DNA from: Candidatus Methanoperedens sp. BLZ2
GTDB lineage: Archaea > Halobacteriota > Methanosarcinia > Methanosarcinales > Methanoperedenaceae
Reading direction: 5' to 3'
Length of the DNA stretch: 64,000 nucleotides
NCBI RefSeq assembly: GCF_002487355.1
Contig: NZ_NTMG01000060.1
Span: forward strand, 1-64,000
The notes beneath the pieces are model-generated. The model worked only from the letters and a program-made list of their open reading frames with translations, searched no databases and was not told the origin of the DNA. Below, piece after piece: positions 1 to 64,000 of this stretch. Positions within the stretch are counted from its first letter, which is position 1. Each line of letters starts with the position of its first letter. Made by a program: the position numbers and the translations under genes.

Positions 1-250
1 CCGGAGTTGCTTAATATCGGTGATGTGATTGCTGCCTTCCGTTACACAGAGAACGTCGGCTTCCAAGATCAACAGAATTTCGGGGCTTATAACCTTCACA
101 TCCATTATATTGCGGCCTGGTATCCCTTCCCCCCAGCTTCACATTCGGTCTGTTACCAGACAGGGTGTGGGGTTCAGTTCTGAGGTGGCGGCTAGCCTTT
201 CCTCATGCTGGATTTGCACTAGCTGGCGACTACGAACTTTGCTCGGCGCG
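1..250. other. unassigned left edge, probable mobile-element debris
   Basis: An unbroken reading frame enters from the window edge on the plus strand and stops at about 183, and an open stretch also runs on the minus strand. I recognise neither product. The stretch ends abruptly at about 250 where a MITE-like arm begins, and a transposase remnant follows. The most economical reading is the end of another inserted element nested in the MITE. This is inference from position only. Confidence 0.25.
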
Positions 251-312
251 CCTGTGATCTCTGTGGTTCATTCGGAAATATAATATTGATTGATTTTTCG
301 GATAGGCTCTAA
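251..312 (-). repeat. MITE-like repeat, single arm
   Basis: On the minus strand this reads as an arm starting CCTATCCGAAAAATCAA, then TTTCCGAATGAACCAC, then a CAGAGATCACAG-type run. It matches the left arm of the complete element at 17518-17653 over about 60 bp with a few differences. The second arm is missing: at about 250 the sequence changes to unrelated DNA, so the copy is broken. Its outer end cuts into the transposase remnant at 268-579. Confidence 0.7.
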
Positions 313-579
313 GACCATATTTATAGAAACTTTGTCTACGAGTTTGGCTTTTCGTAATAAGTTGAGGATTTTGTAATAAAGATACAGGGATATGAATGAA
401 ATAAATAAGTATCCGCGGACTGCATCATCATCGTCCAGATATGTTTTATCATTTTCCAGTTCATTCAGTTGATGAAGAAGCAAAAAAAGAGGGTGGTCTA
501 TGAAGTTCCTGTCAGGTTCGTTATGGGAGAAATCATCCATCCAGCCAGTACAGGGAATCCAAATAAGAGCACGCCTCAA
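268..579 (-). pseudogene. transposase C-terminal remnant (DDE, IS1634/IS4-like)
   Basis: From about residue 36 the frame reads like the C-terminal end of DDE transposases common in Methanosarcinales: a DDDAVRGY motif, then FISFISLYLYYKILNLL and a basic tail. The N-terminal part and catalytic core are absent. The last 15 or so residues are translated from the MITE arm at 251-312, so the natural C-terminus is also lost. It is not functional. The family call rests on recalled similarity of the DDAVRGY and ISLYLYY block. Confidence 0.6.
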
Positions 580-616
580 CCTTTAGAAGAAAGTCGAATA
601 CATAAAAAAAGATGTT

Positions 617-721
617 ACATGGGGTTCAGCCATTCCGCAAGAGCAACTGAACCCCGGATCGCCCGAAGGCATGGTAAGATTAGCTTTGAAATTATTTAAA
701 GCCAGCGCTGCGCCTGAGGGC
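617..721 (+). promoter_or_regulatory. structured leader element, copy A
   Basis: This is the first of three related non-coding elements (also 32281-32401 and 40127-40243). It holds a GGGGTTCA/TGAACCCC hairpin (621-655), then GCCCGAAGGC (661-670), which can pair with GCCTGAGGGC (712-721) through a tandem G-A internal loop. An inner GCTTT/AAAGC hairpin lies between them. It sits about 35 nt upstream of a secreted peptidase gene whose ribosome binding site (AAGGAG near 741) follows. Position and conserved pairing suggest a cis-acting RNA. I cannot match it to a known family. Confidence 0.5.
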
Positions 722-756
722 ATCAAGAAAAGAAAATATAAAGGAGAAATAAAAAT

Positions 757-1944
757 ATGAAAAATAAAGGAATGCAATTAGGCGCGGTGCTTGCAGCGAT
801 GTTGCTGTTGAGCATGGCGTTTGTGCCTGCGGCAAGTGCAAAAAAGGATTTGGATATAGTTGAAAACAACTATGTTGCAATAGAAAAAGCCAGAGAACAT
901 GCTACAATTACTTTATCAGAATTTATGGCAGCAGGATCTCCAGGACTTAAGAATACTGACTGGAATGGTGCAACAATAAATCCCGACCCATTGATTATTC
1001 ATGATATAAATGGCAAAAAGCTCTTTTATCAATTCTCAGTTGAAAAAGAAGGTAAAAGTGTTGGATCAATCAAAACCAGTGCAAGTAAGGTACTTGGAGA
1101 ATCAATCCGGACTATAGGACTCAAGCCTCTGATATTGGATTCTGATGTTGCGTTACAGATGGCAAAAAAGAATGCGAAAGAAAATTATAAAAATAGTGAA
1201 ATCACTTCGACCACGCTGGTATCTTATAGTTATCCGAAAATCGGGATAATGGTGAAGTTACGCGACTTAAATACAAATAAAGAACAGCGGATATTCGTAG
1301 ATGCTTATGATTACTCAATTATTCCAGACAGGATACCTGAGAATAATGAGTCAGGCGTGTGGTCTCTATACGACAATATTTCTAATGATGAAAAGGTAAA
1401 ACGTATATCTGCCTGGGAAGAAAATGATAAAAAGTTCCGCGAAATAGTAGAAAAAAAGCGCTCTAATGGAATTGAAGGCTCAAAAACCCTGGTTACTATG
1501 CAATCATTAAACGTCCTTGACGTTCCTTTATTTGCACAGGAACAAGCAAATTATTGTGCACCCGCCGTTGGACAGATGATCACTGTTTATCACGGTGATT
1601 ATTACATACAAGACTTGATTGCTTATTTGATGAAGACGACTTCCACTGGTACCTATATATCTAATCAGACGAAATATTATAAAGATGTAGTCGGAGCAAC
1701 CAATTCAAATTTTTATACTCCTGTCGTCTGGCAAGATATGGTAAATATGATAGATGCTAGCAGACCGTTTGCATCCATAATATCTTCTCCAGTAATGCAT
1801 GTGCGGACAGGCGCAGGTTATTGGATATGGACATATCATTACGTACTCATTTTAGACCCCTATCCTACCAACCAGGGAGATGAATACTGGGAAGCCGCTG
1901 AATTTTGGGGTTCTGATGACCACGGTAATATCTATGTGTATTGA
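757..1944 (+). CDS. secreted C39-like (papain-fold) cysteine peptidase
   Basis: 395 residues. Residues 1-28 are a signal peptide ending AASA before KKD, so the protein is exported. The C-terminal 130 or so residues look like a peptidase C39-like domain: NYCAPAVGQ with Cys267 as the probable nucleophile, His361 in TYHYVLI and Asp367 in DPY as the probable rest of the triad. The middle part (30-240) is an unassigned, propeptide-like region. The ATG is chosen because AAGGAG lies about 11 nt upstream. A structured leader precedes it and a strong terminator spans its stop codon. The substrate is unknown; secreted peptidases of this kind are common in Methanosarcinales. Confidence 0.75.
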   Translation: MKNKGMQLGAVLAAMLLLSMAFVPAASAKKDLDIVENNYVAIEKAREHATITLSEFMAAGSPGLKNTDWNGATINPDPLIIHDINGKKLFYQFSVEKEGKSVGSIKTSASKVLGESIRTIGLKPLILDSDVALQMAKKNAKENYKNSEITSTTLVSYSYPKIGIMVKLRDLNTNKEQRIFVDAYDYSIIPDRIPENNESGVWSLYDNISNDEKVKRISAWEENDKKFREIVEKKRSNGIEGSKTLVTMQSLNVLDVPLFAQEQANYCAPAVGQMITVYHGDYYIQDLIAYLMKTTSTGTYISNQTKYYKDVVGATNSNFYTPVVWQDMVNMIDASRPFASIISSPVMHVRTGAGYWIWTYHYVLILDPYPTNQGDEYWEAAEFWGSDDHGNIYVY

Positions 1945-1971
1945 AAAATACACATAGATATTTATTTTTTT
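1927..1971 (+). terminator. hairpin terminator overlapping the stop codon
   Basis: A perfect 16-bp inverted repeat (1927-1942 with 1947-1962) has a GAAA tetraloop and is followed by a T-rich run to 1971. The upstream arm lies inside the last codons of the C39-like peptidase gene and the TGA begins in the loop. This should end transcription before the 1995 gene. Confidence 0.8.
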
Positions 1972-1994
1972 AATTCATACTTTGTGAGAAGAAT

Positions 1995-2717
1995 ATGGAT
2001 AAATCAAAATATTACATAATCGGAATATTTCTCATAGTTGTGCTCTCGATTGTTTACATTCTTCAGATGAGTAATAAGGCAAATGAAAAAATTGAGACAG
2101 ATCTAAATATCAGTTATGAGAAGGTGGCAATGAATTATACGGATAGAAGCAATCAAATTCCCATTGAGAAAAAAACTAGATTAAATCAAACTAAAATTAA
2201 ACTCCTTGGCAAAATTCACACGGGAGAAGAGCCAATAATGACAAATTCAGACGCTAACTGGTATGTCAATGTAATATTCGATAACAACACCACGGAAAAA
2301 ATGGCGGAAGAAATAATATCTAAATATTATGTTTTGATACCAGAACCTCGCGAAATAAAAAGAAGTTTATCAGATCCAAGATATTATTTAATCGCTTCCA
2401 TGAGCGATCTTGAAAGTATCAAGAACCGTCTTGAAGAAGAGGAATATAGTAACCCTCAACTCGCAAAAAAACCGAAAATAAAAGGTGAGAACTTTACAGC
2501 AGCTGTCTGGGGAGTATACAATGAGATTCCTCCTGGACTTATATCAAGCGGCATACAGTTTAGAGAGACGATGGTTATGGAATTAGTCTATGGTCCTGAA
2601 ACGCCTCAAACAGAAAGCAAGAACATAATGGAACTTTTGGACGGCGATGATAAAATAATTGGTACCACAACCGATATTCATTTAAAATGTAAGTGTTATA
2701 GTGAAGTTCGAAAATAA
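1995..2717 (+). CDS. membrane-anchored extracellular protein, unknown function
   Basis: 240 residues. I do not recognise the family. One hydrophobic segment (about residues 6-25) can act as an uncleaved signal anchor, leaving a roughly 210-residue charged domain outside the cell. A lone Cys pair occurs near the C-terminus (KCKCY). It follows the secreted peptidase on the same strand, 50 nt downstream but behind a strong terminator, so it is probably transcribed separately. Confidence 0.6.
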   Translation: MDKSKYYIIGIFLIVVLSIVYILQMSNKANEKIETDLNISYEKVAMNYTDRSNQIPIEKKTRLNQTKIKLLGKIHTGEEPIMTNSDANWYVNVIFDNNTTEKMAEEIISKYYVLIPEPREIKRSLSDPRYYLIASMSDLESIKNRLEEEEYSNPQLAKKPKIKGENFTAAVWGVYNEIPPGLISSGIQFRETMVMELVYGPETPQTESKNIMELLDGDDKIIGTTTDIHLKCKCYSEVRK

Positions 2718-2772
2718 CCGTAAATTGGAACCATAGTTATACCCTTCTCAAGTGCCGTAATCAGTTGTTTTT

Positions 2773-2997
2773 TTAATTCACATGGATTATCTGGACCGGA
2801 CATGAATCCGCTGCTTCTTTCACCACACCCTCAATCTTCTGGGGTGCCTCTCCTTCAGCAATATTACCTCCAGCCCTGTAAATCCCGACAACCTGGCTGA
2901 AAGTGTCATCAGGGTTCTGTTCAAAGAACTCAGGACAGATAGTCCAGCAATTCCCACAACTGATACAATCATTACGATCTATACTTACCTTAACCAT
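2773..2997 (-). CDS. small 4Fe-4S ferredoxin
   Basis: 74 residues. The N-terminal motif DCISCGNCWTICP supplies Cys11, Cys14 and Cys17 (plus Cys21), and a C-terminal SCPVQ supplies the remote Cys. This is the pattern of a single-cluster [4Fe-4S] ferredoxin of the archaeal/Thermotoga type, a soluble low-potential electron carrier. It stands alone between convergent and divergent genes, so its partner cannot be read from context. Confidence 0.85.
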   Translation of the reverse strand: MVKVSIDRNDCISCGNCWTICPEFFEQNPDDTFSQVVGIYRAGGNIAEGEAPQKIEGVVKEAADSCPVQIIHVN

Positions 2998-3232
2998 ACA
3001 GCATACCTCCCGAATGTCTTATCTATATTCTATGTATCTATTTTACTCTATCTTCAACCTTCACATTTAAAAAATTTGAACAATTAGATATAGTCAATCA
3101 TACTAATTTTGCCCGAATAAAACTGGGAAATATTTTGACAATAAACCTTTTGGTGACTAAGTTATTAACTGGTAGAGTTTACCATTTAAAGGTACATGAA
3201 GAAAGGGCTTATTAGGGGGGAATGTGAAAACA

Positions 3233-3391
3233 ATGAAAAAGATAGTTTCTATTAATCCTGCAACTGGAGAGGTTAACGAAGAATTTGAGCTTTATTCCGA
3301 AGATCGGGTACTTGAGAAAGTTTTTCTTGAGGCAGGTTTCCCCGAAGGTATCTACCAGACCCTGCTTAATTTTGCTTTCTTGATGAGATGA
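3233..3391 (+). pseudogene. aldehyde dehydrogenase relic with internal deletion
   Basis: The first 25 or so residues (IVSINPATGEV...) match the extreme N-terminus of succinate-semialdehyde/aldehyde dehydrogenases. The frame then jumps to EAGFPEGIYQTLL, which belongs near residue 150-170 of that family, and ends ten residues later. NAD-binding and catalytic parts are gone. A GGGGGG-type ribosome binding site is still present upstream (GTG at 3224 is an alternative in-frame start). The 3' end overlaps the DUF1858 gene on the other strand. A decayed gene is much likelier than a functional peptide. Confidence 0.6.
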
Positions 3392-3575
3392 CTTTATTCA
3401 GGTCAGCGACAAGCGCATCTACATTGATACCATGCGCTATTGCGCCATCTTCGATGCTTTCAAAACTGGAAACATGGCACCCCACACAATGCAGACCATG
3501 CTTCATAAATACCATCATGGTTTCCGGATACTGTGTTACAACTTCTTCAATTTTGACATCTTTTGTTATGGTCAT
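3366..3575 (-). CDS. DUF1858 domain protein
   Basis: 69 residues, essentially one DUF1858 domain: a TKDVKIEEVVTQYPETM-like start, then GLHCVGCH with a CxxC pair, then a helical tail. DUF1858 domains are small units, often with a redox-active or cluster-binding CxxC, found near hybrid-cluster and sulfur-metabolism proteins. The function here is unproven. Start ATG is the only sensible one and the length is typical. Confidence 0.75.
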   Translation of the reverse strand: MTITKDVKIEEVVTQYPETMMVFMKHGLHCVGCHVSSFESIEDGAIAHGINVDALVADLNKVISSRKQN

Positions 3576-3765
3576 AATATACTCCTATTTTATTATACTC
3601 CTATTTTATTCGTATGGTTACGAACTATAATAAAGCTTTCTAACCCACATAGTATAATTGGAGTTTTTCATGCTTAAACCTGTCTTTGAAAGTCTTCATC
3701 TTCAATTTCCAGGTTCTTGATATAAAATAAAATATGATATAATAATAAAATATTTCTATCTGTAG

Positions 3766-4068
3766 ATGCAACCTGTACTTATGCTAATTGAACAGATCAA
3801 TCTTGAAAAAGGGAGTGCTATCGGGCTTAAAATGGATATGGAACATGCCCCGCTGCTGGTTATCCGCGCAGGGTGCGGCTTTGTCATGTGCGGGTATCTC
3901 AATATGGATATTGCTAATAAACTCGGGGATGTGGCTGTGAGGATTACCGGAGTCAGGAGCTTTGAGGATGTCTTGAACGCAAAGGCTGCGGATGTTTCAG
4001 AAGCTGCGAAGAAACGGGGAATTATGGTTGGAATGGCTGCCAGGGAAGCGCTGAACCGGATGTTCTGA
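3766..4068 (+). CDS. DUF1805 family protein
   Basis: 100 residues. The sequence fits DUF1805 (YunC-like): PLLVIRAGCGFVMCGYLN, then a conserved DVAVRITGVRSFEDVLNAK block. These are small alpha/beta proteins of unknown function widespread in archaea and Bacilli. It lies alone before the eS1 gene on the same strand with a 150-nt gap, so co-transcription is uncertain. Confidence 0.75.
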   Translation: MQPVLMLIEQINLEKGSAIGLKMDMEHAPLLVIRAGCGFVMCGYLNMDIANKLGDVAVRITGVRSFEDVLNAKAADVSEAAKKRGIMVGMAAREALNRMF

Positions 4069-4219
4069 TTGTTTCTTTTTAACATTCCTAAAGATGAGGA
4101 AATTCCTTTTACTTAAAGAAATCTCCAAAAGTATTAAGTATCCATTGCTCTATTAAACGCATGATTTTGTGAATACCTTTCACATTTTAATCATATTATA
4201 TATACCTGGAGGAAATTAA

Positions 4220-4807
4220 TTGGCAGTTACAAAGACAGAAGGCTGGAAAGCAAAGAAATGGTACAACCTTGTTGCACCTGACATGTTCGGGAAATCAAAC
4301 ATTGGAGAAACCATTGCTGATGAGCCGGAAAAGCTGGTTGGAAGAAACATCGAAGTTACACTTGGGGAGCTGACAAATGATCTTTCCAAGCAGAACACCA
4401 AGCTGATCCTGAAAATAGACCGCGTGGGCGGCGATGTCGCTTATACAAAATACATGGGGCATCAACTGACCCAGGATTACCTGCGCTCACTCGTTAAGAG
4501 AGAAACATCATCTGTTGAAACTAATGTTTCAGTCAAAACAAAGGACGGTTACACCATAAGAGTAAAACCATCTTGTTTTACCATAAAAAGGGCACGAGAG
4601 GCTCAGGTAAAAGCTATCCGCCAGATAATGAACCAGGTTATTGAAGGAAAAGCCGGTGAAATGGATATGGAGCAGTTTGTTCAGGATGTTGTAACAGGAA
4701 AACTGTCTGCCAGTATATACCATGATGTCAAACCCATCTATCCTCTTCGCAGGGTAGAGGTCAGGAAAACTGAAATTGAGGCTGAGCCAGGCGCAGTAGC
4801 CTCATAA
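4220..4807 (+). CDS. rps3ae: 30S ribosomal protein eS1 (S3Ae)
   Basis: 195 residues, normal for archaeal eS1. It begins with the basic KTEGWKAKKWYNLVAPDMFG block and carries the family's GRNIEV and RVKPSCFTIKRARE regions. It is a component of the small ribosomal subunit near the mRNA exit. The start is TTG at 4220, supported by GGAGG at 4208-4212 and by the usual N-terminus. It is followed by a T-rich run, a probable termination site. Confidence 0.93.
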   Translation: MAVTKTEGWKAKKWYNLVAPDMFGKSNIGETIADEPEKLVGRNIEVTLGELTNDLSKQNTKLILKIDRVGGDVAYTKYMGHQLTQDYLRSLVKRETSSVETNVSVKTKDGYTIRVKPSCFTIKRAREAQVKAIRQIMNQVIEGKAGEMDMEQFVQDVVTGKLSASIYHDVKPIYPLRRVEVRKTEIEAEPGAVAS

Positions 4808-4834
4808 ATCTTTTTTTTTATTTTTTTTAAATTA

Positions 4835-5533
4835 TTAGAGATTGTTTTTTCTCTTCAATTCATTTGCTTTTTCTCTCAATTCCTCATTATCCATCCGCAG
4901 CATTATGAGTGTCGCTGCCAGCAGGAAATATACAACAAAATTGAAAAGGAGATAGTACAGGACTACTCCGCCTATACCTCCACCCCCGCCGCTGGGGCAT
5001 GGGGGAACTACGCACGGATGCATCTTTGAATAGAAACGGACAGAAAGAAAACTGATCGGAACGCTTATAAAACCGATTATACCGAAAACCGCTGAAAGCC
5101 TTGCTCTCTTTTCAGGTTCTTCTACAGCCTGGCGTATCATCAGGTAAGACAGGTATATTAAAAACAGGATAAGTGATGTATTCAACCTGACATCCCATGA
5201 TACCCAGTACGCATTCCAGGCAGACTTTCCCCATATTGACCCGGTCACAAGCGTCAGGAAGGCAAATACTACTCCAACTTCAGCTGCTGATAACGATAAC
5301 ATATCCCATTTTTGTTTCTTGCTTCGAAGGTACAGGATACTTGAAACAAAAACGATTGCAAATGACAGGTATGCAGATATTGCTATGGGAAGATGGAAAT
5401 AGAATATTTTGAAATTATTAGGATCACCCGCCGCTGATCCGGGATCTATGGGTATGGGCGCAATAAAAAACACTAAATATACAGAGATCAGTACCAACAC
5501 GGCAGTTATTGCATAAATGATTTTTTTAAGCAT
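4835..5533 (-). CDS. ccmC: haem exporter/cytochrome c biogenesis protein CcmC
   Basis: About 232 residues with six hydrophobic segments. The signature WGKSAWNAYWVSWDVRL is the haem-presenting tryptophan-rich (WWD) motif of CcmC. CcmC hands haem to the chaperone CcmE in system I cytochrome c maturation, outside the cytoplasmic membrane. No other ccm gene is adjacent. The ATG at 5533 is preferred (GGGAATA upstream, immediately hydrophobic), though an ATG eight codons earlier at 5557 is possible. It fits an organism with many c-type cytochromes. Confidence 0.88.
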   Translation of the reverse strand: MLKKIIYAITAVLVLISVYLVFFIAPIPIDPGSAAGDPNNFKIFYFHLPIAISAYLSFAIVFVSSILYLRSKKQKWDMLSLSAAEVGVVFAFLTLVTGSIWGKSAWNAYWVSWDVRLNTSLILFLIYLSYLMIRQAVEEPEKRARLSAVFGIIGFISVPISFLSVRFYSKMHPCVVPPCPSGGGGGIGGVVLYYLLFNFVVYFLLAATLIMLRMDNEELREKANELKRKNNL

Positions 5534-5773
5534 ATTATTCCCAGAATTAGTTCGCATGTCTCATAATATTATCCATTTATTATCAATTCATCAATTTATT
5601 ATCAAAAAAGAAAAGAAGGATTTACGCCATTTTGGTCGAAATGTCGAAGTCAAGTTTTGAGGGAACCTGATTGAAAATAAGCATGCAGGACAGCGCTTAC
5701 CAGAACATCCTCATTTTTTTTAGGCAAATATGAAGTGTTATAATAATAAGCAACCGTTAATTTCATGTTGACA

Positions 5774-5819
5774 CCGCCAGCGGCGGCGCAACTGTTGGGG
5801 TCCGGGGTCTCAACCCCGG
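5774..5819. other. two adjacent GC-rich hairpins downstream of prs
   Basis: CCGCC-AGC-GGCGG (5774-5786) and CCGGGGT-CTCA-ACCCCGG (5802-5819) form two short perfect hairpins in an otherwise AT-rich gap of about 290 bp (5558-5849). They lie just past the 3' end of prs and may help end its transcript, but no T-run follows on the minus strand. Nothing else was seen in the gap. Confidence 0.4.
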
Positions 5820-5849
5820 CGCTTCAGGCTAATATTGACTAAAAGTGTT

Positions 5850-6734
5850 CTAAAAGCGTTTCGTTAAAGCCATTGCAGAAGCTATAACGGGCGCCACGCT
5901 CACAACACTTACACCCTTATCGATTGTGTCGGTAGCTATGATCCCTTTTACTCCTGCCTTAAATAATTTAAGAATGGCGTTATTTGAAAGAACAGGATGT
6001 ACACAGGCTGCATAGACTTCATGAGCTCCCTGTTTCCTTAGTAATGATATCGTTTCTGCCACGGTCCCGCCTGTTGAAATAATGTCATCAATAATAATAA
6101 CATCCCTTCCTTTTACATTAACATTCTTTGGCTGGATCGATACAGTCTCACCGCTTAGCCTTGTCTTTTCAAGATAATCATAATCAATACCAAGTTCAGA
6201 CGAAGCGCTTTTTGCAATATGGATAGCTCCGTCATCAGGTGCAATGATAAGAGGATTGATGAATTTCATATTTTTTATGTATTTCCCTATCATCGGGGTG
6301 GCGTCAAGATCAACTGTTTTTGCATCAAAATAATCAAGAATGCTGGTATCGTGGATGTTGATCGTATAAACATTGTCAGCCTTTATTGTTCTTGCAATGG
6401 CGCGGGCGCTTATGGGTTCTCCAGGCTTGAATTTTTTATCCTGGCGCGCATACCCCATATATGGAATTACAACATTTACCCTGGATGCATCACTACATGC
6501 ATCGATCAACTGGAGCAGGGCAATTAAATCAGTATCGGTAACTGTGCTCTGGATTATTGTGACTTCTGGCCCGATATCATCAACAACCCGTGTATATAAC
6601 TCCCCGTCAGGAAATTTCTTGAATTCACTGATAAGAAGATTTGATTCTAATACTTCTGTGACCTCTGTGACTTCTATGGCTTCTTTGACTCTTCCTGCAA
6701 GCAATTGTGACGCCGGACCTGCGATGATATCCAA
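5850..6734 (-). CDS. prs: ribose-phosphate pyrophosphokinase
   Basis: 294 residues, typical of archaeal class III-like PRPP synthetases. It makes phosphoribosyl pyrophosphate from ribose 5-phosphate and ATP for nucleotide, His and Trp synthesis. Visible motifs are FPDGELYTRV, the PYMGYARQDKKFKPGEPISARA flexible loop region, and the PRPP-binding DVIIIDDIISTGGT. The start is TTG at 6734 behind GAGG. It is transcribed alone and divergently from the MCR activation operon. Confidence 0.93.
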   Translation of the reverse strand: MDIIAGPASQLLAGRVKEAIEVTEVTEVLESNLLISEFKKFPDGELYTRVVDDIGPEVTIIQSTVTDTDLIALLQLIDACSDASRVNVVIPYMGYARQDKKFKPGEPISARAIARTIKADNVYTINIHDTSILDYFDAKTVDLDATPMIGKYIKNMKFINPLIIAPDDGAIHIAKSASSELGIDYDYLEKTRLSGETVSIQPKNVNVKGRDVIIIDDIISTGGTVAETISLLRKQGAHEVYAACVHPVLSNNAILKLFKAGVKGIIATDTIDKGVSVVSVAPVIASAMALTKRF

Positions 6735-6958
6735 TTGAATTCCTCAAGCCCTTTATGGATAGAATGAATATAAAGAATTTGTATGGTGATCAATATAACA
6801 TTTTTATATGATTAATACTGTAATGTATTATCGTTATATTTATGTACAGCATGAGCTATTCAGAATCCCACGTTAGTTAGAATGCATAATTCAAAAAGCA
6901 AAAACTTATAGTGAAGAGGATTAATTATCTAAATAACTAATCCCGGGAAGAATGACAT

Positions 6959-8587
6959 ATGACGCTATTTATCGAAATTAAAAATCTTCGTGTTGGCTTT
7001 GACGGAGTCGATGTTCTCAGTGATATAAATATTAACATCAACGAAGGAGAAATCCTTGGAATCTTAGGAAAAAGCAGCGCAGGAAAATCAATACTTATGC
7101 ATGTCCTGCGAGGTGTGGAAAAATTTAATGACATTTCAGGAAGCGTGATATATCATCTGGCTAAATGCGCTAAATGCGGATCCATAGAAAAACCAAGTAA
7201 GGTGGGAACCCCCTGTCCCAAATGCAATGGCAATTATGAGAAACTTGATGCGGATTTCGTAACAATGTCAATTCACGATCCGGTGCGAAGAGACATAACC
7301 AGAAGGATCGCTATCATGCTCCAGAGAACATTTGCATTATATGGAGATGAAAGAGTTATCGTAAATGTCATGAATGCCCTCCAGGAAATTGACCAGATGG
7401 GCCCAAATGCCATTCATAAGGCAGCAGACCTGCTTGAACAGGTAAATCTTTCCAACAGGATGATGCATATTGCAAGGGAGCTTTCAGGCGGTGAAAAACA
7501 ACGTGTGGTGCTTGCAAGGCAGCTTGTCAAAAGCCCTATAATATTGCTCGCAGATGAACCGACCGGTACTCTTGATCCCAAGACTGCCGAACTTGTGCAT
7601 GATAGTATTGTAAATGCAACAAAGAATTTCAATATGACACTTATCATCACATCCCACTGGCCAAAAGTAATCGAAGAGCTTTCACACAAGGCTATATGGC
7701 TTGATGAAGGAAAAATCATAATGATGGGGAAACCTTCTGAAGTTGCGGCTGAATTTATGAAAGAAGTTGGAACAATTGGCGAACAGGAAGAGGTAAATAT
7801 CGGAGAGCCTATAATCAGGGGGCGCAATCTCCAGATGACCTATTTTTCCCTGGACAGGGGTATAGTAAGGGCTGTCAATGATGTCAGTTTTGATATTAAT
7901 GAAGGTGAGATATTCGGAATAATCGGGGTCAGCGGGGCAGGAAAAACCACGACCTCAAAGATAATTTCCGGATTATTAAGACCAACTTCAGGTTCAATTG
8001 ACGTGAGAATAGGGGATGAGTGGATCGACCTGACACAGCTCGGGCCTGACAAGAAAGGACGCGCTACAAAATATATTGGCGTACTGCACCAGGAATACAG
8101 TCTTTATCCACACAGGAATATTATCGATAACCTGACCGAGTCTATTGGTCTTGACCTGCCATTTGAACTGGCAGAGAGAAAAGCGATCAATACATTGGTA
8201 ACATCAGGTTTCACGGAAAAAAAGGCAAAAGAAATTCTAGCCAAGATGCCGGATGAATTGAGTGAAGGGGAAAGGCATAGGGTTGCAATGGCACAGGTAC
8301 TCATCAAAGAGCCCAGGATACTTGTTTTTGATGAGCCAACAGGAACAATGGACCCGGTTACCAAAATTGAAGTTTCAAAATCTATCCTGAATGCCAGGAA
8401 AGAAGTAGGAGAAACTTTTGTCATAGTATCCCATGACATGGATTTTGTCGCTGAAATATGTGATAGGGCAGCATTAATGCGTCTTGGCAAAATAGTTGAC
8501 ATCGGTGAAACAGGCGATGTTCTATCAAAACTTTCCAGTAAAGAGCGGGAAGAAGCTCTTCAAGGGATAGCTAAAGAATTAAAATAA
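6959..8587 (+). CDS. atwA: methyl-coenzyme M reductase system component A2 (two-domain ABC ATPase)
   Basis: 542 residues with two fused ABC ATPase domains and no membrane part. The first has Walker A GKSSAGKS (37-44), signature LSGGE (175-179) and Walker B LLADEP. The second has GVSGAGKT (323-330) and a degenerate signature LSEGE (434-438). A CxxC...CxxC zinc-ribbon-like insert (Cys70, 73, 86, 89) lies after the first Walker A, as in known A2 proteins. Component A2 drives ATP-dependent reductive activation of the Ni(I) F430 site of MCR. It heads a run of six methanogenesis marker genes on the same strand. Confidence 0.93.
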   Translation: MTLFIEIKNLRVGFDGVDVLSDINININEGEILGILGKSSAGKSILMHVLRGVEKFNDISGSVIYHLAKCAKCGSIEKPSKVGTPCPKCNGNYEKLDADFVTMSIHDPVRRDITRRIAIMLQRTFALYGDERVIVNVMNALQEIDQMGPNAIHKAADLLEQVNLSNRMMHIARELSGGEKQRVVLARQLVKSPIILLADEPTGTLDPKTAELVHDSIVNATKNFNMTLIITSHWPKVIEELSHKAIWLDEGKIIMMGKPSEVAAEFMKEVGTIGEQEEVNIGEPIIRGRNLQMTYFSLDRGIVRAVNDVSFDINEGEIFGIIGVSGAGKTTTSKIISGLLRPTSGSIDVRIGDEWIDLTQLGPDKKGRATKYIGVLHQEYSLYPHRNIIDNLTESIGLDLPFELAERKAINTLVTSGFTEKKAKEILAKMPDELSEGERHRVAMAQVLIKEPRILVFDEPTGTMDPVTKIEVSKSILNARKEVGETFVIVSHDMDFVAEICDRAALMRLGKIVDIGETGDVLSKLSSKEREEALQGIAKELK

Positions 8588-8618
8588 ATGATTAATTATA
8601 CCAACAGCTGGAGGATAA

Positions 8619-10136
8619 GTGATCTCAGTAGAGATTAACGGGCAAAAATTAGAGATAAAGGATGACCTGCTACTGAAAAATGCCCTGGAAATCGCAAAAG
8701 CGTTCTATATCCCGGGAACAACAACAGGTATCCTGAAAACAAGCGGCAAAAAGGAAGAAGCAACCTCGGAATATAAGATTCTCACAACAAAAGGCGAATT
8801 AAAGATCGAGCTTTTTGGAGACCACACGTTATGGACAAAATTTTCCCATTTTTTCAAAGATTTGAAGGCGCACTGGGAATCACGATATGCAATTGCTTTT
8901 GGCCCATTTGAAACAGACATTACAGTGGAAAGATCCGAGCAAAAATATAACCGCTATGATATATTTCTGGGAACAGGCGGCTATGATCAAAAAAATGCTT
9001 ATCTTATGATCGCAAAAGATAAACATGTTTCGGATTATGGTGGTCCGAAAGGTGCTGTTCTTGGAAAGGTGATAAGCGGTAAAAATATCATAGCAAACCT
9101 CAAGCAGGGCGATACTTTATTAAAAATAGAACCTGTAATAAAATGGGAAACACTTCTTAACAAAATAACTACGCAGGATCTAAATACACCACTTGAAGAC
9201 GGAATGAAGATCTTTACCCATTTTAATGTCGATCTCATTAATGAATCTCCCGAAGGAGCTGAGCATTTCCTTGCATTGATAAGAAGAAAAACTTTTCATG
9301 TGGGTACATTCTCAAATTCATTCATTTCTGATAATGTACTCCAGGGAGAAGGATGTCCATACGAACACTGGGATGCCCGTTCAGAGGGATCTGTGGTAGT
9401 CAGGACTGATGGGCAGGGGAATGGACGGGTATACATTTACAAAGAAGACCGGACTTCAAGTCCGGTGCATAGCGTTGTCGGGCATGTTTCCCATGGTATC
9501 GAACTAATTAAAATAGCCCCTTTAAATAGTACTCTTGCTGTGGTTGCAAATCCTGAGAGGGTCATGGTACAGGGAATGACTTTTAAGGATGCTGAAAAAG
9601 TATTAAATTTGAGGGGTTTGAAACTTGAAAGGAGAGGCTATACAGATGATGATGCCATTGTTGTAGAACAGGTACCGGATACAACAATAGGGATTATCGC
9701 AGAGGGCGGGGTCACAGCTCTCGGGGTAAAAGCCGATAAAATAATCAATGTAAAGTTTTACGATGATCTTGCGCCTATAACTCTTGATTTCTTCAGGCAT
9801 TCCCTGCGTCTTAAGGACAGGCCATTGGGCCCCCTGCCCATAATATATACATATGAAAATACTTTCCTTTTCAGACCGGAAAAGGAGGCACAGACGTATA
9901 AAGAAATAAATCCCGAGAATACGCCAAAAGGAAAGATAAAAGCAGGAGAGATCGGTGTCACCAACCAGGCTGCAAAACGATATGGTATGGTAGGTGTAAA
10001 ACTTATCGATGATGATAAATATGGCCCGACCGGTGAGAAATTCGAATGCACGAACATTATCGGAAAAGTCCTGGAACCTGAGCGCCTTAAAGGTATGAAG
10101 ACAGACGATATAATTTACATAAGGGAGGTTTCATAA
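8619..10136 (+). CDS. methanogenesis marker protein 3
   Basis: 505 residues, matching the length and gene order of methanogenesis marker 3, which has cyclophilin-like folds. GTG start at 8619 with GAGG eight bases upstream. Related proteins co-purify with the ATP-dependent MCR activation complex in methanogens, so a structural or assembly role in that complex is likely. It lies 31 nt after atwA, and its stop overlaps the next start in TAATG, indicating one operon. Confidence 0.88.
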   Translation: MISVEINGQKLEIKDDLLLKNALEIAKAFYIPGTTTGILKTSGKKEEATSEYKILTTKGELKIELFGDHTLWTKFSHFFKDLKAHWESRYAIAFGPFETDITVERSEQKYNRYDIFLGTGGYDQKNAYLMIAKDKHVSDYGGPKGAVLGKVISGKNIIANLKQGDTLLKIEPVIKWETLLNKITTQDLNTPLEDGMKIFTHFNVDLINESPEGAEHFLALIRRKTFHVGTFSNSFISDNVLQGEGCPYEHWDARSEGSVVVRTDGQGNGRVYIYKEDRTSSPVHSVVGHVSHGIELIKIAPLNSTLAVVANPERVMVQGMTFKDAEKVLNLRGLKLERRGYTDDDAIVVEQVPDTTIGIIAEGGVTALGVKADKIINVKFYDDLAPITLDFFRHSLRLKDRPLGPLPIIYTYENTFLFRPEKEAQTYKEINPENTPKGKIKAGEIGVTNQAAKRYGMVGVKLIDDDKYGPTGEKFECTNIIGKVLEPERLKGMKTDDIIYIREVS

Positions 10137-10564
10137 TGGAAAAAATAACTAAAATGATCGTGATAAACTCATCAAAATTACTCCCGAGCGATGTTGCTAT
10201 GAAACTTTATGAAACAAAAGATGACATCATAGTAAAGGAAACTTGTTTTGGTATTATGGTTTCCGGGGAACGCGCGATACTGGATCCGCTTCTTGCGAAC
10301 ATTCGCAAATTAGACCCATACGGTATTTTCATAAAAGAAAGAGGCTTTGCGCCGGGTGAACCTTTTCGCTGCAGGGCTACCAGGCGCGGCGGGGCAAGAC
10401 CGGGATTTCACAACCTTGAAACTGAGGATAAGATATTGCCCCATATCGCAGCTGCTTTAAAAGCCCTTGACAGGGGCGATATCCCGGGCCCAAAAAAGCA
10501 AACGAAAAAACTTGACATCGATAAACTAAAAGCAATAATAAAAGAAACAGAGGTATCAAAATGA
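10136..10564 (+). CDS. methanogenesis marker protein 6
   Basis: 142 residues, a small soluble protein occupying the usual place between markers 3 and 5. Seen in it: an ERGFAPGEPFRCRATRRGGARPGF block, highly basic and glycine-rich, followed by a helical tail. Function is known only by association with MCR maturation and activation. It overlaps marker 3 by one base and marker 5 by four (ATGA), so translational coupling is likely. Confidence 0.85.
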   Translation: MEKITKMIVINSSKLLPSDVAMKLYETKDDIIVKETCFGIMVSGERAILDPLLANIRKLDPYGIFIKERGFAPGEPFRCRATRRGGARPGFHNLETEDKILPHIAAALKALDRGDIPGPKKQTKKLDIDKLKAIIKETEVSK

Positions 10565-11013
10565 AGGTTTTTATTTACCCGACAAACAGTCTTATTCTTT
10601 ATGACATGGTTGAACGATTCGGCCATGAACCGCTTGCGATAATGCAGGAAATAGGGAAAAAAGTCAGAAGCCAGGGACTGGATTCTCCACCCATGAACAT
10701 TACTCCTGAAGACCCTAAATTCGGATTAAAATATGCGGCTGTCGAAGTGCCGGCAGGAGTAAGGGGACGTATGTCGCTGTTGGATCCTCTTCTCACAAAA
10801 GCGGAAGCAGCAATAATTGTTAACGATCCGGTTATTTCATTTGGCTGCATGGGATGCGCAAGGACAAATGAACTTGTCAATTTCCTGTTAAGGGGTAAAA
10901 AAATTCCGATATTGAAACTGGATTATCCCAGCACTGAAGAGGATGCAAAGTTATTCGTTTATAAAATTTCCGAATTCCTGAAATCACTCAAACCTGCGGA
11001 GGAAAATAAATGA
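10561..11013 (+). CDS. methanogenesis marker protein 5
   Basis: 150 residues. Carries a conserved [11 protein letters not shown] segment with a CxxC pair, plus [11 protein letters not shown]. The family is restricted to MCR-containing archaea and is encoded in this cluster. Its biochemical role is not settled; association with the MCR activation machinery is the working assumption. ATGA overlaps join it to both neighbours. Confidence 0.86.
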
Positions 11014-12350
11014 GTGTGCAAGATGATAATATAAGCCAGAAGTCATGTGCCGGATGCGGGGAAGAGAAAGAGATCGCTCCAGGTATCGGACATGCTTTAA
11101 AAAAAATAACGGCAACTGAAAATCTTGTGAGGGTAGCCCAGCTTTCATGCGGCGCAGAATACAGCGGGATACAGGATGAAATCGATTCGGCTGCAAAGCA
11201 GGTCAATGCTATAATGGTTTATCCTGAGATTGATATTGCCGATGTCGAATCGATAGAAGAGGAATTCGGACTGAAAGTGGCAAGTCCTGATCTTCGGCTT
11301 ATGATGGCGCGTGCAAAGTCAATCGTAACAGGGAAAGTGCATGTTGATGCTGTTTTTGTTGCAACGTGTTTCAGGTGCGCGGAAGCGGCCATTGTAAGGA
11401 GCGAAGTGCGCCGTTATATACATGAGAAAACAGGGATCCCTGTCATAAGCTACTCATTCACTGAAAGAACAACCGCAGCAACTCTTCTTACAAGAATGGA
11501 AGCACTCACGACCACAGCACGGAGAAAGAGCCTGCTTGCAAGAGAAAAGCAGACCGGATTGACTGCTGGCATTGACTCAGGATCAACGACCACAAAAGCG
11601 ATCATAATGAAAGATAATGTGATCATAGGAAAGGGATGGGTGCCCACAATAAAAGTAATTGAGAGCGCCGAGGAAGCCTTCAATAATGCGATGAAAGAAG
11701 CAGGTATCACCAGGAGCGATATACAGGCGCTTGGAACGACCGGATATGGACGATTCCTTATTGGTGAGCATCTGAAAGCAGACCTGATGCAGGAAGAGAT
11801 TACCGTAAACTCCAAAGGTGCGGTCTATCTTGCTGATAAGCAAAAAGGGGTAGCTACTGTTCTTGATATCGGCGGCATGGATAATAAAGCCATATCGGTT
11901 ACTGATGGTATCCCCGGCATGTTCACTATGGGCGGTATTTGTGCAGGTGCATCAGGAAGATTCCTTGAGATGACTGCTAAAAGACTCGGTGTAAGCATAA
12001 CCGAGCTTGGCTCTCTTGCATTAAAAGGAAAAGCATCGAATGTAAAAATGAACAGTTATTGCATTGTTTTCGGTATCCAGTCCCTTGTTAATTCACTTGC
12101 GGGGGGATCCACACCCGAGGATGTTGCAGCAGCAGCATGCCACAGCGTTGCTGAGCAATTATTCGAGCAGCAGTTACAGGAAGTAGATGTGAAAGAACCA
12201 GTAATAATGGTAGGGGGCACGGCCCTGATCGAAGGATTGCCAAAAGCCGTTGAAGAACTGCTAAAAGTAAAAGTAATAGTCCCCCCCAATGCCCAGTATA
12301 TAGGAGCGGTTGGCGCGGCGCTGCTTGCTTCCGGATTCATAAATAAATGA
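11010..12350 (+). CDS. methanogenesis marker protein 15 (BadF/HgdC-type activase ATPase)
   Basis: 446 residues. The N-terminus has SCAGCGEE (Cys13, Cys16) and further Cys in FRCAEA. From about residue 185 there is an ASKHA/BadF-type ATPase domain: [13 protein letters not shown] phosphate loop, then [10 protein letters not shown] with Cys311, the place where 2-hydroxyacyl-CoA dehydratase activators bind their bridging [4Fe-4S] cluster. By analogy it should couple ATP hydrolysis to low-potential electron delivery, which suits MCR reduction. Specific partners are inferred from the operon. Confidence 0.88.
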
Positions 12351-12356
12351 GAGGAA

Positions 12357-12962
12357 ATGATGGAACAACTTGAGACATTTATCGTGGAATGCCCGGATGT
12401 AACAGGAGCAAAGACCACACGCAGTCTCATACTGGATACACTTTCCGACCTGTCGCTTTCAAGGGTTATTGAAAGATTAAAAGTATATATGGATCCTGTT
12501 GAACCTGTTTTTATTTTTGCAGCACTTCTGCGGCTCGGTTCGCCGTCAATAAAAATCAAGGATTTTGCAAAAGTCGATATGGGCGCTCTTGGCAAAGATG
12601 AGGTGAAAATAGAAGTTGAAAAGGAAATGTTCACCATAAAATTATTAAATAAACTCTGGGCAAAATACGGGAAGGAAAATATAGAGCAGCCAGACAGGAA
12701 AGTCATAATTGTAAAGACCGACCCGATAAAGGATCTGGATATGCTTCGTGAATTAGTTGTTGAAGAACCGCAGCAGGAAGTTCTTGACAGGCTTATTGAC
12801 GCAATAGCGCTTCGCATTATACCCGAAGGATTCAGGGTGCGAAAACATGAGCTTTCAACTACCCATGTTCTTTTTGTAGCTTCAGAGGATACGCTTAAAC
12901 CCGAATGGCTGGCAAAAGGACAGGAAATTCTGGAATCCCTGAGGAGGGAAGAAAATGCTTGA
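12357..12962 (+). CDS. methanogenesis marker protein 17
   Basis: 201 residues, soluble, mostly alpha/beta with no obvious motif beyond conserved acidic and basic stretches. Marker 17 and marker 7 are reported components of the MCR activation complex in methanogens. Here the gene starts 6 nt after marker 15 with GAGG just before the ATG and overlaps marker 7 by 8 nt, so the two should be made together. Confidence 0.86.
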   Translation: MMEQLETFIVECPDVTGAKTTRSLILDTLSDLSLSRVIERLKVYMDPVEPVFIFAALLRLGSPSIKIKDFAKVDMGALGKDEVKIEVEKEMFTIKLLNKLWAKYGKENIEQPDRKVIIVKTDPIKDLDMLRELVVEEPQQEVLDRLIDAIALRIIPEGFRVRKHELSTTHVLFVASEDTLKPEWLAKGQEILESLRREENA

Positions 12963-13881
12963 ACCCATGATGTATGTCGGAGGTGCGTATAAGCACAGCC
13001 AGCTCATCGAACTTGTGGAAGACCTTGGCGGATACATCCTGCAAAAGAACATCATGCAATCCGAAGTTGTACTGTTGATGCTTGTCCCGATAAATGATAT
13101 TCCAATGGTAGAAACCAAGTCAAAAGAACTTCTGGGAAAGCTTACAAGAGCGCCTCTTACCGGCAGCGAAATAGCAACAGTTGCCCCGACCCTTGCTTAT
13201 CATCATCTTCCCCACCTTGACTGTGATGTGGCAGAGTTCCTCAGGAAACAGGGCGCAAAGACAAATATGGTAGGTCTTGCCAGGGGCGTGGGAAAAAGGA
13301 TCTGCCAGCTTACGGCTTTTGAGCGCGACCTGATCAACGAACATGACGTGGCAGTTTTCATACTTGGGAATTATGAGCATTGTATAATCGAAAAATCAAA
13401 GAAGCTGTACGAAGGTATTGAAATCCCCATTGTTGTAACAGGCGCGCCTGAACTTAAAACAGAAGATGTGCCCAATGCAACAGCATATGTAGGGAGCTTT
13501 GGCAGGATACTTCACCACCTGCGGCATGCAGAAGAACTCAGGACCCTTGACAAACTGGCTCAAGTCATCGGAAAGGTGCTTGATGATGTCAGGGTGGAGA
13601 TCGCAAAAGATCCGCCGTCTGTTGCGCCGCCCCGTATCAAGAAAGAGATAGAAGAGAATATTGCAGAGATCATTGATAACCTGCATCCGTTACCTATAAC
13701 CTTGCAGATGAATGGTGTTAGGGTCAAACTGCCTTACGAGGAATATCATGAGCAAATAGAGAATATCAAATTCGTAGAAGGTGTGACCATGAAGGAAGTG
13801 GCGCGGGTTTTACCCTCAAAGATGAGGAATTTTATTCTGATAAAAGCACTGCCCAAGAGTGAGACTGGGTTTAGTATATGA
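12955..13881 (+). CDS. methanogenesis marker protein 7
   Basis: 308 residues, last gene of the operon. Cys residues in HLDCDVAEF, KRICQLTAF and NYEHCII are candidate metal ligands. Marker 7 is part of the ATP-driven MCR activation assembly, where complex iron-sulfur clusters have been described. I infer the same role. After the stop, a short gap separates it from a convergent AT-rich gene, marking the operon's end. Confidence 0.87.
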   Translation: MLEPMMYVGGAYKHSQLIELVEDLGGYILQKNIMQSEVVLLMLVPINDIPMVETKSKELLGKLTRAPLTGSEIATVAPTLAYHHLPHLDCDVAEFLRKQGAKTNMVGLARGVGKRICQLTAFERDLINEHDVAVFILGNYEHCIIEKSKKLYEGIEIPIVVTGAPELKTEDVPNATAYVGSFGRILHHLRHAEELRTLDKLAQVIGKVLDDVRVEIAKDPPSVAPPRIKKEIEENIAEIIDNLHPLPITLQMNGVRVKLPYEEYHEQIENIKFVEGVTMKEVARVLPSKMRNFILIKALPKSETGFSI

Positions 13882-13933
13882 AAAGGAGGACGCTGTTTTC
13901 CGGGACGGTTACAATTCGTTTTGGTAATTATGT

Positions 13934-14413
13934 TTATGTGCAACACAAACAAAACAAACACGGTTCACTGTAATACCATAAAACTGAATCGGATACGAAT
14001 AAAACTATTAACCATATAATAAAGAGAATAATATAAATCCAATTATGAAACCAATTGTCTTTATCATTACCTTTAGATTCAGGTTCTCCAATATAAAAAA
14101 GATGATTGTCCCTATCAACACGACTTCTATCTAGTTTTTTATGTATATCAATTAATTGTCCACATGCGATACCAAGATATAATAATAATATAAAATATAC
14201 TATGATATTTTTTGAACCAATCGCATTTATTAGATTCTGTTGCGTATCTGTATTGATAAGAAGATATAGAATAGCCACGAAAAATCCTGTATGAAAGCTA
14301 GTAGCCTTCCATTCATAATCTCGATATCTGGTAATTTCTTGATCTAGTATATTAATACGATTTAATCTAAAGTTTAAATCCCTATCTGAGATTGCTCCTG
14401 AAGTCAAAACCAT
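13934..14413 (-). CDS. three-helix membrane protein, unknown
   Basis: 159 residues, not recognised. After a charged N-terminal helix (LNRINILDQEITRYRDYEWK) there are three hydrophobic segments near residues 43-55, 68-85 and 125-145, and a Cys-rich end (CLFCLCC). It is clearly more AT-rich than the marker genes it faces, which suggests an accessory origin. It is convergent with the MCR activation operon, with only 52 nt between stops. Confidence 0.55.
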   Translation of the reverse strand: MVLTSGAISDRDLNFRLNRINILDQEITRYRDYEWKATSFHTGFFVAILYLLINTDTQQNLINAIGSKNIIVYFILLLYLGIACGQLIDIHKKLDRSRVDRDNHLFYIGEPESKGNDKDNWFHNWIYIILFIIWLIVLFVSDSVLWYYSEPCLFCLCCT

Positions 14414-14789
14414 ATAATTATCCTTCTTATCAATCGATGTGGATATTATTAATATAACTTTCTATAATATGTTATTAGTAATAAATTATCAATATTTAAT
14501 AATATCATTATTTAATCTAAAGATACGTACAATTTTTTGTTATATCCATAGTTTGACAGATGCAGAAAATTCAAACGGTTTATATTTACCAAAATCACAT
14601 TGTATCGACCGATTATTGTTAGCAGAGTGTATAACACCACATTTATTTGTAGATTTATATAATCTATAGTTTATTTGATAACCCGCTATGGTGGGTCTAT
14701 TTATCAATAGAAAGTTTGTGTTTCTGTCAAATTAGGGTTGTATTCATTTTTTTTAAGACTGTTTCAATTCATCAACATAAATTGCACTA
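14414..14789. other. AT-rich intergenic stretch
   Basis: About 375 bp of AT-rich DNA. Short open frames exist but none has a believable ribosome binding site or recognisable product. It ends where the first copy of the duplicated cassette (about 14790) begins. Confidence 0.5.
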
Positions 14790-14830
14790 TCTCTCTTTTC
14801 CGAGACTATTAAGTACCCAGATACCGCTTT

Positions 14831-14930
14831 GTGATTGTGCAAATCAAAGGATATACTGAGTATAAACGAAGAAAATACTGTAATGACATTGGATGTTCCA
14901 TACAGACAATAATGAATAAGAAAGAGCAGG
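14831..14930 (+). pseudogene. truncated copy of the small Cys protein gene
   Basis: This is the 5' half of the gene found intact at 16394-16609 (same GTG start region, same IEYKRR..YCNDIGC stretch). At about 14930 it is fused to sequence corresponding to codon 8 or so of the LsrF-like gene. Roughly 165 bp present in the intact copy is missing here. The conserved C-terminal half with the other two Cys is gone, so the product should be inactive. Confidence 0.7.
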
Positions 14931-14972
14931 CTTGTTTCACGAATAATCAAGCCCAGAACAGGGCGTTGCGTA

Positions 14973-15692
14973 ATGCTTGCTGTTGATCACGGTTATTTCC
15001 AGGGCCCTACTACCGGGCTTTCCACTCTGGGAAGGACAGTTGAACCGTTACTGCCATATGCTGATGCTCTGATGATAACAAGGGGTGCAATCAGGAACTG
15101 GATAGAGCCAATTGTGGATATCCCGATAATTTTACGCGTTTCCGGCGGGCAAAGCATCCTGAAGGAATTATCCAATGAGACCATAACGACATGCATAGAA
15201 GATGCGATAAGGATAAATGCATCAGCGATCACATGCTCCGTATATGTAGGCGGGGAACATGAAAAAGAAACAATAGAAAATCTTTCAAAACTTGTTGATG
15301 ACGGTGAAAAATACGGGATCCCTGTGCTTGCAGTAACTGCTGTCGGGAAAGAAATGGTTCGTGATGCGCGCTACCTTGGCCTTGCTTCAAGGATCTGCGT
15401 TGAGATCGGGGCACATATCATAAAAACCTATTATACCGAGGGTTTCGATAAAGTAGTTGAAGCATGCGGAAAAGTGCCTGTTGTAATAGCAGGCGGGAAG
15501 AAGCTGCCTGAAATTGATGCCCTGAAAATGGCACATGGGGCAATATCAGATGGCGCAGTTGGTGTTGATATGGGAAGGAATATTTTTCAGAGTGACAGTC
15601 CTGTGGGTATGATACAGGCGGTAAGGACGATAGTTCATGATGGTAAGTCGGTGGATGAGGCTTACGAGATTTATGAACAAATGAAAAGGTAA
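14973..15692 (+). pseudogene. 5'-truncated LsrF-like aldolase, first copy
   Basis: From its first ATG this copy is nearly identical to the full gene at 16633-17415 but lacks the first 23 residues, including the N-terminal MDWGMKNR segment and the ribosome binding site. The lost DNA is the internal deletion described at 14930. Only a handful of substitutions separate the copies, so the duplication is recent or kept similar by gene conversion. It could still give a shortened protein from ATG 14973, but missing the start of the (beta/alpha)8 barrel it is probably non-functional. Confidence 0.65.
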
Positions 15693-15730
15693 ATTATATT
15701 TCAAACATCATCGGTTAAGAGAAAAATCAG

Positions 15731-15803
15731 GACATAGAACACGGATACGCGCGGATCATCCGTGCAAATCCGCGTAATCAGCGTCATCCGCGTTCGTATA
15801 TAC
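15731..15803. repeat. interspersed repeat downstream of aldolase copy 1
   Basis: GC-rich repeat built of CGCGGAT/ATCCGCG-type words that can fold on itself. It matches 17422-17511 base for base except for an 18-nt internal deletion here and a few changes. Both copies lie about 40 nt past an aldolase gene, so the repeat travelled with the cassette duplication. Confidence 0.75.
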
Positions 15804-15867
15804 AACATCCTTGCGAATCGATAATAGTTGTGTCGCTTTGTGGTTTATCGTTTTATGATTTGTCACT

Positions 15868-16095
15868 TTATTGCTTTTTCGATTTTGTTGTATTTTCAAG
15901 AATAGAAACGCGTTTGTCCAGATCATCAATCCTTCGTACATCTGTTTTGATCTCGCGCATTTCTGTTTTTAGTTCGCCCACCTCACCGATAACATGATTC
16001 AGCTTTTGGAGTATTTGACCAGCCTTAAAACTAATACCTACAATTGTTACTACAACACCAAAAACAGGAACCAAATCATACCACGTAACGGTCAA
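15868..16095 (-). CDS. small membrane protein with coiled coil
   Basis: 75 residues: one N-terminal membrane segment (VPVFGVVVTIVGISFKAG) followed by a heptad-like coiled coil (residues about 30-70). The layout resembles phage XhlA-type haemolysin/holin partners and similar short archaeal proteins, but similarity is only architectural. TTG start at 16095, overlapping the stop of the 37-residue ORF upstream by four bases, which argues that both are real and coupled. Confidence 0.55.
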   Translation of the reverse strand: MTVTWYDLVPVFGVVVTIVGISFKAGQILQKLNHVIGEVGELKTEMREIKTDVRRIDDLDKRVSILENTTKSKKQ

Positions 16096-16205
16096 GGTAT
16101 TAATCCAATAATCTTAGCTATCATCCATAAAACAACAATAGCGATCCCCAACCATATTAGAACATCAGCGTAATCAAATTTATAGGCTTTTTCTATATTA
16201 GTCAT
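16092..16205 (-). CDS. 37-residue single-span membrane peptide
   Basis: A short ORF starting ATG at 16205: a polar head (MTNIEKAYKFDYAD), then one long hydrophobic helix ending IIGLIP. The stop codon overlaps the TTG start of the coiled-coil gene (TTGA), a typical coupled pair. Function unknown. The pair sits between the two halves of the duplicated aldolase cassette. Confidence 0.5.
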   Translation of the reverse strand: MTNIEKAYKFDYADVLIWLGIAIVVLWMIAKIIGLIP

Positions 16206-16393
16206 GATATCACAATTTAATTTCAAACTACTTAATCTATTTTATCGGTTTTGCTCCTTTTCTGCAATCTTATGAAAATGAATATCCAGGCATCATCACG
16301 CTACCCAAAAAGATTAATAGAGGCATTAATATGTAATCATGAATTGAAATACCCTCTCTTTTCCGAAACTATTAAGTATCCAGAGACCGCTTT

Positions 16394-16609
16394 GTGATTG
16401 TGCCAATCAAAGGATTTATAGAGTATAAACGAAGAGAATACTGTAATGACATTGGATGTCCCATACAGATGATAATGAATAAGAAAGAGCAGGATTCTGA
16501 AGATTATAATGACCTGAGGGAAATGTGCAAGGAAAACTGCCTGCACACGACCTATGAATTCCATCACTGGCTGATCGAAAAAGGTTATTTGCTCGTCAGG
16601 CCTGAATAA
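16394..16609 (+). CDS. small four-Cys protein conserved in Methanosarcinales
   Basis: About 71 residues. Cys pairs in YCNDIGCPIQ and MCKENCLH plus a conserved YEFHHWLIEKGYL tail suggest a small zinc- or cluster-binding fold. I recall related short ORFs in Methanosarcina and ANME genomes but no assigned function. The exact start is unsure: GTG 16394 or GTG 16400. It ends 23 nt before the LsrF-like gene, so the two probably form an operon, and they were duplicated together. Confidence 0.6.
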   Translation: MIVPIKGFIEYKRREYCNDIGCPIQMIMNKKEQDSEDYNDLREMCKENCLHTTYEFHHWLIEKGYLLVRPE

Positions 16610-16632
16610 CAGGAAATAGGAGGTAATTTAAA

Positions 16633-17415
16633 ATGGACTGGGGAATGAAGAACAGGATTTCACGGATAATCAAGCCCAAAACAGGGCGCTGCGTAATGCT
16701 TGCTGTTGATCACGGTTATTTCCAGGGCCCGACTACCGGGCTTTCCACTCTGGGAAGGACAGTTGAACCGTTACTGCCATATGCTGATGCTCTGATGATA
16801 ACAAGGGGTGCAATCAGGAACTGGATAGAGCCAATTGTGGATATCCCGATAATTTTACGCGTTTCCGGCGGGCAAAGCATCCTGAAGGAATTATCCAATG
16901 AAACGATAACGACATGCATAGAAGATGCGATAAGGATAAATGCATCAGCGATCACATGCTCCGTATATGTAGGCGGGGAACATGAAAAAGAAACAATAGA
17001 AAATCTTTCAAAACTTGTTGATGACGGTGAAAAATACGGGATCCCTGTGCTTGCAGTAACTGCTGTCGGGAAAGAAATGGTTCGTGATGCGCGCTACCTT
17101 GGCCTTGCTTCAAGGATTTGCGTTGAGATCGGAGCGCATATCATAAAAACCTATTATACTGAGGGTTTCGAGAAAGTAGTTGAAGCATGCGGAAAAGTGC
17201 CTGTTGTAATAGCAGGTGGAAAGAAGCTGCCTGAAATTGATGCCCTGAAAATGGCATATGGGGCAATATCAGATGGCGCAGTTGGTGTTGATATGGGAAG
17301 GAATATTTTCCAGAGTGACAGCCCTGTGGGTATGATACAGGCTGTAAGGACGATCGTCCACGGTGGTAAGTCGGTGGATGAGGCTTATGAGATTTATGAA
17401 CAATCAAAAAAGTAA
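16633..17415 (+). CDS. LsrF-like class I aldolase/thiolase family protein (DeoC/FbaB superfamily)
   Basis: 260 residues. Motifs AVDHGYFQGPTTGL and KTYYTEGF with a Schiff-base Lys candidate, and a VVIAGGKK phosphate-binding loop, place it in the family of LsrF (3-hydroxy-5-phosphonooxypentane-2,4-dione thiolase) and archaeal FBP aldolase/ADH synthase enzymes. The MLAVDHGYFQGPTTG block is closest to LsrF. In an archaeon its substrate is uncertain; sugar-phosphate aldol or thiolytic cleavage is the safe statement. AGGAGGT lies before the ATG. A truncated near-identical copy lies upstream at 14973. Confidence 0.8.
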   Translation: MDWGMKNRISRIIKPKTGRCVMLAVDHGYFQGPTTGLSTLGRTVEPLLPYADALMITRGAIRNWIEPIVDIPIILRVSGGQSILKELSNETITTCIEDAIRINASAITCSVYVGGEHEKETIENLSKLVDDGEKYGIPVLAVTAVGKEMVRDARYLGLASRICVEIGAHIIKTYYTEGFEKVVEACGKVPVVIAGGKKLPEIDALKMAYGAISDGAVGVDMGRNIFQSDSPVGMIQAVRTIVHGGKSVDEAYEIYEQSKK

Positions 17416-17421
17416 ATTATG

Positions 17422-17511
17422 CCTGGACATAGAACACGGATTGGACGGATGGTACGGATACGCGCGGATTATCCGTGCAAATCCGCGTAATCAGCGTCAT
17501 CCGCGTTCGAT
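17422..17511. repeat. interspersed repeat downstream of aldolase copy 2
   Basis: Longer version of the repeat at 15731-15803, with an extra 18-nt segment (TGGACGGATGGTACGGAT). It carries complementary ATCCGCG and CGCGGAT words and marks the right end of the duplicated unit. Confidence 0.75.
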
Positions 17512-17517
17512 TTAGAC

Positions 17518-17653
17518 TAAGTGCCTATCCGAAAAATCAATAAATTGTATATTTCCGAATGAACCACGGAGGTCACAGAGAACACAGAGATTTTTTAAAC
17601 ACGTCTCTGTGCTCTCTGTGACCTCTGTGGTTTTGACTTTTCGGATAGGTTCT
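17518..17653. repeat. complete MITE-like element with terminal inverted repeats
   Basis: About 135 bp. Left end CCTATCCGAAAAATCAA and right end TTGACTTTTCGGATAGG are inverted. Inside, GGTCACAGAGAACACAGAG pairs with CTCTGTGCTCTCTGTGACC across a short AT-rich loop. No coding capacity. A broken copy lies at 251-312. The termini suggest mobilisation by a transposase encoded elsewhere. Confidence 0.75.
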
Positions 17654-17691
17654 AATTGAAGATTTATAGTATACAGAGAAATATAATAATT

Positions 17692-18672
17692 ATGAAAACC
17701 GCAGTATATTACAACAATAACGATATCAGGATAGAGGAAAGACCAAAACCTGAAATTAAAAGCGGGGAAATACTTGTAAAGGTCAAAGCCTCAGGAATTT
17801 GCGGGACTGACCTGATGGAATGGTACAGGATCAAGAAAGCCCCGCGGGTGCTTGGCCATGAGATGACAGGCGAAATAGTCGGATCAAAGTCTGATAAATT
17901 CAAAGTCGGACAGCGAGTTTTCGTAAGCCATCATGTCCCATGCAACGAATGTAAGTATTGTATTTCGGGAAATCATACTGCCTGCGAAACGCTGCATAAA
18001 GGTAATTACGACCCGGGCGGATTCAGTGAATTTGTCAGGATACCGGAAATCAATGTGAATAGCGGAACTTACCTTCTTCCTGACAATATCTCTTATGAGG
18101 AAGGGACGATGATCGAGCCTCTTGCATGTGTTGTAAGGGCACAGAGAATTATCGATGTCAGAGCTGGCCAGACCGTTCTTGTCATGGGTTCCGGGATTTC
18201 CGGCCTGTTGAATATTGCTATGGCAAAATTAAAAAATGCAAGGGTCATTGCGACGGATATCAATAATTACAGGCTGAGAAAAGCAGGTGAATTCGGGGCA
18301 GATGAGGTTTTTAATGCCAGTGAAGAACTGGATCTGAAAGCTGACAGGATAATCATGTGTACAGGAGCAATGTCTGCTTTTGAAGCAGCATTCCGGTACA
18401 TTGATAAGAAAGGGGTAATTATGCTCTTTGCCATCCCGAATAAAAACCTCTCGATACCGGTAGAAGATTTCTGGAGAAATGAATTGAGCATTGTATCCAG
18501 CTATGGCGCAGCGCCTGTTGATCTTGAAGAAGCGCTTGCATTGATCAAAGATAAAAAGATCAATGTCAGGGACATGATAACTGACAGGGTAAGATTGGAG
18601 GATATCCAGAAGGGATTTAAAATAGCAGGAGAGGCAAGGGAATCTTTGAAGGTTATTGTTGTGCCAGAATGA
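17692..18672 (+). CDS. zinc-dependent alcohol/polyol dehydrogenase (MDR family)
   Basis: 326 residues from ATG 17692, chosen over an upstream frame because family proteins begin MKTAVYY. Catalytic zinc site: Cys in GICGTDL and GHE. Structural zinc site: CNECKYCISGNHTAC. Rossmann motif: GSGISGLLNI. It belongs with threonine/sorbitol-type MDR dehydrogenases oxidising a secondary alcohol with NAD(P). The substrate cannot be told. It lies just after the MITE and downstream of the LsrF-like gene, so a shared sugar pathway is possible but unproven. Confidence 0.82.
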   Translation: MKTAVYYNNNDIRIEERPKPEIKSGEILVKVKASGICGTDLMEWYRIKKAPRVLGHEMTGEIVGSKSDKFKVGQRVFVSHHVPCNECKYCISGNHTACETLHKGNYDPGGFSEFVRIPEINVNSGTYLLPDNISYEEGTMIEPLACVVRAQRIIDVRAGQTVLVMGSGISGLLNIAMAKLKNARVIATDINNYRLRKAGEFGADEVFNASEELDLKADRIIMCTGAMSAFEAAFRYIDKKGVIMLFAIPNKNLSIPVEDFWRNELSIVSSYGAAPVDLEEALALIKDKKINVRDMITDRVRLEDIQKGFKIAGEARESLKVIVVPE

Positions 18673-18711
18673 GAGTTATTTGTAGAATTAAATATGCATA
18701 ATTTAGGTACC

Positions 18712-20469
18712 TTATTCATTAAAAAACTTTAGCAATTTCTCTACTGGCCAGCAGTTTATAATGTCTTCTTTTTCAGCCCAGCCGCGGCGCGCCTGAGAAA
18801 TGCCGTATTCTATATAATGTAATTGGGAAGGGATGTGGGAATCCGTATTGATAATCATCTTCACCCCTTCTTCCCTGGCTCTTTTAATGTAGACATCCTT
18901 CATGTCCAGCCGCTCTGGATAGGAATTTATTTCCAGGGCAGTTTTCGTTCCTCTTGCCGCCTCCAGGATTTTTTCCACGTCAATCTGGTATTCTTCGCGC
19001 TTCATGATCAGCCTTCCGGTGGGATGAGAAATGATGTCCACATGGGGATTTTCCATTGCCTTAATAATCCGCCCTGTCATCTTTTCCACAGGCATCTTGA
19101 ATTTGGAATGGACGCCAGCAATCACGTAATCGAGTCCTGCTAAAACTTTATCGTCGATATCGATGGACCCGTCCTGCATAATGTTGGCTTCACAGCCGCT
19201 CAATATCCTGAATTTTGATTGTTTACCAGAGCCCTGGCTCAGGCGAGAATTAATTTTCTCTATTTCAGAAATATGGTGAAGCAATTGTTTCTCGTCTAAA
19301 CCATGTTCTATCTTCAAAGCTTTGGTATGCTCGGAAATACCGATATACTCGTAGCCAAAATCCATGGCAGCCAGTGCTGCCTCTTCAATCGGGGTGCCAT
19401 CGCTTTCCTGCCACCGCGAATGATAATGCAAATCTCCTTTGATATCCTTATAATCAATAAGCTTCGGTAAACCATCGGGTTTGCCTTGAGCCTCGCGAAT
19501 TGCTGCTTCGATTTCTCCCGTGTTTTCCCGCAATTCCGGCGCCATCCAGTTCATGCCCAAAACCTTGTACACTTCTTCCTCATCTTCTCCCGCCACCATC
19601 TCTTGCCCTTTAAAAACGCCATATTCATTTAACTTTAATCCCTTTTCAATGGCGATCTTGCGCAAATGTATGTTATGTTCTCTGGAACCGGTAAAATACT
19701 GCAAAGCAGAACCGTAGCTCTTTCTGGGAATAACCCTGATATCCATATCGAATCCCTGGCTCATATGCACAGATGCCCTGGTAGCGCCTTTCCCCCACAC
19801 CCTGACCACGCCGGGCATTGAAACAAAAAGATCCATTACTTTCTCCGGATTTTCAGAAATGGCCAAAAAATCCAGATCGCCGATAGTGTCTTTCATTCTT
19901 CTCACCGAACCGCCCATAGACAACTTTTCAACTTCTTTCAACTTTTCCAGTTTCGCGAATACTTCTCTGGCTGTGGGCAATATTTCTCCCAGGAGAAATC
20001 TGCCCTTCTCTCTTTTCAGGAACGCGATACCTTCCAGGATGTTTTTTTCTGTTTTTTCCCCGAAACCGGGTAATTTCCTTATTTTACCTTCTTCTGCCGC
20101 TTTCTCCAGTTCGTCCAGGTTTTTGATACCCAGCTCTTCATAGATTATCTTAACCTTTCTCGGCCCCACGCCTTCCACGGCAGTCAGGGCTTCGACGCTA
20201 GATGGTATTTTCTTTTTAAAATCCTCATAATATTTTATTTTACCAGTCTTGAGGTATTCTTCAATTTTTTGAGCGATGCTTTCGCCAACACCCGGGATTT
20301 TTTTTAGCCCTTTAAACCCCTCCTCCTTATACAAATCCTCTACATCGCGATTGAATGTCTCAAGTCCCAGGCCTGCTTTATTATAAGCCCGGGGCTTGAA
20401 AGCCACACCTTCCATTTCTAAATATTCGGCAATTTCGTACAATATTCTGGCTATTTCCTGGTTCTTCAT
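18712..20469 (-). CDS. polX: family X DNA polymerase with PHP domain (PolX)
   Basis: 585 residues. N-terminal helix-hairpin-helix lyase-like part (IPGVGESIA, VEGVGPRKV). Polymerase nucleotidyl-transfer core with GGSVRR (186-191), the metal-binding GDLD (Asp198, Asp200) and a further Asp in DMDIRV. A C-terminal PHP phosphoesterase domain starts at DLHYHS (346-351) with later HEH-, HSK- and DSH-type metal motifs. Such PolX enzymes fill short gaps and trim 3' ends in base excision repair. It is near the uracil-DNA glycosylase gene, divergently placed, which suits a repair neighbourhood. Confidence 0.9.
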   Translation of the reverse strand: MKNQEIARILYEIAEYLEMEGVAFKPRAYNKAGLGLETFNRDVEDLYKEEGFKGLKKIPGVGESIAQKIEEYLKTGKIKYYEDFKKKIPSSVEALTAVEGVGPRKVKIIYEELGIKNLDELEKAAEEGKIRKLPGFGEKTEKNILEGIAFLKREKGRFLLGEILPTAREVFAKLEKLKEVEKLSMGGSVRRMKDTIGDLDFLAISENPEKVMDLFVSMPGVVRVWGKGATRASVHMSQGFDMDIRVIPRKSYGSALQYFTGSREHNIHLRKIAIEKGLKLNEYGVFKGQEMVAGEDEEEVYKVLGMNWMAPELRENTGEIEAAIREAQGKPDGLPKLIDYKDIKGDLHYHSRWQESDGTPIEEAALAAMDFGYEYIGISEHTKALKIEHGLDEKQLLHHISEIEKINSRLSQGSGKQSKFRILSGCEANIMQDGSIDIDDKVLAGLDYVIAGVHSKFKMPVEKMTGRIIKAMENPHVDIISHPTGRLIMKREEYQIDVEKILEAARGTKTALEINSYPERLDMKDVYIKRAREEGVKMIINTDSHIPSQLHYIEYGISQARRGWAEKEDIINCWPVEKLLKFFNE

Positions 20470-20650
20470 ATTTTTTTAAAAAATCTACGATATAGCGTGT
20501 AATCTCAAGGCGCCGTTGTTGCTCCTATTGCTTCGTAGAGGCAAACAAGCTCAATGTACTTCATACTCTCACCAGGTATATATCTTAGCTCTGTATAAAT
20601 AAAACCATGCTAATCATAACAGGGAGGATAACAGCAGGAATTTGAAGATC

Positions 20651-21238
20651 ATGTCAAATCAGGAACTTATGGACGAGATAGTTAGTGAGGTGCGGGTCTG
20701 CAGGAAATGCCGCCTCTGGCAGTACGCAAGAAACCCGGTTCCCGGAGAGGGAAACCTTGAAGCCTCCCTTATGCTAATAGGCGAGGCGCCGGGATACAGG
20801 GAAGACCTGGCAGGAAGACCTTTTGTTGGGAACGCGGGAAAGCTCCTAGACAGGCTTATCTCAGGCATCAATCTCAGGAGGGAAGAGGTCTATATCAGTA
20901 ACATCGTCAAGCACAGGCCTCCAAAGAACAGGGAGCCAAAAACGGACGAAGTTGAGGCATGCACTGCATATCTTGATAGACAGATACAGGTAATAAGGCC
21001 CAGGGTTATCGCAACGCTGGGAAAGCATTCAACAAAATATATTCTTTCAAAGGTGAACATAGAGGTCAGGGGATTGACCGCAGTTAGAGGACTGGCTTAT
21101 AAAGAGAAACTTCTTGGCCTGCCTGTCACTGTAATACCTACCTTCCATCCTGCCGCAGTGCTCTACAATCTTGCGTACAGGTCAGGCCTGGAAGAAGATT
21201 TTCAGAAGATAAGGAAAGAACTTGAGAAGAAGACGTAA
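20651..21238 (+). CDS. udg: uracil-DNA glycosylase, family 4 (Fe-S)
   Basis: 195 residues from ATG 20651 (an in-frame TTG at 20642 is an alternative). CRKCRLW (Cys17, Cys20) starts the Fe-S ligand set, and the catalytic GEAPGYREDLAGRPFVGNAG and C-terminal TFHPAAVLYN motifs are clear. It removes uracil arising from cytosine deamination. Divergent from polX with 180 nt between starts. Confidence 0.92.
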   Translation: MSNQELMDEIVSEVRVCRKCRLWQYARNPVPGEGNLEASLMLIGEAPGYREDLAGRPFVGNAGKLLDRLISGINLRREEVYISNIVKHRPPKNREPKTDEVEACTAYLDRQIQVIRPRVIATLGKHSTKYILSKVNIEVRGLTAVRGLAYKEKLLGLPVTVIPTFHPAAVLYNLAYRSGLEEDFQKIRKELEKKT

Positions 21239-21319
21239 TATCATTGACAGTAAAAAATCATGCTTCTCGATTCAATAATGAACAAGAGTTCATAGCCGAC
21301 TTTGCGCCCTTTGCGGTGT

Positions 21320-21754
21320 CTAAATATTAAACAATTTCTCTATTATTCCTTTGCAGGCCAGAAATCCGCCATCAAGATATATCGCCCCTATCACAGCTTC
21401 AAAAGTCTCTGCCAGCACATAAGGTTCCTCATCTGCTTTTTGTTTGCCCTCGCCTTTCCCTAATTTAAGGCATGCGCCGACCCCAAGCTTTTTACTGATC
21501 TCTGCAAGCCCTTCTTCCCGTTCAAGGCTCCTCTTCCTGCTTGTTATCTCCCCTCTTGAATTAACGCCGCTTTTGATCAAAAGATCGATCAAAACAGTTT
21601 TCAGGACAGCGTCACCCAGTGTCCGGTAAATTTCCTGGTCCTCACACTCGATATTTTGCTGTTTTTGTTCAAGAGCATAGGCTTTACGCGTAAGGGCGCG
21701 GTTAATGAAATATTTATCTTTGAATTTATAACCAAGATTATCTTCGATAGTCAT
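21320..21754 (-). CDS. rnc: ribonuclease III domain protein
   Basis: 144 residues, a single RNase III catalytic domain with no double-stranded RNA binding domain. The signature appears as RTLGDAVLKTVLIDLLI and AETFEAVIGAIYLDGG, with acidic residues placed for metal binding. Archaeal stand-alone domains of this size may cut structured RNA as dimers. The first-helix signature is slightly degenerate (TLGDAV instead of FLGDAV). Lies 34 nt downstream of the histone gene on the same strand. Confidence 0.8.
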   Translation of the reverse strand: MTIEDNLGYKFKDKYFINRALTRKAYALEQKQQNIECEDQEIYRTLGDAVLKTVLIDLLIKSGVNSRGEITSRKRSLEREEGLAEISKKLGVGACLKLGKGEGKQKADEEPYVLAETFEAVIGAIYLDGGFLACKGIIEKLFNI

Positions 21755-21788
21755 ACAAAAACATAATAAAAAATGAAAAAAAGTAAAT

Positions 21789-22031
21789 TTATGTGGTGAA
21801 GCTCGGTTTCTTCAATCTTGCAACAGCAAGCCTGATATCTTCTTCTTTGACAGTTGTTCTCTTTGCATGTTTTGCAAGGGTTATGGCTTCACGCGAAATT
21901 TCTATGCCATATTCCTCAAGGACTTTTGCAAGCTCAACGCCTGCGTCTTCTGCTACCCTGTCTGCTCCTGCTTTTCTAATTATTCGCTCTACCGGTGCAA
22001 GTGGAAGTATTGGTTGTACTTGATTAGACAT
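21789..22031 (-). CDS. archaeal histone
   Basis: 80 residues with the histone fold: LPLAPVERIIRKAGADRVAEDAG, then LEEYGIEISREAITLAKHAKRTTVKEEDIRLAVARL. A short variable N-terminus precedes it and there is almost no C-terminal tail. It wraps DNA in tetramers or extended hypernucleosomes. Its own AT-rich upstream region and GAG-type ribosome binding site are present. RNase III follows closely. Confidence 0.95.
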   Translation of the reverse strand: MSNQVQPILPLAPVERIIRKAGADRVAEDAGVELAKVLEEYGIEISREAITLAKHAKRTTVKEEDIRLAVARLKKPSFTT

Positions 22032-22195
22032 TTATTTTCTCCTTATTGAATTAAAATTTTGGGTAGCTATTATAGACAATAAAGATATATATAGTTTTTT
22101 AAATCAATATGGGGAATCCAAAATAATCAATGAAATAATAAACCGCAGATAAATGCAGATAAATGCAGATACAGTTATAAAATCTGTTATGTAAA

Positions 22196-22254
22196 ATCTT
22201 ATCCACAATCTTATCCACAATCTTATCTACAGTCTTATCTACAGTCTTATTACA
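22196..22254. repeat. five 12-bp tandem repeats at the 3' end of orc1
   Basis: Units ATCTTATCCACA (twice), ATCTTATCTACA, GTCTTATCTACA and a partial fifth run head to tail, the last overlapping the orc1/cdc6 stop. The first two contain TTATCCACA. A second short direct repeat (GCAGATAAAT units) lies just left at 22145-22170. Tandem repeats beside an initiator gene suggest protein binding or replication slippage. Confidence 0.75.
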
Positions 22255-23356
22255 ATCTCACTCTTACTTCTTCGGGTTTGAATCGAAGTGTGACAATGCG
22301 GCTTCTCCCGCGCGCCCCCTTACCTGTAAAATCAGTATCTATAAGCTTAAAAGAGCCAAGCTTGTTCAGCAATTCATAAAACCTCGTGTATCCAAGCGAA
22401 GTCTTCTGGTGGAATTTTTCATAAAGGTCGCCTGAATTGGATTGAGGAGAATCCGCTATTAATCCAAGGAGTATTTTTTCATCCTTTTTCAAAGTACGCA
22501 TCATATAGGAAAGATGCACAAGCCGGGATTTCTCATATGCTGACTCCACATCTTCCAGGGCAATTGTTTTACTTGCTCGCTTTTCCGAATTGAGCCCTGA
22601 GCGCTTTAATAAGTCAATACCCACGCGCAGATCACCAAGTGCGAAAGTGTGCTTTGTTATGTTTTCAAGAACATTTGCGTCAAGCACATCAGGATAAAAC
22701 CCTAACTTTACGCGGTTTGACAGGATATCGCGTATCTCATCGATCGAATATGGCGGGAATTTCACTTCTTCGGGCAGGAACACAGATTCAACTTTGGGGT
22801 CAAGTATATGGGGAACACCCGTGTCGCTGAGTATTGCAATAACCCCCATTCGCGCGCCCGGGTGTGTTTCATGAGCCCTCAGAAGTGAGTACAGGACATC
22901 ATTGACCTCGGTGTCATAGAACAGGTAATTCATATCATCAAGCGCTACGACGAGAACTTTTTCATGCTCAACTATATATTTTGCAACATCGCCGAATATT
23001 TTCTTAAAAGAGGCGCCCGATGCTGGCGGCGCGTAACCGATGAGTTTCTTGAATATCTGTGAAAATACAGCGTACCGTGTTGAATTGACCTGGCAATTAA
23101 CGAGCACCGGCACCAGCTTTTCAGAATGTTTTTCGATCTCCTCGAATACCTTTTGAACTGCTGTTGTTTTTCCTGTCCCTGGAGCGCCTATACAGAGACT
23201 ATTAAGGGGACGACCTCCGCCCAGGGCAGGCCGGATGCAATGCATCAGGGATGAAAGTTGTGTATCCCTGTGAAGGAAATGCTCAGGGATATGGTCAAGT
23301 TCAAATAATTCGCTGTCTTTGAAAAGTGTCTGGTCCCAGGAGAGAAGCTCTTTCAT
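22250..23356 (-). CDS. cdc6: Orc1/Cdc6 replication initiator
   Basis: 368 residues. AAA+ ATPase with Walker A GAPGTGKTTAVQ near residue 58, Walker B VVALDDMNYL, sensor region VIAILSDTG, and a C-terminal winged helix (about 285-368). It binds origin DNA and recruits MCM. The length is slightly short but complete. No convincing origin recognition boxes are visible in the 160 nt upstream, so an origin here is possible but unproven. Confidence 0.9.
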   Translation of the reverse strand: MKELLSWDQTLFKDSELFELDHIPEHFLHRDTQLSSLMHCIRPALGGGRPLNSLCIGAPGTGKTTAVQKVFEEIEKHSEKLVPVLVNCQVNSTRYAVFSQIFKKLIGYAPPASGASFKKIFGDVAKYIVEHEKVLVVALDDMNYLFYDTEVNDVLYSLLRAHETHPGARMGVIAILSDTGVPHILDPKVESVFLPEEVKFPPYSIDEIRDILSNRVKLGFYPDVLDANVLENITKHTFALGDLRVGIDLLKRSGLNSEKRASKTIALEDVESAYEKSRLVHLSYMMRTLKKDEKILLGLIADSPQSNSGDLYEKFHQKTSLGYTRFYELLNKLGSFKLIDTDFTGKGARGRSRIVTLRFKPEEVRVRL

Positions 23357-23517
23357 TGTGACATTACTTTCACACAGCTTACGATAAGCTTTTCGAGAAA
23401 ATAAGGATTTAACTATTGTCTGAAATTAAATCATCCTTTGCCAGTGATAGCCAGTATCAATCTGAATAAGGAGCCAGCTTATGAGCCAGTGGGCGCCCTG
23501 TAAGAGACGAGATTTCA

Positions 23518-23688
23518 TTAGACGATTGCGGAAATTTTGGTTTCATCAATTTTGCGTGATGTTTTCATGGCTTTATCAACAGCATGGGGTGAGGCACTTA
23601 CAAATAATTCCGAAGGCTTCACGTCTGGTTCTGTTTCGAGTATTATTTTCTTATTTTCTTGATTTGAAAGCAAAAGCTCACTCCCCAT
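23518..23688 (-). CDS. short hypothetical protein
   Basis: 56 residues, unrecognised. Its ATG overlaps the last codons of the sugar dehydrogenase gene by 11 nt, so coupled translation is possible. The middle segment (EPDVKPSELFVSASPHAVDKA) is not low-complexity and could be a truncated N-terminus of a larger family. Beyond it, 23357-23517 holds nothing I can name. Confidence 0.3.
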   Translation of the reverse strand: MGSELLLSNQENKKIILETEPDVKPSELFVSASPHAVDKAMKTSRKIDETKISAIV

Positions 23689-24838
23689 AAAATATCCTGT
23701 AAATCTTTCCTGCGTTATCATCGCTTACAAAAAGCGAACCGTCATCTGCAACGATAATATCCACAGGTCTTCCCAGCACATTGGAGTCATTGAGCCAACC
23801 AGTAGCGAAATCTTTCACCGAATAATCATTCATGTCTATGCTGATGATTTTATAGCCTGTCGGAACTTTGCGGTTCCATGAGCCGTGAAAAGCTACGAAA
23901 AGATCACCCCTGTATTCCTGCGGGAAATTATCGCCATAGTAGAAAGCAAGCCCCAGGGGCGCAGAATGTGCCTGAAGGTCAATCAGGCTTTGAGTTTCAT
24001 ACGGCTCCATACAGGGATTCCTGATATACACATTCTTATCAAAATCAGTGTCATGGATATTCTTGCCATAACATATTGGCCAGCCATAATTTTTGCCTTC
24101 CCTGATAAGATTGACCTCATCAGGGGGCAGGTCATCTCCAAGATAGTCCCGGCCATTTTCAGTAGCATACATCTGTCCGGTTACCGGATGAATAACCATA
24201 CCCACGGCATTTCTCAAGCCTTTTGCGAAAACTTTGCAGTCTTTCCCTTCAAGAGTACATTTGAGGATTGCGGCTCTTCTTTCATTCTCCTCTATGCAGA
24301 CGTTGCATGATGAACCGATACTCACGAATAAACTGTTATTATGTATTTTCAGGGTTCTTGTGGAATGACCGCCTGCGGATAAATCGTCTATTAGAACCTC
24401 TATTATATCCCTGTCTGCGATCAAATTATTGTCATTATCTTTTACCCTGATAACCCTGTTCTCTTCGGCTATATAGAACCAGCCTTCATAGTAATCAATA
24501 CCATGCGGATTGTTGAGATTGTCGATGAATATTATTGTTTCATCGGATTTCTTGTCATTGTTCCTATCGGGAAGAGCGACAACTCTTCCCATCTTTGGAA
24601 CTGTGACAAATAATACTCCATCTTTCAATAGCATCATCCTTGTACCCGGATTCTGGCCGGGATATGATACTGGACTTCCACCCATATTTTCTGCAAAAGA
24701 ATCGATCCTGAACCCTTGAGGAAGTTCGATTTCGGGAAGAGTTTCGGATTTAACTGATGGTTTTATGCCATAATAAGAAATTGCAGCTATTAAAATCACG
24801 ATCAATGCAAATAAAATCAATAATAACTTTCTATTCAT
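23678..24838 (-). CDS. PQQ-dependent sugar/sorbosone dehydrogenase family beta-propeller, secreted
   Basis: 386 residues from ATG 24838, chosen because GGGGGAATG precedes it and a signal/anchor segment (LLLILFALIVILIAAISYYG) follows at once. The rest is a six-bladed soluble glucose dehydrogenase-like propeller with NPHGIDYYEGW, GHSTRTL, LRNAVGMVIHPVTG and APLGLAFYYG motifs. Such proteins oxidise aldoses or sorbosone with PQQ; archaeal members may use other cofactors or act as lectin-like binders. The extracellular location is inferred from the N-terminus. Confidence 0.8.
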   Translation of the reverse strand: MNRKLLLILFALIVILIAAISYYGIKPSVKSETLPEIELPQGFRIDSFAENMGGSPVSYPGQNPGTRMMLLKDGVLFVTVPKMGRVVALPDRNNDKKSDETIIFIDNLNNPHGIDYYEGWFYIAEENRVIRVKDNDNNLIADRDIIEVLIDDLSAGGHSTRTLKIHNNSLFVSIGSSCNVCIEENERRAAILKCTLEGKDCKVFAKGLRNAVGMVIHPVTGQMYATENGRDYLGDDLPPDEVNLIREGKNYGWPICYGKNIHDTDFDKNVYIRNPCMEPYETQSLIDLQAHSAPLGLAFYYGDNFPQEYRGDLFVAFHGSWNRKVPTGYKIISIDMNDYSVKDFATGWLNDSNVLGRPVDIIVADDGSLFVSDDNAGKIYRIFYGE

Positions 24839-25018
24839 ATTTTCATTCCCCCGCTGAAGTGCTATAGCATAGTTCATAAATGTCTGTAATTTTATGAACA
24901 ATTAGCCGCGTTCTAAATCGTTGTCCTGATTACTGTTTGCGTTTACGGTCATTTTCGAACTTCGCTATAATTACAACAATGACGCTTCAAAATATTAAAT
25001 TATTTGTTCCCTTAAAAT

Positions 25019-26224
25019 TTATTTCGAGAAAACCGCTTTCCTTACCGCTTCAATCGTCGCATCGATTTCCATGGGTCTGGGGCATACGGAAAGCACGTGT
25101 TCTGAGTCCTTGAGCAAATGCCCTGTCGTGACACATGCCACTATTTCATCTTTATCAATAACGCCAAGGTTCACAAGTTTCCGAAGGCCTGCGATGGATG
25201 AAGCACTTGCGGGTTCTACTCCTATCCCCTCAAGATACGCAAGTTCCTGCTGGGCGCTTATTATTTCCTCATCAGTCACGGTTTCGGCAGTTCCTCCGGA
25301 TTCCCGGATCGCCTTTAAGGCTTTTATTGAATTTACCGGATTTCCGATCCTGATAGCTGTTGCAATTGTTTCAGGGTGACCTTCAGGCGTTATTGCAGCA
25401 GAGTTATTCCTTATTGCCGTAACAACAGGGCTTGCACCTTGCGCCTGTATTCCGGTCATTTTCGGAACACTGTCAATGAGACCAAGATTCTTTAATTCCT
25501 TGAATCCTTTATAAATTGCAGTGATATTGCCTGCATTCCCGACCGGAAGCACAAGCCTGTCAGGCGCTTTCCATCCAAGCTGGTCTGCGATCTCAAAAGC
25601 TATTGTCTTTTGTCCCTCAAGACGATACGGATTAACAGAATTTAAAAGATAGAATCCTTCCCTGTCGCAAAGGTCTCGCACAAGTTTTAGCGCATCATCA
25701 AAATTTCCACGGATGCTCAACACTTTTGCGCCATGCATGAGTGCCTGGGCAAGTTTTCCCAGGGCGACTTTACCTGAGGGAAGAAGAACCACGGCGGGAA
25801 CGCCTGCCCTTGCCCCGTACACAGCTAAAGATGCGGACGTATTCCCGGTAGATGCACAGGCAACCGTTTTCATACCAAGTTCAATGGCTTTGGTAACACC
25901 AACTGTCATCCCCCTGTCCTTGAATGAGCCTGTAGGGTTCATGCCTTCATGTTTGACATAAACATCCTTAAGTCCGATACTTTTTGCTATCCTGTCAACG
26001 CGATATAGCGGCGTTCCGCCTTCTTTAAGGGATACCGGGTCTATGCTTATCGGCAGCAAGGCGCGATACTTCCAGACAGAAAGCGGGCCTTTCAAATCGT
26101 TTTTAGTAATATTGATTTGCGAATAATCGTAAATAACGTCGAGCAGACCACCGCAGGTACAGGTATAGATGACTTCCTTTGCGGAATATTTCTTGTGACA
26201 TTGAATGCACTCAAGGTGGTACAT
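25019..26224 (-). CDS. thrC: threonine synthase
   Basis: 401 residues. An N-terminal zinc ribbon (Cys6, Cys9, Cys22, Cys24) precedes a fold type II PLP domain with the lysine motif GSFKDRGM (Lys102) and the glycine-rich LPVGNAGNITA phosphate loop. It converts O-phosphohomoserine to threonine. A single gene with its own flanks. The N-terminal ribbon is typical of archaeal ThrC. Confidence 0.93.
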   Translation of the reverse strand: MYHLECIQCHKKYSAKEVIYTCTCGGLLDVIYDYSQINITKNDLKGPLSVWKYRALLPISIDPVSLKEGGTPLYRVDRIAKSIGLKDVYVKHEGMNPTGSFKDRGMTVGVTKAIELGMKTVACASTGNTSASLAVYGARAGVPAVVLLPSGKVALGKLAQALMHGAKVLSIRGNFDDALKLVRDLCDREGFYLLNSVNPYRLEGQKTIAFEIADQLGWKAPDRLVLPVGNAGNITAIYKGFKELKNLGLIDSVPKMTGIQAQGASPVVTAIRNNSAAITPEGHPETIATAIRIGNPVNSIKALKAIRESGGTAETVTDEEIISAQQELAYLEGIGVEPASASSIAGLRKLVNLGVIDKDEIVACVTTGHLLKDSEHVLSVCPRPMEIDATIEAVRKAVFSK

Positions 26225-26293
26225 AAGGTACTCAATAGAATTTATAGGCTTATAGATTACTCTCTTATGTCTTGAATTAATTAAAAAATGTTG

Positions 26294-26950
26294 TTATATG
26301 TCTGATTGTAGATAAAATAAATAATATAGTCTTCTATTGTCTCTGCTATTGTCAGGCAACATAAACTGAAAAGAATAAGTTTCATTATTTTTACCGGAAT
26401 TGGCTACCTGAACAACAAATACCGGATCTCCATTAATATCTGTAAGTAATGCTTCCCTGGAATAATGCCCCATACCATCCAACATGTAAATTGATGGTAC
26501 ATCAGCAAGCAAAGCTCCTGAATAAGGTATCCGGTAATTAGAAGAATTTGTGAATGTATTTGAACCTGAATCGTCGCCCATACCTGTTATTTCATCAATG
26601 GATGCAATATTACCTGCTTTCAATCCTGAAAGGTCAGGAGGTGAAGGTGAAGTAGTTATGATCAGATAATCGCCCTTATGTACGGTTATACCCGGAAAAA
26701 TATGTTGAAGAGCCTTATTATTTTTCATATCAAAATTCTCGATCGTCATCGAATTATTTGTTATCATACCATAAAATCCCAGCCAGTGTTCCGTATATGA
26801 ATTCACGGTAAAATCGTTCCATGTTATATATCCACCATTGGCCTGTACAGCTGATTCACCTGCTGAAATTGATATACAAATAATTACTGTCAGTATTATA
26901 TTTATTCTTAAATTTTTAAATGTTTTTATTGGCAAACCTGTCAATGTCAC
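26294..26950 (-). CDS. secreted protein with a recurring YGN-type domain
   Basis: 218 residues. An N-terminal hydrophobic segment (about 15-33) followed by VQANGGYITW indicates export. The mature part, GGYIT..., WLGFYGMIT.NSMTIE..., ending in YYLFYLQSD, shares its start and end pattern with 44787-45500 and with the C-terminus of 45672-47417. I know this only as a repeated domain of archaeal secreted proteins without function. Asn/Ser/Thr-rich, so glycosylation is plausible. Confidence 0.55.
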   Translation of the reverse strand: MTLTGLPIKTFKNLRINIILTVIICISISAGESAVQANGGYITWNDFTVNSYTEHWLGFYGMITNNSMTIENFDMKNNKALQHIFPGITVHKGDYLIITTSPSPPDLSGLKAGNIASIDEITGMGDDSGSNTFTNSSNYRIPYSGALLADVPSIYMLDGMGHYSREALLTDINGDPVFVVQVANSGKNNETYSFQFMLPDNSRDNRRLYYLFYLQSDI

Positions 26951-27173
26951 TCCATCTTATATATTTACACACCTTTTCACACACTTATTTTCCAAACCTG
27001 TATGCTTAGCAGAGTTATATTAATAAAATGCATACAAGATATATAATATTATTCATAGCCAATTATATAAGTATTATGGTTATAATGATTTTCAATAAAA
27101 AATAAAAAAACAATAACTCACTGGAACAGGATTTTCCGTTTCTTTTATGCCAACCCTGACTTTTACATCTTGT

Positions 27174-27869
27174 TTATTTTGAGAAGGTATCTACTTTCAT
27201 TGATGCAAGCTTCTGCCCGCCCTGGTAAGCCTGTTCCTTAATTGATTTATATTGTTTGATCATATTATCCACTGCTGGTTCAGGGATATTGAGATTTGAA
27301 GCCAAATTCAATAATTTTCTCTTATCTAAATTTATCTGCCCCGGAAGCATTAAACCTCCTAATGCCAGTTCCGAAACAACAGTCCCGCCGTTACCGTACA
27401 CGAATGCTGCATTCTTCAGGAATTCCAGCGTCTCAGTTGCCATTTTAATATCCGGGTTCCCGCAGGCTGCAATGACAATACTATTCCTCTTCCCCTGGAT
27501 ACGGCATTTAATTTCAGGAGGATTTTTTCCAGGTGTAATGATTATCTGGGATACCAGCCTGTCAAATAAATTTTTAAACTGTCCAGGGACATACCGCATA
27601 TATACCGGGGATGCCAGCACAAGCCCTTCAGCCCTTGCTATTTTTTCAATTATCATAGCAAGATCATCATCAGAATCCTCTTTTGTTATTCTGCAAACAC
27701 CAGTTTGCCTGCATTCCATACACCCGGTACAAAATGCAAGATTCAGATCACTAATGTTTATTTTTTCAACTGCTGCTCCCCTGGAAACTGCTCCCTGTAA
27801 TACCATGTCCACCAGAAGGTCAGTGCTGCTGCCTTTCCTTGGACTGCCTACAATTCCTAATATCTTCAT
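27174..27869 (-). CDS. NADPH-dependent FMN reductase / iron-sulfur flavoprotein
   Basis: 231 residues from ATG 27869, where the flavodoxin-like fold starts (MKILGIVGSPRKGSSTDLL). Cys in FCTGCMECRQTGVC form a CxxCxxC..C set of the iron-sulfur flavoprotein type. ASPVYMRYVPGQFKNLFDRL is the FMN ribityl region. It should pass electrons from a ferredoxin or nicotinamide to an unknown acceptor. It is divergent from a PadR regulator across 92 nt containing palindromes, so PadR control is likely. Confidence 0.82.
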   Translation of the reverse strand: MKILGIVGSPRKGSSTDLLVDMVLQGAVSRGAAVEKINISDLNLAFCTGCMECRQTGVCRITKEDSDDDLAMIIEKIARAEGLVLASPVYMRYVPGQFKNLFDRLVSQIIITPGKNPPEIKCRIQGKRNSIVIAACGNPDIKMATETLEFLKNAAFVYGNGGTVVSELALGGLMLPGQINLDKRKLLNLASNLNIPEPAVDNMIKQYKSIKEQAYQGGQKLASMKVDTFSK

Positions 27870-27930
27870 ATTTATTCCTCTTTGACCTGACCATGTTAAG
27901 ATCAGATGTATTGCATACCCAATAATAATA

Positions 27931-27958
27931 TTTAAATATATCGGACGTCCAATATTGG
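27931..27958. promoter_or_regulatory. divergent promoter with palindromic operator
   Basis: TTTAAATATA (27931-27940) suits a TATA box for the PadR gene, whose GTG at 27962 would then be nearly leaderless. Immediately next are two overlapping palindromes, GGACGTCC (27943-27950) and CCAATATTGG (27949-27958). Their place between TATA box and start fits repressor binding by the adjacent PadR protein. Confidence 0.5.
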
Positions 27959-27961
27959 CCA

Positions 27962-28318
27962 GTGACAGATAACAATTGCAATGAGGAAATATGCGCACCG
28001 GAATCCTGTGATATGAGGGGGATGCTTTCGTTTTTGATAATGTGGTTTCTCTCAAAAAGACCCATGTATGGTGAGGAGATAGCGCTGGAACTTGAAAAAA
28101 TGAAAGGGAACAAACCCACCCCGGGCACGATATATCCTGCATTAAAACACCTGCAGAATAATGGTCTTGTAACATCGAAGAAAGATGGGAGGAATATCAT
28201 CTATTCCCTCACAGAAAAAGGCACAACAACATCAAAAAAGGCATTTGAATATTTTTGCAGTATGTTTGAACCCGTTTTCAAAGATTGTATAAAAGCAAAA
28301 AATCTTAAAAAAATGTGA
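27962..28318 (+). CDS. PadR family transcriptional regulator
   Basis: 118 residues. A Cys-containing head (NNCNEEICAPESCDM) precedes a PadR winged helix: MLSFLIMWFLSKRPMYGEEIALELE, PTPGTIYPALKHLQNNGLV, IIYSLTEKG. PadR proteins are usually repressors with an effector-binding helix. Three or four Cys in the first 20 residues could sense redox state or metal, which is inference. GTG start at 27962. It probably regulates the divergent flavoprotein and itself. Confidence 0.82.
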   Translation: MTDNNCNEEICAPESCDMRGMLSFLIMWFLSKRPMYGEEIALELEKMKGNKPTPGTIYPALKHLQNNGLVTSKKDGRNIIYSLTEKGTTTSKKAFEYFCSMFEPVFKDCIKAKNLKKM

Positions 28319-28382
28319 ATTATTAAAAACACGGACTTAAAAATAAATCCGCTCAATCGATTTTTCAATGAGCATTCCGGAC

Positions 28383-28739
28383 TCAGAATGTAATTATCTG
28401 GTAACCCTCTGCTATCAATTCCCTGAAGCTCGGATGTCCCTCATATTCTTCACTGAGAGAAATGTGAGATTCCACTGCACACTCTTTGACACCAAAACCA
28501 CCGGCACAAAAACTGCAAACTCCTGTTGATTTGTCTTTTACTGAATCAAACAACTCATGAAACATATGGTCCTGTTTGGAAAGTTCTTTGACCCATTTGG
28601 TTCCTGCTCCGTCAAAGATGAGCTTAAATTCATCGTTTGCATCTTTAAATTCTTTTACTGCTAGAAGTGCATTGTGAACTCTGGCCATATCCCCATACGT
28701 TTCCGTATCTGCTAACACTACAATTGCTACTTTTATCAT
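28383..28739 (-). CDS. DsrE family protein
   Basis: 118 residues, DsrE/DsrF-like fold: starts IKVAIVVLADTETYGDMARVHNAL, has KLIFDGAGTKWV, and ends with ISLSEEYEGHPSFRELIAEGYQIITF. Cys in STGVCSFCAGGFGVKEC could carry sulfur. Related proteins relay sulfane sulfur or act in peroxide/sulfur stress. Here it is followed upstream by a CxxC membrane protein on the same strand, so a joint redox role is conceivable. Confidence 0.72.
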   Translation of the reverse strand: MIKVAIVVLADTETYGDMARVHNALLAVKEFKDANDEFKLIFDGAGTKWVKELSKQDHMFHELFDSVKDKSTGVCSFCAGGFGVKECAVESHISLSEEYEGHPSFRELIAEGYQIITF

Positions 28740-28858
28740 ATTCTGTCCTCCGTTTTATATGCCTTTTTCAGACAAATTCTATATTTACCTTATAGATAAT
28801 AACCCTCTTCAGGTTGTGAATATTATAAGCACACCCGATTATAGAATATATTAAAACT

Positions 28859-29293
28859 TCATTTCAATGTGCAATTATTCATGCTGTCTGAGAGTTTAAA
28901 TAAGGCAAATAAAAGCAACATGATGGAAGCTATTTCCAACCATTGGTTCTTGCCTAAAATGAAAGCCAGCGGTGCTGATATTCCCAGCAGCGACACCAGA
29001 AGGGGCGTGCAAAGGGGACATGCTGATGTGAAAAAACCTACAAACATACCTGCAAGGCCGGTTTTTTCATGCTTTTTAATTCCCATCTCCCTTTGATTAT
29101 ATATGAACATGGTTAGATAAATTCCTGAAAGGACTGACATAACAATAGTCAAAAAACCATTGAGGGGATTTATTTGCGCCCCCATTGTCAGGTTTGTGAA
29201 TACTGCATAAATGTAGGTCATAACTGCTATAGAAAACAAAGCAATAGCAAAATATGACTTGTTTTTTAAAACTTTAATTATATTGTCTAACAT
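28859..29293 (-). CDS. four-helix membrane protein with CPLC motif
   Basis: 144 residues with four hydrophobic segments (about 14-32, 43-63, 82-110, 118-136). The third contains FTSACPLCTPLLVSLLGI, a CxxC pair inside the membrane, and there is a late Cys at NNCTLK. I know similar small proteins as unnamed families; a thiol-redox or metal-handling role is a guess. It lies upstream of the DsrE gene in the same direction with a 119-nt gap. Confidence 0.55.
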   Translation of the reverse strand: MLDNIIKVLKNKSYFAIALFSIAVMTYIYAVFTNLTMGAQINPLNGFLTIVMSVLSGIYLTMFIYNQREMGIKKHEKTGLAGMFVGFFTSACPLCTPLLVSLLGISAPLAFILGKNQWLEIASIMLLLFALFKLSDSMNNCTLK

Positions 29294-29475
29294 AAATACC
29301 TCTAAAAATAGCTGCCTTGAAAGCAGGCAGCTTTTACATTACTCAGGCGGCGGGGTGGGCATGAAGTTTGTATCAATGGCTATTATCTTACTACTCATAT
29401 TTTTTACCTCAACCTATTATCTGGGGTTATTCCAGTAATATCCAGCGGAGTAGTGAGTAAAATAAGCACTAGCGA

Positions 29476-29871
29476 TTATCGTTTTTCAAAATTGGTTACG
29501 AGCTGTCCCATCATCCTGTACCAGACATTAAGTTCCCTGTTCATTATCATTTTTGTTTCCTCAATCGGGACAGATGTGTAAATATAAGTAAACCCGCCAG
29601 CGCCCAGTACCCTGAATTTTCGTTCTATCATACCTTTGTCCATTAATGTCTGAAGTGAGCGCTGGATTGAACTTCTATCCTTTTTAAGAGACTCTGAAAC
29701 TTCAGCGATAGTTGATCCGGAATGGTCAAGAAGATAAAAATATACCTCTATTTCATAATCCTTTATCTTAAAAACGCAGCGCATAACATCATTGAATTTA
29801 GGCGCCGGGGTCATCATAAGCTCTTCCACTGTCTGGAATTCCGTCTTATTTTCATTATCCAAAGTATCCAT
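29476..29871 (-). CDS. TrmB/MarR-like winged-helix regulator
   Basis: 131 residues. Core winged helix: DYEIEVYFYLLDHSGSTIAEVSESLKKDRSSIQRSLQTLMDKGMIERK, a TrmB-type DNA-binding domain without the C-terminal sugar-binding domain. The C-terminal helix may dimerise. It lies 30 nt downstream of another winged-helix gene on the same strand. Targets unknown; short TrmB proteins in Methanosarcinales regulate metabolism. Confidence 0.75.
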   Translation of the reverse strand: MDTLDNENKTEFQTVEELMMTPAPKFNDVMRCVFKIKDYEIEVYFYLLDHSGSTIAEVSESLKKDRSSIQRSLQTLMDKGMIERKFRVLGAGGFTYIYTSVPIEETKMIMNRELNVWYRMMGQLVTNFEKR

Positions 29872-29901
29872 AACTTCACCTTATATCTGAATACATTAAA
29901 T

Positions 29902-30579
29902 TCAGGAGCTCAATACCGAATACATATCACCAATACTTCTTAAGACCTTGAATCCCTTATCCGTGATCATATAGTCTCCCCGCTCATGGCGCTGTAAGAT
30001 CATTCCGCTGTCAAGCAGTTTTTGCAAATGGAATAGTAAATTCCCTCCGCGAAGTCCTGTGAGTTCAGTGAGCGTGGAAAAGGTTTTTGTCTCTATTGCT
30101 ATTGCTTTCATTATTTGAAGGCGCTGTTTATTGGATATCGGTTCAAGTATGTCATTAACAACCAGTTCATCAGGTAATAATGATATATCCTGCTTCTTTT
30201 CTGTATCTGTGTTATATATTTGCAGCGACCGCATCAGATCGACCTGCTTCCCTAAAAGCGTCTGGACATTTGAAAAACATTTCTCGCACTGCTTCGATGG
30301 GGCACTGCTCCTCATACCGTTTAGATCCGACTGGTTTTTCAAAATAATATCTTCATGAACCTCATCCTGCTTTATCAGGCTTGCATTCTTTTGCAGGAAT
30401 CCTGTGAAGTTGGATTTGCAGGTATCCCGCATCTGGCATTTTTTGACCATATTATTTTCAAGACCGCCCTCGATATCATCAAGAACATGCCCTATGATCG
30501 CATTCGTAAAATTAGCGCGGGAACCCGAAAGTACATGTTCAAGATGCTGCTGGCTTGACTGCTCAACAAACCGCTTCAT
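29902..30579 (-). CDS. winged-helix transcriptional regulator
   Basis: 225 residues. The N-terminal 120 residues are helical with several Cys (KKCQMRDTCKS, KQCEKC), possibly a sensor. The C-terminal ArsR-like winged helix covers residues 145-220: NKQRLQIMKAIAIETKTFSTLTELTGLRGGNLLFHLQKLLDSGMI. Methanosarcinales have many such proteins. It precedes the TrmB-like gene on the same strand, probably in one transcript. The 55-bp repeat at 30688 lies upstream, in its promoter region. Confidence 0.72.
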   Translation of the reverse strand: MKRFVEQSSQQHLEHVLSGSRANFTNAIIGHVLDDIEGGLENNMVKKCQMRDTCKSNFTGFLQKNASLIKQDEVHEDIILKNQSDLNGMRSSAPSKQCEKCFSNVQTLLGKQVDLMRSLQIYNTDTEKKQDISLLPDELVVNDILEPISNKQRLQIMKAIAIETKTFSTLTELTGLRGGNLLFHLQKLLDSGMILQRHERGDYMITDKGFKVLRSIGDMYSVLSS

Positions 30580-30687
30580 GTCATTATGTATCTCATACAG
30601 CTTTTTTTTATTTCGAGGACCTCTTTGTAAGAGTCATCCTTTTTATTTACCATATGAGAAGTTGTTTTGTCTTATCAAGATAAAAAG

Positions 30688-30742
30688 GTTTCTATTACAA
30701 CCTTAAAGGTCATGTTTGTATATTAAAATGTAGTTGGTATAG
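30688..30742 (+). repeat. 55-bp direct repeat, copy 1 (possible promoter)
   Basis: Matches 40308-40362 at 54 of 55 bases. Contains ACCTTAAAGGT (30700-30710), a 5-1-5 palindrome, and TATATTAAAA (30719-30728), acceptable as a TATA box. In both copies the palindrome lies just upstream of the AT box, as an activator site would. What it would transcribe here is the region from about 30750 onward. Confidence 0.6.
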
Positions 30743-30769
30743 GTTTATAGCAATTATTCGGTATGGAAT

Positions 30770-30868
30770 GCACACTCCGAATATCACCCTATTCAGGTGA
30801 CCTCGCAGGAAATGGTAAGCCATGCGGGCAAGGCTTGCAGCGCACCTTTACACATTGAAGCCCTGTGC
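30770..30868 (+). ncRNA. candidate structured non-coding RNA
   Basis: GCACA (30770) can close with TGTGC (30864). Inside are hairpins TCACC/GGTGA and AAGCC/GGCTT. No gene is encoded on the plus strand here, and a promoter-like repeat lies about 30 nt upstream. The 320-nt gap 30580-30899 holds nothing else. Weak evidence: the stems are short and no family is recognised. It could instead be the 3' UTR of the minus-strand regulator gene. Confidence 0.22.
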
Positions 30869-30899
30869 CATGAACAGATATATTTTTTTCTTTCTGAGT

Positions 30900-31691
30900 T
30901 TATGAGGATGTTTTGTTCAAATATTCCTGCAATGAATCGAAGTAATTGGAATTGATGCTGTAAATTGTGTACCTGCCATTTGTATCAGCTTTAACAATCC
31001 CCTGTTCTTTCAGATGTTTAATATGCTGTGTAAGTGTCGGTGAAGAAACTCCGATTCCTTCTGCAAGGGTTTTATGATTTATATTTTGATTACCAAGTAT
31101 CCCTAAAATAATCCTTCTATGAGTATCATTCTTCAGCGCAGAAATTACTGTCCGTTCTTCTTTATTATAAGTAGAGTGGTTCAGAAAATAGCGAAGTTTT
31201 CCGTTTGTTTTGTATGATTCTATTATTTCTTTTGTTTCCATCGTTTTCAGGTGGTATTCGACCGATCCTTTGTTCAATCCTGTTTCTTTTATTATCTCGC
31301 TGAAATAACTTCCAGGGAAAGATTTAATAAAACCATATAGTTTTTCCCTGTTCATATTTTCCAGAATATTTGAGCTGTTTAATCTCTTATAGCCACAAAG
31401 GATGGGAAAAAGCCTGATTGGAAAAAAAGTTTCCGGAGAAGAGGTTACCTTAGTAAAACCCAGCAGAAGAAGAAAAAGCCAGTAAGGAATAGGTTTGACT
31501 TCGATTTCATGAACATCTTCCCCTGCTACTGATGCGCCGAATTGGTTACTTTGGGAGGGACGTACCGTGTATTCAGTAGCATAGGCTGTAGAGACCGATA
31601 ATAAAATGAAAAAATAAAGAAGGAAAATTCTCGGTCTAATGCTGAGCCACGTTAAAGTTGTAGTCTTCCGTTCCAACGACTGATACTCCAT
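30900..31691 (-). CDS. membrane-bound two-winged-helix regulator
   Basis: About 263 residues (ATG 31691 assumed; the upstream gene's stop lies inside the first codons). A signal-like segment (IFLLYFFILLSVSTAYA) leads to a short outside part beginning TEYTVRPS, then a membrane helix (PYWLFLLLLGFT). Inside the cell are two winged helices (about 112-165 and 185-245). TEYTVRPS is shared with the mature N-terminus of the secreted protein upstream, so the pair probably sense and report together. It should bind DNA while fixed in the membrane; one-component membrane regulators like this are common in Methanosarcinales. Confidence 0.7.
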   Translation of the reverse strand: MEYQSLERKTTTLTWLSIRPRIFLLYFFILLSVSTAYATEYTVRPSQSNQFGASVAGEDVHEIEVKPIPYWLFLLLLGFTKVTSSPETFFPIRLFPILCGYKRLNSSNILENMNREKLYGFIKSFPGSYFSEIIKETGLNKGSVEYHLKTMETKEIIESYKTNGKLRYFLNHSTYNKEERTVISALKNDTHRRIILGILGNQNINHKTLAEGIGVSSPTLTQHIKHLKEQGIVKADTNGRYTIYSINSNYFDSLQEYLNKTSS

Positions 31692-32070
31692 ATGCCTCAT
31701 ACTTCCATTGTCCTGCTTCTACATAACCCTGACCTGGAACAATATCAATATGTATCCTGCCGTCAATTATTCCATCGCTTGAATCATAATAAGTTCCAAT
31801 GCGGCTGCTGCCGGGCGTGTATATGGTCAGCGAGAGGGAATCGGTTTTGTCTCCACAGTTCAGGTCGACTTCAAGCCAGTTTACACTGCTTCCCACATTT
31901 GTATAGTATGTTTTAGTCTGACCCTGTGTTAAAGAATCATATGTCTGGATAGATACTGGCGGTATTTCACCGCTTGAAGGACGCACTGTGTATTCTGTTG
32001 TATTTTTTGCCGATACCACTGGCACAGACAACAACGCTGCAACCATAAATAAAGCAATTAACCATTTCAT
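31636..32070 (-). CDS. small secreted beta-rich protein
   Basis: 144 residues from ATG 32070. Signal peptide MKWLIALFMVAALLSVPVVSA, then mature KNTTEYTVRPSSGEIPP. The body (LTQGQTKTYYTNVGSSVNWLEVDLNCGDKTDSLSLTIYTPG) resembles a jelly-roll or pre-peptidase-like domain. It overlaps the 5' end of the membrane-bound regulator gene. The shared TEYTVRPS motif suggests that both attach to or sense the same partner. Confidence 0.65.
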   Translation of the reverse strand: MKWLIALFMVAALLSVPVVSAKNTTEYTVRPSSGEIPPVSIQTYDSLTQGQTKTYYTNVGSSVNWLEVDLNCGDKTDSLSLTIYTPGSSRIGTYYDSSDGIIDGRIHIDIVPGQGYVEAGQWKYEAYGVSVVGTEDYNFNVAQH

Positions 32071-32111
32071 GTTATCACCGAAAGGGTATAACAGCAAAGG
32101 AGTATATGAGT

Positions 32112-32257
32112 TTTCTATGAAAACCACCTAACTGATTTTGGACTACCCTGAATGGTTGAAGTTCGATGCATGAGTTATCAATCAACCAAACGTTTCTGCT
32201 GCTTTATTTCACTGAATCAATTTGCAAACCGAATCAGTTAGGTACTTTTCATAGAAA
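32112..32257. promoter_or_regulatory. long inverted repeat in divergent promoter region
   Basis: Arms at 32112-32137 and 32232-32257 are inverted copies agreeing at 23 of 26 positions (TTTCTATGAAAA and CCTAACTGATT blocks in both). They lie between the minus-strand secreted protein/regulator operon (start 32070) and the plus-strand secreted gene at about 32456, one arm in front of each. Two identical half-sites in front of two divergent units fits binding by the operon's own winged-helix regulator. Confidence 0.6.
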
Positions 32258-32280
32258 TTATATAAGCATCTAAGACTTTT

Positions 32281-32401
32281 AAGAAATCGTGCGGGGTTCA
32301 ACTGAACTTACCAAAGAAAGGTTAAACCCCGGACATCGCCCGAAGGCAAAATAAGGTTAGTACTTCAAATGTATTAAAGACTTGCTTGGTTTTGCCTCCG
32401 G
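32281..32401 (+). promoter_or_regulatory. structured leader element, copy B
   Basis: GGGGTTCA (32293-32300) pairs with the (A)ACCCC block, then comes ATCGCCCGAAGGCA. CCGAAGGCAAAA (about 32340-32351) can pair with TTTTGCCTCCGG (about 32390-32401). It is nearly identical to copy C over the first 75 nt. It precedes a secreted protein gene, as copy A does. A riboswitch-like or protein-binding leader is inferred. Confidence 0.5.
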
Positions 32402-32455
32402 AGTAATATAAAAAGAAGGTGAAAAAGAATCAAAGCAAGTATAAAAATAGGTGTT

Positions 32456-32848
32456 ATGACTCTAATGGTACTTAGCATATTCAGCGGTGTAGCGCTTGCA
32501 GATCCAATCCAAGGAGGAGGAGATGCCAGTAATTACTATAGCAGTGCAAGCACTCTTGAGCGAGCAATACCATCCGGCAGCTGGTATATCTATGGAAATG
32601 CATATCTCCAAACCAGCGACGTTGACTGGTACAATCTCAATACCAATGCAGGTCAGCTACTATCCTACGAATTGGATACGGCCGACTGGCCTTATGTCCT
32701 GCTGGATATATATACATCATCAACCACAACTATCGGAAACGATAATGTAGGTAGTGTTTATGTTTCTGGTAATACGAAGCAAAAAACCATACTTAGTGGA
32801 GGACATTCAGTTGATGACTGGTATCAATTTAGGCTGAAAATCAACTAG
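32456..32848 (+). CDS. secreted pre-peptidase-like domain protein
   Basis: 130 residues from ATG 32456. The start gives an unusually short signal (MTLMVLSIFSGVALA) without positive charges. Upstream in the same frame the codons read KRIKASIKIGV, exactly the missing basic n-region, but no start codon is in frame. A GTG with an AAGGTG site sits at 32419, one base out of frame in an A-run. So either one base is inserted here or a non-standard start is used. The mature part (VDWYNLNTNAGQLLSYELDTADWP) resembles a PPC-type beta domain. Confidence 0.6.
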   Translation: MTLMVLSIFSGVALADPIQGGGDASNYYSSASTLERAIPSGSWYIYGNAYLQTSDVDWYNLNTNAGQLLSYELDTADWPYVLLDIYTSSTTTIGNDNVGSVYVSGNTKQKTILSGGHSVDDWYQFRLKIN

Positions 32849-32975
32849 ACCTAGATTAGATCAATGTACAAAACTAATACAATGTTTAAAATTTTATTTT
32901 TTTATTATATATATATAATAAGATGAAAGCTAAATGAATACAAAAACAGGTACTGTGTAAGAATAGAGTGAGAAA

Positions 32976-33611
32976 ATGAGAAAATCAATAATAATTGTAG
33001 TATCCATTGTATCAGTGTTGGCGATACTCTTCGCTGTTGCATTGGGCTTTACTGGTACTAATATCAAAGTCAACTCATCCGCAATTAAGGAAGCTGGGAC
33101 TATCAAAGATAATCAATCTGACAGTGGAGAGACCATGGATTCAATATCTACTCCGACACCTGAATCTACCCAGGAGAAAAACACAGAAATGGCGATTACA
33201 GAAGTGCAAACAAAAGTTTCCTTTACAATTCTCAAACCAGCTTATATACCTGATGGATACACGCTGGATATTTCACAAACCAGTGGAACTAAGTTCAGAG
33301 GTACTACTGCACAGCTCGAACAGGCAAGGCTTACCTATACAAAGGAAAATGAAACGCTGACCTTACTTGAAGTCCTCGTGGTTGGTGATGACCCCATTGA
33401 CTCTAAAATTGCATCTAAAACCCCATGGAAATTCGTAGATATAAATGGCGTTCAGGGCCGCTTACTGGAAAAAAGTGATGGAAAGCAGTTAAGCTGGGAA
33501 ATAGGTAAGCTTAACTTGACCATTCTCGGTTCCGCCTATAATGGGAATGGTTTTACCGATACCTCACTCAGTAAAGAAGAGATGATAATGATGGCAAAAT
33601 CTGTCAAATAA
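32976..33611 (+). CDS. membrane-anchored DUF4367 protein
   Basis: 211 residues. N-terminal signal-anchor (SIIIVVSIVSVLAILFAVALG), a Ser/Thr/Pro linker, then a DUF4367-like domain (VSFTILKPAYIPDGYTLD... QGRLLEKSDGKQLSWEIGKLNLTILG). DUF4367 occurs in anti-sigma-like and lipoprotein-carrier-like extracytoplasmic proteins. Function unknown. It sits before the export cassette starting at 33672. Confidence 0.65.
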   Translation: MRKSIIIVVSIVSVLAILFAVALGFTGTNIKVNSSAIKEAGTIKDNQSDSGETMDSISTPTPESTQEKNTEMAITEVQTKVSFTILKPAYIPDGYTLDISQTSGTKFRGTTAQLEQARLTYTKENETLTLLEVLVVGDDPIDSKIASKTPWKFVDINGVQGRLLEKSDGKQLSWEIGKLNLTILGSAYNGNGFTDTSLSKEEMIMMAKSVK

Positions 33612-33671
33612 CCATGCCATTGGATTCTTATGTTAATATATTTAATTTATAATAAAAAAGTGGAATGCCTG

Positions 33672-35627
33672 ATGACCAAGAAAAAAAGCACCGGATTTAT
33701 ACTGATCGCATTTTGTATAGTCTTATTCATAACTCATATCAATATAGCCAGCGCAACAAACCTGACTATAGATACTGATAACGTTGAAAATCTGGTTGAG
33801 ATCACGGATATCATCGAAAAAGAAACGTTAAAATCAATCGATTTTGATCAATTTGATTCTCTTTCTAATAATTCAATATTTTTGTGGTCTCCTGATGGGT
33901 CTAAGTTATTGATTTTAGTCAAAATGTTTATCTCGACAAAAAACGCATCATCCGATGATGTAAAGTCTGTCAGATGCGGTGAATTCGGCGTTTATGAAAG
34001 AGCTTCAACTCTTTTCTGGATAGATGCAAACGGCACTGAAAGTACCAACATTGCAAGAACTGAGGAAAGTATTAGAGCGGTAAGGAACAATGCTGCTAGT
34101 TGGATAGAATCTGCCTGGTGGAGCCCGGATGGCGATAAAATTGTATTCAAAGTAATAAATCCCTGCGATGAGAAGGATTTTAATCTTTACGTTTCAGACA
34201 TAAAAGGCTCTATTCTGGCAAAGATAAATAGTTTATGGTCTCCTTCTATGCAGTGGAGCCCTGATAAAAGCAAAATTGCACTTGTAGATGGTAAAGATCA
34301 CAGTCAAATATGCATAATCGATGTGGAAAATTCTACTGTCCGGCAGCTTCAACTCGGTATTAGTGCAGACATGTATAGTATAATATGGAGTCCAGACCAT
34401 AATAAAATCGCTTTTGTGGGTTCTAAAAATGGAGAAATATATACAATTAATTCCGATAACTCCTCTGTTCAACAGCTAACCGCTGATATGCAAGGTGGGA
34501 AATTGAGCTGGAAACCGGATGAGGAAAAATTAGTATTTGCGGCCAACGATGGGATTTATGTAATAGATATTGACGACGGTAACCCTACCTTGATTGAAAA
34601 AGGAAATTTTGAGCTTGGTTCATGGAGCCCTGATGGGAAAAAAATAATCTTAACAAGAAATAATGAACAAGGAAATTTTGATAAGTATTATGTGTTGTCC
34701 TTTGATCGGACAACAAAACTAACAGCTGCTATACCGGATTCAGGAAAATATTTAGAATTCGTTTCGTGGAGTCCGGATGGAAGAAAAATAGTGTTTAGAG
34801 GAACTGATGAGAAGGAAAATTTATACAGACTTCATGTTTTTGACACTGAGGGCATAATCACGAAACTAATAGCATCAGACGTGAAAAATGTAAATTATAT
34901 TGCATGGAGTCCCAATGGTGACAGAATTGTTTTTAGTTCTGAGGACAGTAGAAGCGTTTATACAATAAATCCGGATGGAACTGATGAAATTACTCTGGTA
35001 GAAAGCAACTATACATTCATGGAGGGAATATATGGTTTGGGATTGGATAACAAAATATATTCATTCACGAACGACTCTATTATTAAAGTAAACCAGGATG
35101 GAACTGAGCGATTCCCGCTTGTTACGAATCTATCGACTGATACCTATACATACAACAATATATACTTAAACCCCAGCGGCAGCAGAATACTTTTTACAGT
35201 TAAAAATATAACTGACCGAGAACATGCCTATATTTTAAAAATGAAGGGATATGATGAAACTGTATCAATTTATACCCCCGGTCTAATTAGAGAAGGAGAT
35301 GAAATCTTTATTGAAGTTAAATCCCTATCGATGCCTATTAAAAATGCAACAGTCTTTCTAAATAATAAGGAGATAGGCGTAACTAATGATTCAGGATTTT
35401 TACATTATAACTTCAAAGAAGCGGGAAATTACAGATTAAATGCTTTAAAAGAGGGTATTAAAATTGCAACTAAGTTTATCACGGTTCAAGAGCGGCCAAC
35501 GGAGCAAACAATCAGTACAATAACAGTAGCATCTGCAGATAAAACTCCTGAAACAGAAACACCAGGTTTTAGCTTGATATTTGCATTGTTCGCATTAATA
35601 TTAATATCTAACAGATTTAAAAAATGA
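33672..35627 (+). CDS. secreted TolB-like beta-propeller with PGF-CTERM-type tail
   Basis: 651 residues from ATG 33672 (signal FILIAFCIVLFITHINIASA). Repeated WSPDG.KI.F units (at least seven) make a TolB/WD40-like propeller. A CARDB-like or bacterial Ig-like unit follows near residue 545-620. The end, TPGFSLIFALFALILISNRFKK, is a PGF-CTERM-style signal: motif, membrane helix, basic tail, for processing and lipid attachment by archaeosortase. First gene of an ABC export operon (10 nt before the permease), so it may receive or deliver the exported substrate. Confidence 0.75.
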   Translation: MTKKKSTGFILIAFCIVLFITHINIASATNLTIDTDNVENLVEITDIIEKETLKSIDFDQFDSLSNNSIFLWSPDGSKLLILVKMFISTKNASSDDVKSVRCGEFGVYERASTLFWIDANGTESTNIARTEESIRAVRNNAASWIESAWWSPDGDKIVFKVINPCDEKDFNLYVSDIKGSILAKINSLWSPSMQWSPDKSKIALVDGKDHSQICIIDVENSTVRQLQLGISADMYSIIWSPDHNKIAFVGSKNGEIYTINSDNSSVQQLTADMQGGKLSWKPDEEKLVFAANDGIYVIDIDDGNPTLIEKGNFELGSWSPDGKKIILTRNNEQGNFDKYYVLSFDRTTKLTAAIPDSGKYLEFVSWSPDGRKIVFRGTDEKENLYRLHVFDTEGIITKLIASDVKNVNYIAWSPNGDRIVFSSEDSRSVYTINPDGTDEITLVESNYTFMEGIYGLGLDNKIYSFTNDSIIKVNQDGTERFPLVTNLSTDTYTYNNIYLNPSGSRILFTVKNITDREHAYILKMKGYDETVSIYTPGLIREGDEIFIEVKSLSMPIKNATVFLNNKEIGVTNDSGFLHYNFKEAGNYRLNALKEGIKIATKFITVQERPTEQTISTITVASADKTPETETPGFSLIFALFALILISNRFKK

Positions 35628-35637
35628 GGAGGATTAA

Positions 35638-36531
35638 ATGAAACGGAATTTAGGAAACGTGTTTGTAATTGCACAGAAGGAGTTTGCAGATAATCTCTAT
35701 AGTATGAGGTTCCTGGCATTACTCTCAATCGTTACACTAATAATATTCTCAATGAGCTATAGGAATGTCACCGAAGGACGTAATATGTTTGAGATAGGTT
35801 TTTTGGGTGTTGCTCAGATTATTGGGCTTTTCCTGCCGTTGCTTGGAATTGCGCTTGGGTTTGATACAATAGTGAAAGAACGCAAATCGGGTTCGCTAAA
35901 TGTTCTTTTAACTCATCCCATATTCAGGGATAATATAATTACAGGCAAAATTATTGGGTCTTTGGCAACATTGGCACTGGTTGTGGGTATAGCTGTAATT
36001 GCTTCAGTGGGAACAATGCTCTTTGGAACTGGAGTGCAGGTTAGTCTTTTCCAGCTTGAGCGTATACTAATTTTTGCTATCCTGACATTTCTTTATATCT
36101 CTATCTTCGTAGGTATTGGCATATTCCTCTCGATAGTTTCGAAAAGTGCTTCAAACTCATTGATTTATGGGATAGCTATCTGGCTCAATGTGGTTGTAGC
36201 GTTTGGTGCGATTATTGCAGTAATAGCATCTATGATAACCGGACAACCTTTTCTTGATTTTGATAATCCAACACTTGAACTCAACGCAAAAATGCAAAAA
36301 TTTACACCGCTCCATCACTATGCCGAAACTGTTAGTGGTGTGCCAAGTTTCAGTTGGGGAGGAATAAGCATCCAATCAAGTAAGCTAAGCAGTGGAATCT
36401 TCGATACAGGTAATTCACTGGATAAATGGATACAGGAATATTGGTCAAACCTCATAGTGCTAATCACCTTACCGATTATTTTATTCATCGCATCATTTGT
36501 AGCATTCCTGCGTAAGGATATAACATTGTGA
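35638..36531 (+). CDS. ABC-2 type transporter permease
   Basis: 297 residues, six predicted membrane helices. Begins VIAQKEFADNLYSMRF and has the family's VKERKSGSLNVLLTHPIFRDNIITGKI segment between helices 2 and 3. Nearly the same layout as the next gene, so the two form a heterodimeric channel with the ATPase at 39013. Substrate unknown. GAGGATT ribosome binding site. Confidence 0.85.
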   Translation: MKRNLGNVFVIAQKEFADNLYSMRFLALLSIVTLIIFSMSYRNVTEGRNMFEIGFLGVAQIIGLFLPLLGIALGFDTIVKERKSGSLNVLLTHPIFRDNIITGKIIGSLATLALVVGIAVIASVGTMLFGTGVQVSLFQLERILIFAILTFLYISIFVGIGIFLSIVSKSASNSLIYGIAIWLNVVVAFGAIIAVIASMITGQPFLDFDNPTLELNAKMQKFTPLHHYAETVSGVPSFSWGGISIQSSKLSSGIFDTGNSLDKWIQEYWSNLIVLITLPIILFIASFVAFLRKDITL

Positions 36532-36537
36532 GGAATT

Positions 36538-37443
36538 ATGAAAATAAGCTTCAAAAATTCAATTGTTATTGCCCAGAAAGAATTCGCAGACAATATCTTT
36601 AGTCCTGTATTTTTAGTTCTTCTTATTACTTTTACATTAATTATTTTCAGTTTTAGCTATGAGAGTGGGTTGGAAGCTGAGGACTTTACAAAAGAAGGCT
36701 CTTTATTAATGGCTGGATTTTCAGGCGTGACCAAGATAATTGGCTGGTTTTCCCCTCTAATAGGAGTTGTATTGGGATTTGATGCAATAGTTAAAGAACG
36801 AAAATCCGGAACTTTAAACGTTCTTTTAACGCATCCTGTATTCAGGGATAATATTATTATTGGTAAGATTTTAGGAGCAATGATAACATTATCCCTGGTC
36901 ATGATAATTTCAACTATTATATCAATCAGCAGCTTGCTTCTTATCTTAGGCGGCACAATAAACGGAATGGAGATGAGCAGGCTATTTTTGTTCATCGTAA
37001 TAACCTTCTTCTACAGCCTTATCTTTCTGGGAATTAGTGTTATTCTTTCTATCGTTGTAAAAGAAGCATCAGACTCATTGGTTTACAATGTTGTATTCTG
37101 GCTGGGTTTCTGTGCTGTATTTGCAGCAATTTCAGTCGCATCTGCAATCATTTTGACTGGTCAGCCAATCAGGATTGGCAGCACGTCTTTTGAACTGGCA
37201 CTGAACCTGGCGAATATATCTCCGCTTCATCATTATGCAGAAGCAGCAGCAGGCCAGGGCTACCTTGGGTGGGGAGGTTTTGGAACTGAACCGGCCACTA
37301 TAAAAGGAATATTAGACACCCGCTTTACACTCTCCCAGTGGTTCAGCGAGTTCTGGATGAATTTAACAGTGCTGATCGTAACCCCGATCATCCTTCTAAT
37401 CATTGCTTTCATCGCATTTCTCAGGAAGGACATAAGTACATGA
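36538..37443 (+). CDS. ABC-2 type transporter permease, paralogue
   Basis: 301 residues, six helices. Clear paralogue of the preceding gene (VIAQKEFADNIF, VKERKSGTLNVLLTHPVFRDNII, ISPLHHYAEAAAG). Starts 6 nt after it and overlaps the next gene by 4 nt (ATGA). The pair arose by tandem duplication and should make the membrane part of the exporter. Confidence 0.85.
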   Translation: MKISFKNSIVIAQKEFADNIFSPVFLVLLITFTLIIFSFSYESGLEAEDFTKEGSLLMAGFSGVTKIIGWFSPLIGVVLGFDAIVKERKSGTLNVLLTHPVFRDNIIIGKILGAMITLSLVMIISTIISISSLLLILGGTINGMEMSRLFLFIVITFFYSLIFLGISVILSIVVKEASDSLVYNVVFWLGFCAVFAAISVASAIILTGQPIRIGSTSFELALNLANISPLHHYAEAAAGQGYLGWGGFGTEPATIKGILDTRFTLSQWFSEFWMNLTVLIVTPIILLIIAFIAFLRKDIST

Positions 37444-39011
37444 ATAAAATTTTAAGAATTTTTGGAATTATAACAATACTTACATTACTCCTGATACCAT
37501 TAGCCGCAGCAGAATTCTCCCAGGTCACAGCCACCACTGATATAACAGGCAAAGTCGTCCGCCCGGGTGACACAGTCGAATTCACCACAACACTGAAAAA
37601 ACTCTACAACACCACAAAAAGCGTCTCTGTCAAACTATTCATAGACAAAAAACCAGACGACTGGCTTGCGGGCTTCTATGCAGATAACAACCAGGTCAGC
37701 CAGATAACCTTCCCTGCAGACTCAATAACCTCAAAGCAGGTCGTTGTAAGAGTGCGGGTTCCACCAAACACAAGCAACGGCTCCTACCTGATAAGGATAG
37801 GGTTGCAGCCTTATGGCGAGGATGTTACCAATTATGAATTGATATACCGCGATTTTGCGGCAACTGTGGACAGGAATGCTATGCCCAATCTTGATATATA
37901 CTCAGGCATACCCGGAAGAAAGACCCATCCTGGCATTCCAGCCAGATTCCTTGTTACAGTTGAGAACAAATATGACAGCAGGGCAACGGTTAAGCTCTCG
38001 ATACTTTCAAAGCCAGGTGAATGGGGCGTGGACCTGCTCTCTTCAGACGGCGCAAGGATCACAAAAATGAGTATTCCTGCAAAAGGTAAGCAGGATTTTG
38101 ATGTTGTCGCCCAGCCTCCTGTTAATTCAACCGACGGGGATTATGAGGTGCTGGTAGGCGCTTCTATGGACAGCGGCAGCCAGATAATATCACTGCCGCT
38201 GAGTATCACCATTAATCCTGAGCTTGATCCAACCCAGGCATTGAGTGCATATCTTGAAATGCGCTCAGCTATAGCAGGGCTTGAAGTCCGGCCTGAAAAT
38301 ACAGCAGAGTTTGCCGTATCCCTGAAAAACAGATATGACCAGCAGCTCAAGCTGAACCTGAAAGCACTGGATAAGCCGCAAGGCTGGAATGTGGAGTTTC
38401 TTTCGGATACGGATGATAATGTGAGGCTTACCACGCTTGAACTGCCGGCAAAAGGCGAGCAAAATTTCATAGTGAAAATCAAACCTTCCCTGAACGCAAG
38501 CGATGGCATATATCCTGTACTCGTGGGTGCTGTCAGCGGGGATGACAGGAGCGTGTCCCATAGACTTGAAGTTACCGTCAATAAAGGTCTTGAGAATAGC
38601 CAGATACTCAGCCTTTATCCGAGCTACAGCGAAGTAACTCTTAATCCTGGCAGCTCGACAGAAATCAGTGTAAGCCTGAGAAACGGCGGGGATGAGGCAT
38701 TGAGCGATGTGCAGCTTGAGATACAGGAAGTAAGCGGCATCAGTACCCAGATAAGGAGCTTCGGGACAATAGAAAAACTGGAGGCTGGCGAATCAAGGAA
38801 TATCCCTGTTGAGATTACAGCACGGGCAGATGCCGGATCGGGGATAAAAGAAATATTCATGCGTGCAAAGAGCGGCGATATCCAGGGCGAGGAAAAGACC
38901 ATCAAAGTGAATGTTGAAAAATCAGGTTCAAGCGGGATAGCAGGGATCGGGATGGTTGTGATTGCTATTGTTGCGCTTGTATTTATAATACGAAAGTTCG
39001 GGAGGAGATAA
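37440..39011 (+). CDS. NEW3/CARDB-domain membrane-anchored protein of the ABC operon
   Basis: 523 residues from ATG 37440, which overlaps the permease stop. Signal peptide to LAAA, then three or four repeated extracellular Ig-like units of about 110 residues of the NEW3/alpha-galactosidase-associated type (FVVTVENKYDSRATVKLSILSKPGEW; FAVSLKNRYDQQ; ISVSLRNGGDEALSDV). A C-terminal membrane helix and basic end (FIIRKFGRR) anchor it. Such proteins accompany ABC-2 exporters in methanogenic archaea; role as an accessory or substrate-binding part is inferred. Confidence 0.78.
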   Translation: MNKILRIFGIITILTLLLIPLAAAEFSQVTATTDITGKVVRPGDTVEFTTTLKKLYNTTKSVSVKLFIDKKPDDWLAGFYADNNQVSQITFPADSITSKQVVVRVRVPPNTSNGSYLIRIGLQPYGEDVTNYELIYRDFAATVDRNAMPNLDIYSGIPGRKTHPGIPARFLVTVENKYDSRATVKLSILSKPGEWGVDLLSSDGARITKMSIPAKGKQDFDVVAQPPVNSTDGDYEVLVGASMDSGSQIISLPLSITINPELDPTQALSAYLEMRSAIAGLEVRPENTAEFAVSLKNRYDQQLKLNLKALDKPQGWNVEFLSDTDDNVRLTTLELPAKGEQNFIVKIKPSLNASDGIYPVLVGAVSGDDRSVSHRLEVTVNKGLENSQILSLYPSYSEVTLNPGSSTEISVSLRNGGDEALSDVQLEIQEVSGISTQIRSFGTIEKLEAGESRNIPVEITARADAGSGIKEIFMRAKSGDIQGEEKTIKVNVEKSGSSGIAGIGMVVIAIVALVFIIRKFGRR

Positions 39012-39012
39012 A

Positions 39013-40023
39013 ATGGACAACGTAAAAATGGATATAATAAAAATGGACAAAGAAACCAATCAAGAAACCAATCAAAATGAGAACATTATAGAAACCATAA
39101 ATCTTACCAAGCGTTTTGGTAAGAAAAACGAGCTTGTTGCAGTGGATTCGCTAAACCTTGGCGTTAAAAAGGGCGAGGTCTTTGGCTTTGTCGGTCCCAA
39201 TGGCGCAGGAAAGACCACTACGATGAAGATGCTGATAGGTTTGCTTGAGCCTACAGGCGGCTCTGGAAAAGTTGCAGGCTTTGATATTGTGAGAGAAGTC
39301 ATTAAGATAAGGGAAGCAACAGGTGTTTTGCCTGAACCTGCCGGGTTTTATGATAATCTTACTGCAAGGCAGAATCTCAGGTTCTATGCAAAGCTCTATG
39401 ATATCGATGAAAAGACACGGGAGAAGCGGATCGTTGACCTGCTTGAGCTTGTGGGTCTTAACCGTGCCATAGACCAAAGGACAGGCGGGTTCTCAACCGG
39501 CATGCGTAAACGTTTCGGTCTTGCCCAGGCGTTGATAAATGAGCCAGGTGTCCTGTTCCTGGATGAGCCTACCAGCGGAATAGACCCTCTCGGTGCCCAG
39601 ATGATGCGCGATTTGATCAAGAAGCTCAGCAAAGAGAAGGGTGTGACCGTGTTCCTGAGCAGCCACAGCATGGCAGAGGTTGAGGAAATATGTGACAGGA
39701 TCGGGGTGATTGCGCGCGGTAAGCTGCTTGCCGTAGGTACGGTGGAGGAACTCAGGGATAGGGTGAGGGAAAAAGTAGGTGTAAGGTTTACACTTGAAGT
39801 CCAGGATTTGCCTGTGCAGAGGGTCTTAGAGGGATTGAAAGGAGTTAATGGTGTGCGTTCTGTTGAGCCGGTTAACGGTCATATATCGCTGCTGACAGAT
39901 GTGGGAACGCGCATGGAGATAGCTGTAGCTGTGAAGTCCATGGGCGGAACCATATCCCGATTCGAGGAGGAGAGAATGGATTTGCAGCGGGTGTTCCTGA
40001 AGTTGATAGAAGAGGCGGCATGA
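39013..40023 (+). CDS. ABC-2 exporter ATPase subunit
   Basis: 336 residues. After a charged head rich in Asn/Glu, the ATPase has Walker A GPNGAGKTT, signature FSTGMRKR, Walker B VLFLDEPTSGIDP and the H-loop LSSHS. The C-terminal 90 residues form the extra domain usual in drug/Nod-factor type ATPases. Gap to the NEW3 gene is 1 nt. It powers the two permeases. Conserved structured element C begins about 100 nt downstream. Confidence 0.9.
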   Translation: MDNVKMDIIKMDKETNQETNQNENIIETINLTKRFGKKNELVAVDSLNLGVKKGEVFGFVGPNGAGKTTTMKMLIGLLEPTGGSGKVAGFDIVREVIKIREATGVLPEPAGFYDNLTARQNLRFYAKLYDIDEKTREKRIVDLLELVGLNRAIDQRTGGFSTGMRKRFGLAQALINEPGVLFLDEPTSGIDPLGAQMMRDLIKKLSKEKGVTVFLSSHSMAEVEEICDRIGVIARGKLLAVGTVEELRDRVREKVGVRFTLEVQDLPVQRVLEGLKGVNGVRSVEPVNGHISLLTDVGTRMEIAVAVKSMGGTISRFEEERMDLQRVFLKLIEEAA

Positions 40024-40126
40024 TGCCCGTACATATGTGCCATTAAATTAAAATTAGAAATATGTATAATGTATCGATATGTAAGCAGTTGTCACAGAAA
40101 TTATAAATAATTATAAGAGTTTACAG

Positions 40127-40243
40127 AAATCGTGCGGGGTTCAACTGAACTTACCAAGAATGGTTAAACCCCAGACATCGCCCGAAGGCATGATAATATT
40201 AGCTTTGAACTTATTTAAAGCCAGCGCTGCGCCTGATGAGGGC
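40127..40243 (+). promoter_or_regulatory. structured leader element, copy C, with kink-turn
   Basis: GGGGTTCA/(A)ACCCC hairpin, then GCCCGAAGGC (40180-40189) facing GCCTGATGAGGGC (40231-40243). These strands form AGGC/GCCU, a 3-nt GAU bulge, tandem G-A pairs, and GCCC/GGGC: all parts of a kink-turn. Between them are GCTTT/AAAGC and AGCGCT. No secreted gene follows; a 5-codon ORF remnant does. So this copy may be orphaned, or may act on the operon at 40421. Confidence 0.5.
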
Positions 40244-40307
40244 AGCAAAGAATACAAAATTAATGGCCAACAAAATGTGAATCAGGTTATAAAAATTCTA
40301 TTCTAAA

Positions 40308-40362
40308 GTTTCTATTACAACCTTAAAGGTCATGTTCGTATATTAAAATGTAGTTGGTATAG
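40308..40362 (+). repeat. 55-bp direct repeat, copy 2 (possible promoter)
   Basis: One mismatch to 30688-30742. Palindrome ACCTTAAAGGT at 40320-40330 and TATATTAAAA at 40339-40348. The first gene of the redox operon starts at 40421, leaving an untranslated leader of about 50 nt if transcription starts 25 nt past the AT box. Element C and this repeat fill most of the 397-nt gap 40024-40420. Confidence 0.6.
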
Positions 40363-40420
40363 TTTTATGACGGCTAAGTATATGCTAATAACCTGCCAAT
40401 ATGTTCTCGAGGTGAATTAA

Positions 40421-40585
40421 ATGCCTGAATGGAAATATACAAACAAAAAAGTGACAAAAGAAGAAGCACAGAAGTCGTTAGATGCCGTAAAAAGCGCATG
40501 TTTCAAATGTGAAAAACATGCCAGCGGCTGCCCTATCTCAAGAACAGCAGGTGAGATAAAAGCAATGACGGAGGAAAAATCATGA
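40421..40585 (+). CDS. 54-residue three-Cys protein
   Basis: ATG 40421 with GAGGTG upstream. Sequence contains ACFKCEKHASGCPIS, giving Cys27, Cys30 and Cys37, suited to metal or cluster binding. It overlaps the MTH865 gene by four bases (ATGA), so the pair are co-translated. Too short for general gene callers but well supported by ribosome binding site and overlap. Function unknown. Confidence 0.65.
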   Translation: MPEWKYTNKKVTKEEAQKSLDAVKSACFKCEKHASGCPISRTAGEIKAMTEEKS

Positions 40586-40821
40586 GCGTAAAAGAAGAGA
40601 TACATGCACAGATCGTCGGAGGACTTGCAGGCGCAAAGTTCCCGATAAAGACGCCGGAACAACTCCTGTCCGCATTCCCGGACGGCGCCAATACCACATG
40701 CAAGGCAGGCGACATTGAAGTGACGGCAGGCCAGGCAGGAAAACTGCTAAAAGCAAGCGATTTTCCTTTTAAGAACGCAAAAAAGGTTGCGGATGTAATC
40801 GTTGAAAGAGCAGGGCTCTAG
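40582..40821 (+). CDS. MTH865 family protein
   Basis: 79 residues, one MTH865 domain: KEEIHAQIVGGLAGAKFPIKTPEQLLSAFP, then TCKAGDIEVTAGQAGKLL and DFPFKNAKKVADVIVERAGL. An EF-hand-like helical fold is known for the family but no function. Last gene before a strong terminator, forming a short operon with the three-Cys protein. Confidence 0.85.
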   Translation: MSVKEEIHAQIVGGLAGAKFPIKTPEQLLSAFPDGANTTCKAGDIEVTAGQAGKLLKASDFPFKNAKKVADVIVERAGL

Positions 40822-40833
40822 GCCCTGTTTTTT
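40811..40833 (+). terminator. hairpin terminator
   Basis: CAGGGC (40811-40816) and GCCCTG (40822-40827) pair around TCTAG, followed by six T. The stem overlaps the last codons and stop of the MTH865 gene. It should separate this gene from the flavoprotein genes downstream. Confidence 0.85.
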
Positions 40834-40862
40834 CATATGATATTTTTTTTAAGAGAATAAAT

Positions 40863-41603
40863 ATGAAAGTTATAGGAATAAGCGGCAGTCCGACAAAAGA
40901 CAGCAACACAGACACACTGGTAAAAGCGATACTTGAGGCTACGGGAGCACAGACAGAATTTTTCAAGCTCTCATCTATAAAAGTAGGTCCCTGTATCGCG
41001 TGTATGAAATGCGTCCAGACCAATGAATGCATAATCAATGACGATTTTAAATGGCTTTCCAAAAAGGTAATGGAAGCAGATGCTATTGTTGTCGGTTCAT
41101 CAACATTCTACGGCGCAGCAAGCGCTTTTACAAAGGCGTTCATAGAGAGGCTATATTCAAAAAGGCACTTAAAACTCCTGACAGCAGGTAAGTTTGCTGC
41201 AACAGTCGCTGTCGGGGTAGCTGCTGAAAAAATGGTTGGTGAATGGCTTGGAAACGCCCTTCGCGCAGGGGGTATGGAGATCGTGGGAAGCATGACAGCA
41301 AAAGGTACACCATGCTGTTTTGTGTGCGGACCCGGTGAAACCTGTGCCTTTACGGTCTGGAATGCATACTCGAAAGAACTGACAGGTATGGACCTGGGCG
41401 TTGAGGAAGCATATAAGGAGTATCTTGAACTCCTCCCTGATAACAAACCGTATGCACACGGATCAGCTAAATTCCTGAAAAGTTACAGGTCTGTGAAGGA
41501 TGAACCCGAAGTTATGGCAGAAGCAGAAAGAATCGGGAGGCTTATTAAAGAGAGGATAAAGAACAAAAGTAAAACAGCAGGCGATTCAGAATGCAAGTGT
41601 TAG
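40863..41603 (+). CDS. iron-sulfur flavoprotein (NADPH-dependent FMN reductase family)
   Basis: 246 residues. Flavodoxin fold start MKVIGISGSPTKDSNTD. Cys44, Cys47, Cys50 and Cys56 in PCIACMKCVQTNEC make the compact [4Fe-4S] site of methanogen iron-sulfur flavoproteins; more Cys occur in TPCCFVCGPGETC and the final ECKC. It likely exchanges electrons with ferredoxin and reduces oxygen-related or unknown substrates. Its 3' end overlaps the next flavoprotein gene by 13 nt. Confidence 0.83.
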   Translation: MKVIGISGSPTKDSNTDTLVKAILEATGAQTEFFKLSSIKVGPCIACMKCVQTNECIINDDFKWLSKKVMEADAIVVGSSTFYGAASAFTKAFIERLYSKRHLKLLTAGKFAATVAVGVAAEKMVGEWLGNALRAGGMEIVGSMTAKGTPCCFVCGPGETCAFTVWNAYSKELTGMDLGVEEAYKEYLELLPDNKPYAHGSAKFLKSYRSVKDEPEVMAEAERIGRLIKERIKNKSKTAGDSECKC

Positions 41604-42229
41604 GAATAAGCGGCAGCCCTGTTAACAACAGCAACACTGACAGGCTGGTCAAAACAGTTCTTGAAGCTACGGGTCTTGATTACGAATTCATTAAACTTTC
41701 AGAGTACAATATCCATCCGTGCAGGGCATGCCTTGGCTGCGCCAGGGACAACATTTGCAGGCAGAAGGACGACTGGCATATTGTTGAAAATAAGATCAAA
41801 GAATGTGCGGCTCTTGTTATTGGCGGCTATCCTACCTATGGTACTCTTGACTCAAGAACAAAAATGCTGACTGAACGCATGTATTCCATGCATCATCAAA
41901 GAATGCTCAATAAAGGTAAAATTGGGGTGGCAGTAGCAGTCGGGGTCGGGCGGGGAATACCAGGCGTAGACCATGCTGCTGACCAGATCGCTGCTTTTAT
42001 GCAAATGGAAGGGATCAATGTAATCGGGAAAGTAAGCGGAACAGGAAACATTGCCTGTCTTTCATGCGGATATGGAGGCACCTGCGGGATAAGCGGAGTT
42101 CCGCTGTTGTTTGGCAAAGGAGCCATGCCATCAAAGGATAAATATATATCAATAGAGGGTCAAAAGGATATCATTGAGAAAGCAAAAGAAATAGGACAAA
42201 AAATCAGGGAGATGCTTGCAGGGAAATAA
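41591..42229 (+). CDS. iron-sulfur flavoprotein, paralogue
   Basis: 212 residues, same family as the gene before (MQVLGISGSPVNNSNTDRL; PCRACLGCARDNIC; ACLSCGYGGTCG). It lacks the C-terminal 30 residues of its neighbour. The overlap and resemblance suggest a duplicated pair working as a heteromer. The TSUP permease follows 13 nt later. Confidence 0.83.
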   Translation: MQVLGISGSPVNNSNTDRLVKTVLEATGLDYEFIKLSEYNIHPCRACLGCARDNICRQKDDWHIVENKIKECAALVIGGYPTYGTLDSRTKMLTERMYSMHHQRMLNKGKIGVAVAVGVGRGIPGVDHAADQIAAFMQMEGINVIGKVSGTGNIACLSCGYGGTCGISGVPLLFGKGAMPSKDKYISIEGQKDIIEKAKEIGQKIREMLAGK

Positions 42230-42242
42230 GCGAGGTTCCATA

Positions 42243-43016
42243 ATGGATTTCACCTTCTGGTATCTTTTCCCTGTTGGAATAATCATTTCCATCCTCTCGA
42301 TGTCTGCTGGTATCTCAGGGGCTAATTTCTGGATACCGGTGTATATATTTTTTATCAAGATCGACCCTTTAGTATCTTTCTGGCTGGCGCTTATTACGAT
42401 GCTTTTTGGATTTGGAAGTGGCGTGACAAGAAATATTTACCAGGGAACGATCAACTGGTACATTGTCAGACAATATTTAATCCCCTCAGTACCGGCTGCT
42501 GTCATCGGTTCTCTTATGTCATCTTATGTTAATGGAAATCATCTTATATTCATTTTCAGTTCTTTCATATTCATATTCGGGATGTATCAGCTCATTGTCA
42601 GTATCACTTCGAGGAAAGAACAGCCCAAACACCAGAGAATTTACCGGGAATTGGGTTTTGCAGGTGGTTTCCTGAAAGGATTAATTGCTACGGGTCTTGG
42701 CAAGTTGATAATGCCCGGGATGTGGGATCATGAACGAATAAAAAGCCCGTCACAGGTCATCGGTTCAACGATCGTTATCCTGTTTATTGTTGATTTTGTG
42801 GCTGCCATTACCCGAATGAACCCTGATTTTGTAAATAAACTTTTTGAGAATAGAACGGTACTAATTAATGCGCTAATTTTCGTAGTGCCATCAGTTGTTA
42901 TTGGAGGGCAGGTAGGACCACGAATTATCAGGAATACAAATGCTAATCGCCTGAAAATATATATTTCAGTTATGTTGATTTTTGTTAGCCTGCTGATATT
43001 TTCAAGGTTAGCATGA
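42243..43016 (+). CDS. TSUP (TauE/SafE) family permease
   Basis: 257 residues from ATG 42243 (GAGGTTCC upstream). Seven or eight membrane helices with the family's two-fold pattern: SMSAGISGANFWIPVYIFFIKIDP in the first half and GFAGGFLKGLIATGLGKLIMPG in the second. TSUP members move sulfite, sulfonates or other small anions. Located right after the flavoproteins, possibly one transcript; the substrate is not known. Confidence 0.78.
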   Translation: MDFTFWYLFPVGIIISILSMSAGISGANFWIPVYIFFIKIDPLVSFWLALITMLFGFGSGVTRNIYQGTINWYIVRQYLIPSVPAAVIGSLMSSYVNGNHLIFIFSSFIFIFGMYQLIVSITSRKEQPKHQRIYRELGFAGGFLKGLIATGLGKLIMPGMWDHERIKSPSQVIGSTIVILFIVDFVAAITRMNPDFVNKLFENRTVLINALIFVVPSVVIGGQVGPRIIRNTNANRLKIYISVMLIFVSLLIFSRLA

Positions 43017-43032
43017 TAGAATTTAATTTTGA

Positions 43033-44709
43033 TCACTTCGATTTTTTTAGAAAATTCCCGAGTTTTTTCGTCTTGTACATCTGGAACATTACTACTACTA
43101 TTATCAGGACTAATACAAGTATCGGGGTAACATAATCACTTGATATCAGGAGGGGATAATTCCCTTCAATGACTTTTACCAGTGCAGATTCTCTCTGGCC
43201 GTAATTTACGCGAACATTGATCCGGGGATTCTCTTCAATATTAGTGTCGCTCAAGGTTGTAATAAAAACCGCATCATTTGAAGCGCCAGCTTCAAGGAGC
43301 ATTGCTTTATCCTGGACCATTATTGTTTCTTCACCATATATCAGGAACTTTACCTGAGCCTTCGTATATGCGTCGACTGCGCCTGTATTTGTGATCCCTA
43401 CCTTTAACTTATGAGCTTTTTTATCATAGGAAACCTTTGAAATATTAAGCGATGAACTATCTGATATGTCTATCATCTCAACCATCATTTCCTTATAAAG
43501 GACACGTTCAAACGATCCTGGAACTTCACCGAACATTGTTGTGAATTTTGCAGTCAGGTTCTGGCCGTTCAATTCTGTTTTATAGGCCATAGTCACCATA
43601 CTGTCGCGGTTCACATAGACAGGTTCCCTATCACCAAGAGTGGTTATTCTCACACCTTTTGATAAAATCTCGATAGATGATCTCAAATATACTCCCATAT
43701 ATCCCTTATTTTCGTAGGTCACTTCAAGGTCCTTTGTAGCACGATTATATCTAACTGAATTAATATCAATTGAAAGCTCATATTTCGGAAGAGGGAACAT
43801 ATCAAGCGCTTTGACTTCGGAGGAGCCACCAGCGTTTGTTAAACCCTGGCCGAACTTTAAAAAAATAGTCATATTTGTTATTTGTTTTAACTGGTATGCA
43901 AGACCTGAAAGCTCAGTTCCGATGACAAGGCCTTTTTTTATGCCGCTTTCTTTTATATATTCAACAACCCTGTCAGGAACTCTCTCTCTTCCTATTAAAA
44001 GTACGGGTTGTTTTCCTGACATGATTCCTTCTTCGATAAATTCCCCGTTTGTAAGGGTTAGCTGCGTGATGCTTTTGTATCTTTTCAACAGGTCAATATT
44101 ATTATCGAACCTTGATCCGTTATTGATCAGCTCGGGTTTGAATTCAGCCAGTTTGCTTTTGACCTCTATATCCAAAAAGCCGTAAATTATTATCCTGTTT
44201 ACACCATTGGCTTTCAGGAAGGAGTATAATTCATCAATATTCTTTTTATTGGCAAATAAGACAAAAAATTTTTCCTGGGCAGCATAAGGCGCAATAGAAA
44301 TGGCATTATATCCGGATGAATCGTCTACAACTATAAAATCAGTTGTATTTGCCCTTTTAGCAAGCTCTGTATTAAGTGTTGTTCCTGAAGCAATTATTTC
44401 CTCGACTGTAAAACCAGCGCCTTCAAGGCTGGTCTTATAGCTGAAAGCAAAAGGTGCTTTATCAGATTCCACAAGGAGTATGTTTTTTTTTGTTGTATCC
44501 AGGGTATTAAAGAGTATTGAAGCATGTTCACTGCTTATGAGAAAACTGGATTTTATATTATTAAAGCCTGCATAATGTGCGCCAAGGTAAACATCCTGCC
44601 AATCTGCGGAATTAATAACCACCTGGTCAGGTGTTGCAGAGGCGCTTGGTATCGATATTCCTGCAAACAAAAATAATAATAACAATAACTTGTAGGCTAA
44701 ACTCATCAT
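43033..44709 (-). CDS. membrane-anchored extracellular protein with CARDB-like domains
   Basis: 558 residues. Signal peptide up to SASA (about 26), a Rossmann-like region with VLLIGRERVPDRVVEYI and RIIIYGFLD (residues 60-290, reminiscent of cell-wall-binding repeat 2 folds), then two Ig/CARDB-like beta units (about 315-520), and a C-terminal membrane helix (VTPILVLVLIIVVVMFQ) with a Lys-rich end inside. Envelope protein of unknown role. Convergent with the TSUP gene. Confidence 0.6.
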   Translation of the reverse strand: MMSLAYKLLLLLFLFAGISIPSASATPDQVVINSADWQDVYLGAHYAGFNNIKSSFLISSEHASILFNTLDTTKKNILLVESDKAPFAFSYKTSLEGAGFTVEEIIASGTTLNTELAKRANTTDFIVVDDSSGYNAISIAPYAAQEKFFVLFANKKNIDELYSFLKANGVNRIIIYGFLDIEVKSKLAEFKPELINNGSRFDNNIDLLKRYKSITQLTLTNGEFIEEGIMSGKQPVLLIGRERVPDRVVEYIKESGIKKGLVIGTELSGLAYQLKQITNMTIFLKFGQGLTNAGGSSEVKALDMFPLPKYELSIDINSVRYNRATKDLEVTYENKGYMGVYLRSSIEILSKGVRITTLGDREPVYVNRDSMVTMAYKTELNGQNLTAKFTTMFGEVPGSFERVLYKEMMVEMIDISDSSSLNISKVSYDKKAHKLKVGITNTGAVDAYTKAQVKFLIYGEETIMVQDKAMLLEAGASNDAVFITTLSDTNIEENPRINVRVNYGQRESALVKVIEGNYPLLISSDYVTPILVLVLIIVVVMFQMYKTKKLGNFLKKSK

Positions 44710-44786
44710 TACTATGATAATATAAACTTATATATTAAACCTTCGCATTAAAAAAAAAAGAAGTTGGATCAAGGATCCAACTACGG

Positions 44787-45500
44787 CTATGGAAGTTCCA
44801 TGTAGAAGTAATATACGTTAGGTGAGGTTCCATTTACAGGAACAAGCAATTCATAGTTTGAATACTCGCTTTTGTAGTTTAGCTGAGGTGCTACAACGAC
44901 AGCTGCCCATAATACTTCACCTTTAGTTACTGTAGCGTTAGTATCAACAGATTGAATCACATGGTCCAGAAAACCATTTGTAGTATGTACATGTGAAGCA
45001 TTTATTGATGTATCTACGAAAGTCCTATTTCCATCACCTGTTTTATAGGTATTCTTGATTGTATCTGGCATTACTTCACCACCAAACCAAATTTGGTCGA
45101 GGTTAGTGATATTGGCCTCAAAGAGTGTATCCCAGGCCGTAAAAGTACTATTGTCTATTGCATAAATGGATCTGTTCGTGACATTAACTGTCCAATTATA
45201 CATCTCGGTACCGTTAGAGCCACTCAATGTTATAATACCTGATACGTTACCAAAGTAGCCCTGCCAGTTCTGGGTCTGGTTGGTTTGCTGATACAGGTCA
45301 ATCTGGGTAATATATCCCCCTGCGGATTGACTGGAATTTTGACCAGTCCTGAGTGGTTGAGTTTCGTTTGTTCCGTTTATTATCAAGCTTCTATCCAGAT
45401 CATTATCACCTATGGCAGCGGATGCAGTCCCGGCTATGAAAAATAGCGCCAGAACTAAAATTGCTGCGGATAGCGCTGTATTGAAGTTAACATTCTTCAT
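44787..45500 (-). CDS. secreted protein with YGN-type domain
   Basis: 237 residues. Signal peptide to ASAA. Mature part begins after an Asn/Gln/Ser/Thr-rich stretch with GGYITQIDL...NWQGYFGNVSGIITLSGSNGTEMYNW and ends VYYFYMELP. The WQGYFGNVSG..L pattern and the terminal YFYMEL match the C-terminal domain of the divergent neighbour 45672-47417. Many N-glycosylation sequons. Function unknown. Confidence 0.65.
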   Translation of the reverse strand: MKNVNFNTALSAAILVLALFFIAGTASAAIGDNDLDRSLIINGTNETQPLRTGQNSSQSAGGYITQIDLYQQTNQTQNWQGYFGNVSGIITLSGSNGTEMYNWTVNVTNRSIYAIDNSTFTAWDTLFEANITNLDQIWFGGEVMPDTIKNTYKTGDGNRTFVDTSINASHVHTTNGFLDHVIQSVDTNATVTKGEVLWAAVVVAPQLNYKSEYSNYELLVPVNGTSPNVYYFYMELP

Positions 45501-45671
45501 ATTTTAATTCCTCCGTATTTTTTGCATATAGATTAAATCCTTTATGATCCAACTTCGGGGGGATTTTTTCATCATTATGCTTATCATTAATATATGACTA
45601 CTATATTATATAATGATTTGGGGAAAATAATATATAATATCATGCTCATAATGATGTAATGGTCTTGAATA

Positions 45672-47417
45672 ATGAATAAAAAAGAGGATATGAGAAATGT
45701 CATTATAGGACTGATATTCGTATCGATCACAATCATTATCCTACCCGTGTACGCTGCCACAGGTGTCAATTCCTGTATGTATATAAATGATAGCGGCTCA
45801 TACACCTTAACAACGGATATCCTGGATAACACCAGCCCGTGTATCAGGATACTGGCAGATAATGTTGATTTTGATGGCAGCGGATATACTATCGATGGAA
45901 TTGATGAAGCAGATTCCTATGGTGTGCAGGCAGGTACAAATTATACAAACATAACAGTGAGGAATCTAACAGTAAGCGATTGGTTTTATGGAATATCTTA
46001 CCAGAATACGTCATCCGGAAGGATCACCGGGATAACGGCGGTCTCGAATGTAAATGGTATTTATCTTGATAATTCAAACAATAATACTATTACCGACAAT
46101 ACACAGGAATTGAATAATATCGGAATCAACCTTACTTCATCAAATAACAATACACTGGCCAGAAATATCATGACGTCGAACAGCAATTATGGTATCTACT
46201 TATCTTCTTCCGGCAACAATACCATCTATAATAACCATTTTAACAATACCAATAATTATAATGTTGATGCACCTAACACATGGAACACAACGAAGATAGA
46301 GGGCACAAATATAATTACAGGCATTAATCTGGGAGGAAATTACTGGGCATATCCGAACAGAACGGGATTCTCGCAGACATGTACTGATGTGAATGGCGAT
46401 GATATTTGCGATTCTTCTTATGCACTTGATGCTTCAAACATTGATTACCTTCCCCTGGCAAAAATTCCAGACCTTGTTTTGACTCAGGATAATATATCTT
46501 TCTCGTATGTATTATCTGAAGTTGAAAATGGAGAGGTCAAAGAAAACGTGAATGTAACCATAAATGCTGCTGTTTATAATAGAGGATTGGGAGATGCAAG
46601 TAATATTAATGTAAGTTTCTATGATGGTTCTCCGGAACCGGGCAATAATATTGCAAATGCCACGATCACAGATATAAGCGCAGGCAGTAGCGGGAATGCC
46701 ACAATTTATTGGAATTCCATCATAGGTACCCATAATATTTCAATAAAAGCGGATCCTGAAAATACCCTTATTGAGACTGATGATAGCAACAACAATGCTT
46801 CAAAAATTATTAATGTCTCTGCGTGGCAAAAATACTACGGCAACATTTCCGGGAACATTACCCTGGCCGGTCAAACCGGGAATTCTCTCATCAACTGGAG
46901 TTGGGATACCAATCAGGGAAATGTTTTTGTCTCCAGCATCCCGTCCTTTGATTATAACAATCTTCATGCTCTGGGAAGGAAAAAGAACGGAGGAATTGCA
47001 CAGAACAATTTCCAGAGAGCAGATGAGCTTCTCAACATGACACCCGGAAGCAACAATGCAACAGGTTTTATTAACAATAATATCACGCAACTTTTCAGCC
47101 TGAATGGTACTGCCCCCAGGAACGTCACGAGTTTCACGGTTTATGGGAGGACAATAGATAATGTGGCGATCGTCAACAGTACCAATACCACCAATTATAC
47201 GTCAGTAGAGAATTCCACGTTCATTACAGGAATACTATGGGACACGACTAAAGATAATGGGGATAGCGATTATGGGGACGACGGTGAAGAACTTGTGTTT
47301 ATAACAGGGATCAATGCTGGTACAGGCATTGGAAATTCATCCCATAATTATGAAACTGGCATACCTTCAACGATCAGGAATGAAGGCAATGTTTATTTCT
47401 TTGTGGAGTTAAAGTAG
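45672..47417 (+). CDS. secreted beta-helix (NosD-like)/CARDB/YGN-domain protein
   Basis: 581 residues. Signal peptide to VYAA. Residues 35-210 carry right-handed parallel beta-helix repeats (NNTITDN, NNTLARN, NNTIYNN) as in NosD/periplasmic copper-binding proteins. Residues 265-375 form a CARDB domain (NVTINAAVYNRGLGDASNINVSFYDG). Residues 385-581 are the YGN-type domain (KYYGNISGNITLAGQTGNSLINWSW ... VYFFVELK). An extracellular polysaccharide- or surface-binding role is plausible. TruD follows directly. Confidence 0.72.
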   Translation: MNKKEDMRNVIIGLIFVSITIIILPVYAATGVNSCMYINDSGSYTLTTDILDNTSPCIRILADNVDFDGSGYTIDGIDEADSYGVQAGTNYTNITVRNLTVSDWFYGISYQNTSSGRITGITAVSNVNGIYLDNSNNNTITDNTQELNNIGINLTSSNNNTLARNIMTSNSNYGIYLSSSGNNTIYNNHFNNTNNYNVDAPNTWNTTKIEGTNIITGINLGGNYWAYPNRTGFSQTCTDVNGDDICDSSYALDASNIDYLPLAKIPDLVLTQDNISFSYVLSEVENGEVKENVNVTINAAVYNRGLGDASNINVSFYDGSPEPGNNIANATITDISAGSSGNATIYWNSIIGTHNISIKADPENTLIETDDSNNNASKIINVSAWQKYYGNISGNITLAGQTGNSLINWSWDTNQGNVFVSSIPSFDYNNLHALGRKKNGGIAQNNFQRADELLNMTPGSNNATGFINNNITQLFSLNGTAPRNVTSFTVYGRTIDNVAIVNSTNTTNYTSVENSTFITGILWDTTKDNGDSDYGDDGEELVFITGINAGTGIGNSSHNYETGIPSTIRNEGNVYFFVELK

Positions 47418-47442
47418 TAATCAATTTAACGAGGCAATTACC

Positions 47443-48726
47443 ATTACTACAGATATTACTATAGGCATCGGCCTTCATTATTCCAAAACTCCGGGCATCG
47501 GCGGCGTCATAAGGCAGGAAATAGAAGATTTCTGCGTCGAGGAACTGACGAACAGGATTGAGACAACGAATGGACAATACCTTATAGCTGAACTCACAAA
47601 GACGAACTGGGATATCCATCATCTTGTGCGCGATCTTGCGCGCATATTGAGAATAAGCCAGACACGATTCGGATGGGCAGGCACAAAGGACAAGCGCGCG
47701 ATCACGAAGCAGAAAATAAGTGTATGGGATATCTCAGAAGATGACCTTGCACGTGTGCATTTGAAGGATATAGAATTCAAACCGATCGGGCGCTCAAATA
47801 AAAAAGTGAGCCTTGGAGACCTCTGGGGCAATCGTTTCAATATCACTATACGAAATATCGATCTTCCAGAGCAAGAGACCCTGGAGCGCGTAACGTCTAT
47901 AACCCATGAACTTGAAAAGGGAGTTCCCAACTTTTTCGGGGTGCAAAGATTCGGGGAGAACAGGCCTGTGACACATGTCGTGGGTGAAGCGATCCTCAGG
48001 GGGGATATCAAAGAAGCGTCCCTGACCTATATCTCAAAAGCATATCCTGAAGAGAATGAGGCAATTAGAAAGGCGCGCCAGTTCGTGTATGAAACAGGAG
48101 ATTTCAAGGAAGGAGTGAAAATATATCCTCTTCATTTGCAGTTCGAAAGGGCTATGATGAGCCACCTGATAGCACATCCTGATGATTATGCCGGGGCTTT
48201 TCGGGCTTTATCGCCAAAATTAATGTCAATGTTCCTGCATGCCTACCAGTCATATATTTTCAACATTATATTGAGCCGCCGCATCGGATCCGGCATGTCG
48301 ATCAACGAGGCTTATGAGGGGGATATCGTATGCTTCAAGAACGAAATGGGATTACCCGATACTTCAAGGCTCCAGAAGGTAACTGCGGATAATCTTGACG
48401 GGATAAATAATCTTATCAACAGGGGCAGGGCTTTTGTCACGGCGCCTCTTGTGGGGTATGAAACACAGTTCGCAGAAGGACAGGCAGGGGAAATTGAGAG
48501 GGCTATCGTTGCGGAATTAAATATTGACGTTGAGGGTTTCAAAGTCCCGGCCATGCCTGAATTGGCATCAAAGGGGCTGCGAAGGGAGATAATAGTGCCT
48601 TTTAAACCAGAATTCAATGTTGGTGAGGATGAGAAAAATGAAGGGAAGGCGAAAGTCGTACTTGAGTTCTCTTTACAGAAAGGAAGTTATGCGACGACTG
48701 TTTTGAGGGAGTATATGAAGAAATAA
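47443..48726 (+). CDS. truD: tRNA pseudouridine(13) synthase TruD, probable ATT start
   Basis: About 427 residues if started at ATT 47443. TruD makes pseudouridine at position 13 of tRNA-Glu and some others. Motifs: GIGGVIRQEIEDFCVEEL, WDIHHLVRDLA, catalytic Asp in GTKDKRA, and NFFGVQRFGENRPVTH. The frame has no ATG, GTG or TTG between its upstream stop (47410) and GTG 47626, yet residues upstream of 47626 match the conserved TruD N-terminus. GAGG at 47431-47434 lies eight bases before ATT 47443. Starting at 47626 would drop about 60 conserved residues, so ATT is preferred; a lost base is the alternative. Confidence 0.85.
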   Translation: MTTDITIGIGLHYSKTPGIGGVIRQEIEDFCVEELTNRIETTNGQYLIAELTKTNWDIHHLVRDLARILRISQTRFGWAGTKDKRAITKQKISVWDISEDDLARVHLKDIEFKPIGRSNKKVSLGDLWGNRFNITIRNIDLPEQETLERVTSITHELEKGVPNFFGVQRFGENRPVTHVVGEAILRGDIKEASLTYISKAYPEENEAIRKARQFVYETGDFKEGVKIYPLHLQFERAMMSHLIAHPDDYAGAFRALSPKLMSMFLHAYQSYIFNIILSRRIGSGMSINEAYEGDIVCFKNEMGLPDTSRLQKVTADNLDGINNLINRGRAFVTAPLVGYETQFAEGQAGEIERAIVAELNIDVEGFKVPAMPELASKGLRREIIVPFKPEFNVGEDEKNEGKAKVVLEFSLQKGSYATTVLREYMKK

Positions 48727-48838
48727 TCTCCCGCTTTGTTATTTTATCCGGACATTATTTCATTATAATCATAATAACAATAATTGCGAAAAGTATTATA
48801 TAGTTTAAAATTCTTTCTCCAGTCATACACGAGGAAAC

Positions 48839-50263
48839 ATGACTGCAAAAACAAGAATGTTGTTACTCAGCTTATATACAATACTACTTTTAACCTTGCC
48901 GTCCAGCGCTGCAATTTTACCAAGCGATGATTATTCGTACACCCTCATGGCAACTGGAATAAATTACACGGCTTATTTTAGCAACATGAACACAAACGGT
49001 TTCAAATTCGTTATCAATGACCATAGTTTCATATTCCTTCCCGGAAGCATAGCCTATACGGATGATTCGGGTGAGACTACCCGAAAACTTGGTTCTGCCC
49101 GGGATTCGCAGATACAGAATACAAGCGATATGATTTATTTTGATAATGCATATGGGCTGGGGGGCCAATTGCAGTATCTTTCAAACCCTCTGTTGATAAA
49201 AGAAGTATATGTTTTGAATGAACTGCCTTCATCTGTAAGTAATAATGATTGGATGACACTTTCATCTGTAGCAGTATATAATAGCGATTTAAAATTAAAA
49301 TATATTGATGAATATGGCGCTGAAATAAACTGGAACGGATTAAAAACAAAAACGAATGAAATAAAATTCTATGATGCTTCAGACAGGTTCCAGTTCGAAC
49401 TCCCGCAGCCTCTTGCTAAAGATGCATTAAACAATATGATTTCGGGGCATTATTTGATCAATGAAATGGATGGAATCCTCTACATTTCGGCAAGATTTTC
49501 TTATGCTTCCCTTGCGAATATGACCCTGCCGATATACCTTGATATAAGTCTGGCTGAAGGTAAGGTTGCTTTTGGAAAATCAGAATACCTGATAGGTGAA
49601 ACTATGGACATCTGGGACAGGGGATTTACCACGACGGATGAGAGGACGCTGCTATACAACCCGTCAAACCAGGTAGTTGCGATATTTGACTGGCCGAATT
49701 ACGTTGACGGCTGGACTTCAAAATACACTTACACTGGCGATGCTAAAGGTAGCTGGAAGGCTGAACTACAGACAAAATCGTTCCTGTGGGGAGACTGGAC
49801 AGTACAGGATACTGCATATACAACTGTAAAGACTGCGGCAACTCCCACGCCTACACAAACTCCAGCACCGACCCCAACGCCATCTCCAACCCCGGTAACA
49901 ACCATAACTCCAACACAGACCCCATCCCCTACTAAAGGTGTGCTTACCGGCTATGTCACAAGCACCACAGGAGAATCACTCAGCTACATAATCATAACAG
50001 TGGATACGGGAGAATCTACAACATCCTATGGCGACAACCAGTATGTACTGTCTGCTTCAACTGGCTGGCATGATGTAACAGCATCCCTTGCAGGCTACCT
50101 TCCAGAAACAAATTATGTTTATATAATGGATAAAAGAAGCGGTTTTACACATCTTGATTTCACGCTTCAACCTGTAGCGACTCCCACGCCCACGCCTACA
50201 CCTATACTTCTTCCTGACCTTTCCATCACTCCGATTGATATCATTTTCGAAAAGGTGATCTGA
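48839..50263 (+). CDS. secreted protein with PEGA/carboxypeptidase-like domain, truncated C-terminus
   Basis: 474 residues. Signal peptide to SSAA. The N-terminal 300 residues form an unassigned domain found in methanogen surface proteins. Then come a Thr-Pro linker (TPTPTQTPAPTPTPSPTP), a carboxypeptidase regulatory-like unit (LTGYVTSTTGESLSYIIITVDTGESTTSYGDNQYVLSASTGWHDVTAS), a second Thr-Pro linker and PDLSITPIDIIFEKVI. That last piece is the first strand of a CARDB domain, so the rest has been lost. The giant gene begins 2 nt later. Confidence 0.65.
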   Translation: MTAKTRMLLLSLYTILLLTLPSSAAILPSDDYSYTLMATGINYTAYFSNMNTNGFKFVINDHSFIFLPGSIAYTDDSGETTRKLGSARDSQIQNTSDMIYFDNAYGLGGQLQYLSNPLLIKEVYVLNELPSSVSNNDWMTLSSVAVYNSDLKLKYIDEYGAEINWNGLKTKTNEIKFYDASDRFQFELPQPLAKDALNNMISGHYLINEMDGILYISARFSYASLANMTLPIYLDISLAEGKVAFGKSEYLIGETMDIWDRGFTTTDERTLLYNPSNQVVAIFDWPNYVDGWTSKYTYTGDAKGSWKAELQTKSFLWGDWTVQDTAYTTVKTAATPTPTQTPAPTPTPSPTPVTTITPTQTPSPTKGVLTGYVTSTTGESLSYIIITVDTGESTTSYGDNQYVLSASTGWHDVTASLAGYLPETNYVYIMDKRSGFTHLDFTLQPVATPTPTPTPILLPDLSITPIDIIFEKVI

Positions 50264-50265
50264 CC

Positions 50266-53200
50266 ATGGGCAATATACGTATTTTCGGCAAATTGCTATC
50301 TATCCTGCTGGCTATAATCCTCATTACTGCCCCTATCAGCAGTGCCCTGTCTGCAGGATATACAAGGAATAATGAGACATCTGCTAATGATCATAACGAA
50401 AGCATTGGAAATACCAAAGTAACGCCGGGCAGTGAATCAAAAGATAGCTCAAAAACAAATAATAGCGATACAAGGAATAATAATGCACCCGAAGATGATT
50501 CTAAAGATACTGACGAAAAGCCCCATAATAAGCTCAAAAACCGCCTGGAATCATTACAGCCTGATTTTACTTCTCCTTTGACCCTGAAACAGCAGGCATA
50601 CGGGAATCTCTCATCATTAAACCCTGTTGAAAATAAGAACAACAAGGACATAACCAAAAAACTGGATAAGGCTAAACTTTACATAACAAAAAGTGTTGCA
50701 AGCGGATTATGGTATGATAAAAACCATCTGAAACCTGTCCAGGAATCCGACGATAACGACGATGACGATAATAACGACGATGACAGCGCAGATAAAGATG
50801 AAAACGATAAGGGGCCTGGAATTGATATTAAGACGCCTGTATTCAAGTCTGAAAAAACTTCAGCCCAGAACATCCTGGAAATTATCTCAAAGAGCAAAGA
50901 CCAGTTACCTGATGATGATATTCTCATAGAAACCCTCATAAACCTCGTACAGGCTGACAGGAACATTGCACAGACGGCTATCACGGATGCGTTACAGGCT
51001 ACTTCGCGTAACGGCGATAATCCAAAACATAAAGAACATAAAAATATTGAGAAAGCCCAAAAAGACTTCGATAAGGCAATTGAAAAGATACAGAAAGGCG
51101 AGCCCATTGATGCCATCGAGCATTTCGAAGATGCCTGGGAACATGCGACTTCCGAGGTCACCAGGCTGGATGCTGCAATTAAACCTGTAATTGTATTCGA
51201 TTCGATACGCGGCATGTACATCAACCGCACAACCATCAATCTCACAGGACATGTGGAGGATGCGGCAGTATATACGCTATCCAGCATTACCCTGGAAGTG
51301 AACGGCATCCCATCCACGCTCAACCTGACAGATGGGATTTTCGAAACTGCACTCAACCTTAATGAAGGCAAAAACCATATCAATGCGACCGTAATCGATA
51401 ATTTCGGGAATACCGGTACAAACAACATCACACTTATTGTGGATACGATCCTTCCCGTAATCTCATACAGCGGTGCGGATGACGGCAGGTATTACAATAC
51501 GTCAGTTTCCGTAACGGCAAACATGACGGACGAGAACCCGGATACCCTTATTATCCTTGTAAATGGCAATCCATACACCCAGAACGCGCCAATTATAATC
51601 GAGGGTACATACCGAATCAATATAACAGCCCGCGACCTTGCAGGCAACACAGCGGACAGCTCATTTACATTCCATATCGACATGACGCCGCCGGCTATTC
51701 GAATAATCAAGCCGGTTGGTTCGTTCATATCCGGGACCGCTGCGGTCAACTTCACAGTTACAGACATATCCCCTGTGAATACTGAAGTGACGGCTGACGG
51801 CTCTGTTCCGCTCACCGGGATATTTGATTCAACCGCCTATCCGGACGGCGTTCATTTCATTATGGTGGACGCAGTGGATGCGGCTGGAAATGCCGCAACG
51901 GAAACCGTATCATTCATCGTGGACAATACGAAGCCCGAAGTATCTATCCTTGAACCAGGGAACAATGAAGCAATAAGAGGTTTCAGGGAAATAATCGCAA
52001 GCGCCTATGACCTGTACCTGAAGAGCGTTACGCTGTTTATCAATAACAGGCCGGTCTCAGATACCGTTAACCATACATTTGACACCTTGAATTATTCAGA
52101 CGGCAATTATACAATATCGGCACAGGGCATTGATCTTGCCAATAATACAGGCTACGGGAACATTTCAGTAATTGTGGATAACACCCCGCCTGCTGTAAAT
52201 ATCACGTCACCGTCAAACGGCTCTTTCGTGAAACAGCAAATTGAGGTGAACGCAAATATAACAGAGACGAACCCGGATATAACAGATGTCAGGATTGACA
52301 GCGTTAATGTCTCAGGAACATTACCTTACCTGCTGAACACCCTCTCCTACCCGGATGGACAGCATGCAATCGGGGTTTATCTACGGGACAGGGCAGGAAA
52401 TGAAGCTTCAGGGATCGTGGATATTACCATAGATAACACCCGGCCAGAGGTTAATATCACTTCTCCTGTGAACGCAAGCCTGGTCCGCGGTGTGATCAAC
52501 ATAGCTGCGGATATTTATGACATTAATCCTGAAAATACCACCCTGGCCATTAACGGAATATTTGTCACAAATAATTCCACATATGCCTGGAATACCACGG
52601 GCTATACCGACGGTTGGCACACGATAACTGCAATGGCTGTGGATATGGCAGGAAATACGGCACAGAAGGAGGTGTGGGTGCAGGTGGACAACACGCCGCC
52701 AGCGCTCTCAGTCTCTGAATTGAACGTCTATCCAACCATAAATAATTTAGAATATCAGCTTTTAATTACCACAGAAGCAGATACAAATGCTACTGTCAAC
52801 AATGCACCTGTAGCTCTTGATAACGGCTCTGCGACATACAAAACAAACGTAATACTTGGCATAAATGACTTTATCGTAACAGCAATAGACCGTGCAGGCA
52901 ACTCTGCATCATGGAATAAGACAATCCTTATAGATGAGGACAAACTGCCAGATTGGTACGAAATCAACGTTACCGGAACAGACCCACTTAATGCAGATTC
53001 CGACTCAACAAAAACAACATCAAACGAAGCCGCAAATATGATTCCTGATGACCAGGAGGATTTCAATAAAGACGGACTTACTAACTTACAGGAGTTCAGG
53101 CTCGGAACTAATCCATTTGCAGGCGATAGCGATAGTGATGGGCTGACCGACTGGTTTGAGGTATTTAAAACAGGAACCTACCCGACCTCTACAGATACTG

Positions 53201-55410
53201 ACGGAAATGCTATAACAGATGCAAATGAAGATTTTGATACTGACAGCTTAACCAACATGCAGGAACAATCACTGGGTACAGACCCGCTCAATCCTGATAC
53301 AGATGATGACACTCTCAAAGATGGTTACGAGATAAATATTCTCAAGATAAATTCACTCAACAAAGATACGGACAATGATGGCCTGGAGGATGATAGCGAA
53401 CTCAGGCTCAGCACTAATCCGCTCAATCCGGATTCTAACAGAAACGGAATATTCGATGGAAAAGAAAGCTATACCCAGACCTTTAAGAACTCCACAGCAG
53501 GTGTTGAAGCGATCATAAACGGCGTTGGAGATGTAGGCAAGAGCATCGTGCTTGCAAAAGATAACTCGTCAGCCCTCATGTCCAGCCTGCCTGGAGTTGT
53601 TAATACTGTAGATATCTCAACAAGTTCGCAGGTAAACTCAGTTTCTGTCAAAATCTATTACAATGAATCAATTCTCGGTAGTATTCTAGAATCAGAACTC
53701 AAGCTATTCTATTATAACGAGACAAGCAATGCCCTTGAGTTAGTTGCAGACCAGGGTATCAACACAACTGGCAACTATGTCTGGGGCAACACCAACCATC
53801 TCTCTATTTATGGAATAGCTACACCTCGCGACTGGTTTAACCAGTGGTATGTGAACTGGAAGATTCCAGGACAAATTTTCAAGATAGGCGACAGGATGAG
53901 GATAAAGGCTAATGTACATAACACCGGGCAGGGTCCAGCTTCTAATGTTAAAGTGGAGTTCAGGGAGAACACCCAGAGCGGTACGCTTATAGGCACCACA
54001 ACAATTCCGAGTATAGCCACTGGAAGTTCAGCTTTGACCTCAATAGAATGGACTGTTAAATCCGGCACAACCCAGATATGCGTGAAAGTTGACCCCGCTA
54101 ATTTGATCGCAGAGGTCAGCGAAGGAAATAACAACGCATGCGGTGATTTCTCCAGTAATCTTGACAGTGATGGCGACGGTTTGACGGATTATGAGGAAAC
54201 CAATGGTATGCGTGTGGCTTTCCCCAATGCTTTTGTTAAATCGTACGCAGGCAATGCACATAGCGACAACGATGGACTGACGGATGGCTATGAAATGGGA
54301 CGCATTGTTTACGACCCCGGGAACAAGCTTCTTTATGATTCCCTTGCAACTCTATACGGCTGGGATAAATCGCTGTACGATGGCTATCACTACGAGTATA
54401 AAGCCGATCCGATGAAAACGGACACAGACGGCGATAGGTTAAATGACAAACAGGAGCTGGATGCTGGAACGAATCCATTTAAATCAGAGTATTCATTCCT
54501 TCTGGAAGCCTCTCTGGGATATGTTTTGGGAGATATTGGATTAGGAGATCCCAGACATGATAATATGGCATATCTTGGAGGCACAATTGCCGCAGGTCTT
54601 ACACCTTATGTTGAGTGGGCAGCAACAGCCAGAGACGTAGTCGCAAATGCCTGGCATGGTGATTGGTTCACTGCTGGCGTTACTCTGGGTACAGGATTAT
54701 TATCTGCATTTCCGGCGACAGTGGTTGCTGATGAAGTGCCGGAAATGTCAGCAAAGTTATTGAAATTTGTAAAAGCTTTCCCGCACAAGATAACGGAAGT
54801 CGGCAAATATATTGTAAAGGTCATACCTGATCATTCAATTCGCCTGCTGGATGAGATTTATCAGGGAGCTGTGACGATCCTCAAAGGCTCCTATGGATTT
54901 TCGAATGATTTAGTAAGGAAGTATGCTGGTGAGGGAATTGATATCGGCAAGGTCAAAAATGGACTGGAAGGTTTAATAATCGAACATAGCGGTGAGCTAT
55001 CTCAGAAGACTGCTGGTACCATAAGCAAGTTTGACGAGCCAATAAAAGATATCAGGTTTGCTGGAACAGGTGGTGAAGGAGCTGATATTGTAGCTACGAT
55101 GAATGATGGACGAAAAATCGGAAGAGAAGTGACGACAATACAGCCTAGTATTCCCATACAATCTGCAAATGATTTTACAGGAGTATTGAAAGATACAATA
55201 GCCAAGAAATCAAAACAACTAGAAAGTACAACTGAAGATATTAAAGAACTCCATATACAAGTTAATAAAGCTACTGAATTTGCTAATAAAGAAACTTTAT
55301 TGGAGTCTATAGAGAGAGCAAAAGGTACTTTAAAAGCTAATAACCGCCCATATGTAATTAATAAAGTAGTGTTATATGATGGAACAGGAAATATGCTAGC
55401 AATAGGGTGA
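50266..55410 (+). CDS. giant secreted modular protein with predicted C-terminal toxin
   Basis: 1714 residues. Signal peptide (1-31), an acidic low-complexity region (to about 190), a helical stretch, five or six Ig-like repeats (about 310-870: NGTxxW, DxAGN, VDNTxP), Ca-binding thrombospondin-3-like repeats (896-1072), a conserved 110-residue unit, CARDB, more Ca repeats, then a hydrophobic Gly/Ala-rich pretoxin-like part (about 1405-1505: GDIGLGDP, AATARDVVANAWHGDWFTAGVTLGTGLL). The end (about 1565-1714) is AT-rich with E1604, D1607 and GREVTTI (E1621), reminiscent of restriction-endonuclease-fold nucleases although Thr replaces the usual Lys. Immediately followed by a putative immunity gene. 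The toxin role is inferred from architecture. Confidence 0.7.
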   Translation: MGNIRIFGKLLSILLAIILITAPISSALSAGYTRNNETSANDHNESIGNTKVTPGSESKDSSKTNNSDTRNNNAPEDDSKDTDEKPHNKLKNRLESLQPDFTSPLTLKQQAYGNLSSLNPVENKNNKDITKKLDKAKLYITKSVASGLWYDKNHLKPVQESDDNDDDDNNDDDSADKDENDKGPGIDIKTPVFKSEKTSAQNILEIISKSKDQLPDDDILIETLINLVQADRNIAQTAITDALQATSRNGDNPKHKEHKNIEKAQKDFDKAIEKIQKGEPIDAIEHFEDAWEHATSEVTRLDAAIKPVIVFDSIRGMYINRTTINLTGHVEDAAVYTLSSITLEVNGIPSTLNLTDGIFETALNLNEGKNHINATVIDNFGNTGTNNITLIVDTILPVISYSGADDGRYYNTSVSVTANMTDENPDTLIILVNGNPYTQNAPIIIEGTYRINITARDLAGNTADSSFTFHIDMTPPAIRIIKPVGSFISGTAAVNFTVTDISPVNTEVTADGSVPLTGIFDSTAYPDGVHFIMVDAVDAAGNAATETVSFIVDNTKPEVSILEPGNNEAIRGFREIIASAYDLYLKSVTLFINNRPVSDTVNHTFDTLNYSDGNYTISAQGIDLANNTGYGNISVIVDNTPPAVNITSPSNGSFVKQQIEVNANITETNPDITDVRIDSVNVSGTLPYLLNTLSYPDGQHAIGVYLRDRAGNEASGIVDITIDNTRPEVNITSPVNASLVRGVINIAADIYDINPENTTLAINGIFVTNNSTYAWNTTGYTDGWHTITAMAVDMAGNTAQKEVWVQVDNTPPALSVSELNVYPTINNLEYQLLITTEADTNATVNNAPVALDNGSATYKTNVILGINDFIVTAIDRAGNSASWNKTILIDEDKLPDWYEINVTGTDPLNADSDSTKTTSNEAANMIPDDQEDFNKDGLTNLQEFRLGTNPFAGDSDSDGLTDWFEVFKTGTYPTSTDTDGNAITDANEDFDTDSLTNMQEQSLGTDPLNPDTDDDTLKDGYEINILKINSLNKDTDNDGLEDDSELRLSTNPLNPDSNRNGIFDGKESYTQTFKNSTAGVEAIINGVGDVGKSIVLAKDNSSALMSSLPGVVNTVDISTSSQVNSVSVKIYYNESILGSILESELKLFYYNETSNALELVADQGINTTGNYVWGNTNHLSIYGIATPRDWFNQWYVNWKIPGQIFKIGDRMRIKANVHNTGQGPASNVKVEFRENTQSGTLIGTTTIPSIATGSSALTSIEWTVKSGTTQICVKVDPANLIAEVSEGNNNACGDFSSNLDSDGDGLTDYEETNGMRVAFPNAFVKSYAGNAHSDNDGLTDGYEMGRIVYDPGNKLLYDSLATLYGWDKSLYDGYHYEYKADPMKTDTDGDRLNDKQELDAGTNPFKSEYSFLLEASLGYVLGDIGLGDPRHDNMAYLGGTIAAGLTPYVEWAATARDVVANAWHGDWFTAGVTLGTGLLSAFPATVVADEVPEMSAKLLKFVKAFPHKITEVGKYIVKVIPDHSIRLLDEIYQGAVTILKGSYGFSNDLVRKYAGEGIDIGKVKNGLEGLIIEHSGELSQKTAGTISKFDEPIKDIRFAGTGGEGADIVATMNDGRKIGREVTTIQPSIPIQSANDFTGVLKDTIAKKSKQLESTTEDIKELHIQVNKATEFANKETLLESIERAKGTLKANNRPYVINKVVLYDGTGNMLAIG

Positions 55411-55414
55411 TAAT

Positions 55415-56137
55415 ATGGGCGGACCAATATTTTCAGTGGAGGTATATTTTAAGGAGAGCAGCAATCCCACTGAGGCTTTAGCTTTCCTAGTAAAGAAAAT
55501 ATTCAAGAATTATTTTATACCTCAATCAGTTTATTTTCAATATAAAGAGAATGGTTTTTCCTCTAAACATTATTTCGGGATAGACAAGAGTTTATTAAAA
55601 AGAGAGGTATTACTCCATCAAGAAAAAGAGTTAGAACCAATTAGATTTACTAAATTAGACAATTTAGGTTGTGAGAAGGAATTTCTGGAAATACTATCAA
55701 AAAAGACTATATTGGATTATGGTTTCTCAGCATTTGGGAGCCTAAAAACATATTATCAACAAGATTCTAATTTAATGGCAGATTTCTTTTTTCGAGAAAA
55801 ACAAGAAAATGCATATATTCCGATTCTCAATGTTAATGGACATTATATGAATATAAGTGAATACGTTACTGATAAAACGTATGAACATCAAATTAGTTTC
55901 GAATTTATAGGAAGCAGTATATTACTAGACGATAGGTGGGGCATTAACAATAAAATTGCTTCAGAGAAAAATTTTGAAATTATAATTAATAAAACTAAAG
56001 AATTGATAGATAAATTCAAAAATGTATACGATTATTCCTATTGTATGATTGAAGGGCGTGGATACTACGATAAATTCGATGTAATTCGGGATAAGTTTAG
56101 TATACTTCCTAATTTCAAGGGGTTTAACTGGATGTAA
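55415..56137 (+). CDS. putative immunity protein for the giant protein's C-terminal domain
   Basis: 240 residues, unrecognised, soluble, no signal peptide. It starts 4 nt after the giant gene's stop and is strikingly AT-rich compared with genes on both sides, sharing this with the last 450 nt of the giant gene. Small cytoplasmic gene, tight spacing, foreign composition and placement before a displaced old C-terminus are the standard signs of an immunity gene in polymorphic toxin loci. No biochemical motif supports the call; it rests on context. Confidence 0.5.
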   Translation: MGGPIFSVEVYFKESSNPTEALAFLVKKIFKNYFIPQSVYFQYKENGFSSKHYFGIDKSLLKREVLLHQEKELEPIRFTKLDNLGCEKEFLEILSKKTILDYGFSAFGSLKTYYQQDSNLMADFFFREKQENAYIPILNVNGHYMNISEYVTDKTYEHQISFEFIGSSILLDDRWGINNKIASEKNFEIIINKTKELIDKFKNVYDYSYCMIEGRGYYDKFDVIRDKFSILPNFKGFNWM

Positions 56138-56150
56138 CTATCAAGTTTCT

Positions 56151-58139
56151 GTGCTATTTAATAAACGGGTCACTGATAATCAAAAAAATACCAGCATAGT
56201 AAACGCCTCCGGATATGTTGCGCTGGCTGACATGCCAGGCAGCATCGGGAAAGTAGTGGATATCAATACTACAGCAGCCTTCACTTCCGCTACCATATCC
56301 ATACCTTACAACGAATCCGACCTGCGCGGAGCATCCGAGAACGACCTGAAGATGTACTACATCAACGAAAGCGATCATTCCATCAAATTCCTCGATGTGC
56401 AGGGCGTAGATACCGCCAATAATATTGTCTGGGGCAGGACCAACCACTTCTCAACCTATGGCATCGTATCCTATTCATCATACATGGGCACATGGAACTC
56501 AGGCTCAAATCCAACTGTCCCTGAGTACACCTATGGCGATAAGATAAACATCAAAGCCGTTGTTTACAACACTGGCGATGCTGCATTCAGCAGCAATTTC
56601 GACGTTTATTTCTACGAAGGCGATCCTGATGCCGGAGGAAATTACATCGGCAGTGCCACAATAACAGATGGAATCAGCAAGGGTGGCGGTAAGACTGCTA
56701 TCCTCTACGGATATGCCGTCAAGTCTTCAGCAGTTGATATTTACGTTAAGATTGACCCGCAGAACAGTATTACTGAAAAAAGCGAATCCAACAACAAGGC
56801 ATACAGTACGCTGAGCATCGGTCCTCAGAACTTTGACTCTGACAGCGACGGACTGACAGACGCCGAGGAAACAGGCGGAATGCAGGTTCTGTATCCGTAC
56901 CGTGCCGTTTACACAGACCCGTATAATCCGGATACGGACGGCGACGGCTTGACCGACCGCGAGGAAATGGGCACAATAGCTTACTATTCTAACGGCATGC
57001 CCTACTACAGCATCATGAGCTATGCCGATATGGCAGACTCTGATAACGATGGGCTGGACGATTTCGAGGAACTAAGACAGACACAGACTATATATGTAGC
57101 GGATACACTCGCAAAAGCCCGGAACTTCCTGAAGGCTGTCTATGAAGGCACTGATTCTTCCCCGTATTTAACCGCTGTCGTGACGACCACCAACCCCCTG
57201 AGAGCCGACACCGATGGAGACACGATACCCGATGGTGAAGAAATCATAATGGGAACCAATCCAAATAACCGGGACTCTGATAATGACGGTATAACTGATA
57301 ACAAAGAGAAGGGATATGGAGAAGATCCCACAATCTTTGACATAACCCCGCCCACGGTCAAAGTTGATTACTTATTAGTAAGCAAAGATACCTTTAGCTT
57401 TACAACAAAGTATAATTTCTGGTACACTGTTTCCGACTACGGCGGTGTAAAAGATGTCACTTTATTGAAGAACGATATCCAGAGAGATAGTCATTCGTAT
57501 ACCACACGAATAACCACGGTAAGTGAGAATACGTACTTTGAAACAACTCTGGAGACCATTCTTGATGCTTTGAGGACTGCCAGGGTCGATATCAACGCCA
57601 ACGACTGGAACGGCAACTACGAGACAGCACTTGTCTATCACCGCCCCTCAATCTACGGGGAGATGGCTGCTAAACTTGGCTCGGATACGATTTATGGCAA
57701 TGAGATATCAGGCGACCTGGGAATGTTATCCGGTCTATCTGCCACAGTTGCAGAGATACCTGAACTGGTCATCCTTATAGGAGATGATCCTTCAGGATTC
57801 CTTGCAGGCATAAAAGACCTTGCGGGCAGCATAGCCTCAGACCCGGCGCTGCTGGCTGACCTTGCATCGTCGCTTCCAGACTCCGTTAAGGAGAAGCTGG
57901 AGAACCCATATGCTGAGGGCACTTCGCTACATGACAGGTTCGCTGAGGGTTGGTATTCAGGCTACATAGGAGCCCAGATACTTTCTATGTTCGTGGGCGG
58001 AGGAGAGGTTCTCCAGACTGTAAAGTCATCAGAGAGGTTCGCCCAGCTTACTAAGAGCGTTCTTGCGAAGATGGATGAGGTAAAGGTGCTTTTAAAAGCT
58101 TCGAAGACTATAATTAGGTTTTCATTAAGAAATACTTGA
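56151..58139 (+). pseudogene. displaced orphan C-terminal module of the giant protein family
   Basis: 662 residues from a GTG without a good ribosome binding site and without a signal peptide. Homology to the giant protein begins abruptly at about residue 14 (IVNASGYVALADMPG... IPYNESDLRG... IVWGRTNHFSTYGI matches giant residues about 1085-1185) and continues through CARDB and Ca-binding repeats. A different pretoxin region follows (NPYAEGTSLHDRFAEGWYSGYIGAQILSMFVGGGEV), ending about 50 residues later without a toxin domain, at the edge of the DUF4143-type gene. It reads as an old C-terminus pushed downstream when the new toxin/immunity cassette entered. Confidence 0.65.
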
Positions 58140-59208
58140 ACGCAGGAATGATTTTTATCATATTATTATCTACTTTCAGGCTATCCTCCCTTACATGAGA
58201 AATTATGTATCCTTCATTTACTTTGAATTTTCTCATGAATACAATTAAGCCAGTGGTATCGATTTTCCCATATTTTATTTCTAAGGGGATGGGATTATTT
58301 TGTGCAATGATCACATCCACCTCATTTTTATAAGGGTCTCTCCAGAAGAATTCAGCGTTCAATCTTGTTACCACAAGCCATTCAAAGGCTTTCGACTTTG
58401 ATATATTATCATCCTTAAAATCTTCCAGATAAAAAAAATAATTAGAAAGCGTATGCCTCGAAACTTTTAACTCTTTCGAAAGATCTGTTAGTTCAATAAG
58501 CTGTCCGGGTTCTTCCATAATAATTTCTAGCAGTGATTCCAGAACCCCTATATCTTTAATCTGGAACAATTGTGGAAGGTCTCTGTAAATGACTTTTTCA
58601 ACTATGCTTTCTTTTATATATTTTCTAATTATATCTTTATCTTTGATTCCCACGAGTTCCGGGAAACCCTGATTCAGAGCATATTCTTCAAATTGTTTTG
58701 AAAGTTCTTTTTCATATAGGCCGATGGGAGAATATTCAATCCCTTTGAATCTGAGGAATTCTTTGAATGAAAGATTTTCGACCTTGAACTCAGATATCCT
58801 TCCGGATAATGTCTCTTTAGATCTTTTTTTATGAACATTGATTCTGAGCCTGAGATAATTATTTTTATATTTTTTCCATAAATATCATATACTCTTTTTA
58901 TTTGATCTTCCCAGTTCGCAAACTTCTGTATTTCATCAAGAAGCAGCAAATACTTACCATTTTTGAAATCTTTTTCCATGAATTCTTCATAATCTTTCAT
59001 TAATTCTTTGATCTCGATATTCCTGAAATCATGAAAAGAAAAATATATTATGTTCCTGACATCAAATCCGTCATTGATAAAATCCAAAACCACCTTTTGC
59101 ATCAATGTAGTTTTTCCAATCCTGCGTAAACCCGTAAGTGCAATTATTTGAGGTAACGGAATATATTTTGAAATTTCTTTATATTAATGCATCTCTTATT
59201 TGTGTCAT
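58114..59208 (-). pseudogene. DUF4143-type AAA ATPase, frameshifted twice
   Basis: Reassembled, the product is a typical archaeal DUF4143 ATPase: MTQIRDALI, then IALTGLRRIGKTTLMQ (Walker A), LLLLDEIQKFANWEDQIKRV (Walker B), ISGSESMFIKK, and a C-terminal winged helix and DUF4143 domain (residues in the 58114-58653 frame). One shift lies near 59170 and a second at the seven-A run about 58828. Function of the family is unclear; some act as antitoxin-like or phage-related ATPases. AT-rich like the immunity gene. It overlaps the orphan module's end by 26 nt. It may be intact if the A-run is a consensus error. Confidence 0.6.
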
Positions 59209-59321
59209 ATCTAATTAACCTATTTTCTATTCTATGTTAAGTGTGTACATCATATTATTTAAACGTACACCAAAATCAGGCAAACCTTATCATATTTCCC
59301 GCCCATTAAAAAGAGAAAAAT

Positions 59322-60587
59322 ATGTTCACAATAATCACTGGCGCACAATTCGGAGACGAAGGAAAAGGCAAGATCGTGGATATGATGGCTTCTCAATACG
59401 ATATTGTGGCCAGGTTCCAGGGCGGGGATAATGCAGGGCACACTGTCGTAGCAGAAGGCAAAACATACAAACTGCATCTTATCCCTTCGGGTGTGCTTTT
59501 TGATGCCCGCCTCCTTATTGGCCCTGGGACTGTGATGAATCCTGGAATATTGATGGAAGAGATCGCCATGCTCTCCGATAACGGCGTGGAAGTTTCGCCA
59601 TCAAAGCTTGGCATCGACGCAAAGACAAGCATCATAATGCCATATCATGTTGCGCTGGATGGTCTTCGCGAACAAAAACGCGCCGTGAAAATCGGGACTA
59701 CGAACAGGGGTATTGGTTTTGCTTATGTTGATAAAGTGGGACGGGAAGAGATACAGATGGCAGATATTGCTGATAAGAGCCGTTTCATGCGAAAAATTGA
59801 AGAAATAGCTCCCCAGAAAGAAGCAGCGATAAAAGAAATGGGGGGAGAACCGAAGATCGCACGGTCAGAAATTGATGCATATCTTGAGATCGGCAAGAAA
59901 TTAAAACCATACATCACCGATGTTTCAAAAGAGATAAACAAGGCTTTAAAAGATGGTAGAAAAGTCCTTGCCGAAGGTGCACAGGGGACGCATCTTGATA
60001 TAATTCACGGTACGCAAAAATTCGTCACCTCTTCAAGCACTATTGCAGGTTCAGCATGCGCCGGGCTGGGTGTAGGCCCGACAAAAGTGAATGAAGTGAT
60101 AGGGGTAATAAAGGCGTATATCACACGCGTTGGAGAGGGGCCGCTCCCGACAGAACAGAAAAATGAAGTCGGAGAACACCTGCGTGAAAAGGGCGGCGAA
60201 TTCGGGACTACGACCGGGCGCCCCAGGAGATGCGGCTGGTTTGATATGCCGCTTGCGCGAAAAGCCATCAACCTGAATGGATATACATCCATGGCTCTCA
60301 CAAAACTCGATGTACTTTCAGGGCTTAAATCGATAAAGTTGTGCCTTGGATATGAACTTGAAGGAAAAAATATCGATTACATGCCCGAGCTTTCCGATGA
60401 TGTTTCCCGATGCAAGCCCATCTATATCGATATCCCCGGATGGCGTGAAGACATCACGGATACCGAAAGTTTCGTAGATCTCCCGGAAAATGCCAGGCTC
60501 TATGTTGAATTACTTGAAGAATTGATGGGGGCGGATATCGGATATATTTCTGTGGGGCCGGGCAGGAAGCAGACTTTTATGAAATAA
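59322..60587 (+). CDS. purA: adenylosuccinate synthetase
   Basis: 421 residues. N-terminal GTP loop GDEGKGKIVDMM, IMP-binding NAGHTVV, GPGTVMNPG, then TTGRPRRCGWFD and a C-terminal TKLDVLSGL guanine motif. It joins IMP and aspartate using GTP on the way to AMP. Single gene behind an AT-rich upstream region divergent from the DUF4143-type pseudogene. Complete. Confidence 0.95.
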   Translation: MFTIITGAQFGDEGKGKIVDMMASQYDIVARFQGGDNAGHTVVAEGKTYKLHLIPSGVLFDARLLIGPGTVMNPGILMEEIAMLSDNGVEVSPSKLGIDAKTSIIMPYHVALDGLREQKRAVKIGTTNRGIGFAYVDKVGREEIQMADIADKSRFMRKIEEIAPQKEAAIKEMGGEPKIARSEIDAYLEIGKKLKPYITDVSKEINKALKDGRKVLAEGAQGTHLDIIHGTQKFVTSSSTIAGSACAGLGVGPTKVNEVIGVIKAYITRVGEGPLPTEQKNEVGEHLREKGGEFGTTTGRPRRCGWFDMPLARKAINLNGYTSMALTKLDVLSGLKSIKLCLGYELEGKNIDYMPELSDDVSRCKPIYIDIPGWREDITDTESFVDLPENARLYVELLEELMGADIGYISVGPGRKQTFMK

Positions 60588-60996
60588 ATAATTTGCAAAA
60601 CTGATACCAGAATTAAGCCTATTAAGGGGTTGTTTTCCCTTAATTCATCCTTCTCTATATCTTTGTAGTTATCGGGAAACTTATTTGCTACATATCTATA
60701 TGAATCTTGTATTTTTGGGTCTGTATATTCTAAATAATAAATAAACCTCTGAATAGCCTCCATGTATTTGACGTATCTTGGGTCTCTGATATCTACTTCA
60801 CGAGGAAGCCAATTTCAATAATTAGAGTATGCAATATCAAAGTACATTTTAAGTTCTTGAGAATTTTTTATTCTTTTCCTCTCTTTAAATTCGAATTCTC
60901 TCGCCCTCAATGAAAAGAATAATGCCACTAATGAAATCGCAATCGTCACGACTTTGATATTTACATCAATCCAATCTACTATTTTAATTCACTCAT
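60588..60996 (-). pseudogene. broken small membrane protein gene
   Basis: Read on the minus strand from ATG 60996 the start is MSELK then stop. One base further along the frame continues IVDWIDVNIKVVTIAISLVALFFSLRA (membrane helix), KMYFDIAYSNY, an in-frame TGA near 60816, then NWLPREVDIRDPRYVKYMEAIQRF... NNPLIGLILVSVLQIIYFI (second helix) running into the antisense of purA. The first break lies at a four-A run. Together they look like one two-helix protein with two lesions. It overlaps the stop of the 69-residue gene upstream by 8 nt, so they were once an operon. Confidence 0.5.
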
Positions 60997-61198
60997 ACCG
61001 TTGTTTTTCAATTCTGTATTCAAGCTCTCTTTCATATTCCTTTACAATATTGTACTTGTTTATGTACAAAAAAAGAAATTTAATTCCGACTACTACAAAG
61101 GTTATAGAAAACCCTCCTCTATTAAAATCATTGAATATCTGATTAACAATCATTGCGCCAAAATTCGGGCATGCACCACATTTGAAAATAGAAATCAT
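60989..61198 (-). CDS. small membrane protein
   Basis: 69 residues (or about 54 if started at a later ATG, 61153). One hydrophobic helix (ITFVVVGIKFLFLYI) followed by a charged helical tail (KEYERELEYRIEKQRYE). A CxxC pair (CGAC) appears if the longer start is used. Overlaps the broken gene downstream. Unknown function, AT-rich, accessory in character. Confidence 0.4.
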   Translation of the reverse strand: MISIFKCGACPNFGAMIVNQIFNDFNRGGFSITFVVVGIKFLFLYINKYNIVKEYERELEYRIEKQRYE

Positions 61199-61271
61199 TT
61201 TATACGCATAAAATTGATTTAGTATTAGTATATTTATGCATAAATTTGATTTAATATTTGGAGATTAAATA

Positions 61272-62027
61272 ATGGGAAATAAATACAAAAAAAATTTTTT
61301 GACGAATGTAATTGTGCGAGTAGATTTTCCTAATCCTTTAAAAACAGACACTTTACCACCTGATTTTACAAAAGTCATATTAAAATCATTCCCTATATCA
61401 GAACCCAAGAAATTAGTCCAGATGGTTGGCACATTTAAAGTGGAACCCAAAAAAAAACTTGAAGTTGAAACTGGTGAAGAAATGACTGAATGGAATTATT
61501 ATGGAGTAAATAGAGAAAAAAGACTGGTTATACAGAAAGATATTCTTTCTATTAGCTATTTGAAATCATACAAGGGATTTGAAGATTTAAAATCAGAATT
61601 TCTTAACATTATTGAAAAATTATTCGAAGTTTTTAAAGATATTCAGATTAACCGCTTAGGTCTCAGATATATTAATGAAATTAATTTGGATGAAACTGAT
61701 TCATTTAATTGGAAAAAATATTTAAATAGCAATTTATTATCTATTTTTAATATCACTGAAAATAAAGATATTATTGCGAGAGGTTTAAACAATCTTATTC
61801 TCAATTATGGGAATATGATTTTAAATTTCCATTATGGAATGCATAATCCTGACTTCCCAGCTGCTATCAGAAAAAAAATTTTTGTACTCGATTATGATGC
61901 ATATTATACAGGACTTTATGAATTAAAAGATATAGAATCTAATTTATTGACTTTCCATGAAGAAATTGAAAAATTATTCGAGAATAATATTGAAGATGGT
62001 TTAAGGGAAGTTATGTATGGAAACTAA
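61272..62027 (+). CDS. TIGR04255-type family protein
   Basis: 251 residues. The start (LTNVIVRVDFPNPL), the middle RLGLRYINEIN and the end FHEEIEKLFENNIEDGLREVMYG resemble the sporadically distributed TIGR04255 family. Function unknown; members are patchy across bacteria and archaea and often near mobile or defence genes. AT-rich. It overlaps the next ORF by 11 nt. Confidence 0.6.
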   Translation: MGNKYKKNFLTNVIVRVDFPNPLKTDTLPPDFTKVILKSFPISEPKKLVQMVGTFKVEPKKKLEVETGEEMTEWNYYGVNREKRLVIQKDILSISYLKSYKGFEDLKSEFLNIIEKLFEVFKDIQINRLGLRYINEINLDETDSFNWKKYLNSNLLSIFNITENKDIIARGLNNLILNYGNMILNFHYGMHNPDFPAAIRKKIFVLDYDAYYTGLYELKDIESNLLTFHEEIEKLFENNIEDGLREVMYGN

Positions 62028-62214
62028 AGACAAAAATTCTTATAAAGAATATGAAACTGAATCAACTTCAGAATCATCTTATCTTGAAGTAAAGGGCGAA
62101 ATTCCAAAATTTGAAAAAACGTCTATTACATCATCCTCCAGTCAAAAAGAAGAACTGTATAGTATTAATAAACCTCGAATTAAAACTATCAGGGCAAAAA
62201 TTATCAATGATTAA
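62017..62214 (+). CDS. 65-residue hydrophilic linker protein
   Basis: Highly polar, rich in Glu, Ser, Thr and Lys, without a fold signature and probably disordered. It overlaps both neighbours (11 nt upstream, 8 nt downstream), which is the main evidence that it is translated. It may join or regulate the products on each side. Confidence 0.45.
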   Translation: METKDKNSYKEYETESTSESSYLEVKGEIPKFEKTSITSSSSQKEELYSINKPRIKTIRAKIIND

Positions 62215-63052
62215 AACTCCAGTTCAAAAAATTCCAAGCTATAGGTATTTGTTTAGCTGGGATGAAATTCCAGGAAATGACAACATAAAGTTCGTAGAAT
62301 ATTTGAAAAAAAACTTTGGCATTGACTGGGTAAGACCAGAAGAAATAGAAAAAATCAATAACGGTAGGACAGTAACAGTATCTACTGAAAAAAATCGTCT
62401 GGAGCTGTTACTTAACGATGAAAGTAACAAAGTAAACCTAATAATCAATGATTTTAGAACCAGTGAATTTATTGTGAAGGTGGAGACTGGCAAGCTAAAT
62501 ATATACATAGATAGAATTTCACAAGGTGATATTTATAAAGATATTGAATATATTGACTCTATTACTGAAGAAAATGGAATTATAGAAATTAAGAAAATTA
62601 TTTTTCCATATGTCATTGTTCTCACTCAAGATTGTGATTTAAATCAAGATTTTACGTTTAGAGCAGTCGAATCATCAACTGATGACAAACTAATAATATC
62701 TGTTTTAGTAGCCCCAATTTATAATGTCGAGCACCTTTTTGGTGGGGAGCATTTAAGCCAACTTGGACTAACTATGCAAACAATAAATAAATATAAAAAA
62801 GGTACTAAATTAACAACAGATGCTAAAAATTTATTTGAAAATATTACACCAAGATACCATTATTTAGATTTTGAATTTGATGCTAATATGGCACCATCAG
62901 TAATTGATTTTAAGCACTATTTTTCAATAAATGTAAATTATTTATACAAAATTAGAAAAACCAATTTTGTTTGTAAGATTCCAGAATTGCATAGAGAAGA
63001 TATTTCTCATAGGTTTGCCAGTTTTTTATCAAGAATAGGTTTGCCTGATTAA
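62207..63052 (+). CDS. two-part protein: SWDEIPGND module plus QDCDL domain
   Basis: 281 residues from ATG 62207 (overlap AATGATTAA with the previous stop). Residues 1-85 (SWDEIPGNDN, IDWVRPEEIEKI, TVSTEKNRLELLLND, GKLNIY) match a small module I recall as free-standing ORFs in Methanosarcinales. From about 120 there is a second domain with IVLTQDCDL, VLVAPIYN and RYHYLDFEF; QDCDL-type proteins occur in phage and defence contexts. The fusion may link a regulatory small protein to an effector. Biochemical function unknown. Confidence 0.5.
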   Translation: MIKTPVQKIPSYRYLFSWDEIPGNDNIKFVEYLKKNFGIDWVRPEEIEKINNGRTVTVSTEKNRLELLLNDESNKVNLIINDFRTSEFIVKVETGKLNIYIDRISQGDIYKDIEYIDSITEENGIIEIKKIIFPYVIVLTQDCDLNQDFTFRAVESSTDDKLIISVLVAPIYNVEHLFGGEHLSQLGLTMQTINKYKKGTKLTTDAKNLFENITPRYHYLDFEFDANMAPSVIDFKHYFSINVNYLYKIRKTNFVCKIPELHREDISHRFASFLSRIGLPD

Positions 63053-63496
63053 TGAATCATCATCCTCCCTGTAACGTGTTACAAGCCATTACAGTCTGAT
63101 TCTGCACCATTTTGGTTCAAGTGCAGCGGTCTATTTTCGCTTGTCTGTAATTATGACTCTTACAATGGTTCAACATTCGTTTCTTCATACATTTTTACCT
63201 TAGCGGATTGTCTGGATTAGACTTCCAGAGTTCTCTACATTGTCTTATGGGCTTCACACCTTCTCATTACTGAAAACGCATGCCATAATAAGGTCACTCC
63301 GAATGGAGGGAGGGGCATTTCTGCAATTTGTGATGCAACTTCTTGTCACAAAGGATTTACAGGATGGACAGGATTAACTTCCATCCTGTAAATCCTGTAA
63401 TCCTGTCCAAAAATGCCCTGAATACTCACTCATAATCAATTATGTGCATCGAATCGGTGTGAAAACCAAATGTAGGTCAAATTTTCAGACAAGCTC
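63053..63496. other. intergenic region with repeat hairpin
   Basis: No gene with a believable start is present. The plus strand carries the strong hairpin at 63353-63395 (listed separately) and mixed-composition DNA. The 63150-63300 part reads like degenerate mobile-element or repeat sequence but matches nothing I can name. Confidence 0.5.
63353..63395. repeat. 15-bp-stem repeat hairpin (ATCCTGTAAATCC type)
   Basis: GGATTTACAGGATGG (63353-63367) and CCATCCTGTAAATCC (63381-63395) are perfect inverted copies with a 13-nt loop. A further AATCCTGT copy follows. This sequence type is a widespread interspersed repeat in bacteria and archaea; here it sits in an otherwise empty gap. Confidence 0.75.
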
Positions 63497-63697
63497 TTAG
63501 ATACGAACCTTGGAGTCATCATATGGCTTCCATTTCGGATAAACTGTACCCACTACATTTCCAGGTATTTTTTGAAAATCTTCTAATTCTTTTTTAGTTA
63601 ATTTTTGTTCTATATTGTATCTATCTGTGTTTGTTCTTATTATTGTACAATTTTTATTGTCTTTATCCCATTTGATGTGAATTTCCATATTTTTCAC
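63497..63697 (-). CDS. small hypothetical protein
   Basis: 66 residues from GTG 63697, or 63 from ATG 63688. Polar, with MEIHIKWDKDNKNCTIIRT then a Lys-rich helix and PGNVVGTVYPKWKPYDDSKVRI. An AT box (TATATATTA around 63718-63726) lies about 25 nt upstream, so the transcript could be nearly leaderless. No family recognised. Confidence 0.5.
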   Translation of the reverse strand: MKNMEIHIKWDKDNKNCTIIRTNTDRYNIEQKLTKKELEDFQKIPGNVVGTVYPKWKPYDDSKVRI

Positions 63698-63769
63698 TTT
63701 ACATGCTTATGATACGCATATATATTAACCTTTCAGTAGCGATTATTTACAAAAGTCGATAAGTTTACA

Positions 63770-64000
63770 TTAATTCCTAATAAAAACACTTCCATCACTA
63801 CTTCTTTTAAGAGCATTATAATATTTTTTTTCTCGCATATTCCGTCTTTTTTTCTGTGATTTATTACTCGAATACCAATTTTGTATTATAAACAGTAATA
63901 AGAATATTGAAATTAATATTTCAAAAATAGAAATTGTAGTTGTTTGTTTATGAAGTCCATAAGCATATAGTGTGGAAACAAATAAACCAATGATAGATAA
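63770..64000 (-). CDS. C-terminal part of a membrane protein, cut by window edge
   Basis: An open frame of 76 codons enters from the right edge: two hydrophobic stretches (IIGLFVSTLYAYGL; IFEILISIFLLLFIIQNWY), then a strongly basic tail (NKSQKKRRNMREKK) ending IRN. AT-rich. The start lies outside the window. Unrecognised. Confidence 0.45.
   Translation of the reverse strand, partial: LSIIGLFVSTLYAYGLHKQTTTISIFEILISIFLLLFIIQNWYSSNKSQKKRRNMREKKYYNALKRSSDGSVFIRN

Follow-up and report, generated by a model that had tools for sequence, protein, structure and literature searches.

Introduction

Few membrane-bound archaeal regulators with mapped operators are known to us. In the accessible part of one survey, membrane-bound regulators as such are described as common in archaea (PMC10269533). 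A promoter plan relevant to the present work comes from Halobacterium, where, in the portion of the account available, GvpE elements adjoin the BRE and TATA box of both divergent gvpA/gvpD promoters (PMC9501494). At the RNA level, natural archaeal riboswitches and regulatory leaders are few according to the available text of two papers (PMC8241225, PMC11549558), one of which states that up to 2021 no natural riboswitch other than the fluoride riboswitch had been demonstrated in archaea (PMC8241225), and long 5′ leaders are, in the accessible part of another report, common in Methanolobus (PMC5378194). A term search of the main text of a paper on 104 candidate RNAs (PMC2864571), as far as that text was available, found "Methanosarcina" and "methanogen" 0 times. 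Among the matches listed in our literature search, which left subscription papers mostly outside its scope, nothing described the leader or the operator reported below.

Here, a 64,000-nt stretch of DNA from Candidatus Methanoperedens sp. BLZ2 (hereafter the window) was analysed around a long inverted repeat that lies between a regulator operon and a divergent secreted gene. Computation established the arms, the way in which they are conserved and change together, the layout of the promoters, and a leader RNA with its covariation, and this one locus offers candidates for both an archaeal regulatory leader and a membrane regulator with operators.

Results

The inverted arms adjoin two divergent core promoters

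The initial annotation of this region, made from the sequence alone, had described two 26-nt inverted arms agreeing at 23 of 26 bases, one before each divergent unit. The coordinates of the arms proved to be exactly as claimed (Table 1), and the identity had to be corrected to 24 of 26 complementary positions (92%); the only differing bases are CC versus GT, and 94 nt separate the arms. Read in the direction of transcription, each arm has the layout CAGTTAGG(nnn)TTTTCATAGAAA and is continued by a TATA box, CATATAC for the left arm and TTATATAA for the right one; the AGAAA of the arms occupies the position of the BRE. This makes the arms upstream elements in contact with the core promoters of two divergent units, in agreement with the placement of one arm before each unit. 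The arms read CAGTTAGGnnnTTTTCATAGAAA and contain no ArnR-box palindrome (TCGAC-N5-GTCGA).

With +1 per match and −1.5 per mismatch, the repeat of the window scored 21, and the best of 840 dinucleotide-preserving shuffles, pooled over 21 loci, scored 15. The genome search for the half-site that the initial annotation had proposed, carried out with TTTCTATGAAAANNNCCTAACTGATT (23 specified positions) at up to three mismatches, returned two sites in the 3.74-Mb genome, which are exactly the two arms; the reversed control pattern gave 0 genome sites, and 100 shuffles of the window gave a mean of 0.00 matches. A first search pattern, CATAGAAANNNATATA, had been dropped for its wrong spacing (32 true versus 38 control matches).

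Across the genus, the half-site was found at 10 sites in 5 of 31 genomes, every one of them beside a copy of the leader described below and within an intact, truncated or contig-edge version of the window region. This result bears on the possibility that the arms are the ends or remnants of a mobile element, which had been named beforehand as the outcome that would refute the operator reading. Contig ends and unidentified inserts do occur at the region in some genomes (L011, L012, L029). However, the own genome holds no other copy within three mismatches, no exact match was found in viral contigs, all genus sites adjoin a leader, the arms touch TATA boxes, and the gap between them varies from 2 to 182 nt across loci; a mobile origin is hardly conceivable.

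Table 1. Positions of the features discussed in the text, numbered from the first letter of the window.
Feature	Position	Strand	Remarks
Membrane-anchored regulator	30900..31700	−	Two predicted membrane helices, outer loop, two winged helices; overlaps the preceding gene
Small secreted protein (partner), 144 aa	31636..32070	−	Predicted beta-sandwich; first gene of the regulator operon
TATA box, regulator operon	32102..32109	−	Minus-strand read TCATATAC; very close to the left arm, on its downstream side
Left arm, putative operator unit of the regulator operon	32112..32137	−	Minus-strand read AATCAGTTAGGTGGTTTTCATAGAAA; similar arms at orthologous/paralogous loci
Left arm, core unit	32112-32134
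Right arm, putative operator unit of the secreted gene	32232..32257	+	AATCAGTTAGGTACTTTTCATAGAAA; similar arms at orthologous/paralogous loci
Right arm, core unit	32235-32257
TATA box, divergent secreted gene	32258..32265	+	TTATATAA
Structured 5′ leader RNA	32289..32404	+	P1, P2 enclosing P3
Leader P1 hairpin			GGGGTTCAAC...GGTTAAACCCC
Leader long P2 stem			GCCCGAAGGC.../...GCCTCCGG; 3′ strand is the candidate anti-Shine-Dalgarno
Shine-Dalgarno-like GAAGG	32415..32419	+	Precedes the secreted gene; the relative L117:12313 has GGAGG
Secreted cargo gene	32429..32848	+	Listed ORF 32456-32848; frame open from 32429
Leader, second copy	617..722	+	Before the secreted C39-like peptidase gene 757-1944
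Leader, third copy	40132..40241	+	Different (D-type) promoter element

The arm pair is kept and changes jointly at related loci

Searches of 60 genomes, own included, gave a match to the secreted partner in 20 and a match to the regulator in 43, the weaker of which may be HTH domains only; a regulator match was also present on contig NZ_FZMP01000135.1 of Ca. Methanoperedens nitroreducens. The ORFs for partner and regulator were adjacent in 19 of the 22 partner loci inspected, and at the other three (L011, L029 and L034) no regulator ORF was found beside the partner within the available DNA. The adjacent genes overlap in 8 of the 19 loci, window included, and are 12–23 nt apart in the other 11, an arrangement that fits what co-component systems require of the genes for factor and secreted partner.

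Inverted repeats were scanned in 24 loci without using a core word, and five loci were left out of the unit-pair count, namely L012, whose left arm is cut by inserted sequence, the fragments L026, L028 and L035, and L017, where the contig ends soon after the left arm and no second arm was found. The results showed that the unit pair is present in all 19 usable loci and is the top-scoring inverted repeat at each of them. Over the 16 nt upstream of the BRE, the two units agree at 14.6 positions within a locus (range 13–16) and at 9.0 between loci; when the right units were permuted, the mean agreement was 9.28 ± 0.61, and the observed mean was reached 0 times in 5000. The unit pairs had been picked around a shared core word of 6–7 nt, so the within-locus identity is somewhat favoured. 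Two operons of one genome carry different operators in G024 and in G045, and in G046 the operators of the two operons differ by one base that is changed in both arms, which indicates that the operator follows the operon. Within a region of 295 nt, the observed score exceeded that of every one of 40 shuffles at 15 of 21 loci; at the others it was reached by 1 shuffle at L034, 3 at L031, 6 at L028, 27 at L013, 27 at L023 and 32 at L026, and in a longer region the arms scored 22 at L013 and 13.5 at L023. The insert at L012 (G015), unidentified by search, cuts the left arm near locus position 1433 and leaves the arms about 1.2 kb apart.

The joint change also weighs on the idea that the arms are not operators at all, being duplicated general promoter elements (an extended BRE, or an upstream element recognised by some variant of TFB/TBP). 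The AGAAA next to the TATA box fits this idea, as does the resemblance of the inner part of the arms, CATAGAAA, to the D-type TTGTCACAGAAA found before a DUF4367-like gene and at other loci. A general factor, however, would need no locus-specific sequences, whereas the within-locus agreement spans the 16 upstream nucleotides (14.6/16) and loci differ even inside one genome (G024, G045), and we regard general promoter elements as unlikely. The view that the arms are two equal operators, with the membrane winged-helix protein as their likely binder, is what the comparison of loci favours: the arm pair is retained at 19 of 19 usable loci, and its sequence changes jointly from one locus to the next. 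In the absence of binding data, we consider it highly probable that the inverted repeat is the operator pair of the locally encoded membrane regulator.

As for the sign of the regulation, the units overlap the BRE and the TATA boxes are near consensus by eye, which would suit a promoter held off by a repressor covering the BRE. On the other side, the position just upstream of the BRE matches that of the haloarchaeal GvpE activating sequence, according to the available part of that report (PMC9501494). Because activator sites adjacent to the BRE are known in haloarchaea, we lean slightly, by analogy, towards activation, and a BRE-covering repressor appears nearly as likely.

A wider pattern of putative operators in other genomes

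The consensus of the units at the other loci, AGTTNGATGATNTGGNCANAAANNNTATA, was searched at up to three mismatches in 16 genomes chosen for holding leaders or regulators. It occurred at 138 sites in 15 of them, and the reversed control occurred once. The own genome (G000) has 0 sites of this common pattern, and the inner bases of the window's A-type unit are not those of the common unit. The half-site failed as a marker of a wider regulon in the own genome, where the arm pair alone lies within three mismatches.

Among the 138 sites, 44 form 22 outward-facing pairs within 250 nt. Nine outward pairs were examined in four loci; two of them (G156, G169) again have partner and regulator to one side and a leader with its secreted gene to the other, and no regulator was listed beside the remaining seven. 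The spacing of the 22 pairs clusters at 10, 27, 49–51 and 59–61 nt. At L187:3366 (G000 C48), a related membrane regulator stands, across a TTGTCACAGAAAATATATAA promoter, opposite a gene judged by eye to be DUF4367-like; in the window, gene 32976-33611 is DUF4367 by Pfam.

The probable regulator and its putative secreted partner

The regulator combines a DNA-binding domain and at least one membrane segment in one chain, and so fits the criterion for a transmembrane transcription regulator. Two winged helices had been read in this minus-strand membrane protein by the initial annotation, and both the predicted model and the Pfam HTH matches (HTH_24, HVO_0163_N) support them. In the model (mean pLDDT 69.8), the winged helices at 116–173 and 180–249 are well predicted, and helices 23–38 and 73–87 are of low confidence. 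For the partner, the model is a beta-sandwich with pLDDT of at least 90 at 92 of 144 residues, and its closest fold is the jelly-roll domain of Thermococcus Tk-SP (TM-score 0.55–0.56 by query). Searches of Pfam and NCBIfam gave no match to the partner, and among PDB sequences no E-value below 0.78 was obtained. It fails the criterion of a VtrC-type lipocalin-like sensor, its best folds being subtilase jelly-roll domains.

The short outer loop of the regulator begins with TEYTVRPS, and the same TEYTVRPS follows the signal peptide of the partner. In many pairs a similar Y-x-V-x-P-like stretch was seen after the signal sequence in both proteins. A loose-word scan of 18 pairs matched 18/18 partners and 16/18 regulators, the match in the L023 regulator being misplaced. 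By eye, the regulator stretches are YEIVP in L019, YEIIL in L021 and YEISP in L023, and the regulators of L025, L030 and L033 have YTVDS or YTVDF, with the proline missing. In the partner, the stretch corresponds to the predicted strand 27–31, which lies in a block of lower confidence (~67). We infer that the outer strand of the regulator may add to the sandwich of the partner. Because both proteins carry a similar stretch after the signal sequence, we inferred that the co-transcribed partner is the sensor partner of the regulator outside the cell, an inference to which we give an even chance.

The secreted gene is preceded by a structured leader RNA

A leader RNA, of which the initial annotation made no mention, first came to light from a comparison of orthologous loci, which resemble each other roughly as far as the start codon and carry different genes beyond it. 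A model built from 11 sequences gave 12 matches in G000, of which 9 are full copies in sense orientation, 2 are pieces at contig edges and 1 is an antisense shadow. Matches were found in 20 of 31 genomes of the genus and in 101 of 185 genomes of the order (18 of 27 genera), and were absent from the other 84 genomes of the order. In the phylum, 54 of 294 genomes had a match; the 25 outside the order were weaker, at most 44.5 bits among the matches listed. Behind the third copy in the window, no ORF of at least 60 aa was found. The 64 nt at 40305-40368 after this copy are 95% shared with 30685-30748, and from its sequence the region 40132-40368 looks like a truncated secreted-gene unit.

Covariation was counted in 70 aligned matches and revealed 51 two-sided cells versus 16.2 ± 3.2 after shuffling. 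Two-sided change affected 6 of 9 pairs in P1, 3 of 5 in P3 and 1 of 7 in P2, and this number of pairs (10) was reached by 45 of 500 shuffles; the two outer P2 pairs were unpaired in 31 and 25 of the 70 sequences. A second alignment of 48 matches from other genomes, among them a weak antisense match and a match truncated by the end of its contig, gave 47 two-sided cells versus 16.0 ± 3.0, and 11 pairs with two-sided change versus 5.5 shuffled (0/500). In this second set all outer P2 pairs had two-sided change, yet only 68% of their cells pair, and the inner P2 pairs were 98.9% paired without two-sided change. Both alignments were fitted to the model and therefore lean towards structure, and relatedness was not removed. 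The covariation is strong for P1 and P3 and weak for P2, and on this basis the leader fulfils the riboswitch criterion of a conserved structure that covaries.

That the leader is a real structured RNA is, in our judgement, almost certain. No Rfam 15 family reached the gathering threshold for the leader in the window or at ten loci with leaders, and a search of 31900-32600 at E up to 10 gave three matches (E 2.3–4.7), all far below gathering. The leader is apparently uncatalogued and widespread. Rfam also assigned group II intron structures to positions 1-216 (−) and 63204-63314 (−), close to either end of the window.

The leader would begin the mRNA of varied secreted proteins

Upstream regions were compared for 74 listed leaders, an incomplete set from 15 of the genomes searched with AGTTNGATGATNTGGNCANAAANNNTATA. 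A search of the 150 nt before each leader found the operator/TATA pattern on the leader's strand in 31 cases and did not find it in the other 43. The pattern stands 20 nt upstream of the leader in 14 cases and 40–46 nt upstream in 17, with no other spacing among the 31. These two values approximate the distance from TATA box to transcription start, and the mRNA is therefore expected to begin with the leader. The class with 40–46 nt often has a small extra hairpin (AACATC...GATGTT). In G000, 7 of 9 full leader copies have, by eye, another upstream element. Units of leader plus secreted gene also stand in rows, about 1.5–7 kb apart, at L116, L108, L119 and L117, and many units in rows have a further conserved upstream element, GGGTCGGTAAAGTTGGCAGG...GGATTTTACAGCCC, which may be an additional hairpin.

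An ATG lies no more than 60 nt from the model end in 90 of 115 sense leader matches, and 87 of the 90 leader-led genes encode a hydrophobic N-terminal stretch, as judged by a simple count without a signal-peptide program. The signal peptides often resemble MKxSKGMQLGAMLAAMLLLSMAFVPAVSA, a likeness that extends to other genera and to some of the phylum matches. The mature parts were grouped into 48 clusters. Of ten cargo proteins compared with Pfam, five gave matches above the cut-off (M12, C39-like, M10, DUF6345 and DUF7689), the product of window gene 757-1944 also being C39-like, and none of nine scanned reached the NCBIfam cut-off. Homogenised cassettes of leader plus signal peptide were considered and found no support, the DNA identity of signal peptides between families of one genome averaging 0.46 (ungapped, 104 pairs). 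The cargo proteins of L119:2105-2770 and L018:558-1169 are related; the first has a Cys-rich, glycine-rich tail, and by eye we take this tail to resemble small secreted antimicrobial precursors, no family being above the NCBIfam cut-off. In the window itself, positions 32429-32431 are ATC and the relative L117:12313 has ATG there; with GAAGG in place of GGAGG, this copy may thus be weakly translated or decaying. A sequence error is also possible.

The occurrence of the same leader before unrelated mature proteins, and in several copies in rows in some genomes, might suggest a DNA recombination element that swaps secreted genes in the fashion of an integron site. Against this stand the compensatory changes, the two fixed TATA distances where the operator is present and the short distance to the ATG, all of which fit an RNA at the 5′ end of an mRNA; we hold a recombination element to be very improbable.

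A possible translational switch in class-a leaders

Leaders were divided by the 3′ strand of P2 into class a, with GCCTC, and class b, with GCCTGA. In class a this strand is complementary to the Shine-Dalgarno sequence, and the flanking bases change together. Two folds can be proposed, one in which P2 would be formed and the Shine-Dalgarno free, and another in which the 3′ strand of P2 would mask the Shine-Dalgarno. The pairing was evaluated in 47 non-redundant of 56 class-a leaders, relatedness among leaders not being removed. The mean longest helix was 4.70 versus 4.25 ± 0.09 with partners permuted (0/3000), and helices of at least 6 were observed 8 times versus a permuted average of 3.6, a number reached in 28 of 3000 permutations. 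For both classes together (77 leaders), the mean was 4.09 versus 3.80 ± 0.06 (0/2000). The bases after CCTC and before GAGG were complementary in 21 of 39 cases, about 12 being expected from the margins, and long exact pairings such as CTCCTAG/CTAGGAG occur.

Minimum-energy folds of the 56 class-a leaders contained P2 in 50 and left the Shine-Dalgarno mostly free in 33; the masked fold lay a median of 3.9 kcal/mol above the minimum and was already the minimum in 6 of 56. In many of the masked folds listed, GCCCGGAGGC or a similar sequence closes as a small self-hairpin, which in these predicted folds could explain the conservation of that stretch. The leader of the window pairs poorly with its own Shine-Dalgarno region, and P2, on which the switch depends, is the stem that covaries weakly. 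Class-b leaders have no Shine-Dalgarno complement, so the switch cannot be general.

Part of these results would also suit a leader that is a fixed structure, stabilising the mRNA or aiding the targeting of secreted-protein mRNA without any switch: P2 is formed and the Shine-Dalgarno mostly free in so many minimum folds, the masked fold is the less stable one, class b lacks the complement, and the leader travels with similar signal peptides. A fixed hairpin, however, would not need GCCCGAAGGC to pair either with itself or with the 3′ strand, nor does it account for the excess of complementary flanks (21/39) and the long exact matches. A fixed leader remains possible, if doubtful. That the leader switches translation was inferred without probing data, and we find it reasonably likely.

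Discussion

In the mechanism that we propose, the arms would be two copies of one asymmetric operator of about 16–23 bp, each abutting the BRE/TATA of one divergent promoter from the upstream side. Their likely binder, by inference, is the double winged-helix protein that the left operon encodes and that is anchored in the membrane; by binding both arms it would regulate that operon and the divergent secreted gene at once. The partner would probably serve as its sensor outside the cell, and the secreted gene would be controlled again at translation by the 5′ leader RNA. We put the probability of this whole explanation, with paired operators, regulator and partner, and leader switch, at roughly 0.7; the binder, the role of the partner and the switching are inferences made without binding, expression or probing data.

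A broader joint reading is tentative, and we would not expect all its parts to hold together: an uncatalogued, phylum-wide leader family, forming one module with a similar signal peptide, would switch the translation of varied secreted proteases and other secreted proteins on a signal, and in some of the genomes a membrane regulator would additionally act on these genes via paired operators and would sense with the help of a secreted partner that shares a strand with it, as an archaeal analogue of co-component signalling. More than 100 genomes are available for comparison, and genera with laboratory genetics are probably among them, which makes it testable how methanogens and their methane-oxidising relatives time the secretion of proteases and other extracellular proteins.

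Among known systems, the Thermococcus fluoride riboswitch and translational riboswitches share with our leader a structured 5′ position and possible masking of the Shine-Dalgarno, but the leader of the window has no Rfam match and no ligand has been identified for it. Transmembrane transcription regulators likewise unite a DNA-binding domain and a membrane region, and Methanomicrobia are enriched in the survey concerned, the accessible part of which gives no operators or co-encoded partners (PMC10269533). Of the archaeal regulators that are membrane-bound and have mapped sites, the closest one found is, by analogy and on the available text, ArnR/ArnR1 of Sulfolobus acidocaldarius, a membrane-bound one-component HTH regulator with two sites near one promoter (PMC6396743). 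Its boxes are described there as short palindromes (TCGAC-N5-GTCGA) before that one promoter, whereas the units here are asymmetric and stand one at each divergent promoter, and its HTH is N-terminal, unlike the C-terminal HTH of the window regulator (PMC6396743). Regarding the gene pair, VtrA/VtrC and ToxR/ToxS appear the closest found; in the part of the review available to us they consist of a membrane-tethered factor and a secreted partner encoded by neighbouring, often overlapping genes (PMC9214523). These co-component systems are described in enteric bacteria, the accessible main text using the word "archaea" 0 times (PMC9214523), and the partner of the window differs in matching a subtilase jelly-roll and not a lipocalin-like fold, and in being first in its operon. 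The closest promoter plan found, again by analogy and as far as the accessible account goes, is that of GvpE, with a matched element at each divergent promoter and the regulator encoded by one of the two units (PMC9501494). GvpE is bZIP-type by a reference title in that account and its elements overlap within a 35-nt region (PMC9501494), whereas the regulator of the window is a winged-helix membrane protein with a secreted partner, and the arms described here are 2 to 182 nt apart.
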